A DNA stretch of 64,000 bases from Siphlonurus alternatus (lineage: Eukaryota > Arthropoda > Insecta > Ephemeroptera > Siphlonuridae), in the NCBI GenBank assembly GCA_949825025.1, contig OX463784.1, positions 20,392,761-20,456,760 of the forward strand, given 5' to 3'. The translations under genes and the position numbers were made by a program. How positions within the stretch are numbered: the first letter of the stretch is position 1; each line of letters starts with the position of its first letter. Below are positions 1 to 64,000 of the stretch, piece by piece. The notes beneath the pieces are model-generated. The model did no database searches. It had not been told where the DNA came from and saw only the letters and a program-made list of their open reading frames with translations.

Positions 1-3000
1 GATCAGGCATACTTCACGTCTGATATTTTCAAACTAGTTAAATAATAATATAATACTGAAATCGTGGAAATTTGTATGGAATTAGATTTTAATTCATTTA
101 ATTAAATATTTAGTATTTTCTTTAATTTTGTACTTTAGTTCTAAATTAACGCGATGGACTTGACAAGGAATTTTTATTGCATATTTTTTTGACATTTCAA
201 TTTTATCGTAATGTCTTTCAATCCGTTCAACCCTAAAAATCGAGGAAAAGACATTTGTTACTTAACGGTCATGATCACAAGCAAGCATAGCGTTTATGGT
301 ATGAGATTCATTCACCTTGATATTTAGGGAGGGGGTAAAATATAAAATATTTACGGGATGCATAAAGATATATTGTTAAAATACTTTATACAAAAAATTA
401 TTTAGGTTTTCCATAATCCAGAGTTCCATTGCATTATCTTGAGGAAAATTTACTGTACAAAATCGTTGATATTGGTAACCATAATACTTGCTCTGTAATC
501 CGTGTTTTTAATCATTTTGGAATACCCAACAATAAATTTGTCATAAAAAATATACACTTGTATCCACGACGTATGATAAAAATTGGAAACCGGATTGTTG
601 GCTGGTGTTGAAATAAATGTTTTTGTATCGCCTTTTTAGAGGACATTGACTTTATTCTTTTTATCTTCAAACGTTTTCTACATTTACCGCACTTACAAGA
701 TGTCGTGACTTTATTTATAAGGTGGTAACAACTGAACGTTCAATTTCCGGTAAATTCAAGCACAATGCACACATTTGTTAATTAAATGGCATTTAAAATG
801 TTATTTTTGTAATTCATAATATTAATTTGTCTTATTACTCTTATTAATGCGTTGATAATACTGTATGATTTGTAAATCAATTAATTTATTAATTACTAAA
901 TAAAAAATATTTAATTATAATTATATTTTTAAATGTGAACAAATTAATTTCAAATAAAACTGATTGAACAATTAAAAAATTAAGTGACACAGAAAAATAA
1001 AAAAAAATAAAAATGAACATTTTAAACTTCATGAAAAAAAAAAGAAAAAATTGCAATGCAATATTAATTGTGTTTTATTATTTTTTTTATTTTTTTCAAC
1101 GTTTTATATAACAAACCCCAAGCAAACCAATAAAACGTAATTCGATAACAAGTTATTTCTCTTCAATCAAAATTATCAATATACAAATTTTGATCTTAAA
1201 GTTTTTTATGCTAAACATAATCTGGGGCACCTTGTCAAATTTAATTATTAGTATTACGGTTAATTGTTAAGAAAATTGCAAGATAACCTTTCATTATAAT
1301 ATTACAGAAACTTTCTCTGATGTGATACGATACTTTAATAATATGGTTGATATAAAATGTATCAACTATTAATCCACACATAAATAAGTGTAAAATTAAT
1401 GTAAACATATTAGCAGAATCTTGTTAACCTCGTTAAAAAGTAGTAGTAAGCAACAAAAAATTTGTAATTTTTTAGCATTTATTTTTTTAATTGATAACTG
1501 GCGAGTTTTGTCTTGAAATATATTCATTACATTAATTAAAATTATCTTAGGAAAATTGAGGATTCTTGATTTTCTATTAATAATTAAACTTCATTATTTT
1601 ACATATTTAGGTACTAATTTTTCAATGTTCACAGGAATTTTAATTTACATTGATTTGCGTCAATATTTCAAACCTAAAAAGGTTAAATGCTTCTAATCCC
1701 CTGTTTTTAGTAGAAACAAGATTTTGAGTTAGTTTCTGAGATAATCTTATTTCTTATTGTAAAAGTATGGTGTGTAAATTAATTAGCCATTATTTGAAAA
1801 AATGCTGTAATGCAGAATGTATAACAAAAACTAGCTCAATTTTAGACTATTTTTAATCACCAAAATTAATAATAAAATGGAGTGTGGATCCATCAATTAA
1901 ATAGTTTTTTTTATCCATGCACCGGCCATGCCATTAAGTTTATTTTCAGTATAGCATATTTTTTTAATTTGTATGTTTAAAAATATAGGTTATCCATTTC
2001 ATATGTTGCAAATATTATTTGATCAATTTTACAATCAATACATTTATATAATCAATCAATTAACATATTCTAATATTAAGATATTGGCCTTAAGGCTATT
2101 ACAAAATAATCCACTTTCATATGATAATACATTGGTAATAAAAATGATGATACTTTTTAATGATTATTTTAAACGGTGATTATGAGGAAGTTTCTCACGA
2201 TCCAAGTTCGTCTGTAAAAAATCCCTTCACTTTGTGACTTAACTGGAGCAGACGGTACACTTCTCAACAAAGAAAAATAAACTCAGACAAATGACTGTGA
2301 ATATAATTCATTATGATAGCAATAAAATCTGGGACGATATGAAACATCTTTTCAAATATATATCAATGGAATTTCATGGGAAGTTTGTAAATTTTTACTG
2401 TTGTTTTTAATATATTAGGCCAATCAAGTACGGTTTATAAATTCTAGGAGTATAATAACAAAGTTAACAAAGAAACAAAGAGTACAACAAAGATTTAATT
2501 ATTTAGTTATTTTATTAAGAATGCGAAATGATGCAAATTATATATTACAAGTATTAAAATTTTAGTTTCTTTTTCATATTATGTTTTGCAAATTAATTAT
2601 TTACAATTTTTACAACTATTTAAAAAAATTATAAAAAAGAAACAAAAAGTAAGTGAAATATAAATTTAAACGTTCTTAACAAATCAAATCACATATTAAC
2701 AAATAATGTTAATGTCAACAAATCAACAGCACAAGTGCATTTTTCTACGTTGCACGTGTGTTTTCTTGTGGATAGAGCGTTAAAAATTGTGTAACCCGCC
2801 TATATAATTAATTTAAATATTGATTGATTGATTACTCCTTAATCAAGTATTGCAATAACGATAGTAAAGTACTTATTTGTCTATATAGTGTAATATTGAT
2901 AGTAATTTATTTGTACATTGTTTGATAGGAAAATATAAAAAAAATGTTGCACCTTTAGATGAAGGTGATTTACGTCAAATAAATGATGATAAAATAACCA

Positions 3001-3500
3001 TAAATCACATAACAAACACTTTTAAACTTGCTACAGCTGCCAAATAATAATTATAACTTTTTCATGAGATAACGCCCTATAGATCGTGAGGTTACGCCCA
3101 TTTTTTTTCACATTCACTCTCAACCGGCGGTTCGCATGAATGGATCAGACTTAACTTCATTCATTACAGGATATTTGTAATTTACTATTAAGTAACAAAT
3201 TTTTAGTAAAACAATAATATTATGACTACATTTTATAATTTTTAAATACAGGATGTTTTGTAATATGTAATATATTTTGTATGGCATTATAGGAGAAACT
3301 CCTGATTGTTAGAAGTTTGTTTTACATATATTAAAAGAGACGGGACAGTTTCAAAACCTGATATTTACAAATTTAATTTATAGCAACTTTTTTCTCAAAA
3401 GTAGATGTTATCTCAAATGTTAGATATCCGATTTTGATATCAATCAGTGGTTAAGCAACACATTAAATCATCTTTTCAACATAATTACTTGATAGATCAG
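1..3500. other. AT-rich intergenic DNA, no gene seen
   Basis: Frames here are short, A/T-driven and without family resemblance. Two slightly GC-richer patches (2180-2270 and 3060-3160) have no recognisable identity. Confidence 0.6.
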
Positions 3501-3504
3501 ATTC

Positions 3505-3533
3505 ACAAAGAGCCGGGAAGTTAAATTCAGTCG
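3505..3533. mobile_element. SINE tail fragment
   Basis: CAAAGAGCCGGGAAGTTAAA matches the tail of the tRNA-headed SINE at 20714-21125. It is cut off by the F1 foldback that starts at 3540. Confidence 0.5.
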
Positions 3534-3539
3534 TCATTT

Positions 3540-3897
3540 AATGGAGTATTGACCTCAAATTTTTTTATTGCAGAAATGGATAGAAGGTGCAAAGTTATGC
3601 TACCCTGATTTTTTTCAGATTTTTTTGAGACCGGGAACTATTTTTAAAAAATTATTGAAGGTCCTTTTTGTGACGTCACGAGGCGGCAAGTCCTACCTTT
3701 TTCTTAATGAGCGGCGTCTCGTGACGTCATGACGTCACGAAAAGGACTTTCAATAATTTAAAAAAAAAAAAATAATAAAATAAAAATTTAATAAAAATAT
3801 TTCCAGAACTGTAAAAAATCTGAAAAAAATCAGGGTAGCATAACTTTGCACCCTCTAACCAAATCTGCAATAAAAAAATTGAGGTTGATACTCCATT
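3540..3897. mobile_element. foldback family F1 (CRE-bearing), copy A
   Basis: Arms of about 160 bp run from ATGGAGTATTGACCTCAA to the inverted TTGAGGTTGATACTCCAT. They contain AAGTTATGCTACCCTGATTT and GACCGGGAACTATTTTTAAA, with the centre built around TGACGTCA at 3671, 3722 and 3730. No reading frame for a transposase. Target duplication is unclear. It interrupts a SINE-tail fragment that ends about 3533. Confidence 0.85.
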
Positions 3898-6667
3898 GTG
3901 ACCCTATATACAACAGAAAAAAACTTACCCTGCACATAACCACTGAAAACATGTTTGGAAACTTTTTTCAAACTGCAAACTTTGAAACTTTACTCGACGA
4001 CAATTCTACCCTCACCCTTCTTACGACAACATGGTACATTTTTTATATTTTGTCATTACTTAACATTTAACATCAAATTTTCTTATTTCTGTTCTGATTT
4101 TATAATAAATTTTGTTTAGTAAATAAAGACAATTTCAATGTATGATGTTTAATCTGAACAGTCAATTATCATATATATTTTTATATAATACAACAAATTC
4201 TTATTTTGACATCAATACCAATTTGCCATATCACACTTTTAAATTAAGGATTTGAATAAGCTAGGCGTTAATTAACATTTTAATTTTAATAATTTTGAGC
4301 TTGAGCCAAACCCAATTAATCTGAAATATCATATGTTTAATTATCAATAAAATAAACACATTAAAATAATTTTAAAACACGTGGTTATATCGATTGATTG
4401 CTGATATGCTGCATGGCATATTAATTTTCTAAAATTGCTTAATCAAAAAGTTACAATAATTATGATTGTGATAGCATGCTTTATTGTTTCACTACAGAAA
4501 ATATAATTTTTGCATGTTTGCACATAAATTTGTCTATCTTTTATTACCTTATAAAAATCTTAATTTTATTGCCTTTCCATACGTTTGTTTTTTTGTTGCT
4601 TACATATTTATGGTCATCCTGACAGATATTACGAAATATATTCTTTGAGAACTAGTTTCTATTAATTCTAGAATTTAAATTTTCTGATACCTTTTGACCT
4701 GCTGTATAAAAAAAAAATAATAATTTATTCAAAATTTTAAATTGAAAGTGAGTCAATCGACTAAACAAAATTAACCAATAATCGGAATGCAGTTTGAATG
4801 GTACATTGATATAATGAAATACGCTCTAATGGGTAAACCAACCATGTATTAATAGTGTATCGCACAATTATTCATGTACTATTGATCTTAATAAGAGAAA
4901 TTAGGTATTGTAAATTGTTGCTTAAATCGTGGAGTAATATTAATATATTTTTATTCTAGTTATTTAAAGCACTTCATTGTGCTTTTGAAAACAATTTAAA
5001 ATAAATGTTTGCAACAAGAAAATGGTTTAAAAACAGAGCTCCATTATATTTTAGTTCGTATTGTAGGTATTGTAAATTTTAACAAATTAATAATTATGAT
5101 TTAACTTGAATTTTAATAAATTAATTAAAATTATTTTTACATTATATTCTTTTATGATAATAATTTCTAATATTGAAATTTTATTTATTTAGACATTGTT
5201 TTATAATAATTTCGTCATTTAAATATACTATTTAATAAAAGATAAGTTAAATTAATTTATTATATGTAAATGTGTTACTTAATGAACAATTGAAATCCAT
5301 TTTTCACGTGATATAGGAAAAGGGTTTGCAGAAAATTATTAATAATAATGACATCCTTTAATTGTACTATATCTCTTAATTAAATATACAGTTTTTAAAT
5401 AATGAAATTTAAATGTAGCATGAAGCAATGAAAAATATACACAAAAGAAAAACATTATTAAAAAATAAAAGTAATGATTTCCAATTTTATACTTTATCGA
5501 ACAATCTGTACGTCATCACTCAATACGTAAATTTTTAATTTGTCACTGTGTGAGTTTATTGCCGGCGCAATAAATCAATATAATGATTTGTTTACGTTAT
5601 AAACAAACTTTCCAATGGTTACTTTGTATAATATTTGAAAATAGGATACACGTGGTGAACAAAATTGTATAACAATAATACAATATTGTATCAAGATTAA
5701 GCTTGAGTGGATTATACAATTTCGTTTACAAGGTTTTACTATAATTACAAATAAAACTTCCACATTTTTATATATATAAAATATTTACAATAAATTAAGA
5801 AGATATTTTTAATTAAAAAGAAATTAATGTTTTTTGCCAATTTAGTCAATTAAATTAATGTGCGGTGAGAAATTATAAGTCAAATTTATCATTCAATTAT
5901 AATACAGGCTTTATACTGTATTATTTCTATATTATCGTCTCTGACTCTTTAGGCTGAACCATTGAAATAGAGACAATACGATAGTGTACACTTCAGTATA
6001 GCAAGAACGCTATCTCTGCTATGTTGGAGGATGCTACCACAACATCTTTGGTAAAATTTATTTGTTGTCTGTAGTATTTTGGGACTGCTTGTATGATGTT
6101 TGTTATAATGACCTCTCCCAATAATGTCAATGTATCATTGCATATCATTCGGGGAGTTGCTCCTACAAATTAGCCAGCACTAACATACCAATTCTCCTCT
6201 ACATGCTTATATTTATGTGTAGGGCATGTTTTTACTTTAAGGATAAATATCACTTGATTGAGATTTTCGCAACTATTATTTAATTAATTATTATCAATTA
6301 TTAATTAACCATCATTAATTCTATTAATGATACTTGAGGCCTGGGACCATAAGCTTGCTATATCAATACGTGGCTTAATTATTTTAAATATTTAATTTTT
6401 GTTATAGAGTATTTCTTTTTCTGATCAGTTTTATAAAAATTGAGTTGGACGTTTACATAGCCTTATGGATGAAAACCGGAAATGTGAGGTATAAATTTAA
6501 CATGGAGTTGTTGTGAGAAAACCACTTTCTTCTTGGATTTGCACAATTAGCCATTCAGATTTAAAACTTTCTTGATATTTTGGAATTTATTTTACTTTGT
6601 TCTTCAGATTTTTTTCCATTTTTTTTCTTATTAATAAACCACAATTGGGTCTTCTAATTAATAATTA
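3898..6667. other. AT-rich intergenic DNA, no gene seen
   Basis: Nothing recognisable. A patch at 5935-6180 is GC-richer but matches no family I know and has no long frame. Confidence 0.55.
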
Positions 6668-6992
6668 CTCACCATAAGTTTCAACCTTCCGAAACCCTAA
6701 CTTAAGCGTTTCGTGGGCTTATCGTGAACGGGGGTGGCCACGGCCTTGCAATCCTTCTCAGCATTGCCTGCGACTAAGGGAAACGTGGAAACCTTAGCCA
6801 GGATGGACGCAACAGTTTTTATTAATGAACCGGAAGTGCAATGGTCCAAAGCTAGGGGAACTGTATGGTGGAAAATCGCAATGATTTACCTCTGGATGGA
6901 AAACGTAATTTCTGTTGAAAATGGTCACTCAAGATCGGCGCTGCTTAAATTCGGTGATCTGATGAGACCCGGTCAAACGCATTGCGAGAGTA
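6668..6992 (-). mobile_element. 5S-headed SINE copy
   Basis: On the minus strand: a 5S-like head (AGATCACCGAATTTAAGCAG), the central domain (TTTGGACCATTGCACTTCCG, GTTTCCACGTTTCCC) and a tail with GGCCGTGGCCACCCCCGTTC and GAAACGCTTAAGTTAGGGTT. The TTAGTACTTGGATGG part of the 5S head is deleted. The 112-codon open frame across it starts at GTG and is not a gene. Confidence 0.8.
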
Positions 6993-7420
6993 AGAAGCAA
7001 AGTATTTCTTACATCACATTACATCTCGTTGGCATACGTGACACAGTACATGAAAACTGTCATGGACATTAAAAAAATATTTTATCCTGTAATAAATTAA
7101 GTACCCTTTATGAATATATTGATCTAAATAAAAAAAAAATATAAAAATTCATTTCCTAATTAAACGAAAAACACTTTCACATGGTATGTACAACAGTAAT
7201 AACATTATATATTTGCTCTAATTATGTACCTTGTATTGAGGTCTATGTGTGCAAGTAACATACTGTCCAGATGCATTATACTCGATTGGTAACGGTGTTG
7301 GTTACGTCATACTCCAGGAATTTCTACTAACTTGTTCAACCCAAGGCGCCACAAACATCAAGTATATATCCGTTACTGTTACCTATAAATTAAACTTATT
7401 TTATAATTGTTAATTCAAAT

Positions 7421-7782
7421 TTAAGGGTAAGATAACGCCACCAATGTTAAAAAAAAATCCCTGACACAAAAATTCTGAAAAAATTTAAAATGTTCTCCTC
7501 TACACCCCTATCAGTAGCTAAAATATCAGGTATACAAATTCGATCTAGTTTTTGAGTTATGAATTTTTAAAGTTGACTACTTTAACATGGAGAAATGGAA
7601 ATCCCATGTTAAATTAATAGTCAACTTTAAAAATTCATAACTCAAAAACTAGATCGAATTTGTATACCTGATATTTTAGCTACTGATAGGGGGTGTAGAG
7701 GAGAACATTTTAAATTTTTTTCAGAATTTTTGTGTGAGGGATTTTTTTTATATAACATTGGTGGCGTTACCTTACCCTTAAC
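7421..7782. mobile_element. foldback family F2, copy A
   Basis: Arms of about 170 bp begin TTAAGGGTAAGATAACGCCA and end in the inverted GGCGTTACCTTACCCTTAA. Arms contain GAGGAGAACATTTTAAAT and AAAACTAGATCGAATTTGTA and are nearly identical to each other. The flanking TTAA could be a piggyBac-type target duplication or part of the terminus; this is inference. Confidence 0.85.
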
Positions 7783-9780
7783 AATTAAAATAATTTATCA
7801 TGCTAGGATGATACTCTGTCTCATACCATGATTTAGCGCATTCAAAAGTTTTATTTGTTGTTTTATTTTGAATGTAAATATAAAATTTATAATATCAAAT
7901 TATTTATGATAATTATTGTAAAGAAGAAAGAATTTTGAAAATTGATTTGTTAAAAAAAAAAAAACATTTTTATATTTGTACTAATAACGATGTGCAACTC
8001 CCTAACAATAATAACGTAAAATAATATTATATTTCCCAGCAAATGTGTAAGCAATCAATATTATTATGTAATTCGAGGTGATCATTTTATAATCACATAA
8101 AATAATGAATAAAGTTTTAGTGTCTGAATTAATTTAATAATATACAAATTATAGTGCAAGCAGGAAATAAAATCTTAAGAATTTGTGATTTTTGTATCTT
8201 GAGGATAATATTATTACATTAAATTTGTTATTTTATTACCCAATAATAATCATTGTTGATCTGTATAATGTAATTAATCTGGACATTTAAAATATGTACT
8301 GTAGAAAAACTTAAAATATATGTAAATGATGCGGTAAATTACACAATTAATTGTACAGTAAATTGAACTTCTTAGACATTCCTTGACGTATTATTCGGAA
8401 ATATTCTGAAATTCCTGCTGAACTTTATAAGTATTCCAAAGAATACATTCATTGCAAATGATATGTGGCTTATAATTTTTTTAAGTTTTTCTATAATATA
8501 TAATTATATATACTGGATGTAAAATATTATTAAAGATATAAAAAAAGAATTATTTTCTTAATAAGAATTTGACATACATTGATATAATCAACAATATATT
8601 TCCAATTAAACTGATATTATGGACTTGGTAATTATAAACAGTATTTTATGCTAGGAGATATATACATAGTATTATTTAAAATCTGAAAATCACGTCCAAA
8701 TCAGAGGATTTTCAACTCAAAATTCCATTTTAATATTCAGATTTTTTTTTTTATATATAATAAAAAACATTCAAGTTGCATCATAATTATAATGTGTTGT
8801 GTTAATATGTTAATCTATTAATTTAATAATTATATAAAAGTCAACACTTTCTTAATGTATATTTAATAATAATCTCATCCTAATGGACCATATACATCTA
8901 ATCTTAAAAAGTATAATCCCTTAAGCTATGGGCGTGATTGTATTCTTAATTGAATCAGATAGCTTTTTTAACTTAGAAATAAGTATAGGATTTTCTAAAG
9001 ATTAGATAGTATATATTTTAAAAGATTTTAAAGTCACATTTAGAAGTCCTATATATAGGGATTTTTACAGAGAATGTTAGAAAATTTCTCTGCTTATGAA
9101 AGAAATATTCTGAAAAAAATCTTACATCATGTAATAATTTCAAAGCAATTCTAGTTAAAGCAGACAAAGAAAATGTTATATGTTATAATAACTACTCTTG
9201 GTAATTAAAATCGATCAAAAATTATTATAATAGAACTGATACAGTGAATTTATAATCCCAATTTTAATTTATTTATTTTTTTAATTTAATTTAAACATAA
9301 TATATATTATACAAATAGTACATCATAATTTAATTTGTATATATTTTGAAATGTTTATAAAGGATTTATAATTATTATTTACCTGTTTTACATCATGGTA
9401 CAGGAATTCGTTATAAATTTTTACTGAAGATTCCTTATAAAATCCATACCAAAATCTATGAGTTCCATAAAAATTGGACAAATTGACTTGATAAAAACCT
9501 TTAATTGTTTAATTTTATTCATAAATCTGAAATAAAAATACCTTGATTGCATAGTTATTTATATAGTGTAAAACTTTGTATACTAACTTTTTTGTTTTCT
9601 TTAAAATGATTACATCAGTGGACATTGTAGTCAACAGCAAAAGCGAGTTTTTTTTTTGTAGCCACCATTACTTCATTGGTCTTTCTTGGATTACAATAAT
9701 TGTCTTCTCCATTTCCCGTCTGCTTTCTACTTTCTTGCCATCGAGATGTAATTATAAAAATTTCAAATGCACAAACTGTA
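7783..9780. other. AT-rich intergenic DNA, no gene seen
   Basis: Very AT-rich, with no repeats of note. The patch at 7205-7400, before the F2 copy, is GC-richer and unidentified. Confidence 0.55.
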
Positions 9781-10299
9781 CACCTCTGGACATCACGAAC
9801 TTCACTCCTGCCTCACTTGCTAGAGCTGTAGCTCCAATAGACTAAGACGCTAATGGAGTATTGTCCTCAATTTTTTTTATTGCAGAAATGGATAGAGGGT
9901 GCAAAGTTATGCTATCCTGATTTTTTTCAGATTTTTTTGAGACCTGGAACTATTTTTAAAAAATTATTGAAAGTCCTTTTTGTGACGTCACGCGGCGGCA
10001 AGTCCTATCTTTTTCTTAAGGAGCGGCGTCTCGTGACGTCACGAAAAGGACTTTCGATAATTTTTTAAAAATAGTTCCCGGGCTCTAAAAAATCTGAAAA
10101 AAATCAGGGTAGCATAACTTTGCACCCTCTATCCATTTCTGCAATAAAAAAAATTGAGGACAATACTCTATTTGCAATTTTGGGAGATGTAAGAAGAGCA
10201 CTCAGTCAAAAAAGTTTTGGTTCACCATGCCTCTATAGATACAGACTGCGGTAACGCCTACAAACAAAGCAGAAGTTAAGTCCATGGTGTCCAGAGATG
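9781..10299. mobile_element. foldback family F3, copy A (interrupted by F1)
   Basis: The termini CACCTCTGGACATCACGAAC and the inverted CATGGTGTCCAGAGATG are flanked by TA on both sides, the target duplication used by Tc1/mariner-like transposases. The interior matches the copies at 35943 and 36468 in reverse orientation, with an F1 element inserted at 9852-10171. Confidence 0.8.
9852..10171. mobile_element. foldback family F1, copy B, nested in an F3 element
   Basis: Same arms and centre as the copy at 3540-3897, with TGACGTCA at 9983 and 10034. It splits the F3 element 9781-10299 near its middle. Confidence 0.88.
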
Positions 10300-11055
10300 T
10301 ACCTTATAATATAATGTAGCAATTTCAAAACTATTGACCAAATGTTCAATAATTTGAATAATAAAACTCTTTTCTGATTAGTGTAATACTTCAACCCGCG
10401 ACTTCAGTCATATTTATGAATATATGATATTTTTATTTGTTATGCTTTTAAATATGCTTATATTTTTTATATTTCTTCTGAATTTTATAGTTCCCATCTG
10501 TTTTTTTCATATTTCATAATTGAAATTGCACACATAGTTCAAATACTTATAGGCCAAATCCATCTGTGAAATTTTTAAACTGAATTTCAAACAAAAGACA
10601 ATCTTTATGCTTCCAGGTACTTTCGGAAGAAATAGAATATTAATTTTACTGTAGGGCAGCGCCACGAGATTGTTGGGTTACCTGCTTACAGGATAACGCT
10701 CAAAATTTTACCTCCCCTCCCTTCCCCTACTGTTGTCATACCATACGCTTAAAAAAACATTGAAAAAATTAAAAAAAGTTAGAAAAATTGACTTTTTGGC
10801 CAGGTATAATTATTTAAGGACACGAAAATGTAGTTTGTGTATATATTCTTTATAAACTAGCAGATGATGGAAACGATATAAATGTAATAATTGCCGTCTA
10901 TAATTTATAATTAATTTTTTTCTACATATTCTCCCCTTACACGTTGTTGATGCAACACTACACTATGGTGTGATAGGCTCCTATAAAGTATGAAATATGT
11001 GTTGCATTGACATCACGTGGGCCTCGTCTATACTCCTTAATAACACCATGACTAT

Positions 11056-11235
11056 AGTTAAATTTATATTATGTTACTTCAGGAAGTTGCCGGAAATGTT
11101 TAAGCCTCTTCCTGTTTTTTTTTTTTTTTTTTTCCAGTCAAATATTCGTATTATTTTTCTACTGAAAACCTTTTCCTACAGTGTCATAAAACAAGTAGCC
11201 GGTTACTTCCAGAAATATTGTTAAATTAATTTGAG
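11056..11235. mobile_element. foldback family F5 (ACTTCCGG type), copy A
   Basis: Ends AGTTAAATTTATATTATG and GTTAAATTAATTTGAG, with inner CAGGAAGTTGCCGGAAATG and TAGCCGGTTACTTCCAG. An (T)n run occupies the centre. Confidence 0.6.
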
Positions 11236-11834
11236 TGTAATCCTCCACCACTTTCCAACACTCTCATATGGCACGTCTGCATTCCTATGCGTCCAAATTC
11301 GCATGCAGTAGTGGAAAGTAAATACATAGCTTCTGGCAAGGTAACACAAACACAATGCGATTTCTTGGAAAAGAAATTAACCACATTCTACGTGTTTAAT
11401 ATCAAGGTCTTTCAATAAATTATTATAAAAGTGCAGTTAAAAAAATGTTTGCTCTTTCATTATGTTATATCAATTTTAAATTTTTCCTTCCTTCGTTTCA
11501 TCAATTAATTAATTAAAAGGATACAAAGATATGTAATAGAATAACCAGTGCATTAAATTTAAATAAAATAAAATTAACATCAAGTATAATGTTTGATTTA
11601 AATAATAAGTAATAAAATATTTAATCAATAAAAATTTTATTAATACAATATTTTTAAAGTAATTTATATTTTATATTATTATTTTAACGAAAAAAATACT
11701 CAAAAATATGTGTAAATAATTTTTTTTTTACTCTATTTTTTAAAAATTAATTAAAGGATTACAACTACTGGTTATTATAACTATGTTACTGAGTTAACAG
11801 CAGCAGCTATTATATAATTATTTTAGTTAGTGTT

Positions 11835-11940
11835 ATATATATGACTCAATTTATGTAACTCTGACTGTAAATGAAATGAATGTATTTTGTACTAGCGAAA
11901 GCTAAATAAAAATACTTACTTACTTACTTACTTACTTACA
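11835..11940 (+). mobile_element. LINE-like 3' tail with (TACT)n
   Basis: GAATGTATTTTGTACTAGCG and AAAGCTAAATAAA are followed by (TACT)6, the format of a 5'-truncated non-LTR retrotransposon end. No reverse transcriptase sequence is nearby. Confidence 0.5.
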
Positions 11941-13033
11941 TATAATATATATTATATAACTAGGTGTCAAAGTTCATGCACACATTGCATTTGTAAAATA
12001 CCATTGTTTCTGCTGTTAGAATAATCCTTAAATAAGAAGTGACATAGGGAGTAGTAAATTATTCAAATAAAATGAAGCATGAAAATGCTGAAAATTATGA
12101 TATATAATTACGCTCAAGATGGTACTTCGAAATTTATTTATTACTATTTATTATTTTAAGATTTATTTCCATTTTTTCTTTGGAAAAATAGCCTCATATA
12201 TTGCACCTGCAGGACTTAAATAAAAATTGTTTTATTTTTCCATTAGATAAAGCTAGTTGTAAGCACCATAGGATACTATTAATTAACTTGTACTAAATAT
12301 TTGCACTTAATTCAAAACAATACATTAATGAAACCCCATGAAAAAAACAAATTTCAAAAATTTTCACATTAATTTGCAATTTATTAAAATGTTACGTAAT
12401 AATAATTTACCATATGATATTAAAAAAAATTAAACTAACTTAAGGGAAAGTTAATATAAAATAATTAAGTTCATAATAAACGATGATGAAAGTAGTGCAA
12501 TAATAATTTCAATGATCAAGCATAGCTAACTTGCAAGCTGGTCTTTCTGATGTAATAAAATATATTCAAAGTCACCATACAAAACTACTTAAATCCTGAT
12601 ACTTTCTTGTATGACGTCATCAATTTTATCATGACTTTGAACTATTTTATGATGTAATTCATTGAAATATATTATAGTCATTGCTTACAGTACCAATATT
12701 CTATTTAAGCTATTATAATTTACTCCCTTATTGTCCGTATATGCATGAAAAGATTCAGACAATATTTGTAATAGAAAATTCATTCAAGTTATTCATTGAA
12801 TACGATATCTAAATCTATATTGAATTTCTATGGTTTAAAAATTTAATAGGACAAGTTCAATGTTGAAGTTATGTAATAATATCCACTTTCTTAATAACTC
12901 TTTGGGAATAATCGACCATGATACCATGATTAACTATAATATATATTGAACCGATTTTAAATTACCATTCTTCAATATATATTACCGTATAATACAAACA
13001 GCCCAAAAGTTAACTCCTGGTCTAAATATACAG

Positions 13034-13153
13034 TCATCGCCTCGGAAAATTTCCCTTTACAACTTTTACTATGCCCAGTAATAACAATTAACACAGGGTA
13101 TGGTGATTACTGATTAACAAGGCTGCAAGTGGGAAATTTTCCAAAGCAACGAG
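13034..13153. repeat. imperfect inverted repeat
   Basis: TCATCGCCTCGGAAAATTTC on the left and GAAATTTTCCAAAGCAACGA on the right, enclosing about 75 bp. Possibly an old foldback element. Confidence 0.45.
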
Positions 13154-13456
13154 TGTACATGTATTGTAAATAACTCAACTGGCAAGAATGGAAATGATGA
13201 ATTTTTGATGTTGTTGAATAGAGGATCTTAAATTATACATAAGATTTTTTTTTAATCCAAAGAGCTCAAAATTGAAGTTTAAGGCACACGTAATTATCAT
13301 GAAAAGCCATTTCGTATCCTTAATTGTGAGTTATAATAGATTTTACATTCATGTGCAGTTTTACAGCGTAACTTACTAATATAAATTTCTGAAGATTTTA
13401 ATAAAAATAATTTTCCATTAACATTTATTGCACAAGCTTTTTATTAGAATGTGTGA

Positions 13457-13801
13457 TATATCGCCTTCTTACGGAATAATTTCTGCTTAAAACGATTTTG
13501 TTGCAATAATGAGCTATCTGCTATCTCAAGTGAGCGCAACAATCACTACGTTTACATGACGGTGTTCAATCACTACTTTTACATGATGGTGTTTATTACG
13601 GATCCGTTGACGACGGATAATGTTATTCTTATGAGGCGTTGTCAACGGATACGCATTAAACACCGTCATGTGAACGTAGTGAATTAGCTTTACTTCATAT
13701 CGATTCAAAGCTCATAATTGCGCTCACCTGAAACAACAGATAGCTCATTATTACAATGAAGTTGTGGTAAGCAGATAGCACATTATTCCTGCCGAGGTAT
13801 G
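13457..13801. mobile_element. foldback family F4, copy with nested element
   Basis: Contains TGCAATAATGAGCTATCTGC and GTGAGCGCAACAAT on the left and GCGCTCACCTGAAAC with GCAGATAGCACATTATTCC on the right, matching 42882-43081. A second inverted-repeat element (13544-13681) is inserted at its centre. Confidence 0.75.
13544..13681. mobile_element. small TIR element nested in F4
   Basis: Termini CACTACGTTTACATGACGGT and the inverted ACCGTCATGTGAACGTAGTG. It is flanked by AAT on each side, a possible 3-bp duplication. Parts recur at 22739-22790, 25980-26020 and 62247-62300, so the family is dispersed. Confidence 0.75.
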
Positions 13802-14329
13802 ATATTTTTCATTGCCACACATAATTAAATTGTTGCATCACTAATATGTTTACGCCATCATTTAGGCATAATTGAAGATTTCTGACTCTCTCACTGGTCA
13901 GATTCAAGTTTTCTTAATAGTTTTCTGATAAAATTTTTAATCACATTCACCATATGTCACTTAAAGATCATAATTATATATTATTTAATAACAATATGAA
14001 CTTTATAAAAAAACAAAGTTATACAATCTGACATCATTATGATTTTATAAATGTTATGTAATAATTTTAGGTGGGAGTATTTTCTTTATTATTAATATGA
14101 CGTTAATGCTTAGCCATTATATTGGACATAATGATATGTTGCGTTACGGAAGGTTTAGTCTATGCAACACAAATATATAATATGTAGCGATACCTTAAGG
14201 CTAAGTCGTGAGGCTTCCAGGTGAGAGAAAGAGTGAGATTTTTGTCTGTGCACCCACACAACTTTTTGATCTTAATTGCTTTTATTATAAAATCGACGAA
14301 AATTTAAAAGAAGTATTTTTTCATTATTA

Positions 14330-15845
14330 TTTTTTATTATACTAAAAATTATATTACTTAATAGGTTTCAGTTTTAATGTCTATTGTCATGGTATTTTAT
14401 AGACTGGTTCGTTTCTATTTTGTTTATGACCAGATGTTTCTGTATTGAAATTTTGTCATTGCGTAGTTTTTTTTGTATCGATAATTTAAAATAATTCAAT
14501 ATTTTTCCATTACTTTTTAATACTATTTTATTATAGTAAGATTTCTATTTTACTTAATAGTTTTAAAGTGTCAGTTTAATGGATTTTGTCATGGTACTTA
14601 AATTTATAGACTGTCTTTTATTTTGTTGCTATTTTGATTATAACCAGATGTTTTTATATTGAATTTTTAACGTCACTTCGCAGTTTTTTTTAATTGATAA
14701 TTTCAAATCAAACTGATTACTATTTTTTTTAATATAACGCGTTCCTTTAATACGATTTCTATTCCCTTACAAATTTTTAAGTATCGGTTTTATTGATATT
14801 GTCATGGCACTTTATGGAATAATGTCTTTGATATTGTTACATGTTATTTTGATGTTACACGTTTTAGTAAAATATTGTGACCAGGTGTAATTCTAAAATA
14901 TCAATGATTACGCAGTTTCAATATGTAAAAGGTACAATCCATGATTTACTTTTGTAAAATGTGTCCTTCCCAGACTGCAATGTATAGTTATATTATTAGT
15001 AATAGTATTAATATAAAATATAATGCTCGTGTAAGAATATAAACTGTATATAAGATTACTAAACAGTTTTTCATTACATTATTTTATATAATATATTCAT
15101 TGACATAATATTATGCACGCTTCAGAATCAAATTCAATTACAATATGTAATGAAATGTAATTGCTTTTGAAAATTTGAGTATTTCAAACCAGTATTCTTC
15201 ATCTTTTTTTTATTATTGTAAGATTATTATTACTTAATAATTTTTAGAGTGTCAGTTATACAGATAATGTCATATAATATTTTATAGACTGTCTTTGATT
15301 TTGTTACAGTTTATGAAATTATTGTGACCAGATGTTTTCAGCATTGAAATATTAGCGTCATGAATCGTAATCTTAATTTTGTAAATTCGATTATTCCAAA
15401 GCCATTTGAATTCTTTTATTTCCTATCTCAACCCTTGCCGATTTTATTGTATTAAGAATGATATAATAAATTATTACTTAATAATTTTAGAAAATAAGTT
15501 TTATGCAAGAATATAGATATTGTCATAAAATGTGCTTTATACTTCAATTATGTTACAAGGTTCAGGATCTTGAACAGATGTTTTAATATTGAAATACAAA
15601 ATCGTTCCCAAGTTTCAATATTGTGTTTAATTGCTTTAGTAAAATTAAGAATTTCAAAGGTATTTTAAATTTGTCATGTTTTCTATCATAATATATTTAA
15701 ATGTTCAAACTTTTAACTAATCGTATTTTTCTATATACTGCCAAAGCGTTTAATATAAATTTTATGATTGCATTTTTAAGATAAAATCATTTGACCAGCT
15801 GTTGTATTGTTGTTGCGCAGTTCCAATGTATGTTATTAATTATTA
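14330..15845. repeat. degenerate ~220-240 bp tandem array
   Basis: A block with TTACTTAATA, AGTGTCAGTTTTA, GATATTGTCATGG, TATAGACTGTCTTTGATTT and GACCAGATGTTTTTATATTG recurs in the same order. GACCAG-type anchors lie at about 14428, 14640, 14880, 15327, 15573 and 15793, and GTCAT anchors at about 14387, 14588, 14801, 15269 and 15531. The double gap near 15.0-15.2 kb is one badly decayed unit. No open frame or known satellite recognised. Confidence 0.7.
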
Positions 15846-18800
15846 CCATTGTTATACATATCCTATTGCCCTTTGACGTAAAAATTTAACACATTAAAGT
15901 AACCATGACCTATATTATGACCCAGGTACTCACCCATTTTCAATCCTTAAACAATAGAAACAGTTTATTTCAATTAAATTATTTATTGATCATTTTCAAA
16001 ACATTTAGACACAATCATGATGAAGGCATTCTGTATGAAATGATAAAACACGTCCAAAATACATATATTTTAAAGAATTAAATGTAACATTGTAGAAACC
16101 ATTTTTTGAAGTATAATACCTTTATTTTTTTAAATTTACAATGTTGTTTAAGTAAGTGGTTTACAGTGTAAGTTTATTATTTAATCTAAATGACATGGAA
16201 TAAGGCCCCTTATTAAAAAAAACAAATGTAATCTACATCGCGTGGGTGTAATTATTGTGTCCTTATTTCTTGTATTATAATGAAACTTTTTGCACTGATA
16301 TTTTTTTCAGACATATTTTTAATACTGTGTTTTGATACATTTAAGGAAACACATTTTCATAAATAAATTGATATTGACAGGGTAATGGTAATTATTATAT
16401 GATCGGTTATACTCATGCATGCAGCTTGGTTCGACCAAAACTGGACCCAGTAACACAAGAACATTCAACTTAACAATTATTTATGAGAATTCAGAATGTT
16501 AACATTTCATTCATTATTTTAAGTTTGCAAAAAATAATATATAATAAAATTTTAATCAAAATTGACACCCATTTTTTTTAAAGACACTATTGAAGTGGAC
16601 TGACAAAAATAAAAAATCAATTTTCTGTTCATTTGGATGCGTGCTACAAAAGTTTATTAAATTCTTGTTTGGAAACACATTTAGGCATTGGGATTTTTTA
16701 TGGTGTAAAAAATATTTGGATATTTATAATAAAATTTTTGAAAGCAAAGCTTTTTTCACAAATAAATATACTGTACATTTCCTTAACTGTAATTTCCCAA
16801 CCCAATAGATATAGCATGTACTGTATATGTAGCTATCATGAACATAAAGCGGTTCTGTTCATCATTTTTCGGAAAAATACCATTATGTAAAAGTATATTA
16901 TCAAAAAAAACTAACCAAGTATAATAATATTTAATTTATTGTCTGCAAAAAAATGTAACTTTTATTTTTTTATTTAAAAATATTAATTAAATTTATTTTA
17001 ATGTAATTTTATTTTTAAATGTTAGAGTAAACAATTACCAATATAATAAATATAGCCAATGCTGTTTATACACTACTTAAATTGGTAGATATCCGTACTA
17101 CGTATTTAAATTATTAAAAAAAAAAAAGAGAAATGTGATTTTAAAACATTTTCTTTTGCCTATAAAATTTCTACATAAAAAAAATAATAATCAGTCGACA
17201 TAAAAATGATTATTAATCAGACATTTCCTAGTCGTTAACTCTTAACATATTATAACTCCCACGTTCAGGTGAAAATAATTAGGGCAAGTAGTGTTTGTAG
17301 CAGGCGGCAGCTTGTATGTGGAGGGAGGTAGGTAGACTGGACCACATCTCTCTCTATATGTTGTATGGACGCACCTGTTTAGACGCGAAAGTTCTTGAGG
17401 CGGTAGTCACCAACATCAATTACATAACCAAGCATGCAACAGTTATGTGCATTGTTCCTCATGTTAAAAAAAAGTTGATAATGAATGTAATACCCTCAAG
17501 TATATAAGAAAATTATATTCAATTATCAATGATGTCATATTAACTCAATCAATATTTTTTTTTAATGATTAGAGAAAATTGTTTGGTAGAAATATTTATG
17601 TAAGTAAATTATTATATTATGAAATTTGTGGTTTAAGTGGCATGGTCAATTTGACGTATAATTTCTTTGCAATGTGGTTACATTTCTTGTTTCTAACAGT
17701 TTAAGTTTAAAGTTTTCAGTTTCACAAATATAAACGTAATGACACTATTATAATGACAAGTTTTTACATGCTTTTTATATAATTAGGTTTACTATTATAT
17801 TCTGACCATTCATATGAAGTTTTCTATAGTTTCCTCATTCATACTTTTTGTAACAAAAATGAGGTATTAGAATGTGAAAATTTTAGTGGCTTAATCGAAA
17901 GAAGGGGTAAGAATATGGTATTGTGAATTTTTTCAGATTTTTCTGAGACCGGGAACTATTTTTAAAAAATTATTGAAAGTCTATTTTGATGACGTCACGG
18001 GTGGCACTCCTTAAGAAAAAGGATAGGGCAGTGCCGCCCATGACGTCATAAAATAGACATTCAATAATTTTTTAAAAATAGTTCCCGGTCTCAGAAAAAT
18101 CTGAAAAAATTCACAGTACCATATTTTTACCCCTTCTTTCGATTAAGCCACTAAAATTTTCACATTCTAATATTTCATTTGGAAATTTCGAATCTCATTT
18201 GGAAATTTCGAATAAGATTAAAATATATGGTTTTGCGACAAGTATTATAATACACTTATATACGTAATGCACTTTACAACATGCAAATGCATATATACAC
18301 TGTAGTGTACACTGTAGATTGCAATATTTTCAATGTTTTTTGAGGAGAAATATGTTATAGTTGCATTCAATTTACACTTCAAAATTATATTACTTTGTCA
18401 CCTCAGAATAAATTTAAGAAAACAATGCAAAAAAATATTTTAAAAAAAGTACTGCATATAATTTCAGAGAAGGAAGAGTAGATAACAATTAACAAATAAT
18501 TAAATTTACACTTTAATATAAGGTATTAATTTGAAGTGTATCAATGAAAAGTTAAAGCAAAATTTTATATAATAATATATAGAATAAACAAACTTTTATA
18601 TTATGTTAGCTAGATCACAGCATTAAATTTTTGGCGTTCTAAACAATTATTATGGTTATTTGTTTTTCACACCTCTAAAACTATGCTAAATCTCTTTTGT
18701 GGGTAAACATAAACGTAAATAAAAACAATGGACCAGTACTACAAATTATGATTAGAAAAGTGTAAGTATTTGTTTAGAAATGTGAAATGCAAAGGAGAGA

Positions 18801-20713
18801 ACGTGTCAACATTTTCCAAACCTAAGTGTGGAGACTAATTAGGTGTCTCAGAATTATATGGTGTCTATATTTATTTAATTTCTCTTGTGGCTGTACATAA
18901 TATAACATGGAGACAAGAAACATATATCATAAGGTTTTCGTGCAAATTTGGAGCTTTTGTTCACGTAACTTAAGGTTTCTAATTTTAACAAGCAACTGTA
19001 TGGCTGTTACATTTTCTGAGGAAATAATTTGGTTTCTGTCACAAAATTTCCTCTTTGAAGGCAACATACAGACGTAGATACCATTATTTTGTTTTCGTTT
19101 TATAGATTCCATTTAATTTTGTAACTAACTTCTACCCTTTTTTTAATTTACGTTCATAGTGTTATATGCTAGATTTTATAATTAAAAGAGTGCTTAATAT
19201 ATTGAAGGAAGGCCTATATCTTAATTTTATAGCACTACATTTTATTAAAATTATATGCAGCATTCATTATTATTTATTACAATTTGAAGAATATTCAACA
19301 TAATATATATTATTATTATAAGACAAATCTGCATATGGAAAAAATTGCTAGTATCATTGCTTATACAATGCTATAGATTCGTACATTTATTTAAAAAAAT
19401 ATATATATTTGGTAATAATAATACTATAAAACGATTTACAAAATTTACCATTAATTGAAATTTTTTTTTTAAAAAAATTATTAATTTTATTTTTAAGTTG
19501 AAAAGCTGTTTAAATTTATTACATTTTATTAAAGATAGACTTGCGTACAAGCGTAAAAATATCAAAAAGATAAATCAATCTTTGTGACACCTTGTAACTC
19601 AATCTTACAAAAGTCGTGACAAAATTTAAAAAAACAATCAAGATATCAAAATTTAATTTACCTTTACTCAAATTTCACTTCTCACTTATATAATTTAATA
19701 TTATATACAATTATTACATCATATTTTTATATAAATTACTATAATTTTTATTTTATATTATACAGGTTATCAATTTAATATAGAAAAAAAATATTAATAA
19801 ACGCCCAAAGGTATAAACAATTTTTTTTCGCTTTTAAATTTAATAGTAGTAACATTATTTTTCTCTCTTTACAATGTAAAATATTATAATGACATTCTTA
19901 TATGGTAATAATATAAAATAATAGCCTAAGGTATTATTTTCATTATTTAAACAAACAAAATTATTTCCAAATAAGAACTAGGTTGAGCGGTGCTTGCTTA
20001 TAAGCACTCCCCCAACCGTATTATAAACTTAAGAAGGAAAAGAAACACTTTCACTTTTCATCAAATCAACTTGAAAACTGTCAATATATTAAACGTCATA
20101 AGAAAATAACATGACGTCATAACATAATTTTAATTATATTTTAATTATATCCTACTTATTTTTAATAAAACTGATACTTTAGTATTCATTTATATTGTTA
20201 TATGTCACTAATGAAAGCAAAAAAACAGTACAGTAATTTAAATATAGAAAATAACAATATATAGTAAATCATTATTTAATTGACTTTTACTATAGTTTCA
20301 ATATGTTCAATAATGTTGTGTACATAATGTACTACAATCTGTAATAAGTTTAATGGACATACACGCACATTTTCTTTGCTGTACTTTTATATACTGCGCA
20401 ATTTTCATGGATATTTTATTACATTTTTTATATATACTGAGTATATTAAGATTACATCAGCAATATAAATATCAGATAACTTTGCAATGTTATAATATTG
20501 TTAAATTGATTTAAAAAATTGAATTTTTATCATAAAAAAACTTAATAGTAGTATAATGGTATTATATTACAGCTAGGAATTTTATTGTATTAAGATATTT
20601 CAAGTCGTTTAGTAGAATTTAGTTCTTAGAAGTTAGATTGATGGCTTCCTCTGTAAGAAAAAAAAAATAATGTAAAATATATTATATCAAGGGGGTTTCG
20701 TTAACCCAAAACT
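15846..20713. other. intergenic DNA, no gene seen
   Basis: Holds the F1-related foldback (17865-18173) and an unidentified GC-richer patch at 17280-17470. The rest is featureless AT-rich DNA. Confidence 0.5.
17865..18173. mobile_element. foldback related to F1, subfamily with different ends
   Basis: The inner 90 bp of each arm (TTTTCAGATTTTTCTGAGAC, CGGGAACTATTTTTAAAAAA, TGACGTCA at 17990 and 18041) is that of F1. The outer 50 bp (TATTAGAATGTGAAAATTTT, GCTTAATCGAAAGAAGGGGT) is entirely different. The F1 core therefore exists with at least two sets of termini. Arms are nearly identical to each other, suggesting recent or constrained folding. Confidence 0.85.
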
Positions 20714-20767
<54 letters not shown>

Positions 20768-21125
20768 ACTTAATTTCCTCTTATAAAGTCAGAGCTTATT
20801 ATTTTACTATTTTCTCTTTCTGATGTAGGGTTTTACTGGTCACAATTGACCGAAGTTAACTTCCCGGCTCTTTAATTGTGGGTTCCTTATAAACCGGGAC
20901 GGTTATGGTCTGTAATAATTAATCCCAGCATTCACCTGGTTGTAACTGAGGGAACCAAAGAAACCTCAGTCAGTATGGTCGGCAATTGATGGAGGATTTC
21001 ATCAATCACCTCCCAGATGTACGAGTAGGTGTTCTTTTATAGCTGCCAATGCCTGGGATCGAACTCACGACCATCCGATTATGAATCAGATGCACATACG
21101 ACTGCTTCAAATGCGCTCAGAAGTC
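20714..21125 (-). mobile_element. tRNA-headed SINE with ~52-nt poly(A)
   Basis: Minus strand: a head with tRNA features, including anticodon-arm-like CTGATTCATAATCGGA (loop TTCATAA, anticodon CAT) and a B box-like GGTCGTGAGTTCGATCCC. The shared central domain follows (ACTGAGGTTTCTTTGGTTCC / CCTCAGT). The tail reads AAAGAGCCGGGAAGTTAAC and ends in an uninterrupted A run of about 52 (20714-20765 as T on plus). Head and tail differ from the 5S-headed copies while the centre is the same. Confidence 0.75.
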
Positions 21126-22738
21126 AAACATATATTATGCAAATACATAAGAAAATCGAGTGCAGATTTTAGGAATAGATATTTTAATATACCACAAGTA
21201 ACTGATTAATTGACATACTTTATAATTTGAAGCTTATTTTTTCTCATTGCGAATTTAGCAACTGATGAACAAAATTCAGTATAAAAAATTAAAATTAACG
21301 ATTCCTTAAAAGATAAAATAAGAATGAGAACTGCGTATTTGTAAGTATATCTTATAAAATATCCTTGTACGTTTGTCATTAATTAAAGAGTTGATTTAAA
21401 GTAAAGAAATTAGGCTTTCTCTTTAACAGGTTTTATTGGCAATATTGATATAAAATTTGCTTAGGTCAAGTCCAGCGGTCGATGACATGAAAAAAGTTTA
21501 TTTGAATGACATTTTAAATCTATAAAACAAGCTTTAAACCCAAAATTTTTTCCAATGTTATACCATACTTCTGTACATCTCAACTTTATAAATTTAAAGT
21601 ATTTTAGTATTAATTACAACAATGTTGGAACTTTATTCGTTTTTCCAGTAATCTGTTTGATTTATTGATGAGTAAACAGAGTAAATATGATCTATCTTCA
21701 ACTGAAGTTATATAATAATAATATCTTTCATCGAACACTGGTTGTTTCTTATACAGCTTGACTACATATATTTCATCATATACGAAATGCATAATACGAT
21801 AGCATAAACACCAGACTCAAATAAATAGAAGCTAATATTGCATTTAATAAACAATTTTGATATAAAATAAATATTTCCAATTATGATTATAAATCAGCTA
21901 CATTCGTTAATCATATTATACTGTAAGACAAATGTGGTGACGGACTTTCAATTTACTTTGGTTTCGCAATTGAAATTCTCTACATATTATATTATTTATT
22001 AATAATCAAATATGTTATTGTTTTTATTAGTGTATATAAATATTATTTACTAGATATTAGTTGAAATAACAAGAAATTAATTGCATTAATTAAAATATTT
22101 ATTGCAATATTACTGATATCATCAATTTTAAATAACAAAAAGTATATTGTTTATTAATTTAATTTAAAAATATAAGATTTTATATATTATTAGTAATTGA
22201 ATTAAATATTAAACGTAGAAAAAAATGAAAATATATAAATCTCATAATTTTCACTTTGTATCTATAAAATTAATGTTCATAAATATACCATATTTTTAAA
22301 TGAATAACCAACAAATAAAAAATACCACCCACGAAATTTGCAAAATCAATAAATACAATCTGAAAAGTAGTTAGGCAACTTTAAGAAATTTGCGGTCTGT
22401 CCACACATAGGTCAATGAGAGGTGAGTTAAGCTTCTTATATTACATGGGCATTCTAATAAGCAAGCAGTGCTGCATGTTACAAACGTAGAGGAAACGCCC
22501 TCGAGTCCTTACACGGATATTGGTAAAGAGTCTACCTAGTTTTTTCAATTTATATAACTCCTACTTTTATTTGTCAAAGTGACTCATATTATCGTCTTTT
22601 TAGGGTGACATATTTACTAACAAGATTTACTTCATCAAATTGACATTTGTAAGTCATTGTCTTTTATGGATTTAAAGAAATTTTACATTTTTATTACAAA
22701 TAAGGTGTATAATTAATAGTTTATATAATAATACATTC

Positions 22739-23105
22739 ACATGATGGTGTTTAATTCGGATTAGATGAAAATGTCACATATAAGAATAACAGTAATTTAA
22801 AGGGCTATTCAGAAACAACGTATCATGTATTATAAAATCTATAGCTGTTATATCTAAGATGAGACTCATTTCTCTCCTGCTGATGTTCGATGTGTGGAGG
22901 GGGGGGGGGGCAAGGAGATAGCCATGCAGCATCCTGGACCTCGGTATATAATATATATCACTGCTTGACATCGTTAAAAAAATCTAAATAACGTAAAATA
23001 AATTTGATATCAAATTCAAATACTGAGAGTCTAGTACTAAAATTTGGTATTAAAATTTTCTATGTAGGCTAAAATCTATGAATAGCCTGTTGTTTTTGAA
23101 TGGTC
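22739..23105. mobile_element. possible degenerate foldback
   Basis: AAGGGCTATTCAGAAACAAC (22799) and the inverted GAATAGCCTGTTGTTTTTGA (23080) could be opposing ends. The left flank TTCACATGATGGTGTTTAAT matches the element at 13544. Includes an 11-G run (22898-22910). Confidence 0.4.
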
Positions 23106-23290
23106 CAAAGTTTAACTCAAATGAATCAAGTGCATGAATTCAGGCCGCAAAAAAAAAGTGGTTGAAGAAGTTGTTTCTATATATGAATTTTATATGAAAT
23201 GTACACTCCAAAACCACAAATCTGAAATCAATTTGGTAGATTTTCTTTACATTGCTTCGTTTAGTAAATATTTCAATATTATAAGTGGGA

Positions 23291-23570
23291 ATTGCGGTGC
23301 AGTGCATCTGACCTGGTCTTGCCAGATCACCGAAGTCAAAAAACGCCGAGCGTGGTTAGAAGTTGGATGGCTGACCATTTTGGACAAAAATGTGGTTTAC
23401 CTGGCATTTGACCATTGCACTTCTGGTCCATTGACAAATGTTGTAGTGTCCATCCTAGCTGATGTTTTCAAGTTTCCTTCAGTCACAGGCAAATGTCGAG
23501 ATGAATTTCAAGGCCGTCTCCCGTTCTAAAAGAGCCCGCAACAGAGGCTTCAAGTCAGCTGATTTTCGTT
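23291..23570 (+). mobile_element. 5S-headed SINE copy
   Basis: Plus strand: CAGATCACCGAAGTCAAAAA and GCGTGGTTAGAAGTTGGATG (5S-like), then CATTTGACCATTGCACTTCT and the tail CAAGGCCGTCTCCCGTTC. The 131-codon open frame here is read through this SINE and does not resemble a protein family. Confidence 0.8.
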
Positions 23571-24935
23571 CTAACTAAACTTATTGATTTAAAAAAATTG
23601 CCTTTTTGGTTTAAATGAGTTCTTGATGCATAATTAGAAGATTCTTAAATGGGGGATAGGAAATGTTTACAAATCAATAGCGTTAATAGATAGTAAGAAA
23701 ATTTTCAAATTTTGTATAACATGATCGTGGCTTATGGAGAAAATTTTCCCGCCTGGGAACGCTTGAAAGGGAGGTTCAAACTTAAGAATGAGTGATTAAA
23801 AAGTACCCAAAAATTGTGGTTTATAACAAATGTAATAATAAAACTATATCTTTTTATTCATTACACTTTTCACAGTAATGGTAAATTATTTGCCAATCAA
23901 ATTATTTTGTTGTTGTTATTATCGTTTTTGTTGTACTATATTTTTTATTTATTGGCATTGGTATTTCAGAAACCACAGTCCCAACGTAATATATTAAATG
24001 ATGATACCCCACGACCAGCTTCCAAGTTTTGAATTTTTTTCTCTCAATTTAATTGTCGCTTTATTTTAATTTATTTTTATTCACTCAATAAACTTTTTGT
24101 TTAATAAGATTTAATTGATATATTATAAGTTTGTTTTAAAAGTAAAGTGTAAGTAAAAATATTAAAAATAAATAACATTAAAAAATATAAAAATTTAATT
24201 ATTATAAAAAATAATTTAAACAAAAAATTCAAACATGTGTATCAATAATATAAAATAATAATTATAGTTTTAAGTTGGTGGGAGATTAAATATTTAAAAT
24301 TATCCTACAATGTAGAATGCAGAGAGAAGGCTGACAAAAAAATATTGAATTATTATACATAAATTGACCTTTGAAATGTTAAAACTCAGTAATAACACAC
24401 AAGTGTAAAATTTTCTATTAAACAATCTGTACATGCTGTGGTGTTTTATCAATTTTGAAATAAAAATAAAAAGGTGGATTAACAAGGGGAGTTTTCTCTT
24501 ACTTGAAATGTGATATTCAATCTGTATCAGTACGTACAGACTAATATTTTAACATAACGTAGCGTATACTGACATAAACATATCACTTACATGTGATAGT
24601 ATTCATACAAATTGAACCGGTCTAAACTTTTAAAAATATACCAGCTCTGCTATTATCCTTCCACTTTCTTTTATAAAAATATCATGATCTCATAAATCAT
24701 AAAGTCTTAAAATCAAAATATTGTAGTTCACACGTATCATAATTTCACATACTAAACTTGTTTATTTACATTCTATTATACTACATGGATCATTTATTTA
24801 TTATATCAGATAATTTTGGCTCGTGTTTCAACATAATTATGCGTTCTACATTTTTTTAACATTCATTTCAATCAGTCAATGTTATTATTATTATTATTAT
24901 TATTTTAAATCAAATCACAATTGGGTACTTATATT

Positions 24936-25143
24936 GAACACATAAGATTTTTGAAACCCCGAACCTTCCGAAACCCTGTAACTTGAGCGTTTTGTGGGCT
25001 CATCGGGAACGGGGGTGGCCATCGCCCTGCAATCCATTTGCATTTGCCTGCGATTGAGGGAAACGTAGAAACCTCAGCCAGGATGGACGCTATAGCTTTT
25101 GTCAATGAACCGGAAGTGCAATGTTCCAAAGCCAGGGAAACTA
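24936..25143 (-). mobile_element. SINE copy lacking its head
   Basis: The central domain (GGAACATTGCACTTCCGGTT on the minus strand) and the full tail (GGCGATGGCCACCCCCGTTC, GTTTCGGAAGGTTCGGGGTT) are present. The 5S head is absent, as in 5' truncation during retroposition. Confidence 0.78.
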
Positions 25144-25254
25144 CATATGGAGGTCATATATATTAGAATTCAAGTATGAAACAAACGAAGGAAATATTTA
25201 ACTCATTTCTAAATGGAAAATAAAATAATCGAAATTTTGCACTATTCCATCACA

Positions 25255-25830
25255 TCAACTCGGTTTTTATCATACATGTTCGGGTGTGCTTCGGCACATT
25301 TTCGGCTATAGAGGTTCTTTGTTACAATGGCTGAGGACATAATAATCACAATGAAAAACATATTCTGTTTTAACGTAAACCCTGGTGTAGGTTTCCATCT
25401 CTCGATTTCTTTAGTTGCTTTAGGAAAGTCAATCGAATGCAGAAAGTGTATGCTGCACAAAGTTTGTGAATATTTTATTTATTTTTATATAATATTTTAT
25501 AAATGTTAGCTTAATACAGTATTAATTTTTCTCTGCTATTGGCGTAAGCATTTAAATTTAACAACAGTATTGCAATAACAAACTCGTACGAATACGAGCG
25601 GCCATGGCCTAATTCAAACTTCCTGCCATTAGACATATTAGCTACAGGAAACCATGGAAACCTATATAACTAAGGTTCATATTTAACTTGGTTTTCGTCG
25701 GAAACGCTCGGGTGTCCTTCGGCTTAGCCAGTGAAATTCTTCGTTACAAACAACACATGGCACCAATGACTGAAAACGTTACAAACACGATGAAAAACAA
25801 GTTAAATGTGAACCAGAATATAGCAGAAGC
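25255..25830. repeat. imperfect ~140-bp direct duplication
   Basis: 25255-25400 and 25687-25820 share TCGG.TGT.CTTCGGC, TTC.TTGTTACAA and AATCACAATGAAAAACA-like blocks in the same order. Read on the minus strand both give a hydrophobic stretch after N(M/L)FFIV. The first copy gives a 39-codon ATG frame (MFFIVIIMSSAIVTKNLYSR and on). Could be fragments of a duplicated exon or an unknown repeat. No function is claimed. Confidence 0.35.
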
Positions 25831-27068
25831 ATGGCACACCCTAAGGTGCACCTCCCGAATGCAGGGACTCTCTGAAAAAGTGGTGGAACTTATCTCACCT
25901 TAAATTCGAATCCGCAACTTTCCTAATGCAAGGCAGGCGAGAAAAATTTTCCACACTGCTTGGTCAACAAATATATTAAGTGACGGATAATGTAGTTCTG
26001 CATCTTATAAGGGCTATTCAAGAACTATACATAGATTTTAATATAATGATTTTAATATACCAGATACTAGTACTGTGCTTTAATTTCAGATTTTTCTAGG
26101 CTAAAATGTCCTGTCTTTTGCGTATAACCCCTTTTGTATATTATCAAAATTCTGTCAACAACCTTTCCAAATTAAATTCGTGATCAAAGATGAAATCACG
26201 ACAAATTAAACAATGAATATGCTCTATTAAATCGACCAACACAATGCAAACTTTTCATTGTTAAAATGAATTGAAAAAAATAATATCTTAAGATGTATTT
26301 TTCTTATTTAGTTAATTCAAACTTTTCATCATTTGTCAAATTAAGTTCTTAATAAAGATATAACTTACATTTAAGACAAAAGAAAAATATAAAAAAAAAC
26401 TTTAAAATAGACAAATTGACTCATTTTATGTTACATATTCATTTATCTTTTTAGTGAAATTTTTAGTACACAATATACCATGTAAAAAAAATAAATTACT
26501 ACAGGCAAATTGCTTCTATTATATTTCTAATATGATTTATTATACAAATGTAATCGTTGCAAATAAAATGAACATAAAAACAACAGGAAATCTTCATATA
26601 ACAATATTTTTTAAACTATAAATCATAAAGATAAGTTATTGACAATACTAAAAAGAAATCGATATAATCTTCAATCAAAAACACAATAAAGCTGTTAAAA
26701 TTAGTTCCGACTGTTAAAAAAAATATAAATAATAAAATTTTATCATCTTATAATCTTATTTTAAAGTGTTAACAATTTTTTTTTCGATCTGCTCAGTGTT
26801 GATTGCAATAATATCGAAACATTTTTTTTACTTTCTCTCTCTTAGGGTGCTCTTAGCACTCCTTCAAGTTTGACTTTCTCTGTTAAAAAAAAAAAAAAAA
26901 GCTTTCACCTAATTGGATGAGGACGAGACAGGTGACCATATCTGGTGCAACCTACAACCTGCCGACGGTCACTTCATCGCAATATAATAATCAGCAAGGT
27001 AGTTAAGTAACAGGAGGTAGGTCACAGAATTGCATAATAACTTTTATTCATCTTCAAATTCTTTTTAT

Positions 27069-27202
27069 AAAGCCGGTATTACATGATACAATTTTTCCTT
27101 ACAAGAAAATTTAAACTTCATTTATTTGTATTTAATATAATATATAAAATTTTCTTGTAAGGAAAAATTGTAAGCAAAATTGTATCGTGTAATACAGGCT
27201 TT
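27069..27202. mobile_element. small foldback element
   Basis: Arms AAAGCCGGTATTACATGATA and TATCGTGTAATACAGGCTTT, continuing through TTTTTCCTTACAAGAAAATT and its inverse. Centre AT-rich. Confidence 0.75.
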
Positions 27203-27804
27203 AGTCCAATTTTAAATACGAATATATGCTTGGGTAAGACAAGTCAAAGATAGGAAAATATTAGCAAAGAGTCTATTTATTTATAATATATAATCGCAGA
27301 ATTTAGAGTACAGAATACTTTACAACCATATTACTTTGTTTAATTTGTTTAGAATTTAGATTCAAATTTTCTGTTAATTAAAACGTACTTTAATAACTTA
27401 TTTCGAATCAAGAATTAATTTTCATCCAGGACTCCGCTTATAATATACCTGAAGCCTTTCAATTAATTTATGACATTAATTAGGATAATATTTTAATGCA
27501 TGTTCTTCAAAACACCCTGCAATATTTTGTTTTAACAAAATACAATATTTTGTTTTAATCAACAAAATTCTGAAAATCACCAACCAAAATTATATAATAA
27601 TTACAAAATAACTAGTAAATTATATTTTTTTTTCATTATTTTAAATTCAAAATAATAACTGACATTGAGTACGATTTAATTTTGTATAATTCATTTTAAA
27701 ATTTAAATAAAATAAATTTGCTAGTAAAACTAAAATTCACCATTTTTTTTCTTTTATTATTTAGGGAGTTTTTAAATTAAAAATTGAGTGTAATATACAT
27801 GTTT

Positions 27805-27856
27805 GATTGTTTAGTATTTGGGGGCAATTGACACATTTTGGTTATGTATGCCCCCA
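27805..27856 (-). mobile_element. ~52-bp stem-loop retroposon, second copy
   Basis: Same unit as 59518-59572 (GGGGGCATACATAACC, GTGTCAATTGCCCC). Flanked by ATATACATGTTT (27793-27804) and ATATTCATGTTT (27857-27868), a 12-bp duplication with one mismatch. The tail is degenerate (CAATC-like). Confidence 0.75.
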
Positions 27857-28059
27857 ATATTCATGTTTCTGGATTTAAATATGATTTTTAAATAGTAAAT
27901 GACTCTGAGTAATGGATGTATTTTTATAACGATAACTTCCTGTCTCGTAAAATATTTAGCATTAATTTAAATTTTATTAATACGCCTTACCTAGTTAAAA
28001 AATACAACAAAAAATCCCTAACAATCTCTAGTTATTTTAATTTTAGACTAAATGACAAG

Positions 28060-28182
28060 AGGTCTGTTCGTAAATACACAATCAGAAAGAATCGATTATT
28101 TGTGATGAACCTTATGTTATATGTACAGAAGGTTCATCACAAATAATCGATTCTTTCTGATTGTGTATTTACGAACATACCT
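28060..28182. repeat. near-perfect 53-bp hairpin
   Basis: The left arm (28060-28112, with AATCAGAAAGAATCGATTAT) and the right arm (28129-28182, with ATAATCGATTCTTTCTGATT) are inverse copies with one mismatch and a ~16-nt loop. No other copy was noticed in the window. Confidence 0.88.
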
Positions 28183-29984
28183 ATTCACTATGAAATTATA
28201 TAAAGACATTAGAAATGAAAATCATAATAAATTCATACAAAACAGAACGTTCTACACACATTCGTGATACTAATTCCATTGTTATACAAAGTACATAAAA
28301 CACGTGGGATAATCAGCCATTGAATTGACGTGTGTTGACAGCTCGTGCAATGATGAACATTAGAGACGTGTCAAAACGAACACGTTAGTAAACGAGTACA
28401 GCCAAGATCATATCTGTAATAAAACTTGTTATACGTGTGAGTAATTATTAACCTGTAACCTATAATTATAAGCAGTAAAGTAAATGCTGGATTATGTAAT
28501 GTATAATTCATAATATAATGTCAATTATTCTGGTCATTCACATAAAAGTAATTATTATTTTTTTATTTCACCATTGAATAGCACTTAAAATTTTATATTT
28601 ATTATTGTTTTGTAGTATTTTTAAATGTTATTAAATGTATTATGCATCAAAAGTTTATAAATTATATTTAGTTACATATATTTATATGCCAGAGAAATAT
28701 GACGTCTCCAAAGAACTATGAAGTAATTTGAAGAGTAATGTTATTCGAGTAGATAATAAGCAACAAATAATTATATAATATTAAAATTATAACAAAATTT
28801 AGCCTTTATATAAATATTTTTAGTTTTTAATTTGATATATAATTGTAGTAATATATCGAGTACTGATTTTCTTCACTTTCAATGTCATTAATTGTTTATA
28901 ATTATAATGCACTTGCTTTATTTACGATAAAAAATTTAAGTTAACGATTAATCTCAGTTACTTCGGAATCAAAGAATATTTCCCTGCAAACGAATCGAAT
29001 GAAATAAATTTTAAAAAATCGAGAATGTTCTAAAACTTAATCGCTTATGGTTTGAGCAAATTCAGTCTTGCAGTTTTCTTACAACAGCTCCATTTTCGGT
29101 TTCTGTCCATAAGACCAATCTTCTACCTCAGTTTTCACAAAACTGATGAGACAGATTCGTTTTAAAATTTGTATGCCACCTATTGATAGGGAGTTCTTTA
29201 AGTCCCCTGCAAGTCTTGTTGCATTCAGGCGGTACGATTGCGAGATATCAACCTACTGAGATTCATCCTTAATCAATATGTTTTAATTTTTACTTTAAAA
29301 AATTTATTATACAAACTATTTATTGTTTTAAAATAATTAATAAATTAAAAATATTTTTGTTTAAAAAATACAAAAATGTTATTTATTTTTTAACACTCAT
29401 TTACAATTAAACAATAGTAATTTTATGCTTAAAAAAATATATATAAATATTTTGGATATGAGGGAGTTGGTTAACAGTGCTTATAAAGCATAATATCTTC
29501 TGTGAACTTGTGGATAATCGTGCATAATTAATAATTTTGAATAAATGAAAATTTACCATAAACAAAATTGTTTTGTTATAATTAATATGAACAGTATATC
29601 TTCATATTATATATAATTAAATTGACGAGGTAGAGATATGTTACTATGGAACCATAATTATACTTAAATAAATAGATCAAAGTCATGCCATTCTCATAAC
29701 ATGATGCATGATGAAATTGCAATTACTTAGTAAAGAATTTATAAGCACCATAATAATAATGCTATTTTTTTCCTTAAGAAACATTACATGTTCAGCATAT
29801 GTCTCTCAAGTACCATCATTAAAGTTTAGTGAGAAAATAAAAAATTGATATAAAAAATATAATTGAGACAAATGCATTTCACGATGATGTAACGTAAATA
29901 TATAGTAAGTACACCAATAGTCAAAACTATCAAGAATTTACTTTTTATTTACTAACAATGGGCACTTTTAAACTAATTCAACTT

Positions 29985-30275
29985 ATGAAATCCTAAAGTA
30001 TTCTGTTTTTGCGGGCTTATCCAGAACAGGACTGCCATAAACTAGCAAATTCACTCGAGCATCCGAATTGTATGTACGTGATCCAGGTTATCAACGTACA
30101 ACCAAAATTATTAAATTTAAACTGAGGGAACCGTGGAGACCTCAGTTAGGATGGCCGCTACAGATTTTTATCATTAAAATTAACTGCAATGATCCACATT
30201 TAGGTGAATCACATGGATGGGAACATGATTTTTGTTGAAAATATTCACCCATTCAACAATTAACCACGGTATACA
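29985..30275 (-). mobile_element. diverged SINE copy
   Basis: ACTGAGGGAACCGTGGAGAC and CCTCAGTTAGGATGGCCGCT mark the central hairpin. A GCGGGCTTATCCAGAACAGG tail and weak 5S-like remnants occur around 30255-30275. An insertion of about 60 bp separates tail and centre. Confidence 0.65.
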
Positions 30276-31189
30276 ATGTTCTGCATATATATATTAATAT
30301 CAAGCAGCTTAAGCTATACTGACATTTTTTTTGTTTTTATAATCAAACCATTGATACACAATGTAATGCAAATTTTATAACTCAAATCTTCAGAAGTATG
30401 TTATGTTTCAACAGATTATCTGGTATATGGTGGTCCTTGTGACTAAGGAAACTATGGAAACTTCTTATAGGATGTTCTTCTGCATTACGTCTTTGTCATT
30501 TAGGAGATTTTTTTATAACAAAAAAATGCTTCGATCTCCAATATGCGAGAGGCACATCAAATTTAATGATCACCTAGATGCAACTTATAATCACGATTGC
30601 ATGAAGATTCTTAACATTTTGTTATCTAATTATAATATAGATATATATTATATTTCTATGTAGAATCATTCAACATTCATATTAGATAAAGAGTTTTAAA
30701 ATAACATTGAAAGCTATATTGATTCTTCATAAACAACCTATACATAAATTTAATACAGGTGTGATAAATTTAGTTACATCTATTAAATTATGCCGGTGAA
30801 TGTACTTTAAAAAAAACGACAATAATAGTGCTATACTGACGGTGCATAAGAAATTTAGAGTAGTGTATAAAATTTGCAATATGGGTCAAAGTAAATTATT
30901 AAAGGGCCATGCAGTAATGGAGGGAGGATACCAGTGTTCATGAGAAATGACTTGTTGAAGTACTTATTGTGTTTTTATAGTGAAAATCATACTACATATA
31001 AAGCTTTATGCTTCTGTATTCAGTACTACTAATTTGCTATATAATAATATAACTTTACTGGCTGCAAAAATACACTTTCTTTTCACAAAAAAATTATAAC
31101 TATTTTTATTTAAAAGAATGTAGATCAGATATTGTGTTTGTTTTTTTTAATAATGGAGAACCTGCAAGAATTTAATTATTGCATCATTT

Positions 31190-31345
31190 GGATAGAGGAC
31201 CTCAATGTATTTTCAATTTAAATTATCTAACACCCTTGAAATCATGTTCCAAAACGCTGTGACGTCATAGTCATAAAAAGCTCTTCCTTTTGTTAAATAT
31301 TTAGATGATTATAACATCACAGCTTTTTTTTTTTTTTTTTTACTG
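31190..31345. mobile_element. possible degenerate foldback relic with CRE motif
   Basis: TGGATAGAGGACCTCAATG near the left and CAAAACGCTGTGACGTCATA near the middle recall F1 parts, with TGACGTCA at 31260-31267. Arms no longer pair well. The assignment is tentative. Confidence 0.25.
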
Positions 31346-32181
31346 CACCATTTTGCTACGAGTTTTCAAAAAATATCAGAATAAATTTTACTGTGCGCAG
31401 TATTATGTGCATATTCAAAGGTAATATAAAAAAAAATCATGCAGGTTGTCCCTTATAACTAATTTTATTTAAATGAGCATGGACAAAGTATTTATTTTTA
31501 AAATAAAATTCTTGGTAATATCGGTTTTACTTTAAAAATGTAACTACATAAATATGTTGTTCCCACTATGTTGAAATAATTGTTCATTATTATATTATAT
31601 TCATTTGAAACATTGCGCAGGGAAAAACATACAGTATATTATTTTTTTTAAATATAATTATAGTATGGTGCATTTGAAGAATATTATAAGGTTGAAGTGT
31701 CAACATTTTTATTAATAATCGAGAATAATATAAGGAAAGACAACTTAAACTCCCTTTATTGTGTAAACTGAATCGCCCGGCATTTAGTGAAGTGATTTAT
31801 CATATTAACTCATGTGGGTGGATATTGCTGGGCACTTATGGGTGTCAATAAATTTTATTATACAAATGCATTAACTGAAAATGTTGAATATTAAATCTTA
31901 AAATATTGATTTATGATAAATGTTAATGTATTTCCTCAATAAATATTGTTATAAATACATGTGGATTCCTATGTATGTTCATTTTTAAATATAATTAAGT
32001 ACTTGTTATGTAATTTATGTACAAAATTAGCATGGCATGATCTATGCTGTAAAGTCAATGAAGAAAATATTTTTATGGCATATAATAGTGTTTTTAACCA
32101 ACATTTTGATTTTACAAGTAAAATATCAGTTAAAATAGGTTAATTTACAAGAATATTAAAATATCCCTTGCTAAATTCTAT

Positions 32182-32357
32182 TTGGGGAGTTTAGTACTAA
32201 CAGTGCTAATGTATCTGTCGAAAATTACTTTTAGCACTGATTTAGCCTACATTTTTAATATACCATTTTTAGCCCCTGGTTTAGCACAATGTTTAGAACT
32301 CGATTTAACTCTGGATAAAAATCAAGGCTAAATTGAGTCTGTGAATGCAATGCTCCC
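32182..32357. mobile_element. degenerate F6 foldback
   Basis: TTGGGGAGTTTAGTACTAAC, TTTTTAGCCCCTGGTTTAGC and TGAATGCAATGCTCCCCTA repeat the F6 layout with many mismatches, consistent with an old copy. Confidence 0.5.
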
Positions 32358-34569
32358 CTACATGTAATAAAAGCAATATAAAATTTTAATTTCTACCAAA
32401 TTAAATGACATGAGTGTTTTCATACTTTCTACCTGTGTTGTTTTTCCTCCTTGCTCTACGAGGTTGTAAATCACATTTTTTATATGCTTAATGGTCTCTG
32501 ACCAGTTCCGTATAGCCTGCTTGCTGCCATTACATTTTTAGCACACGTCATTTTATTGCACAATACCTTGACTAAGCTAATCTGAATCCACGTGTGGCTT
32601 AAGTGATTATTGCTAAAAAAAAAAACATCGCGAATTTAATTATTGCAGAAATACACTGAAAAAAAAATTATTATGCATTTTAAAAATATTTGGAAGTTAT
32701 AGTTTTTCTGGTAATTATTAATATTATTAATTAAATGAGTTTTTTTATTAAAATTTATGTTATAATATAAAATGAAATTAAATGTTAAAACAAAATGAAA
32801 TTGAAACATTTAATAAAAAAAATTGATTTAGTATCATCAGTAGTCTTTTTAAATCATCAGTAGTTATTTTCTCATGAAAAATAAAATTATGGTGTAAAAC
32901 GATTAAAAAATGCATTTTTCTATAATTATAGCACTGGATATTTTTAAAGTAAAAACTATAGAATAAAGTTGATTATGTTGAAATGTAACTTTGATCATAG
33001 CATCGCTCAATGCAGTTAAATCACTGCATTGTTATAAAATAGCGTACATGCATTGATTGATCAGATGCATTTTTATATTACACCATGATAATAAGCCTTT
33101 TTCCATAATCGCAATGTGAATATTCTTCGATCGCTACTCCCTATAATATAAAATGAAAGATTGAAAAACACATTGCAAATTTCAATTGATTTCAAATATA
33201 AAATATCATAACCAATTTAAAATTGGAACATTATATTTTGCTTTGTAGTATTTTATTACTCAATATACAATTTGACAGTTAAATTGAGCATTACCTAGCG
33301 TAAATAGAAATTTGATATAGCATAAAAATATCCTATTATTGTTAAATCGTGATTTTTTATATATATAATATTATATAACAACATATCATGAAAATAATAT
33401 GTAATTTAATTTAATATCTAAATCGCTATTGACGTAAAGAGATATATTAAAGATTTTGGGTGTGGTCTTTTACATGCAGAAATAGACCTTGATTATTTTT
33501 TATCGATTAAACTAATCACTCAATCAAAATAATAATAAAATTTCAAATGTGTTATTGTTTAGAATAAAAAAAAATGATAGATTAGAACAAAATGAAGCAA
33601 TATTAACGTCAGCGCTATTCATATTTGTATATACCGAAAAGCATTGTGTAATATTATTGTGTAGGGAATGGACTGCAAAATTTATTTTAATATTCTTGAC
33701 AGCATGCTACATGATCTAATAAGAAGGGAGAGTCAAGTGTATATGACCACCAGTATAATATAGAACACTATAACATGCAAAATCTATAAAATAACTTTTA
33801 ACTGAACTGTGTTTTTTACAAGTGATGTTTTATTTACATTTGTTTTTAGTCATTGTTATGTTTTCCTTCTTTATTATTAATTGTTTAAAGGGATGATACA
33901 TGCGTAACTAACTCCACGTTGCATTTTGTTCTGTATATATAGGACTTTGTTAGTATCACCTGCCAACTGTTATATTTTGTAACATGAGGAAAATCATGAT
34001 AAGTTGTTTATATTTTAGCATAAAATATTTGCATCCTCTGCAAATATTGATATTTTATAGCTATATTTTACTATAAACTAATTATTAAATATATATTAAG
34101 TTCAGAAAAGGTTCTTTATTTATTCATTGTTACCAGAATAAAAGTGGATCAAAAAATATAATTTAGAAATATTATTTGTGCAAGGTTTGAGATACTAAAA
34201 ACCTATCCCAAATAAATTACACCAGAAGAAAAATACGTGAGAGAGCGAGGTTATAGTGAGATAATGATATAATAGTTCATAATTATTTATTATTATAAAT
34301 TACACCAGAAAAAATGTTCAAAACGGCTTTTTTTATAAATTCGGAGAGCTAGAGTTGGTATCATTTGATAGACCCATATATACTACTCAGTACTCATACT
34401 GGCGTATTTTTCGCTCGTGCATTTTTTCATACCATGAAGGAAGGTTTAGGAGGTTTCTACATGTCTACAAATATTAAATTACCATCGAAAATTGACGGAA
34501 TTGGAATAATTTTAATAAACTATGAACATGAAAATTCTAAGACTTTGCAAAGAGGTTGAAATCATTACT

Positions 34570-34680
34570 ATAAATTTTTCTACAAAGTTTTAGGTTCAAA
34601 ACTGAACTAGTAAGTCTAGAAACCTCGCACTTCCGGCCACTTCCGGTGGTAATCTAAAATTTGTTGAACTATATTATACG
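34570..34680. mobile_element. foldback family F5, right arm only
   Basis: AGAAACCTCGCACTTCCGGC and CACTTCCGGTGGTAAT match the right arm of the copy at 59690-59880. No left arm is visible. Confidence 0.5.
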
Positions 34681-35358
34681 CCTTTCCTTTTGGGTACGCC
34701 ACTGACCTATAATTAATAATTGAAAATTACATGAAATTACTCCCATCCTTCTTTCAGGGAGTTTTATTACCAATGCCACAAAGTGCAAGGTCTTGCAAGG
34801 TATCATTTAATGCAATAAAAAATTTGCTAAAAAAAAATGTGTTTTTATTTCAATGTTTAATTGAAGGTTAAGTGCGTAAAAAAAAATTGAACTTACCATG
34901 GCCTTCAAGTTGCAAGTAAAAGTAGAAATAATTTTGTTAGGACCAACTTTTATTTTTCATTCAATAGGGGTCATTATTTCATACTAAAAGTAATTAAGAT
35001 GTAATTTTATAATTTATGATGTATGCAGAGCTGAGAAAGTGAATAATTTTTATGTTTTAAATTATTTTGATTAATTTAATTAAGGGAAACGTAGAAACTT
35101 CAGTTAAAATAATTTTACTTACACTTTTCGTTTCAGCGCGCGTGTATGAATTGCCATAAAAATTGCTGGTGTTATTTTTTTAATAATTAATTACGTTTGT
35201 TAACAACTTTTACATTTCATACCAGAACTCCATTTCAGTTGATAAATTAATTAATTATTAACTATTTTTTTATATATATAAAAGTAGCAAAAGGTTTGCT
35301 GATATTCTACGTAATATTCTGTATAACTGTAGTAGAAAAAAATTACAACAAAACTCCC

Positions 35359-35562
35359 TTGGGCGCGATTTACGAAGCAGTTATCCAGGTTTCTAACCAC
35401 GTTTAGCTTAACCACGTTTAGCTTAACCACGTTTAGCTTAACCACGTTTAGCTTAACCACGTTTAACTAGGTGGTTTAACACGTAAAACAGTTATAGTTA
35501 AACGTGGTTAAGCTAAACGTGGCTAGAAACCTGGCTAACTGCTTCGTGAATCGCACCCCTTA
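35359..35562. mobile_element. foldback with internal 15-bp tandem array
   Basis: Termini GGGCGCGATTTACGAAGCAG and CTGCTTCGTGAATCGCACCC, with inner arms ATCCAGGTTTCTAACCACGT and ACGTGGCTAGAAACCTGG. The left arm carries a 15-bp array at 35398-35470, while the right arm has only about two units. Confidence 0.82.
35398..35470. repeat. 15-bp minisatellite inside a foldback arm
   Basis: Four perfect copies and a partial copy of CCACGTTTAGCTTAA. Expansion appears to have happened after the foldback formed, because the opposite arm is not expanded. Confidence 0.88.
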
Positions 35563-35942
35563 TAAATTATCTGATTAAAAATAGGTAATTAAATATTTGT
35601 GACAAAATAACCTTGGAAAATTAATAAGCAGGGGAAACAAAAATATTACTTTATTCAGGATGGCTCATAGACATTCCTTGTTATTAAATTAAATTTTTTT
35701 CACATATTATATTGCTAGCCTGTAGTTTCTAAACCCATGAAAATTGTGAAGGATTTAGGGGATGATTAAATTAAAAATTATTTATATTCTATTAGTTATC
35801 CTTTATTGAAATTCAAGTGGCTTACAAAAAGTACATTACAAAATAAAATCTTTTATTATCAAATTTAGTTACTTATTTTATATATCAAAATTTTCAGGTT
35901 AAAATTGCTGCATGATATCTTAAACATATTTAACCACGTATA

Positions 35943-36465
35943 CACCTTTGGACACTACAAACTTTACTCCAACTATGTTTGTAGGTGATATAACGCAGTC
36001 TATGGAGGCGTGGTGAATCTAAACTTTTGATACTGACAGACTAGGTGCTCTTCTTATATCTTTCAAAATTACAAAATTTCATCTCTATCTATGGAGTATC
36101 AACCTTAATTTTTTTATTGCAGAAATGGATAGAGGGTGCAAAGTTATGCTACCCTGATTTTTTTCAGATTTTTTTGAGACCGGGAAGTATTTCTAACAAA
36201 TTATTGAAAGTCCCTCTTGTGACGTCAAGAGACACCGCTCTTTAAGAAAAAGATAGGACTTGCCGCCTCGTGACGTCACAAAAAAAACTTTCAATAATTT
36301 TTTAAAAATAATTCCCAGGCTCTAAAAAATCTGAAAAAAATCAGGGTAGCATAACTTTGCACCCGCTATCCATTTCTGCAATAAAAAAATTGAGGTCGAT
36401 ACTCTATTGGAACAGCAGCTTCAACAAAATTGATATAGAAATAACGTTCGTGGTGTCCAGAGGTG
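35943..36465. mobile_element. foldback family F3, copy B (interrupted by F1)
   Basis: Left end CACCTTTGGACACTACAAAC, preceded by TA. Right end TTCGTGGTGTCCAGAGGTG. The F1 copy at 36090-36407 sits in its middle. It abuts the next F3 element through a shared TA at 36466-36467. Confidence 0.82.
36090..36407. mobile_element. foldback family F1, copy C, nested in an F3 element
   Basis: Same arms as the copies at 3540 and 9852, with TGACGTCA at 36220 and 36271. It splits the F3 element 35943-36465 close to its centre, like copy B. Confidence 0.88.
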
Positions 36466-36467
36466 TA

Positions 36468-36793
36468 CACCTCTGGACACCACGAACGTTACTCCTGCTT
36501 TGTTTGTAGACGTTACCACGCAGTCTACGGAGGCGTGGTGAACCAAAACTATTTTGATATTGATAGAATAGAATAAAATAATGTCTTTATTTAGGCGATG
36601 TTTGGTCTAATGACCATGATTCTTACACATAACCTCTATACAGAAATAGTTACATAATCATAATAAGATAAGACTGAGTGCTGTTCTTACATCTCCTAAA
36701 ACTGCAAATCTGCATCTCTCTGTGTCTATTTGTCTATTAGAACTGCAGCTCTAGCAAGTGAGGCAGGAGTAAAGTTTATGCCGTCCAGAGGTG
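36468..36793. mobile_element. foldback family F3, copy C
   Basis: Left end CACCTCTGGACACCACGAAC, right end GCCGTCCAGAGGTG. It contains the family interior (GTTTGTAGACGTTACCACGC, AAGTGAGGCAGGAGTAAAG). A LINE-like tail at 36553-36667 is inserted in it. The 21-bp left end forms a perfect palindrome with the right end of the previous element (36446-36487). Confidence 0.82.
36553..36667 (-). mobile_element. probable LINE 3' tail inserted in F3 copy C
   Basis: Read on the minus strand it ends CGCCTAAATAAAGACATTAT followed by a TTCTA-type repeat. This is the style of a non-LTR retrotransposon 3' end with a short repeat tail, strongly 5' truncated. F3 sequence resumes on both sides. Confidence 0.5.
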
Positions 36794-37124
36794 TTACATA
36801 TTGCTCAGTACTATCTGTTATTACAGATAAACATGATGACGTCACCTGATTTAAAATACGCCCTTCTTTTTTCCTTTAAGGATGACTGTTATAATAAAGA
36901 CGGGTGGAGGAGAGTCATGCAGACTATATTTTTCTGTAGCTGTCCAAAAGGTGGGGTGCCCGATATATAACACTTTCTCTTTCTACAGACGTGCACAGCG
37001 AAAGGAATGATAGAGTACGTGATTTCTCGTTGTTTTTAACTCCTCGATCCTCGAGTATATATGACATGCAATCAAAGAGGGTGTAGTGTGTAAATTGTAT
37101 TAGAAAATGTAATGTACATAAAAA

Positions 37125-37165
37125 ATAATAGAGGTGGGATTCGAACCCACACGCTTTTCATGACT
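37125..37165 (-). other. isolated tRNA T-arm-like sequence
   Basis: Minus strand GTGTGGGTTCGAATCCCACC forms a perfect T stem-loop (GTGGG TTCGAAT CCCAC). The preceding 40 nt do not make D or anticodon arms, so it is not an intact tRNA gene. More likely a tRNA-derived SINE or tRNA fragment. Confidence 0.55.
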
Positions 37166-37664
37166 TAATAAAATTTTATAATCATTTGATAATCAATAAT
37201 AATAAAAAAATGTATTGTTTCTTAATACTTATTATATAGTGCTATAATAGTATATAATTTTAATTGCAATGTTTTTGTTTTTGTTTTTTTTTTTTAAAGT
37301 ATATCAATAAAATTTAATTTTGTGAAATGTCATGAAAATATATTTTTATTACATTACATTTTTAAAAAATGCAACAATGCAGAAATTTAATTCAATCTGA
37401 AAACTCCCTTACTGTTGAGTATGTTATTACTGATAAAATTTTAAACATCTAGCTGCATGTAAGATAATATAGTAAAATATTCATAAAATAAATGTTAATA
37501 TTACATGACATTTTAGCAATAACAAGGTTACTTTGACTTTTTGCTGTCTAGCGATTATACATATATGTATATTGTCCTATAATAGCAAACTGACGATACA
37601 GTTCAATTATAATTTTACACTTATTAAATGAAGCAATAAAATTATAATTTTACAAAAATTTTAA

Positions 37665-38031
37665 TTAAGGGGAAAGTAACATGCCCAGTGTTAAAAAAAT
37701 CCCACACATGAAAATTATGAAAAAAAAAAAAAATATGTTCTCCTCTACATCCCCTATCAGTATAAGCTAAAATATCATAGGTATACAAATTCGATCTAGT
37801 TTTTGAGTTATGATCGAAATTTTAAAGTTGACTATACTTTAACATAGAGAAATGGAACTTCCATGCTAAATTAGTCAACTTTAAAAATTCATAACTTAAA
37901 AACTAGCTCGAATTTGTATACACTGATATTTTAGCTACTGATAAGGGATGTAGAGGAGAACATTTTAAATTTCTTTCATTTTTCATGTGTGGGATTTTTT
38001 TTTAACATTGGATGTATTACCTTACCCTTAA
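37665..38031. mobile_element. foldback family F2, copy B
   Basis: Same layout as the copy at 7421, but with several small insertions and mismatches in the arms (for example TTAAGGGGAAAGTAAC at the left end). An older copy. Confidence 0.85.
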
Positions 38032-39418
38032 TTTAAAAAATAAAATTGAAAATAGTAGGCATATAGAGAATTTATTTGTGCGAATTTAAGGAAATTGTTT
38101 TATTATCAGAAGGCTCAAAAAAATATGTGATGAGTTTTTTCTAAATAAAATAAAAATTGTTATAATATTTTAGAATTAAAAAGTATCATTTTAAAGCATG
38201 CGTTTATGAAATCTAGTAATATTGTGAACGATGTCAGATTTTATTTTTCACTAACATTCAACCAAATAGTACAATGCTGAATAACAGTCAGCTAAAAATT
38301 CTAAGCTTAAATTAATTATTATTCATAAAACGTATATAGAACAAATTACTCTAAAATTTATCATTTATAATTCACAATAGAAAACTTTAAAGCCTCATTA
38401 AGTATAAAATGACCTTATAAAATAAATAATAGAATATAATTATTTATTTATAGGACAAGTTATCTATACAGTATATATATATAATAGCATACGGTACCTT
38501 TTATATATAAGTAGTACAACTGCATAATTTATATAACAAGTTGTTTTAAAAAGTTTATTAAAGAATTTGTGCATGTGCACGTGCATATTCTATTGCGTAT
38601 ATTACCCTTAAGCTAATTTATTTAAATACTAAATGCTATTTATCGCATAGTATAAGTATAAAGACGTTAATTTTTTTTATTTATATTATTAACCTGTTAT
38701 TATATAATTATAAATGTTGTTATATTTTGTTGTACTTTTCTGTGGGTTAAAAGATTATAATGATTTGAAACCCGTGACTATTTTATGCAGACTACTTGTT
38801 TAAGTACAAACTGCATGCATGCATTATACTTCCTATATAGAATGTAAGATATTATCACTAACTATTATGCATTACATTTGCCTTCAAGCAATAACAAAAT
38901 TATATACACGTGCATATATGCTTCAGTTCCTGAATGTAAAATTATAATTACACTTTTTGCTCTAACTTGAATTATTAAAAATGATACTTATCTTATAATT
39001 CCAATATGCAAAACAACATAAATTTTGTTCTTTCTCTTCTCCACACTTTGTGGTACTTTAATTACGTACCGCATCTTTTATATTTTTAACTGTAACTTAT
39101 CATAAAGATAAATAATAAAAAGACAATTTTAAATGGTTCATAATATATAAATATGTAAGTGAAAAACAGATTTAAATTCAATGTTTAGACAAGTACTTTT
39201 GAAAAAAAAAAAAAAAAACATTATTAGAGAAAATTTTTCTGTTTTGCTATTATCTTTTATTTAAGAAAAACAAAATCAATAGTGTCATATATTTTTGTAC
39301 ACTGCTGTTTAAAAATTAACTTATTAAATTTATAAAAATTTGTCGTTAAACATTTGAATGAATTTCAATTTACTTCTATTTGATAGTGTAGGAAAGGAAT
39401 GATGAAGTATCTCAACCC

Positions 39419-39470
39419 ATTATATAATCAGGAACAGAGATTACATATCTCTGTTCCCTGATTATATAAT
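39419..39470. repeat. short near-perfect hairpin
   Basis: ATTATATAATCAGGAACAGA and its inverse, with arms of 23-24 bp, one bulged C and a 5-nt loop. Confidence 0.75.
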
Positions 39471-40071
39471 ATTGATGTTAGAAACACCAATTTATAAAAG
39501 TTTAGTAACACGCGTGATACGTACGTGTTATATATTAAAAACATTTATATTAAGCTCGAAGCATAATTTCTTTTCTAAATGTTTTAGAACGTATACCAAT
39601 TATTATTCAAATTTTAACACTTTCATAATGATTTAACAATACCTATTATATTGTATATCTCTCTTTTATTAGAAAAGCATGAATTGTAAACTATATAAAC
39701 ATACAACATACGTATAGTAAAAATAAATTCTTCATGACATCTTATAAATTTTAACTATAACAAAATACAACCTTGATTTATTTAAAAAATAACTAGGTTT
39801 TTCTTTTTCCTTTCTTGCATTTTAATTAATTTTATATTACCTCAGGTCATGGGCGAATATTTGTGTAATGTTAAAAACTTGCAGCTACTACAAATATAGT
39901 GTTATAGTAGCTAATTTGCATATTCATATGTTGTTTACATACAGAAACGTGATAAAACACGCGCACGCATTACTTCTAAAAAAAATTTATATTTCGTAAT
40001 TTTATTAAAATTTAACACTGGATCTGTCTTTCCTAGCTGTACACTACAGTGATGTGCAAAATTTTAATAAA

Positions 40072-40078
<7 letters not shown>

Positions 40079-40102
<24 letters not shown>

Positions 40103-40104
40103 TA
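40079..40104. repeat. (TA)n microsatellite
   Basis: About 12 TA dinucleotides after a 12-A run, directly preceding the F6 foldback. Confidence 0.85.
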
Positions 40105-40140
40105 ATAATTAATGACATGCTTTAAACTTATAATACAATA

Positions 40141-40323
40141 TTGGGGGACATTCACAAAGCACTTTAACCCCCAATTTAGCCCCGATTTTTAACCCTGGTG
40201 CTAAACATGGTGCTAAGCTATGAGCTTAACATGGTTAGCCCCTGGTTTAGTATACCATGTTTAGCACCAGGGTTAAAAATCGGGGCTAAAGTGGGGGTTA
40301 AAGTGCTTTGTGAATGTCCCCAA
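40141..40323. mobile_element. foldback family F6, long near-perfect hairpin
   Basis: Arms of about 70 bp begin TTGGGGGACATTCACAAAGC. They contain TTTAGCCCCGATTTTTAACC and ACCCTGGTGCTAAACATGGT and pair almost perfectly. Degenerate relatives are at 32182-32357, and a family with similar ends is at 35359-35562. Confidence 0.82.
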
Positions 40324-40519
40324 ATATGTTTATTTATAAAAATGAAAGTAAAATTTCTTCCTTTTTTCCCCATGAAAAATGCTTTTTTTTTTTAAAGAAA
40401 TGTTTTATTTTTAAGACTGCATGAACGTGTGATCTGATAAGACTGCATATATATATGTATGATAATGAAGTAATAATAAAATAAAAAAAAATATGTAAAA
40501 TAAATTTTACCTATAAAAT

Positions 40520-40872
40520 TTAAGGGTAAGGTAACGCCACCAATGTTAAAAAAAATCCCTCACACAAAAATTCTTAGAAAATTTTAAAATGTTCTCGTCT
40601 ACACCCCCATTAGTAGCTAAAATATCAGGTACACAAATACGATCTAGTTTTTGAGTTATGAATTTTTAAAGTTGACTAATTTAACATGGGAGTTTCATTT
40701 CTCCATGTTAATGTAGTCAACTTTAAAAATTCATAACTCAAAAACTAGATCGAATTTGTATACCTGATATTTTAGCTACTGATAGGGGGTGTAGAGGAGA
40801 ATATTTTAATTTTTTTAAGAATTTTTGTGTGAGGGATTTTTTTTAACATTGGTGGCGTTATCTTACCCTTAA
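40520..40872. mobile_element. foldback family F2, copy C
   Basis: Begins TTAAGGGTAAGGTAACGCCA and ends in its inverse, with the conserved interior AACTAGATCGAATTTGTATA. Arms pair almost throughout, so a full transcript would be a hairpin with arms of about 160 bp. Confidence 0.87.
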
Positions 40873-42881
40873 GATCAAAATCCAAAAATGTAATCAATTT
40901 TAAAATTTTTATATAAAATATTGCATGTATCTTGATCATAATTATATAGGACATAGTTATACGTATATCAAAATAAACATGATTTTGTCACTTTGAACTA
41001 GAAGTAGCTCCATTACCCATTACTTCATTTTTTATTTTGTGATGTATCGCGTATTGTATGCGTTGTATACTAAATACATAATTATATAGAAATAATAAAT
41101 TTATTATAAAAATGTTTAAAATATTTTAGAATATATTTTAAAGGTAATTAATTAAATCATACTAAAAAAATATTATTGCTGTTATGCACATGAAAATGCA
41201 TTTTTTTATTATTCCACTCTGTGATGTTTGGTACAGTATAATTATTTACATAGATAATATCAATCTTATTACAATTTTTTTTTTTATTTGTCCATCAAAT
41301 TATCAATCTAATCAGTCTACATATTAAAAGAGCCAAAATTAACACACAAATTAGTACATACAGTTTTAAAAGGCGTTAAAAAACATTAAAATCTTGTCAT
41401 GATAAAATGGGTTTTAAAATATAATTATGTCGGTTATTATTATTAAATTGAAATTAATTTGCAAAATTAAAAGAAGTATTTGCCATAAACTGAATCTAAC
41501 AATTCCAAATAGCATTTTTTCATTTAATTACGGTTCATTACTAACTTAACTATTGATAAATAAGACCCTTATAACAAATGAAATAGCAGTTAGCAAATTG
41601 AAATGTTAATTTTGAAAATTAAAATTCAGTAGGGAAATATTGCTATTCTCACATTTAGACTGGATACAACTTGCATATTTTTAGAATTATTACTAAAAAT
41701 ACATCTAGAAAGCTCAGAAAACTGGTTAATACAAGAAATCTCATTATTATTATTGTACTGCACACAATTTGATGGCTCATATAATTAGAAAGACAATTTG
41801 ACATACCAGGTTTAAAATTTCCTTCTGCCTTGTTGCTTTCTGTATACTCTTTACCCTAGAAAAAATGTCTCAAGTACATCAATTAAACAATACAATTCAA
41901 TGAACATTTTTCAAATTTCTTGATGTTTATAGTAAAATGCAATTACACCTTAGGATTATTCACAAAAGATGTGGCATGGATTAAAGACGAGTAATTTTTA
42001 GAGCTAAAATGTAGTATTAAATCATATACTAAAAGTACTAACCTGGTACTAAAATTTCATGGCTAAAATCTATGCCAATATTTTTTTGTAATTAGTCCTA
42101 AGATGTACAGTTCATTCCATTAAAACATGAAAGAAAATAAAACTTCTTCTAAAATCCTTACTGGAATCACTTCATTTAAGTCCCACTTTTATTTAAATAG
42201 ACTATAAAGTTATTGTTAAAAATAAAAACAATAAACTTATTTCAACAGGCTATTGCAATAATATTAAACAAGGAAGCTATTCTACTAAAGCATATTAGAT
42301 CCAAGAAATGGGAGGGCAATACTAAAAAAGTTTAAAAAAAAAATGCACTTTACAGAATAGCTAGAAGGCAGTAGTAATTTTTAACTTAAGTTTTCCATGT
42401 AATTTTTTTTTACGTGTGTTAAGATGAGGAAACTAATCATCATCTTGGTCATATACAGATAAGAAGGCACATGCAATATTATAGTAGTTTGACGCAATTG
42501 CTAGTTACGCCTCAGGAAAGCAGCTACATGCCCTCAGCATTTCTCTTTATTTTAAGTGACCCAATGTAAAAACATACACTTATTGCTAGAACCCACAAAA
42601 AATACATTTTAGGAGCAAACATATTCTGATTTATGTTTTAACAATATAGATGACGGGTAGAAGTTTAAATGCAATTAACATCCTAAAGTGTATTTTTTTT
42701 AGTGGGCTCTACTTATGACATTTTCTTGCACACTTCTAATAAAACAATAGCATTCAAAATATATTAATATTGAAACTTAATAAAATTAAAATTTACCATC
42801 AAAATAATTTACTAATTAAATGCAAACCATTAAGTTTCAGGAACTATTCTGAGGTAAACTTCATAATTCATAGATGGTATA

Positions 42882-43081
42882 TCGTCCCTCGTCCGGAATA
42901 ATGAGCTGTCTGCCTGCCATAATCTCGTTGCAATAATGAGCTGTCTGCTATTTCAGGTGAGCGCAACAATGACTTTATTTTATATCAATTTACAGTTCAT
43001 AATTGCGCTCATCTGAAATAGCAGATAGCTCATTATTGCAACAGAATCATGGTAAGCAGATAGCATTCCGGACGAGGGACA
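42882..43081. mobile_element. foldback family F4, best-preserved copy
   Basis: Ends GTCCCTCGTCCGGAATA and TTCCGGACGAGGGAC. The inner arms TTGCAATAATGAGCTGTCTG and ATAGCTCATTATTGCAA are also inverted, so each arm carries two copies of the GAGCT(A/G)TCTGC motif. Confidence 0.85.
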
Positions 43082-43957
43082 AATTATACTAATAAGGGTT
43101 TTAAAAATGTCTATACACAGGTCTTAAGGGTGACATCATAAATGACGTTTGGCATCAAGGTATGAGTGATGAGAGAAGCAGCCTTCACCCACAAATTCAA
43201 TTCATATCATTCCTCTGATACGATGTACACAACAAGACACTTTTAAAACCCTCTTCAGTATAGTTTTCTTCATGGAAAATTTGTTGATGATGAAAAAACA
43301 GATTAAATGTGATAAATAATATCTACTGGACGAACCACAGAAAATATATTTTAACTAATTTAAGAGGTATGCAAAAAGCAGTGCAAAGGACAACTTTCCA
43401 AATTTTAAAAACACATTTTCCAATTAAGTGTTGTCAAATTTCAGTCTCAATTTTAACTTACATTTCTTGCATCATAGCAGTGCAAACAATTATACAAAAC
43501 AACAATTTGCAACCTATATTTACAGTTGAGTCACTTACAAAATAATTTATTTTATACATTCTTATCAAATTTAGATATTTTCAATTTCAATACATAGAAT
43601 TTTTTTTCTTCTTTTTAATCTTAAAACATGAATAAATTGATTACAATACACATATCAAATTAGTAAAAAATAAAACAATATTAAAAGGTTATCAAAAAGC
43701 AACTTACATACATTATTAAAATTTCTAAATTACTCAAATGAAAAAAAAAAAATATATATATACATCTACCAAAAAAAAAAAAAAGAAAAAAGTGTAAAAC
43801 ACTTATTAGAGAAAAACACAGTAAATTTTTAGTTTTGGTGATAATTAAAAGTAATGGCTCAAAATAAGACAGGAACCACTGACACAATTTTATTTAAAGA
43901 GACAAATTATTTAGATTACCATTTATCTAATTAATTAATTAAAATAATAACACAGGC

Positions 43958-44223
43958 TTAAGGGTAAGATAACACGAAACATCAATTGCTGTAGTCCCAT
44001 TTGATTAACATGTAAACCTTAGCAACCTCATAATAATTCTGATTTTTTTTTTTTAGAGACAGTTCTTAGCACCAAAAAGATGTAGTGAAAATTTCAAAAC
44101 CATCGCTCGATCTGATTTTTTTATATTAATTTATTAGTTTAGGTCTCCGGTCTCCATGGGAAAGCCCTATACTGGAAATACTGGGACTACAACAATCGAT
44201 GTTTCGTGTTATCTTACCCTTAA
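43958..44223. mobile_element. F2-ended foldback with a different interior
   Basis: Outer TTAAGGGTAAGATAAC and its inverse match F2. The next arm segment (CACGAAACATCAATTGCTGT, and inverse ATCGATGTTTCGTG) and the interior are unrelated to the other F2 copies. This fits a distinct non-autonomous family moved by the same transposase that reads only the terminal bases. Confidence 0.8.
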
Positions 44224-45943
44224 GAACCTGTATCAAAGATTGTAATCAGTTATTGATAAAAAAAAAAGTTTTTAAGAATACCTTACATAAATCTGTCAGA
44301 AAAGTTTTAAACAATTCAAATATAAAAAAAACTTGTGTCAATGGTACCTTCATGGTAAAAAGAATGCATTCAACGTAACATTTCAAAAGAATTGACTAGA
44401 CGCGATTTATTATTTCATTTTTTTTTTTTTAATAAAAATAGAACCAAACAAGTAAAAATGAGTATTATAACAGCTTAGCTGCAGTGTTAATAAGTTTGAA
44501 AAAAACAAACTGTTTTATTTTAAACATACTGAGGACTTAAAAATATTTACTCTAAGTAAAAAAAAAAAATAAATAAATAAAAATGTAAAAAATTGGAGGC
44601 AGGATTGATAGGAGATTCATCAGAAACTATCAGAGACGCACTTGTCTTATGACCAGAAAATTTATCAAAATTCAGAGGACACTGTTTTTTCGGGATGGTA
44701 GTACTGCTGTTAAAGAAACCAAGCACATGGCATTGATAAACTCATACCCATTGCTTCCCCCCCCCCCCCTTTTGTCGTTATCATTAATTATAAAGTCATA
44801 TTTTGATGCCTTTGTTAGACAATGTTTTAGCCATGTGACACAGAGGTCTTTGATAATATCTGGAGATTCATATATGATCTAATTTTACAAAAAGCATTGA
44901 AATGCAATAACATATTTTTTTTTTTTATGAAAGCTTTGGCTTTTTTGACCTTAATTATAAAGCATATTATTACATTTAGTTATATAAATTAATGACTTAA
45001 AAAAGTTTTTTTTTGTGATTTTTTTTGTATGTTTTTAAATGCAGATTATTTTCATTGGCACACAACCATGCACACTATACTAAATTTTTCTAAAATATAA
45101 TAATTAAAAAAAATTAAAACTTGAAATTGTTACAAAAACTACATTAAGTTACAATAATTATCATAATTAAATGGCAGATTTGAGTTACAGTAGTTAACGT
45201 TTATAGCAAAACTAAATTATCAAATTTATGATTTAAAGTACATAAATTGTAAGGGAGAGAAAAAGTAATTGGGAACAATCTATCTATAAGAATGAACAGC
45301 ATGTCATGTTAATTTTATTACAAGGTTTATGAAATATTTATCTGAAATTTTCTCTCAATTTATCTAAATCCATGAATTCAAAGTAACAGGTAAAAAATAA
45401 AATGAAAATATTTTATCTGAGAGAATAAAGTTAAACTCAATGTACATAAATGTGAAATCATGCAAATTGTCCATGATATAAAATTTAATTTTGCTATAAA
45501 CGTATGTCACATTTGGTACAAATATTGTAGTATTTCTATCATAATATTATTACTAATAGTTGCCATAAAAAGATTAGTACAAATAAATAGAATGGTGGGA
45601 TGAGAATAGCAATTGTTTTGCTGTAAAAGTCAATGTTCAATTAAATGAGATAGTACAAAATTGACCGTTATGAAATAAATTCTTCTTTTATAGACACAAA
45701 TAGACTCCCCACAGTACATAAATAATTTATAACTTGCAGACAATTTTACTGTTTATTTTTTGGGTTTTATACCATCGATCACAAGTTAACAGTAGTATGT
45801 GGTTAAGTGGGCAAACCGCGTTGTAATATTAACCTGTATCGCACATGTAAGCAAAAAAAAGGCTGAATGCAAAATGAAATTCATAATACATTGCAACTTT
45901 CCTTTGATTAAATGTGAAATAAAGAAGATCACCACATGCTACT

Positions 45944-46015
45944 GTGGGGGCATACATGACCAAAATGACATGTGTCAATTGCCCCAAAATACCAACCAAC
46001 CAATCAATCAATCAA
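45944..46015 (+). mobile_element. ~70-bp stem-loop retroposon, third copy
   Basis: Plus strand: GGGGGCATACATGACC, AAAATGACATGTGTCAATTG, CCCCAAAATACC, then an (AACC/AATC)n tail. It begins at the same GGGGG as the other two copies. No target duplication found. Confidence 0.7.
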
Positions 46016-46169
46016 CGTAAATGTATGTAAAGTTTCTGACATTTATGTACAAGTCATGTATTTTCATCATCAGTACTAAAGAAGAATTTATTAGCAGTAG
46101 TGACGTTTATCACGAAGGTTAAAGTAGTAATATCAAGATAAAATGAATTGCAATATTAGTACCATTAAT

Positions 46170-46175
46170 TTATTT
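46170..46175 (-). other. candidate poly(A) signal of the Rho GTPase gene
   Basis: AATAAA on the minus strand, about 115 nt downstream of the GTPase stop codon. AT-rich DNA contains many chance copies of this hexamer, and others lie further downstream, so a much longer 3' UTR is equally possible. Confidence 0.3.
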
Positions 46176-46290
46176 CCCCCACCCTCCTCCCACTAATATG
46201 TTATCCCATTATTTTCTCCTGTAGTAATTTACTTTCAATACAAAAGTGTTTTTGTTTTTTTAAATCTACCCCCAAAAAGTTACTAAATTT

Positions 46291-47572
46291 CTACACCAGG
46301 TGACACTTGCGCTGCCTTCGTTTCTGTGGCTCAGGCCTTAGGACTGCTCGAACGGCTTCGTCAAAAACCTGTAGAATGTAAAATATAGATCAGAAAGGTT
46401 TCATTTCATAGCAGTGTTCAGGGTGTTGTAGTGTTGTAAAAATGTGAAAGTTCACTGCGAACATTTAAGAAGTTCGCTCGCGAACTTGTAAAGTTCACTC
46501 ATGTAATGTTCGTTCGCGAACTTGTGAAACCTAATTCAAATATCCCGCGTAAATTTCAGCGTTCTGATTGGTTACATCTGTGCTCTTAAATAAAAAGTTA
46601 AAATTTAATAGAAAATTGAATTAAAACACCTTATTTGTAACTATTACTGCTATTTTGGGTGCCAAAAATGAAAGGACACGATACTAAATGTATATTTTAA
46701 CTCCCAAAGGCTTTAACAGGACAAAAAAAATATATATATATATATTTTTTTTTTTTACAAGGATACACCCCTAAGAGCTTACAGCTCACGGCGGGGTACT
46801 GGGTAGGGATAAGGTAGGGAACGGATAGTGGCCACGGCCTGCATGCTTACGCGTCCCAGCATTCGCTGAGGTGAGACTGAGGGAACCGTGGAAAACCTCA
46901 GTCAGGACGGACACCTCTACTTTTTCTCAATGGACCAAAGCAATGTCCAAAGCCTGGGGAACCACACACAAGTGCGTCACTGCACTGGGTGGAAAGCGAG
47001 ACGAATTTACCCCAGGGAGGGAGCAGCGTATTTTTTACTTGAAACGGTCACCCATCCAAGTACTAACCACGCTCGACGTAGCCTGACTTCGGTGATCTAA
47101 CGAGAACCGGTCAATGCACTGCGCCACGCTCGACCTCATTTTTTGCGAGGGTAAATTTATTCAATTTATATCTTTAACTTGCTTTCATGAAGTTAATTAT
47201 CATTAAATGTGAACATCTTGCTGTTTAGCTTGCTGAATATCGAATTAAGTGTACTTCTAAACAGAATTCAAACGTTCCCGGTTTTTTACATGTTCGCGAA
47301 CTTTGTAATGTTCGCGAAGTGAACTTGTGAAAGTTCACTCATCACAAGTTCCTTTCGTTGTTTACAACACTAGGGTGTTGTGTCTATTTAACAGCCTATA
47401 TGAATGTGTTTAGGGAAAATTAATTGGACACTGTGAAAATTGGTGCTCTAAAATAATCCATGATTCACCTAATTTTTTTACAATATCTATGCTGAATTAC
47501 TTGAAGGCAATTGACAGAACTGTCTGTTGTGCCAAGCTTACTAAAAAAAAAATTAAATAAATAAATATACAG

Positions 47573-47627
<55 letters not shown>

Positions 47628-50399
47628 ATACAACTACTGTATAGTATAATATAAGCATATTTTTTCCTTAAAAAAAATGAAGAATAGTGGAATGATCAGT
47701 AATTTATTAATAGCGACAGAAAATTCTATGATGACTTGTGATACAGATACTGTTGTTATCCAATAGAGTTCACAGTGCTCTATGAGACTCCTAATATCCA
47801 GTCTGCACTCCTAACACAGATAAAGTACCATATCTTATAAATACTCTGACTCTTGACACATAAAAATAATATGATCGGTGCCCTTAAGTCCCTTCACTAC
47901 TTCACTTTCTCACCTGTTTGAGTCCACGCTGGGTGAGGGCTGAGCACTCCATGTAGCGGACTGCGCGCACCTTGTTGGCCAGTTTCTGCCCCTGCTCCCG
48001 GCGAATGGGACTCAGTCCTTGCTCGGCCAGCGCTGCCAGAGACTCCTTGTCCTCTCGCAGATCAATCTTGGTGCCTGCGGAGCAACGAGAGATTACAACA
48101 TTGCACTGAGTGTTAATTAAGAATCATAGATAGGAAGTTTATGCTTTAGTAACTTGTGATAATTGATAGCATTTCTATGTTAAAAACAGTGTACTGTATT
48201 TGATAGCATTACTTTATCACAGTTCTGTCATACAGTATACTGGTAGGCATTTAGGCATTTTCTAACACTTAATTTCATTATTTAGAAAGTCTTGTCCAAT
48301 TGTCACAGAGCTTAGAACAGAAAGATGGGGCCAACTCTTTACACTACATACCGGTATTTCTGTTCTCTCTATGTTTAAAAAAATAAATACTTAAATAAAT
48401 AAAACAAAAATAAAATCTAAATTACGTACCAGTATATTCAACTACCATGAACATCAAGATACATAGTAAGAAGAGAATGGAAGGTACTGCACAATTCTAC
48501 AGCTTCCGATGCAAACTATGTACAGTTCATTTCTGTATATGTACGTGATATTTTACCTACATACTGATAAGGTATGTAGAGGAGAACATTCTGAATTTTG
48601 TTCACAACTTTCATGAATGGGATTTTTATTAACATTGAGCGTATTATCTCTATCTTAAGTTCAGACTATCTGGAAGTTTTTCTTTGTTTCTTGCCAAGCA
48701 CTGAGGATTTTCTACACTCACCGACAAGAATGATTGGTGCGTCTGGACAATGATGTTTGATCTCGGGCACCCACTTGGCAGTGACGTTGTCACAGGAGCT
48801 TGGAGATACGACGGAGAAACAGATGAGGAAGACGTCCGTCTGAGGGTAACTCAGAGGTCGAAGTCTGTCGTAGTCCTCCTGTCCAGCCGTGTCCCAGAGT
48901 CCCAGGGAGACGGGAATACCGTCCACCAACATCGGGGCAGAGTAGTTGTCAAACCTGCGGGAGTAGTGGTACAGTGAGAAAGGAGTAAAATGAGAGGAAA
49001 CAGATCTTAGATTCTGTCTCGTTTTTTATTTTTAACAGAGTTTTCAAGTGTTCCCCCGATTTTTCTCCATAAGCCTTCATGTTAGAAAATTTGAATTTTT
49101 CTCGGTAACTATTTATTAAAGCAATCAATTTAAAAACACTTCCTACCCCCCCACCTACCCTTTTTAGACGTCTTCTGATAATGAATCAAGAACTCATTTC
49201 TCTCTAAAAAAATTATTTTTTGCCAAAAAAGCAATTTAGAGTTTTTTTTACATAGGTTTAGATAGGACGGTGGAAACTTAAAGCACAATAATGATCTTAA
49301 TGATATACACCGGTATCTGATATTTACAGCATAGTGTAGTCGAGGGTATACACCGTATACCAGGGATTAAGCCTGCCGGTAGGCATAATCCCTGGACGCC
49401 AGGGTGCGAGGGCAACACGCATGTTGCTGCGGTTCGGAGCTGCATTACCAACTTTGTTGGAGAAAAATTTATGTAAAGGTGGGGGAAAAATAAGCGAGGA
49501 TTATTCTTGTGAATCAGTCACTCATCTCAATGTCACCATCAATTTATGATTTCACTTCAGTTAATTTTTATTAGTTTTATATGAATACAATACCGGTACA
49601 TATGCATATATACAGTATGCATACATGCAGTGTGTACATATTATGGCATATATGAGACTAAGAAACCATTTCTCTTTCATTAAGGAAAGAAAAATGAAAC
49701 CCCTTTATATATTGCAGCTGTCAGTTATACTGTAGGCATAATTATGCATATAATATATCAAATATAGTAAACATAATTATCATATATTGTATGCATATGC
49801 ATATTTATGCATAATATTATACATAATAATATACATACAGTATGCATATATATTATGCATACTGTACAGATACTATAATCAAGTGCAAGAATATTAGATG
49901 TCCCACACATTTCTTCTTAAATAAATCATACAGTGTACTGTATGCAAAACACTCAAACAGCATCATATTTAGTTTGCTCAAACCATAATGTATGAGAGTT
50001 TAAAATAAAACTATTTCCACAAACTTCCCATGACTAATATTTTATTCGTAGAAGAAAGCCGAGAAATCCGAAAGTGGGTGTCACTGCCGTCACAGGAAAG
50101 GTCACAAAAAAATAACCTTTCTCAATCAAAATTTGTAATAATTAGTAATTTCACATTATATTTTAATGAAAATTACATTATGGTTCTTCATATTTAAAAT
50201 ACCAAGTAATTAAATGCATTTTAAAGCATAAAAAACGAGGAAAAATGGGCGTGGGATTAAAAAAAAATATATGTCAAACTTACACAGTGGGTACATATTC
50301 ACCGGGAAAACTATCAGTTGTATAAGATATCAGCATACAAGTCTTGCCTACTGTACCATCCCCAACAACTACACATTTAATTGGTCGTCCAGAAGACAT
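46291..50399 (-). CDS. Mtl: Mtl/Mig-2-like Rho family small GTPase (4 coding exons, 195 aa)
   Basis: The coding exons are 50284-50399, 48722-48954, 47914-48074 and 46291-46368. All have GT/AG borders and consistent phases, and they join to 195 codons plus TAG. Visible motifs: P-loop GDGTVGKT (residues 13-20), switch I threonine T38 in the VPTVFDNY segment, DTAGQE (60-65) with catalytic Q64, TKID (118-121) and CSAL (160-163). The C-terminus is polybasic (KRRQRK, 186-191) followed by a CAAX box CHLV (192-195). The start [20 protein letters not shown] and the segment [15 protein letters not shown] fit Drosophila Mtl and worm MIG-2 better than Rac1 or Cdc42, and the length matches Mtl. From family knowledge, the protein is a membrane-anchored GTP switch acting through actin regulators in cell migration and axon guidance. 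The N-terminal ATG is the only one before the P-loop. Introns 1 and 3 exceed 1.3 kb and carry repeats. The Mtl rather than RhoG/Rac assignment is inference from remembered family sequences. Confidence 0.95.
46429..47372. mobile_element. non-autonomous hAT-like DNA transposon in GTPase intron 3
   Basis: A 944-bp element has terminal inverted repeats TAGTGTTGTAAA and TTTACAACACTA. It is flanked by a perfect 8-bp direct repeat GGGTGTTG (46421-46428 and 47373-47380). An 8-bp target duplication and a TA(G)NG-type terminus are hallmarks of the hAT superfamily. Both subterminal zones contain repeated GTTCGCGAAC palindromes and AGTTCACT-type motifs, as expected of transposase-binding subterminal repeats. 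No transposase is present. A 5S-headed SINE (46746-47143) lies inside, so the hAT copy is older than that SINE. Confidence 0.85.
46746..47143 (-). mobile_element. 5S rRNA-headed SINE, fullest copy, nested in the hAT element
   Basis: Read on the minus strand, the head (about 47143-47040) matches 5S rRNA. It contains GATCACCGAAGTCAGGCTAC and then TTAGTACTTGGATGGGTGAC, the region of the 5S internal promoter (A box to C box). Next comes a central domain with GGACATTGCTTTGGTCCATT and a conserved hairpin (ACTGAGG / CCTCAGT around 46868-46910). A unique tail and an A-rich/TA-rich end follow at about 46760-46728. The head is close enough to 5S that Pol III promoter elements may be intact. Five further copies of the central domain occur in the window at 6668-6992, 20714-21125, 23291-23570, 24936-25143 and 29985-30275. 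Confidence 0.85.
47573..47631. repeat. (AAAT)n microsatellite in GTPase intron 3
   Basis: About 14 uninterrupted copies of a TAAA tetranucleotide, with a degenerate lead-in from about 47550. It lies between the hAT copy and exon 3. Confidence 0.9.
48541..48660. mobile_element. single arm of foldback family F2 in GTPase intron 2
   Basis: The sequence GGTATGTAGAGGAGAACATT, followed by an A/T stretch and ending in ATCTTAAG, matches the right arms of the F2 elements at 7421-7782, 37665-38031 and 40520-40872. The left arm is missing or too diverged to see, so this is a truncated relic. Confidence 0.6.
49361..49395. repeat. short inverted repeat in GTPase intron 1
   Basis: Arms CCAGGGATTAAGCCT and AGGCATAATCCCTGG enclose a 5-6 nt loop, with one mismatch. 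It is followed by a locally GC-rich stretch (49396-49445) of unknown origin. Confidence 0.6.
49560..49875. repeat. TATGCATA-rich stretch in GTPase intron 1
   Basis: Many overlapping ATGCATA, ATACAGTATGCATA and CATATTA words in about 300 bp, forming local inverted repeats. May be a decayed tandem or cryptic simple repeat. Confidence 0.5.
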
Positions 50400-50480
50400 A
50401 TTTACTACAATTTTCACACTTAATATGATTAAAATATCTCGCCCACTTATTTAGGCTTGGTTGTGAGCGGCCATATTTTA
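50400..50480 (-). promoter_or_regulatory. 5' UTR / promoter region of the Rho GTPase gene
   Basis: Immediately upstream of the GTPase ATG (minus strand) the sequence is an AT-rich leader. It is preceded by a motif at about 50469-50476 that reads ATGGCCGC on the minus strand, resembling the YY1-type elements found at TATA-less animal promoters. No TATA box at a good distance was seen. The transcription start is not determinable by eye. The placement follows from the ATG position alone, so this is a weak call. Confidence 0.35.
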
Positions 50481-51695
50481 AAGAAAGCTTTCAATTTTTG
50501 CCACTATGACGTGACGATGTTATTTCATCCACTAGAGGCAGCACTATCGCAAAAAATTTAGAATGCAAAAGGTCTATCACTTTTACTAATGCGTATGATA
50601 AATAGTACTTTCGTATTCGTAATTATCCCAGACCAAATTTTGCTCTATTTCCAAATATGCAGAGGAAGGGAAATTAAAGTAGAGTGAGCGAAAAATTGAC
50701 CGATGGTAAAGCTCATTCTCTTGCATGTAAAAAGTTACTTTGGAGCACCATAAATAAGCATCTGAAATCAGTTGAGACCGTCCTTCGTAAAAATTCTGAG
50801 CATTTGGGTCTAAAAGTCGATGACTTCGTCCATCTACTCCATGCTAACGCTCGAAAAAAGTGGCTTCTTTTTTATTCGAACTTTAATTTCTTTCGCAATC
50901 TCCCGTAAAATGTGTTTAAAAAATATTCTAAGATAGAACATATTATGGTGAATCAGAAAGTGTCATAACCTTTATTAGCCCTTCATAAAAATTTTGAGAA
51001 AATTCTGATACAATACCAACATCCGAGGCAAATTTTCATTTCAAATGTTGCGGTCTACGGGTTAACAGCTGACTGGATCAACGGGATCAACAACACTATA
51101 TAACTTCAGCAGATGCTCGTATTGCGCAACTTGCATAAATTTCTACTGCGCAGCTTTTGAGGAGCCGACGTAACTTTTTCGTATGCACACATATAGTGCG
51201 TGACGTCATTCCCGTCATGCACTGCGCACTCAACTCACTGACTCCTCTTTAATTTAACTTTCATATTTTACTATATTACAAGGATTGAATGTTAATCAAA
51301 TCATTTACGAAATTACGATTGCCATAAGATAATTTTATTTATTGCATATCATAAAAGTTAACTTACATATGAAATAAATAATATATAATAATTATACTTT
51401 AATTTAATTAATTAATTAATTAAAAGCCGATTTTTTTTTCTTTTTTAGAGAGGGTACAATATTAAGTTTGACATTAATTATGAATTAATATAAATACAAA
51501 ATTTAAAGTTGTTTCCCTCCTTTATCTAAAAAGTAACATAGTTCATATTTTATGCTGAATCTAGTCATGTATTTTTATTTTTTATTTATCCTTCTTTCAT
51601 TAGCATCTAATACTTTTATCATTTTGAGAGCATATGCACAAATCCTAATCTTCTGTACTATAAAGGGTTAAAAATAAGATAGGTTTCTTTTGGAT
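50481..51695. other. spacer between the GTPase 5' end and RPS2 3' end
   Basis: A 74-codon open frame at 50684-50908 has protein-like composition (LLWSTINKHLKSVETVLRKN). It starts at GTG after an in-frame stop, has no ATG, and has no acceptor that would make it an internal exon. I recognise no family. 51060-51240 is GC-richer and could be a promoter or repeat. Confidence 0.35.
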
Positions 51696-51707
51696 TCCGT
51701 TACTCGT

Positions 51708-51713
51708 TTTATT
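51708..51713 (-). other. RPS2: RPS2 poly(A) signal
   Basis: AATAAA on the minus strand only 15 nt after the TAA stop. It implies a 3' UTR of about 30-40 nt, short even for a ribosomal protein gene but normal in kind. Confidence 0.75.
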
Positions 51714-51728
51714 GCGAGAGGTTCACAT

Positions 51729-54548
51729 TTAGTTGTTGATTGCTGCTGCGCCGCCTACTGGCCGGTGATTCTTAGCCAAGTAGTCAGCGAAGGCCTGGTA
51801 GGGAGCCGTGGACAGAGGCATCTCCTTCCACAGGTCCGGAGTCAAGTAGGCGTAAGTCTTGCCAATGGCAGCGTACGTGGCCTTGGCTGTAACGATCATA
51901 CAACAGAAGGTCAGATATTGGTCAGAGAAGAAGGTGTTACAGGGTATCTTTTATGTAATAAAACATCCCTCGTATGGAATAATGAGCTATCTGCCTACCA
52001 AAATTAATTTGCAATTACAAGCTACTGTATCTGCTATACCAGGCAAGTGCAATTATAAGGTTAAAGGTAAAGCAGATAGCTCATCATTGCACATGAAATT
52101 TGGTAGCTCATTATTCCAGTCGAGGGACGATAATTCAATGATGCATCATTAGATGGCAATGTTTGATTGTAGCCATCATATTGTGGCCATTGACAGGAGT
52201 TGATTGAAAGAAGCAAAATTAAACCCTGAGGCAAGTGAACTTCATACGCTGCATAACATGTGAAGAAAGAGAGAAAAAGTGAGTCATTTCTCACCAAAGT
52301 TGCCGAGGGTTCCGGTACTGCCGCGGGCAGAGGTGTAGCAATCCTCAATACCGGCCATGGTGAGCAGCTTCTTGGGGACGGGAGCGGACACAATGCCGGT
52401 ACCGCGGGGTGCGGGGATGAGACGCACCAGCACGGAGCCGCACTTGCCAGTTACCTGCAGAATTACACAAGATTAGATTTATGTAGCCAAAAGTAAGTCT
52501 TGATACACTTTTCTCTGACCAATAAGATTATCAGGAAAAAGTGTGAAATATCTTTCTCAATTACACTTTCTTTTTTTCTTTTACTCTGTTCATCAAATTG
52601 TAAGGAATAATTTTAAACAGCTGACTTAAAACAAGTGAAAATCATGCATAATCAGATATTTTTAGCATATACTTTCCTAGTAGTAGAGAATTCTATTAAA
52701 GTTTTGTACAATTATTATAATTAACGAGAACAATTGAAAATTTGAAATAAGATATCCCTGGCAAGGGAGGCTAGGAAGAACGTACCTTGCAGGGCACGGT
52801 ATGGGGCTTGCCGATCTTGTTTCCCCAGTAGCCTCGACGCACGGGCACCACAGAAAGCTTGGCAAGGATGATGGCACCTCGGATGGCGGTAGCCACCTCC
52901 TTGGAGCATTTCACACCAAGACCAATGTGGCCGTTGGAGTCTCCAATAGCTGAGGACAGAGGCCAACGTTGTAACATACCGGTACCAACATTGTAACATA
53001 CCAGTACCAACATTATAACTTTTGAACAATAAATATTAGGAATTAAGTTATTCTTCGATTAAGGCTGAATATTTCTTTAAAAGGTGATCCTCGTGTTTTA
53101 ACAATATCAAAGTCAGGTTTTTCAAGAAATAAAATATTGGGTCACATCAATTAATTTTCAATGTAATTAAATTTTGATCAAATTTTCATTAATTAAAATA
53201 TTTTAAATGTGATTCACCAAAAGTTGAAATTAAGCTGTAACAAAAATCTCAGCCAAACGAGACTTGACAGAGTTTGCTGATAGGACTGGATTTTGTTGAC
53301 TTATTTTTGTAGCCATCTATCGATAAGACTTCACAGTACTAGTCATATATACAGGACTTGATAACGTACCGACAAAGGCCTTGAAACGGGTGCGCTGTCC
53401 TGCACGAGTTTGCTTCTGTACGGGCATGATCTTGAGAACCTCATCCTTGAGCTGGGAGCCAATGAAGAAGTCAATGATTTCGTACTCCTGAAAAATCATC
53501 CACCAATCAGAACACTCGCCTCCCTGTTTACACCAATCACAATCAGAGTAGCATTTTTTTTTTGTAAATGTTTGAAAGGTGAAATAGCCTTCAAGCAATA
53601 ACACTTAAAGGCCTTGAAATTTTCAATTATTTTATGCATATTAAAATGACACAATGGTTAAAAATATCCATTATGGGGTAAGGAATGCAATAATACATGT
53701 TTTTCATACTAAAATTACTACTACTACTACTACAAAATTCCATTTATACTTCACTATTATGTAATTTACATTAATTTTCAGTATATCCTTGAAAACAACA
53801 TAAAGTAAGCATTACGCCCAATTCCCTGCTCACTGAATCAAAATAACATCAGAGACCTCTATGTTTTATAGCAAGATATGGGTTATTTTTTTTAGCGCTG
53901 CTTCACGAGGCATACATAACAGTTGTTCTAACCTTCTGAAGCTCGGAAAAATGTAATAAAAATTCTGGTCAACACGGAAGTTGTAGTAACACAAAAACAC
54001 ATTGTCAATAGGACGATTTGTACAGTAAATTGTGTAAAAATAAAACTCAAGACAGGGCATCTATTTAGCATTAACTACTTTACTTGACTCGTTGTCTGAC
54101 AGCATGAAGAGAGCAGAGAAAGAATCCTTTCTCTATTGGCTTGCTAGAAGTAAAATGGCTTAAATGCCTACGTGGGCATAAGAAAAGAAGAAGAAGAGTA
54201 GGATGACTAATGATTTAGCAGGTAGTTCTACTTTTAACAAGCTGGATTTTTGCTCGAAAACATATGAAAAATGTTCCTCGCTCTGGAAAAACTGAAGCTA
54301 CTTCTTCTTACCTTGATGGGCAGGGAGAAGAGGTAGATCTCCTCCAGGGTCTGGATCTTGCCGTCACGCACCAGACGTCCCAGCTTGGTGACGGGCACCC
54401 ACTCCTTCTCGGCCTCCTTGCCACGACCTCTGCCACGACCGCGACCTCTGCCCCTGGGACGCCCACCGCGACCTCGAGCACCAAAACCTCCTCTGAATCC
54501 TCCTCGATCACCGCCTCGCTGGCCACCGGCTGGAGCTGCGTCCGCCAT
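51729..54548 (-). CDS. RPS2: 40S ribosomal protein S2 (uS5), 5 coding exons, 278 aa
   Basis: The coding exons are 54312-54548, 53370-53487, 52786-52949, 52295-52454 and 51729-51886, all GT/AG and phase-consistent, giving 278 codons plus TAA. The N-terminus (about residues 8-43) is an RG/RGG-rich tract, as in animal RPS2. Then follow [18 protein letters not shown] and [20 protein letters not shown] (the S5 RNA-binding fold). [20 protein letters not shown] and [19 protein letters not shown] come next. The C-terminal S5 domain shows [19 protein letters not shown] and a YLTPDLWKE segment. Human RPS2 is 293 aa, and the difference lies mostly in the tails. The protein sits near the mRNA entry channel of the small subunit and affects decoding. 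The ATG is the first codon of its exon, directly after an AG acceptor, so the 5' UTR must lie in an upstream exon. Confidence 0.98.
51965..52129. mobile_element. foldback family F4 copy in RPS2 last intron
   Basis: Ends CATCCCTCGT...GGAATAATGAGCTATCTGCC and the inverted ATTCC...CGAGGGACG match the better-preserved copy at 42882-43081. The interior retains the GCAGATAGCTCAT arm. No coding capacity. It lies in the intron between exons 52295-52454 and 51729-51886, clear of the splice sites. Confidence 0.75.
52963..53020. repeat. 22-bp minisatellite in RPS2 intron 3
   Basis: Two full copies and one partial copy of a 22-bp unit beginning CCAACATTGTAACATACC. The array starts 14 bp from the acceptor of exon 52786-52949, so it occupies the usual polypyrimidine/branch region. 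Confidence 0.75.
53566..53690 (-). ncRNA. H/ACA box snoRNA in RPS2 intron 2 (copy 2)
   Basis: A paralogue of the snoRNA at 55415-55541, with the same fold. Hairpin 1 has lower stem TGCAT/ATGCA and upper stem CATAATGG/CCATTGTG, followed by H box AAAATA (53628-53633). Hairpin 2 has lower stem TTGAAA/TTTCAA, identical pocket arms ATTTCAAG and TATTTCACC, and upper stem GCCTTTAAG/CTTGAAGGC with the same loop. ACA (53569-53571) lies 3 nt from the end. Compared with copy 1, stem positions change while pairing is mostly kept, and the 3' pocket is invariant, which is the pattern of a selected RNA. The 3' end is about 78 nt from the acceptor of coding exon 2 (53487). Confidence 0.82.
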
Positions 54549-54887
54549 CTGTTGGGAAAATCGTCAACTATCAGCATCCTGACAATGTAGGTTCAATGCT
54601 AAAATAAACTTTTGCAGCTTCTACTTCATAAAAAGTAATGATAAAAAAATAACTTGACAAGAGTTATCACATCCAATCACGACTTTTGTTGTGTGTTTAA
54701 TGGCTCAGATTATATATAATCAGAGCATCAAAAATACTAAAATAATTGGGACTATTAACAGCTTCTTTGCTGAAAATGTGCATGTACTTAGACCAAAATA
54801 TGCACCAACATTATCACTCTGCATATTGATGACACAGCTGCAATTTTGACATGAGGTGCTTTTCCATGGAGCAATGTTGAGCGGGGG

Positions 54888-55030
54888 TTGGTAGGGCGAG
54901 AAAGACACACTTGCTTAAATGTCACATGGCAGCCATTTATCGGGAAAAAAATCTCTGCGGAAAAGCAATTTTTTCAAACAACATGACTGTCATATGATAT
55001 TGAAGCAAGGGTGCTTTTCTCGCCCTACCA
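54888..55030. mobile_element. foldback element in RPS2 intron 1
   Basis: Arms TTGGTAGGGCGAGAAA and TTTTCTCGCCCTACCAA, extended by CTTGCTT / AAGCAAG, enclose about 85 bp. A small MITE-like palindrome with no other clear copy in the window. Confidence 0.6.
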
Positions 55031-55185
55031 AGTTGTTTTTTTCTCTGATGATAGAAATAAATTTAATGCATTTGTCATATTTCACACTGCTGGCATCCTA
55101 ATTTTGTTGCCATTTGGAGGAAGTCAGATTTTGCTGCTGCACCATCAATAGTATGTGCATAACGGGATCATATCATACATGGGGC

Positions 55186-55337
55186 AAAGGAGCTTTCACA
55201 TAACCGAAATTTGCTACGGCGCTCCACAGAAAAACCAAGCTCTTCTTGATTTTTTTTACACAGCTATATTTTCTGTGTGTTGCAGCGTGAACTATTTAAC
55301 GCAGCAATTTTCGATCACGTGAAAGTATCTCAAAGGA
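55186..55337. mobile_element. second foldback element in RPS2 intron 1
   Basis: Imperfect arms GCTTTCACATAACCGAAATT and AATTTTCGATCACGTGAAAG enclose a GC-richer centre. The arms are more diverged than those of the neighbouring foldback, so it is probably older. Confidence 0.5.
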
Positions 55338-55414
55338 GAGCATCAACCCAATATCTTGAGAGCAATGTTGGTAGATTTACCGGTATTAATGTATAATTAT
55401 TATGTACAAAATAA

Positions 55415-55541
55415 ATTTGTATGAAAGGTGAAATAGCCACCAAGCAATAACACTTGAAGGCCTTGAAATTTTCAGTTAATTTATGCATCTTAAAATGACA
55501 CAATGGTTAGTAACTATCCATCATGAGGTAAGAGATGCATT
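55415..55541 (-). ncRNA. H/ACA box snoRNA in RPS2 intron 1 (copy 1)
   Basis: Read on the minus strand, this folds into the two-hairpin H/ACA form. Hairpin 1 has lower stem ATGCATC/GATGCAT (7 bp), an 8+9 nt internal pocket and upper stem CATGATGG/CCATTGTG, and is followed by H box AAATTA (55477-55482). Hairpin 2 has lower stem TGAAA/TTTCA, pocket arms ATTTCAAG and TATTTCACC, and upper stem GCCTTCAAG/CTTGGTGGC with loop TGTTATTG. It ends in box ACA (55418-55420) exactly 3 nt before the inferred 3' end. Pocket-to-box spacing is 14-16 nt in both hairpins, as the family requires. The 3' pocket can pair with 18S rRNA GGUGAAAUUCUUGG. Vertebrate RPS2 introns also host H/ACA RNAs (SNORA10, SNORA64); orthology is not shown. 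Processing is expected from the spliced RPS2 intron. Confidence 0.82.
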
Positions 55542-56012
55542 ACATTTTCATACAACCAATTAGAAAAATACAGGCTGCAGAGTAGTTCTATCATGGGCTA
55601 CAGACACATGATAGAACAATAAGCTACAGAACTACGATGGCTTGCCTGCCCATGTTGCCTGCCAATGTTTTATATAGATGCTTAAACTATGCAGATTACG
55701 CAGAATAATTATGCAGTTTTAGCTTATAAAGAATCTTATAGTTTTTACAGCAATTTCTTACACTTGATATAATAGAGCTTATTGTAACAAAATAATTTTT
55801 CTGGCATCCATGAAAAATCAGAATGCAGAGCTGATGCAGAGTGCAAAACGTGGTTCATATTTTTAAGATTTATAGAACAATTTCTGATTGAAAACAAAAA
55901 CTTATTATTTATAAACATGGTTTAGGTTTTATAGTTTATATTAAGAATGACATAATTTATTGAAAGTAAAGGATTACCAAGATAATTAGAAATAACAAGG
56001 AGCAAAATTTAC

Positions 56013-56034
56013 CTGTGGTCTTGTTGATGCAAAG
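56013..56034 (-). promoter_or_regulatory. RPS2: probable RPS2 non-coding exon 1 with 5'-TOP-like start
   Basis: RPS2 needs an upstream exon because its ATG follows directly on an acceptor. The best donor upstream is CCACAG/gtaaat, with the boundary at 56013/56012. About 22 nt upstream of it is TTCTTTGC on the minus strand, a plausible start at C followed by pyrimidines, the TOP signature of ribosomal protein mRNAs. A TTTTATT motif lies about 30 nt further upstream. The resulting 22-nt 5' UTR and ~1.46 kb first intron are typical of ribosomal protein genes. The exact start is inference. Confidence 0.5.
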
Positions 56035-58006
56035 AATAACAATTACCAACGTAACAAAAATAAAACTGGAAAATCGTTAAAATCAATACCAGGAATTTTT
56101 ACTAAATTTAGGGACATATAACTAAAATCATAGATGACGCAAGTAGGCCGAGTAGGCTAAAAATATTGTAAACACCGCGAACAGCATTTACATATTTAAA
56201 AATACAAGATATAATTTCAGAGATATAATTTTATAAAATATTAAATTTATATATATTTAAATCGCCATTTAATCATTAACCTAGCGCAATTAATATTAAT
56301 ATATTCAATTAATAAATATAGAGAAAATTCAAACTTTTTTTTTAATGAAAATTGCTTGTTGCTGACCTAACACCCCCAAAAGTTTTGAGTGAACTTGACT
56401 GAACTCTTTATTTCGCACGACACATCTCGTGTCTCGCCGCCGCCGTGTCTTTTGTTCCTATTCATAGCAAGTCTACCTCTCTCTTCAAGAAACACCAGAC
56501 CCAAGTTATTTACGCGTTTTACCTCGAAAAACTTTTCTGTTTTTATTTTTATGTGCCGTTGAAAAAAATATAAGTCCTATTTTCTTTTCAGTATAATAAT
56601 ACTTTTACAAAAAAAAATCCACTCTTTCTGTCTCCCTTATATATGTACATTGCATACATATTCTACAGCAATCATGATTACTTAGCTTAAATTTTACTCG
56701 CACACTTCATAATTCTTATAACAGAAAAAGTTTCAACGAAAAAAACATTTTTTTTTAACAAAAAAAATATTTCAAATGAATAATTCCTTTGTGTGACATA
56801 ATAAAAAACTTAATTTATAAATTTTCATTACAGAAGCCACTTCGCGGCTTGTTAAGAAAAAAAAAATGTAAAAAATCTTTTTTTTTTCTTTTATCAAAGT
56901 AAATAATTAAATTTTATATCTTTGAGGTAAATTATATAATAAAAATTAGAAACCTAATAGTAGTAATGAGAGTACAGAGTAGATATTATTGTTTAGAGAC
57001 AAAAATTAGCAAAATGCTTAATATATAATTAATAATATTAATAAATATACTGTTTACAATTTTTAAATAAAATTTAAGAAAATAATATGCAACACAATTA
57101 TAATTTTACTATAAATCGTATTATTAATTATATGTTTATAAGAAGCTTTAAAATTCGAATATAATTATTAATAATTAATAATATATAGACCCACTGATAC
57201 AGATAAAATATCTTACACAACACAAAAATTAAAGGGCACCTCTGCAATCGAGATTTTGAATAATTAATAATCAATTAACGTATTGTGTTAGATATTATCA
57301 TATAATAATAATTTTATTCTGTTTTATGTATTTATTTTAGATATATGTTGAATTAATTAATTCTTTCTACTTTCTTACGCAAATATTTTACACAATGTAT
57401 AAAATATATAAAGAAAAAAAGTAATAGTATCTTAATTATTATTAAAATAATTGAATTAAAAATGCCTTTACAATAATTTGATTTCGTTTATAAACCAAAT
57501 ATATTTAATCAACCATAATATAACGAGAAGTAGTGATAGTCTTCTTTTTCTATATAATAATTAAATAATTATTATCCTTGCATATACTGCAGAGAAGCAT
57601 TCAAAGCTCCATACATTTTATCGACTATAAGTTATATCCATAACTCGACAAAACATTTTAAATTATTAAAAGTTGATTCATGCAATATACCTGTATGATA
57701 TTGCAATCTATTATAATATCCTTCAATAATAAAAGAAAACATAATAACTCAAATAAGATATAATTTTTAAGGTAATCGGATCATGTCTATCTTTCTTTAT
57801 CCTTACTCTCCTGTGTATTCGTTTCAAATAATGTAATTTCATGTTGAGAAAGAGAAAAGAAAAGAAAAGGATCTCAACTCAAGTGGAGTCTTCTTATCGT
57901 TATGATTACATTGCCTCTCGCTACCAGGCGACATCCATGTCAAAACCAATTCTCAGGAGCGTGCGTGATTGCCTTTGAACGTGCCTAACTCTCCTTCCCT
58001 CCACTT

Positions 58007-58062
<56 letters not shown>

Positions 58063-59025
58063 GTCTGAAGACAAAAAAGAATTGGTAAAAAAAGAGAGTA
58101 CTGTTTCAACTGCAATCATTCGGAAATCGAATCTGTAATCTCTTTTAGTGTTTTAATTTATTTAGTTTAAATTTCCTGTAAAAGGTAAATGAATTCTATA
58201 TACTTAATATTATAATGTATGCTTTGTATTTAATATTTTTGAAAAAGAAAATGACGTATTACAAAATTATTTTTTAATTTAAATATTTTTTAAAATAATA
58301 AAAATATATATTAATAATGTTATAAGTATAAGGCATGCAGAAAAAATCTCAATGGATCGTAAACGTCTGTATGGGAGTTCGTCGTAAACAATTTTTGTCA
58401 AATATGCCATGCAAATAAGTTAGGAAACAAAAAGTAAGAAGCAGAGAAATATTCATTTTAAAACAAATCCGACTTAGCTAACAATCATTTATTTAATTAA
58501 GTGATAATTCCAGATGTCAATAGCTCTATATACAATGCATTTTTGCTACGTTATATTGTTATGTTTCTTTCCTCAATTTTTTTTAAAACTATAATTATAA
58601 TAAAAAAAAGAAAGGTTGCAGCATATCGATGGAGAGATACGAGAATCGAAAATTAATATGATATACATATACGATATATGTATGATATTTGATCAAAGAA
58701 AATGCAACAATACAACTATTATTTTAAATTATATATACCAGCAATATGTTTATAATATAACCCATGCATTTAGGTATTAAGTTGAAAAAATTGTCTATTC
58801 ATACGCGCGGAGAGTTAATTTTGGGGTTTAGGTCGTTTTAAAGATTGTATCCTGGAGTGTTAGAATGGTAATTTTAATATGAAAACATTGCAGCATTAAT
58901 ATTTAAAGCTGCCACCATACATATCACCTAGAAGTTAGGCTACATGTTCAGCAAGCAAATAGGAAGGGTTGCATATATAACAGGGGCAAAATGACGTCTT
59001 TTTGCTCACATGTAGCTTTCCTGCA
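56035..59025. other. RPS2 upstream region, no gene seen
   Basis: A GC-richer island at 56395-56540 (CTCGCCGCCGCCGTGTC) may be regulatory or an alternative upstream exon of RPS2. Beyond it the DNA is AT-rich up to the (CT)n tract and the F5 foldback. Confidence 0.4.
58008..58060. repeat. C run and (CT)n microsatellite
   Basis: About eight C followed by roughly 21 CT dinucleotides. Polypurine/polypyrimidine tract about 2 kb upstream of RPS2. Confidence 0.92.
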
Positions 59026-59235
59026 GTCAAATTAACTTTATATTCTTTCCGGAAGTAGCCGGAAGTGTTGAATTTACAACTCTTCTGTTTGTAATTCGGA
59101 TTTAAAACTTTACAAAATGATTTGAAGTAAAAGTACTGAAATATGTGTGAAAATCTAACGCTGAAATATGAATAGGAAGACCAGAAATCTTACACTTCCG
59201 GCTACTTCCGGAGGGAATATCATGTAAATTTAACT
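59026..59235. mobile_element. foldback family F5, copy B
   Basis: AGTCAAATTAACTTTATATT, then CCGGAAGTAGCCGGAAGTG. Inverted, CACTTCCGGCTACTTCCGG and TGTAAATTTAACT. The double GGAAGT is palindromically arranged. Confidence 0.75.
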
Positions 59236-59517
59236 ATATATATGCTCACGGCGTGATGGCCAAGCAACCTAGTACTTATTTATTCATATCAACCGTTGTG
59301 TACCCACTAGCTGCGCGACACCAGTTCTTGTCGTAAAGTATGGCGAACCGAATATGTCATGTATATATTAATTACATATTTATTAATTATAGGTTAAATA
59401 CCAAAATGCAATATAATATCATAAAAAAACATATAATTAACACTTCAATATATGAATTCTGACTGCAATGGTTAAGGATCGATGTTCAATATTTATGGGG
59501 TTGAATAACATCGATAC

Positions 59518-59572
59518 GGTTGGTTGGTTGGTATTTTGGAGCAATTGACACATTTTGATCATGTATGCCCCC
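59518..59572 (-). mobile_element. ~55-bp stem-loop retroposon with 13-bp TSD
   Basis: Minus strand: GGGGGCATACATGATC, AAAATGTGTCAATTGC, TCCAAAATA, then an (AACC)n tail. It is flanked by perfect copies of ATAACATCGATAC (59505-59517 and 59573-59585). Long target duplications plus a simple-repeat 3' tail indicate target-primed reverse transcription. Confidence 0.82.
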
Positions 59573-59599
59573 ATAACATCGATACCTGGTATCGACAAT

Positions 59600-59642
59600 T
59601 GGGGGGGGAAGGGGGGAGGGAGGAGGGAGGAGGAGGGAGGTA
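59600..59642. repeat. G-rich GGA/GGGA tract
   Basis: Eight G followed by repeated GGGAGGA-type units. All-purine and G-quadruplex-capable on the plus strand. Confidence 0.85.
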
Positions 59643-59689
59643 AGTTACAATATGGGTAAAAATTTAAAAATACATGACTGTTTTTTTAT

Positions 59690-59880
59690 AGTTAAATTAA
59701 TTGGACATTCCCACCGGAAGTACCCGGAAGTGAGAGATTTACATCCTTTCTAGTTGTATTTTCAGAAATAGGTTTGTAAGAAGAGTGTTCGAGATTTGTT
59801 TAAAATAATTCAAAACTTAAACTTGAACAGGACGTCCAGAAACCTCTCACTTCCGGTGTAAATATCAAATTAATTTGACC
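59690..59880. mobile_element. foldback family F5, copy C
   Basis: AGTTAAATTAATTGGACATT, then CCGGAAGTACCCGGAAGTG. Inverted, CCTCTCACTTCCGG and AAATTAATTTGAC. It lies 450 bp from copy B in the same arrangement. Confidence 0.75.
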
Positions 59881-62014
59881 CCACCCCATTCTTGTGACCC
59901 CCACCCCTTTCCCGAAGGTGAAGAACCACTCTGATGATATTTTTTTTACCGGCTTCGCCACTGAATAACATGATATTCCAAGACTTGTGTATATCTTTTA
60001 TCGGATTAAGATATTCCGATATAGCATTATACACTATATAATATAATTGAGAATGAGTTGGATGTTATCAAAGAGATGAACTTTTGTATCAATCATGATA
60101 AAAAAAAATCACTGCTAAAAAGTTAAGATCAATGTTCTTTGCAAAAAAATATGTTATTTTCTTTAAAAGGGGTGCATTAGTGATATAAAATATACATTTG
60201 AAAGCTTTATAAAGGAGTAAAAGTAGAGTTTCTATTGCAATGTGTATAATATTATACTATATATAGGTAGAGTATAGCTAGAGCATGACTATATATACTA
60301 TGAATAATATACTAGAAAATTAATTTTCAGAAGAAAAATCCGTATCAAAAATTAAATTTTTTCATGATTCTATAAAAATTTTAACAAATAAAAATTAAAT
60401 ATTACATTTTTAATATCATTATTATATATAGGTGTTTACCTGTGACAAATACATCATGAGTTTCTCCACAAAATCGAGGGAGAGAAATGTTCTCCCCAAG
60501 AGAACAATATTTTCTTAGCGTTTCCTTAAATTGGTCCCTGACTAGAAATAAACTTGAGAGTTAACCCAACTGACTCTTGAAGTATTAATGACTTAAAAAT
60601 AAATTGGAGGAATTCTTTTAAAGTGGACTTTCATGTTGTAAAAAGATAAAGAATATTTTTATTTATGTTGATGTGATTTAATAAATTACTGTGTTTTTCC
60701 AATAAAAATTCATTATAACTTGAATTGATCAAAATGTATTTTCTGCAGTGCAATAACCTGTTATTTTTCTTTAAGCCCCCAAATTTTCACTAACTATCTG
60801 AAACTGTTTCTTTCTAATCTACAAGACATATATTTATATTGAGATAACGATGAAAATTCATAATTTACGTATGAATAATTTCTTGTATTTATGTTGTAAT
60901 TTGTATTGGTGAAATAAATTAATAAATAAAAATAAATATGGAAAACAATTAACTAACGTGTTTTATACGGTTAATGTTATTTATTAGCAAAGAAAATATT
61001 CCGGGATAATCACATAAAATAAGTATAACTGGATTACTGGAGGGCATAAAAAAGAAAATGTATATGAGAAAATAACAACAATGAAATCATACGAACACTT
61101 TACTTACTGATTACCAGTTTTTTTGTTTTACTAAAAATATAATATTGAAATGAATTTTATATACCATAAACAAATTAATAGCCTTTTTGTTTTTTATATG
61201 ATAATATATAAACCTGTTTGAAAAAGCAGTACGTATCATGGTAGATCATTTCATTAAATAATAGACAATGTAATTCTTCTCTCAATTGAATCTCTCTTTC
61301 ACACAGCTAGCTGGTTCATTCGTCACCCCCCGTTGGAACTGTGGTTTATTCCATTTGTCGTGGCCGATTGCTATATACCAAGGCGACTCAAATAGTCCAT
61401 CAGACGAGTATAAAAGAGGACATTTATATCTCTGGATGTCCGTGTTTGATTACGTTTTAGTCATTAACAATGTATGATTGGAGATATCACTTCTTCTATA
61501 CTTTATTTCTGATAATAAATGAAAAAAATAGACATAATTCAATTTTATCACCATGTTTCTTTTATGTCTTTATTAATAATGATAGAATTTTATATATTTT
61601 TTAGATGTTTGTAAACAACATTTATTATTTGTTTTCAATTTATTGCAATGTAGTATTAATGTATCACCAGCAGGGAGTCGATTTTAGGTTAGTTCTCATA
61701 AATAGGGGATGAGATGAAATCGCGTGTTGTTTTAATTTTTCTGGAGGAGGGTGTGTGTATGTGGACAATTGTATTTTAACGTGACCGCCATATATGATAT
61801 TGAAGACCTTATATTATGCTACATTTAGTCCTTTTGATATCACCCAATCTAATTTCCAATAATGTATTAAATTAATAGAAATACGATGCTATATATTTTA
61901 TTTACGATATTTAATTATGATTTTTTTTTCTTTTAGCGTAGACACATACTGCTTTTTATTTTTGTCCCCAACATACAACGTGATGACGCCTCATATATAT
62001 TATAATGTAAGGAC
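59881..62014. other. intergenic DNA, no gene seen
   Basis: The patch at 61286-61450 is GC-richer and open for 63 codons, but with no ATG-led frame or family match. It includes TATAAAAG at about 61409. Unidentified. Confidence 0.4.
60845..60940 (+). mobile_element. possible LINE-like 3' tail
   Basis: TATGTTGTAATTTGTATTGG and TGAAATAAATTAATAAATAA resemble non-LTR 3' ends with an (AATA)n tail. Weak because the surrounding DNA is equally AT-rich. Confidence 0.35.
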
Positions 62015-62242
62015 CAAGGTGGATTCACATGGCGGCAACGACGATGCGACGCGATTTTGACGCAAAAGCTGTGAAATCCTATGCGGTGAGCGAATTCTCC
62101 AGGTTGCGGCAACGAATCTCGTGTTAATTATCGATGTTCTTTTTTAAATCACCAAATATATATGGCCGCCAATGGATGTTACAGCAAGTGCGCATTATTT
62201 GCTTCGTGTCGCATGATGAAAATCGCCATGTGAATCCACCTA
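62015..62242. mobile_element. TIR element, Harbinger-like in style
   Basis: AGGTGGATTCACATGGCG and the perfect inverse CGCCATGTGAATCCACCT are flanked by TAA-containing sequence. Subterminal TGCGACGC and GTGTCGCATGATG motifs and a GC-richer interior. No transposase. The superfamily assignment is tentative. Confidence 0.7.
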
Positions 62243-62246
62243 AGTA

Positions 62247-62300
62247 ACATTATCTGTCGTTAACGGATACTTATTAAACACAAACGTAATGCTTTGACTG
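62247..62300. mobile_element. fragment of the TIR element seen at 13544-13681
   Basis: ATTATCTGTCGTTAACGGAT and TACTTATTAAACACAAACGT match the right part of the nested element at 13544-13681. It directly follows the TIR element ending at 62242. Confidence 0.5.
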
Positions 62301-62499
62301 TCTCGAATGTCACCAAAGAGGATTTACTCAATTAATTAGATCAATTTTATGTTGTCTTTTGCATAAATTGCAAACAGATGCGATTCTTTTAGCTAGAGTA
62401 ATAAAGACGTTTCATGACTTGGTGTCACGTTCCACAAAATGAAGCTATTTAAATAAAATTAAAAATTTATTTAAAACACATATCGATGGTGTTCCGTCA

Positions 62500-62732
62500 A
62501 ATCGGACTAACCCGTTTTATCGCGATTTGCAAAAGCGAACAACTCGTTTTATCGCGCGCGCTCAAAAAGGACTAACTCATTTTATCTCAGCCGCTCAAAA
62601 ACGATCAACTCGTTTTATCGCGTGCGCTCAAAAAGGACTAACTCATTTTATCTCGGCTGCGCAAAAACGATTAACTCGTTTTATCGCGGCTGTGCAAAAA
62701 CGATTATCTTTTTTTATCGCTGATGTTGATTT
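62500..62732 (+). repeat. 33-bp tandem repeat with 66-bp higher-order period
   Basis: About seven units of ACTCGTTTTATCGCG plus CGCTCAAAAACG-type filler. Alternate units differ (RFIA/QKGL against HFIS/QKRS when translated), giving a 66-bp higher-order period. Since 33 is divisible by 3, the plus strand is open for 71 codons from 62527, but there is no ATG, homology or gene context. Confidence 0.85.
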
Positions 62733-63520
62733 AAAAACTTGAAGGAAATGAATAGTAATTTTTTTTTGGTGGCCTAAATATTTTTTCATCTAATGTTTAG
62801 TAGATATTTAGTAATTTACTTTACAATATTAATTTTTTATATTAAATTTTTTAAATTTCTTTTTTTTTTATGAATTATTAAACTTTGTTATTTAATTTAA
62901 TTTACTGATTTGTAATTAAATTAAAATTATTCGAATTGAATATAACATAATAATATTAACAGTAATAACATGTTAAAAAAAAATTAAAAAAAAAAAGAGG
63001 TGAGAAAATATAATGTATAAAGTTTTATTGTAAATTTTCCCTTTTTTTATTATTTGTATAATAATAACATCTTACAAGTGCATAAAATTACCAATTTACA
63101 CATATATTTTTCATTGACACGCACTTACTATTATTACCTACATTTCTTTCTTCAACATTATAAAGTTTAACTTAATTTATGCATCAATTTACAATATTCT
63201 CCAAATTTACTGTGTAGTATTGAGAAGTAAAATCAAAATGAATGCAGTTTGCATTTCTAGGAAATCATTGACTCCACTTATTATTATATTATTGCCACCG
63301 AAAATTTGTAACGAAAGCAGCGGCTTTACATTTTGTTTAAAGTTATGCTAATATTGCGTCAACAATTTTTTTTTTCATACAGAAATATTCACAGAAGCCC
63401 ATAATCACAATTTCTTTGAATAAAAATTGAATTGAATAAATTTAAAATAAAATAAAACACATTGTATTTTTCCTTCACATTGGTATTAAATAATAACACA
63501 TTATAGTGTAATAATTGTAA

Positions 63521-63993
63521 CAACAATGGGCTTATAGGTGTCATTTTTTTACTGGTTCAATCAAAAGAGGAGGTCGAAAAATATCCTTTAGAATTTTTTG
63601 CGATTTTTTTAAGCACTGCATCATACCTAAAGTGGATATTAAAAATATCTCTTGACCTGGAGGCTCCATCCGCAACGCCTATGACGTCATTACATTCTTT
63701 GGGTCAACAATTTAATGTTTTTAAACATACACGTTGCTATGGAAACAAATGATATTTTTTATAAACAAGCAACAATGCAATAACTTTTTACAAGTGTTAT
63801 ATAATTGAACCAAAGAATGTAGTGACGTCATAAGCGTTGCGGATGGAACCTCCAGGTCAAGATACATTTTTAATCTCCATTTTAGGTATGATGCAGTGCT
63901 AAAAAAATCGCAAAAAAATCTAAGGGTTATTTTTCGACATCCTCTTTTGATTGAGCCAGTAAAAAAACTACACCCCGTAAGCCCATTTGTTGC
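63521..63993. mobile_element. large foldback at window end (arms ~190 bp)
   Basis: CAACAATGGGCTTATAGGTG, ACTGGTTCAATCAAAAGAGG and CCTCCATCCGCAACGC-like segments recur inverted. TGACGTCA sits in both arms (63682 starting in ATGACGTCAT, and 63823). The spacer of about 100 bp has no coding potential. The right end is 7 bp from the window edge. Confidence 0.82.
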
Positions 63994-64000
63994 ACCAATT

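Follow-up and report, generated by a model that had tools for sequence, protein, structure and literature searches.

Box H/ACA RNAs are known as stable RNAs of about 125 nt bound by dyskerin, Nhp2, Nop10 and Gar1, with a pocket placed 14-16 nt 5' of the box and complementarity to rRNA flanking an unpaired UN. Vertebrate RPS2 is among their hosts, housing ACA10/SNORA10 as well as U64/SNORA64. In a listing of chicken snoRNAs, an RNA from RPS2 intron 5 is entered under U64/ACA22 with 28S-4393 as its target (PMC2653536). The human 18S residue U966 is given as pseudouridylated to 89% (PMC6182160), and its guide as SNORA14A (PMC9886955). Sister copies within one host gene have also been described: duplicated H/ACA snoRNAs occupy neighbouring RPL13A introns in Suberites sponges, with 94% likeness reported for S. 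domuncula (PMC3412847), and the Drosophila gene mfl is reported to carry the tandem isoforms DmSnR60 a-d, one per intron (PMC1821038).

The present data allow a comparable arrangement to be proposed for two segments, A and B, lying in the 64-kb stretch of DNA that was analysed (the window). At a probability of roughly 0.92, A and B are a paralogous pair of box H/ACA snoRNAs that would be expressed from introns of RPS2 and would guide modification of one 18S uridine, as members of a family copied among introns. The host gene, RPS2 (uS5), was placed on the minus strand by homologues, a tblastn search with arthropod uS5 and inspection of splice sites, and the closest named RPS2 proteins are mostly arthropod. 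A leader exon (56034-56013) is inferred from its pyrimidine start and GT donor. A and B are 88% identical across 125 nt, whereas their 3' flanks of 120 nt show no likeness (equalled by 263 of 300 shuffles) and their 5' flanks of the same length are weakly alike (10 of 300). Thus the view of the first-pass annotation that these are paralogous H/ACA snoRNAs in successive RPS2 introns, set in largely unrelated sequence, is borne out, the two occupying introns 2 and 1 in sense. Location in an intron on the sense strand is the animal-type placement of H/ACA RNAs, and it was found for A and B in RPS2 and for three further copies, C, D and E, in ATP5PO, host expression being assumed (Table 1).

Table 1. 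Coordinates of the family copies, their boxes and guide arms, and the host exons and introns; positions are those of the window unless a locus or contig is named.
Feature	Position	Strand	Basis
Copy A, box H/ACA snoRNA (probable), RPS2 intron 2	53566-53691	-	fold z -4.06; H/ACA descriptor passed; match to covariance model (A used in building the model)
Copy A ACA box	53569-53571	-	sequence
Copy A H box candidate AAAATA (ANANNA)	53628-53633	-	sequence; spacing
Copy A 3' pocket right arm AUUUCACC, complementary to 18S GGUGAAAU directly 5' of target U	53578-53585	-	pairing scans
Copy A 3' pocket left arm UUCAA, pairing with 18S UUGGA (one G-U) 3' of target UC	53614-53618	-	pairing scans
Copy B, box H/ACA snoRNA (probable), RPS2 intron 1 (5' UTR intron)	55415-55541	-	fold z -3.49; H/ACA descriptor passed; 88% identical to A
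Copy B ACA box	55418-55420	-	sequence
Copy B H box candidate AAATTA	55477-55482	-	sequence; spacing
Copy B 3' pocket right arm AUUUCACC	55427-55434	-	pairing scans
Copy B 3' pocket left arm UUCAA	55463-55467	-	pairing scans
RPS2 exon 3	53370-53487	-	tblastn; ends from splice-site inspection
RPS2 intron 2, houses copy A in sense	53488-54311	-	exon reading
RPS2 exon 2, contains ATG	54312-54548	-	tblastn with arthropod uS5; splice sites by inspection; homologues
RPS2 intron 1, houses copy B in sense	54549-56012	-	exon reading
Putative RPS2 exon 1, short leader with pyrimidine start	56013-56034	-	inspection only
Copy C, ATP5PO intron	L017 4541-4665	sense	74% identical to B
Copy D, ATP5PO intron	L017 5723-5850	sense	93% like E
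Copy E, ATP5PO intron	L017 7520-7648	sense	93% like D
Copy F, candidate member; a calponin-like exon lies about 5 kb downstream	C7:21031966-21032090	+	95% like D

On the minus strand, the MFE fold of both A and B is hairpin-hinge-hairpin-tail with one large internal loop per hairpin. None of 200 shuffles of A (z -4.06) and two of 200 of B (z -3.49) were as stable, while the opposite strand gave z -0.84 for A (34 of 200) and z -2.18 for B (5 of 200). An ANANNA motif lies in the single-stranded hinge and an ACA in the tail of each, the latter 3 nt before ends that were chosen, the mature ends being putative. In the MFE folds, the distance from the upper stem to the ACA is 14 nt in both, and that to the H-box candidate is 14, 16 or 17 nt in A and 16 nt in B, so that the hairpin-H box-hairpin-ACA fold and pocket spacing read by the first-pass annotation hold. 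A descriptor of such RNAs (two hairpins with one pocket each, and an H box and ACA 13-17 nt from the upper stem), composed after the fold of A and B was known, was run on all ACA sites of the window, on both strands and with nine lengths per site. Only three of 2556 sites passed, namely A (-30.0), B (-32.6) and a weak site ending at 56443 (-18.9). Since the descriptor was made post hoc, and since its strict MFE form passed no site among the 526 ACA sites in loci L017 and L075, with C, D, E and F all missed, it measures specificity and not sensitivity.

Comparison of the copies supports the structure, although by a different route from the one first suggested. It had been claimed that stem bases differ between A and B while pairing is mostly kept, and that this is direct evidence of selected structure. 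The differences are present, but all stem changes between A and B are one-sided or pair-breaking, none being double-sided; in A the 5' lower stem has UxU and CxA as its two inner pairs, and the example cited in favour of compensation itself breaks a pair (U-A to UxU). The claim was therefore overstated, as double-sided changes appear only once C is added. In the alignment of A, B and C, a test on three sequences with the structure drawn from B, four pairs are changed on both sides and 94.4% of cells are paired, each value being reached by 4 of 500 shuffles, and slid frames give 34-51% paired; further pair types are no more numerous than in shuffles (361 of 500). The 5' hairpin compared across five copies has three double-sided pairs (8 of 500 shuffles), again with pair types as in shuffles (316 of 500). 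RNAalifold on A, B and C recovered the upper stem of each hairpin together with the 5' lower stem and omitted the 3' lower stem, which is weak in C (drawn fold -19.5 versus MFE -26.1). D, E and F have a common fold and are too similar among themselves for covariation. The pocket arms, also described as identical, are so in the 3' pocket of A and B, but in the 5' pocket the left arm differs at its inner base (CTTACCC versus CTTACCT) and at one outer base.

The 3' pocket carries the functional prediction. Its right arm AUUUCACC and left arm UUCAA are common to A, B and C, and in the 18S of the genome's own rDNA (L084 174-2036; 929 uridines read) they fit the site GGUGAAAU[UC]UUGGA at position 965, with scores of 30.4 for A and B and 32.6 for C, the next-best site scoring 20.4. 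None of 400 shuffled guides per pocket equalled this score within that 18S locus. A scan of seven rRNA pieces (2238 uridines), taken from GTDB contigs with eukaryotic rDNA, also placed this site first for all three copies, and shuffled guides did as well in 2 of 1000 trials for A and 1 of 1000 for C. Because the arms of A and B are identical, their fits count as one test and not two, and C shares the right arm. From near-equal numbering and an invariant motif, position 965 probably corresponds to human U966; the chicken listing enters the ACA14 site as 18S-927 (PMC2653536), as opposed to the 965/966 numbering used here.

Further relatives were sought in the same genome (455.7 Mb, 102 contigs) with DNA queries B and D at E <= 0.001, a census by two queries whose counts are lower bounds and which may miss distant members. 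At least six places were found, all on one contig, three by B and three others by D. C, D and E occupy three separate introns of ATP5PO, a gene read from sequence whose OSCP domain matches at E 1.2e-36 in a query joined by hand; the exon downstream of F matches calponin homology in part, at E 6.9e-5, which does not reach the Pfam cut-off. A covariance model built from A, B and C recovered D and E, which were not in the model, at E 7e-9 and 5e-8; of its eight matches up to E 1, the three besides A-E are weak (E 0.054 to 0.27). An exact core pattern had no match in viral contigs, and plasmids gave nothing beyond two chance matches. In D, E and F the 5' hairpin is retained, as is UUCAA on the left of the 3' pocket, and the right arm of their 18S guide is altered. 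In the seven-piece scan, the 18S site still came top for D and E when their 3' pockets were scored (25.8), in one of the three pieces that carry 18S, because UUCAA is kept. In the genome's own 18S, the 965 site is third for D (17.8 versus 22.1) and outside the top five for F, and neither pocket has a site at that locus that beats shuffled guides (72 and 163 of 400, respectively). D-F are thus orphan guides so far.

The 5' pocket presents a different picture. For A, B, C and D, this pocket has no target in the genome's own 18S locus that beats shuffles (231, 247, 197 and 192 of 400, respectively). Against the seven rRNA pieces, scanned without a shuffle control, top scores were 20-23 at sites that mostly differ between copies, and within the partial 28S pieces of that scan no site led for all copies. 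One 28S motif weighed as a possible target of this pocket was dropped, being absent from the L039 fragment and from this genome's readable rDNA. That rDNA is interrupted by runs of N, and the scans of the genome's own rRNA covered its 18S. All six copies found have the left arm CUUACC of the 5' pocket in common, whereas the 18S guide is altered in D, E and F, and for this reason a second target of the 5' pocket, in 28S, an snRNA or an mRNA, is put forward tentatively. On this view D-F would have exchanged one target for another, two of these copies within a single host gene; we regard this as possible and less probable than its converse. The consensus of the 5' splice site is GGUAAG, and in a bolder form of the proposal CUUACC may act on 5' splice sites.

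Several other accounts of A and B were weighed. Rfam 15 includes SNORA10, SNORA14 and SNORA64. No match was obtained at the gathering threshold across the whole window, and in 53000-56500 at E up to 5 the sole match overlapping a copy was ceN36-1 on A (E 4.3), the best scores of that search, snR13, tsr26 and MIR828, all falling outside A and B. For C, D and E there was no match at E up to 2, one unrelated match lying elsewhere. Homology at the Rfam level to SNORA14, or to SNORA64 and SNORA10, the two against which the first-pass annotation had suggested checking, was thus absent from the window at gathering and from 53000-56500 at E <= 5. These results weigh against the idea that A and B are orthologues of the vertebrate RPS2-hosted H/ACA RNAs (U64/SNORA64 or ACA10/SNORA10), with an ancient tie to the host. 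The shared host gene speaks for it, as does the entry of the chicken intron 5 RNA under U64/ACA22. However, the 3' pocket, to which the comparison applies, is predicted to target 18S 965 and not the 28S-4393 listed for chicken (PMC2653536), and the fit to 18S 965 would match the target of SNORA14A, which argues against descent from vertebrate U64. We therefore consider such orthology, which the first-pass annotation had raised, highly improbable. No published report of the family was found in searches of a library of open-access papers, which is without most subscription journals.

That A and B might be a dispersed repeat (SINE or MITE) folding by chance is suggested by the presence of several copies in unrelated introns and by a neighbouring hairpin, 54888-55031, which is such a repeat. 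However, that hairpin has at least 63 matches (533 candidates, 40 scored) against at least six places for the family in 455.7 Mb at E <= 0.001, and five of the six copies lie in sense in introns of RPS2 and ATP5PO, so that this account is scarcely credible. A less remote, if still unlikely, alternative is that one or both of A and B are dead or redundant duplicates and that another copy, such as C, serves the 18S site. Two near-identical guides in one host would be in keeping with this, as would the UxU and CxA pairs in the 5' lower stem of A, and D and F show that guides do change within the family. On the other hand, A and B retain every guide letter of the 3' pocket and both boxes, and their folds are stabler than nearly all shuffles.

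The reading of A and B as H/ACA guides allows a model to be drawn. Splicing of RPS2 introns 2 and 1 would release A and B, which would be processed and bound by the H/ACA proteins; the 3' hairpin pocket would then pair with 18S to either side of a single uridine, that in AGAGGUGAAAU[U]CUUGGA, and dyskerin would convert U965 to pseudouridine. Copy C, from its ATP5PO intron, may supply the same guide, and the family probably spread by copying between introns. The mechanism is that of textbook H/ACA RNAs and as such is ordinary. What the locus very probably adds is two H/ACA snoRNA genes of a family without an Rfam match that are predicted guides of one 18S uridine. Members of one family sit both in RPS2, which encodes a ribosomal protein, and in ATP5PO, a gene for mitochondrial ATP synthase, and D-F offer a small test case for the decay or change of a guide pocket after duplication.

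Set beside known systems, A, B and C share with human SNORA14A/ACA14 the H/ACA class and, by predicted pairing, probably the target site, but the parental gene is given as POR in human (PMC9886955) and is RPS2 or ATP5PO here, and no Rfam-level match links them. With U64/SNORA64 of vertebrate RPS2, A and B have class and host gene in common, whereas the target listed in chicken is 28S-4393 (PMC2653536) and that predicted here for the 3' pocket is 18S 965, again with no Rfam match. The arrangement of sister copies in introns is of a known kind. Like A and B, the isoforms DmSnR60 a-d each have their own intron, but as described they are of the C/D class and are hosted by mfl (PMC1821038). The Suberites RPL13A pair, as reported, differs in host and RNA but, like A and B, is a set of sister H/ACA RNAs housed by neighbouring introns of one gene for a ribosomal protein (PMC3412847).

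Copies D, E and F of the H/ACA family all retain the 5' hairpin, and in each of them the 3' pocket carries an altered guide to 18S. By eye, a short open frame next to copy F (L075, about 568-860) is alike to one at window positions 6734-7072, and the two look like pieces of a single dispersed element. The descriptor used for H/ACA folds was also passed by a third ACA site, on the minus strand with its 3' end at 56443 (-18.9 kcal/mol), lying upstream of the putative RPS2 leader; this site is probably a chance occurrence.

Querying the window's own genome with an 18S fragment returned five rDNA matches, on contigs C6 (1.85-1.92 Mb) and C72, and runs of N follow the 18S, of exactly 5000 N in the species' own rDNA locus (L084) and 3500 N in L085. 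Eukaryotic 18S rRNA genes, in some cases with 28S as well, were found on seven contigs catalogued under bacterial genomes in GTDB (L024, L029, L032, L035, L039, L044 and L049), and these records therefore include eukaryotic DNA.

Positions of family copies and of the intronic hairpin
Feature	Position	Host	Basis
Copy D	L017 5723-5850	ATP5PO intron	
Copy E	L017 7520-7648	ATP5PO intron	
Copy F	L075 1501-1625		
Hairpin, 63-nt arms	window 54888-55031	RPS2 intron 1	fold and genome search

The arms of the intronic hairpin are 78% complementary, its fold z is -12.16, and at least 63 matches to it occur in the genome (40 scored among 533 candidates); it is one member of a MITE-like, dispersed family of palindromic repeats.
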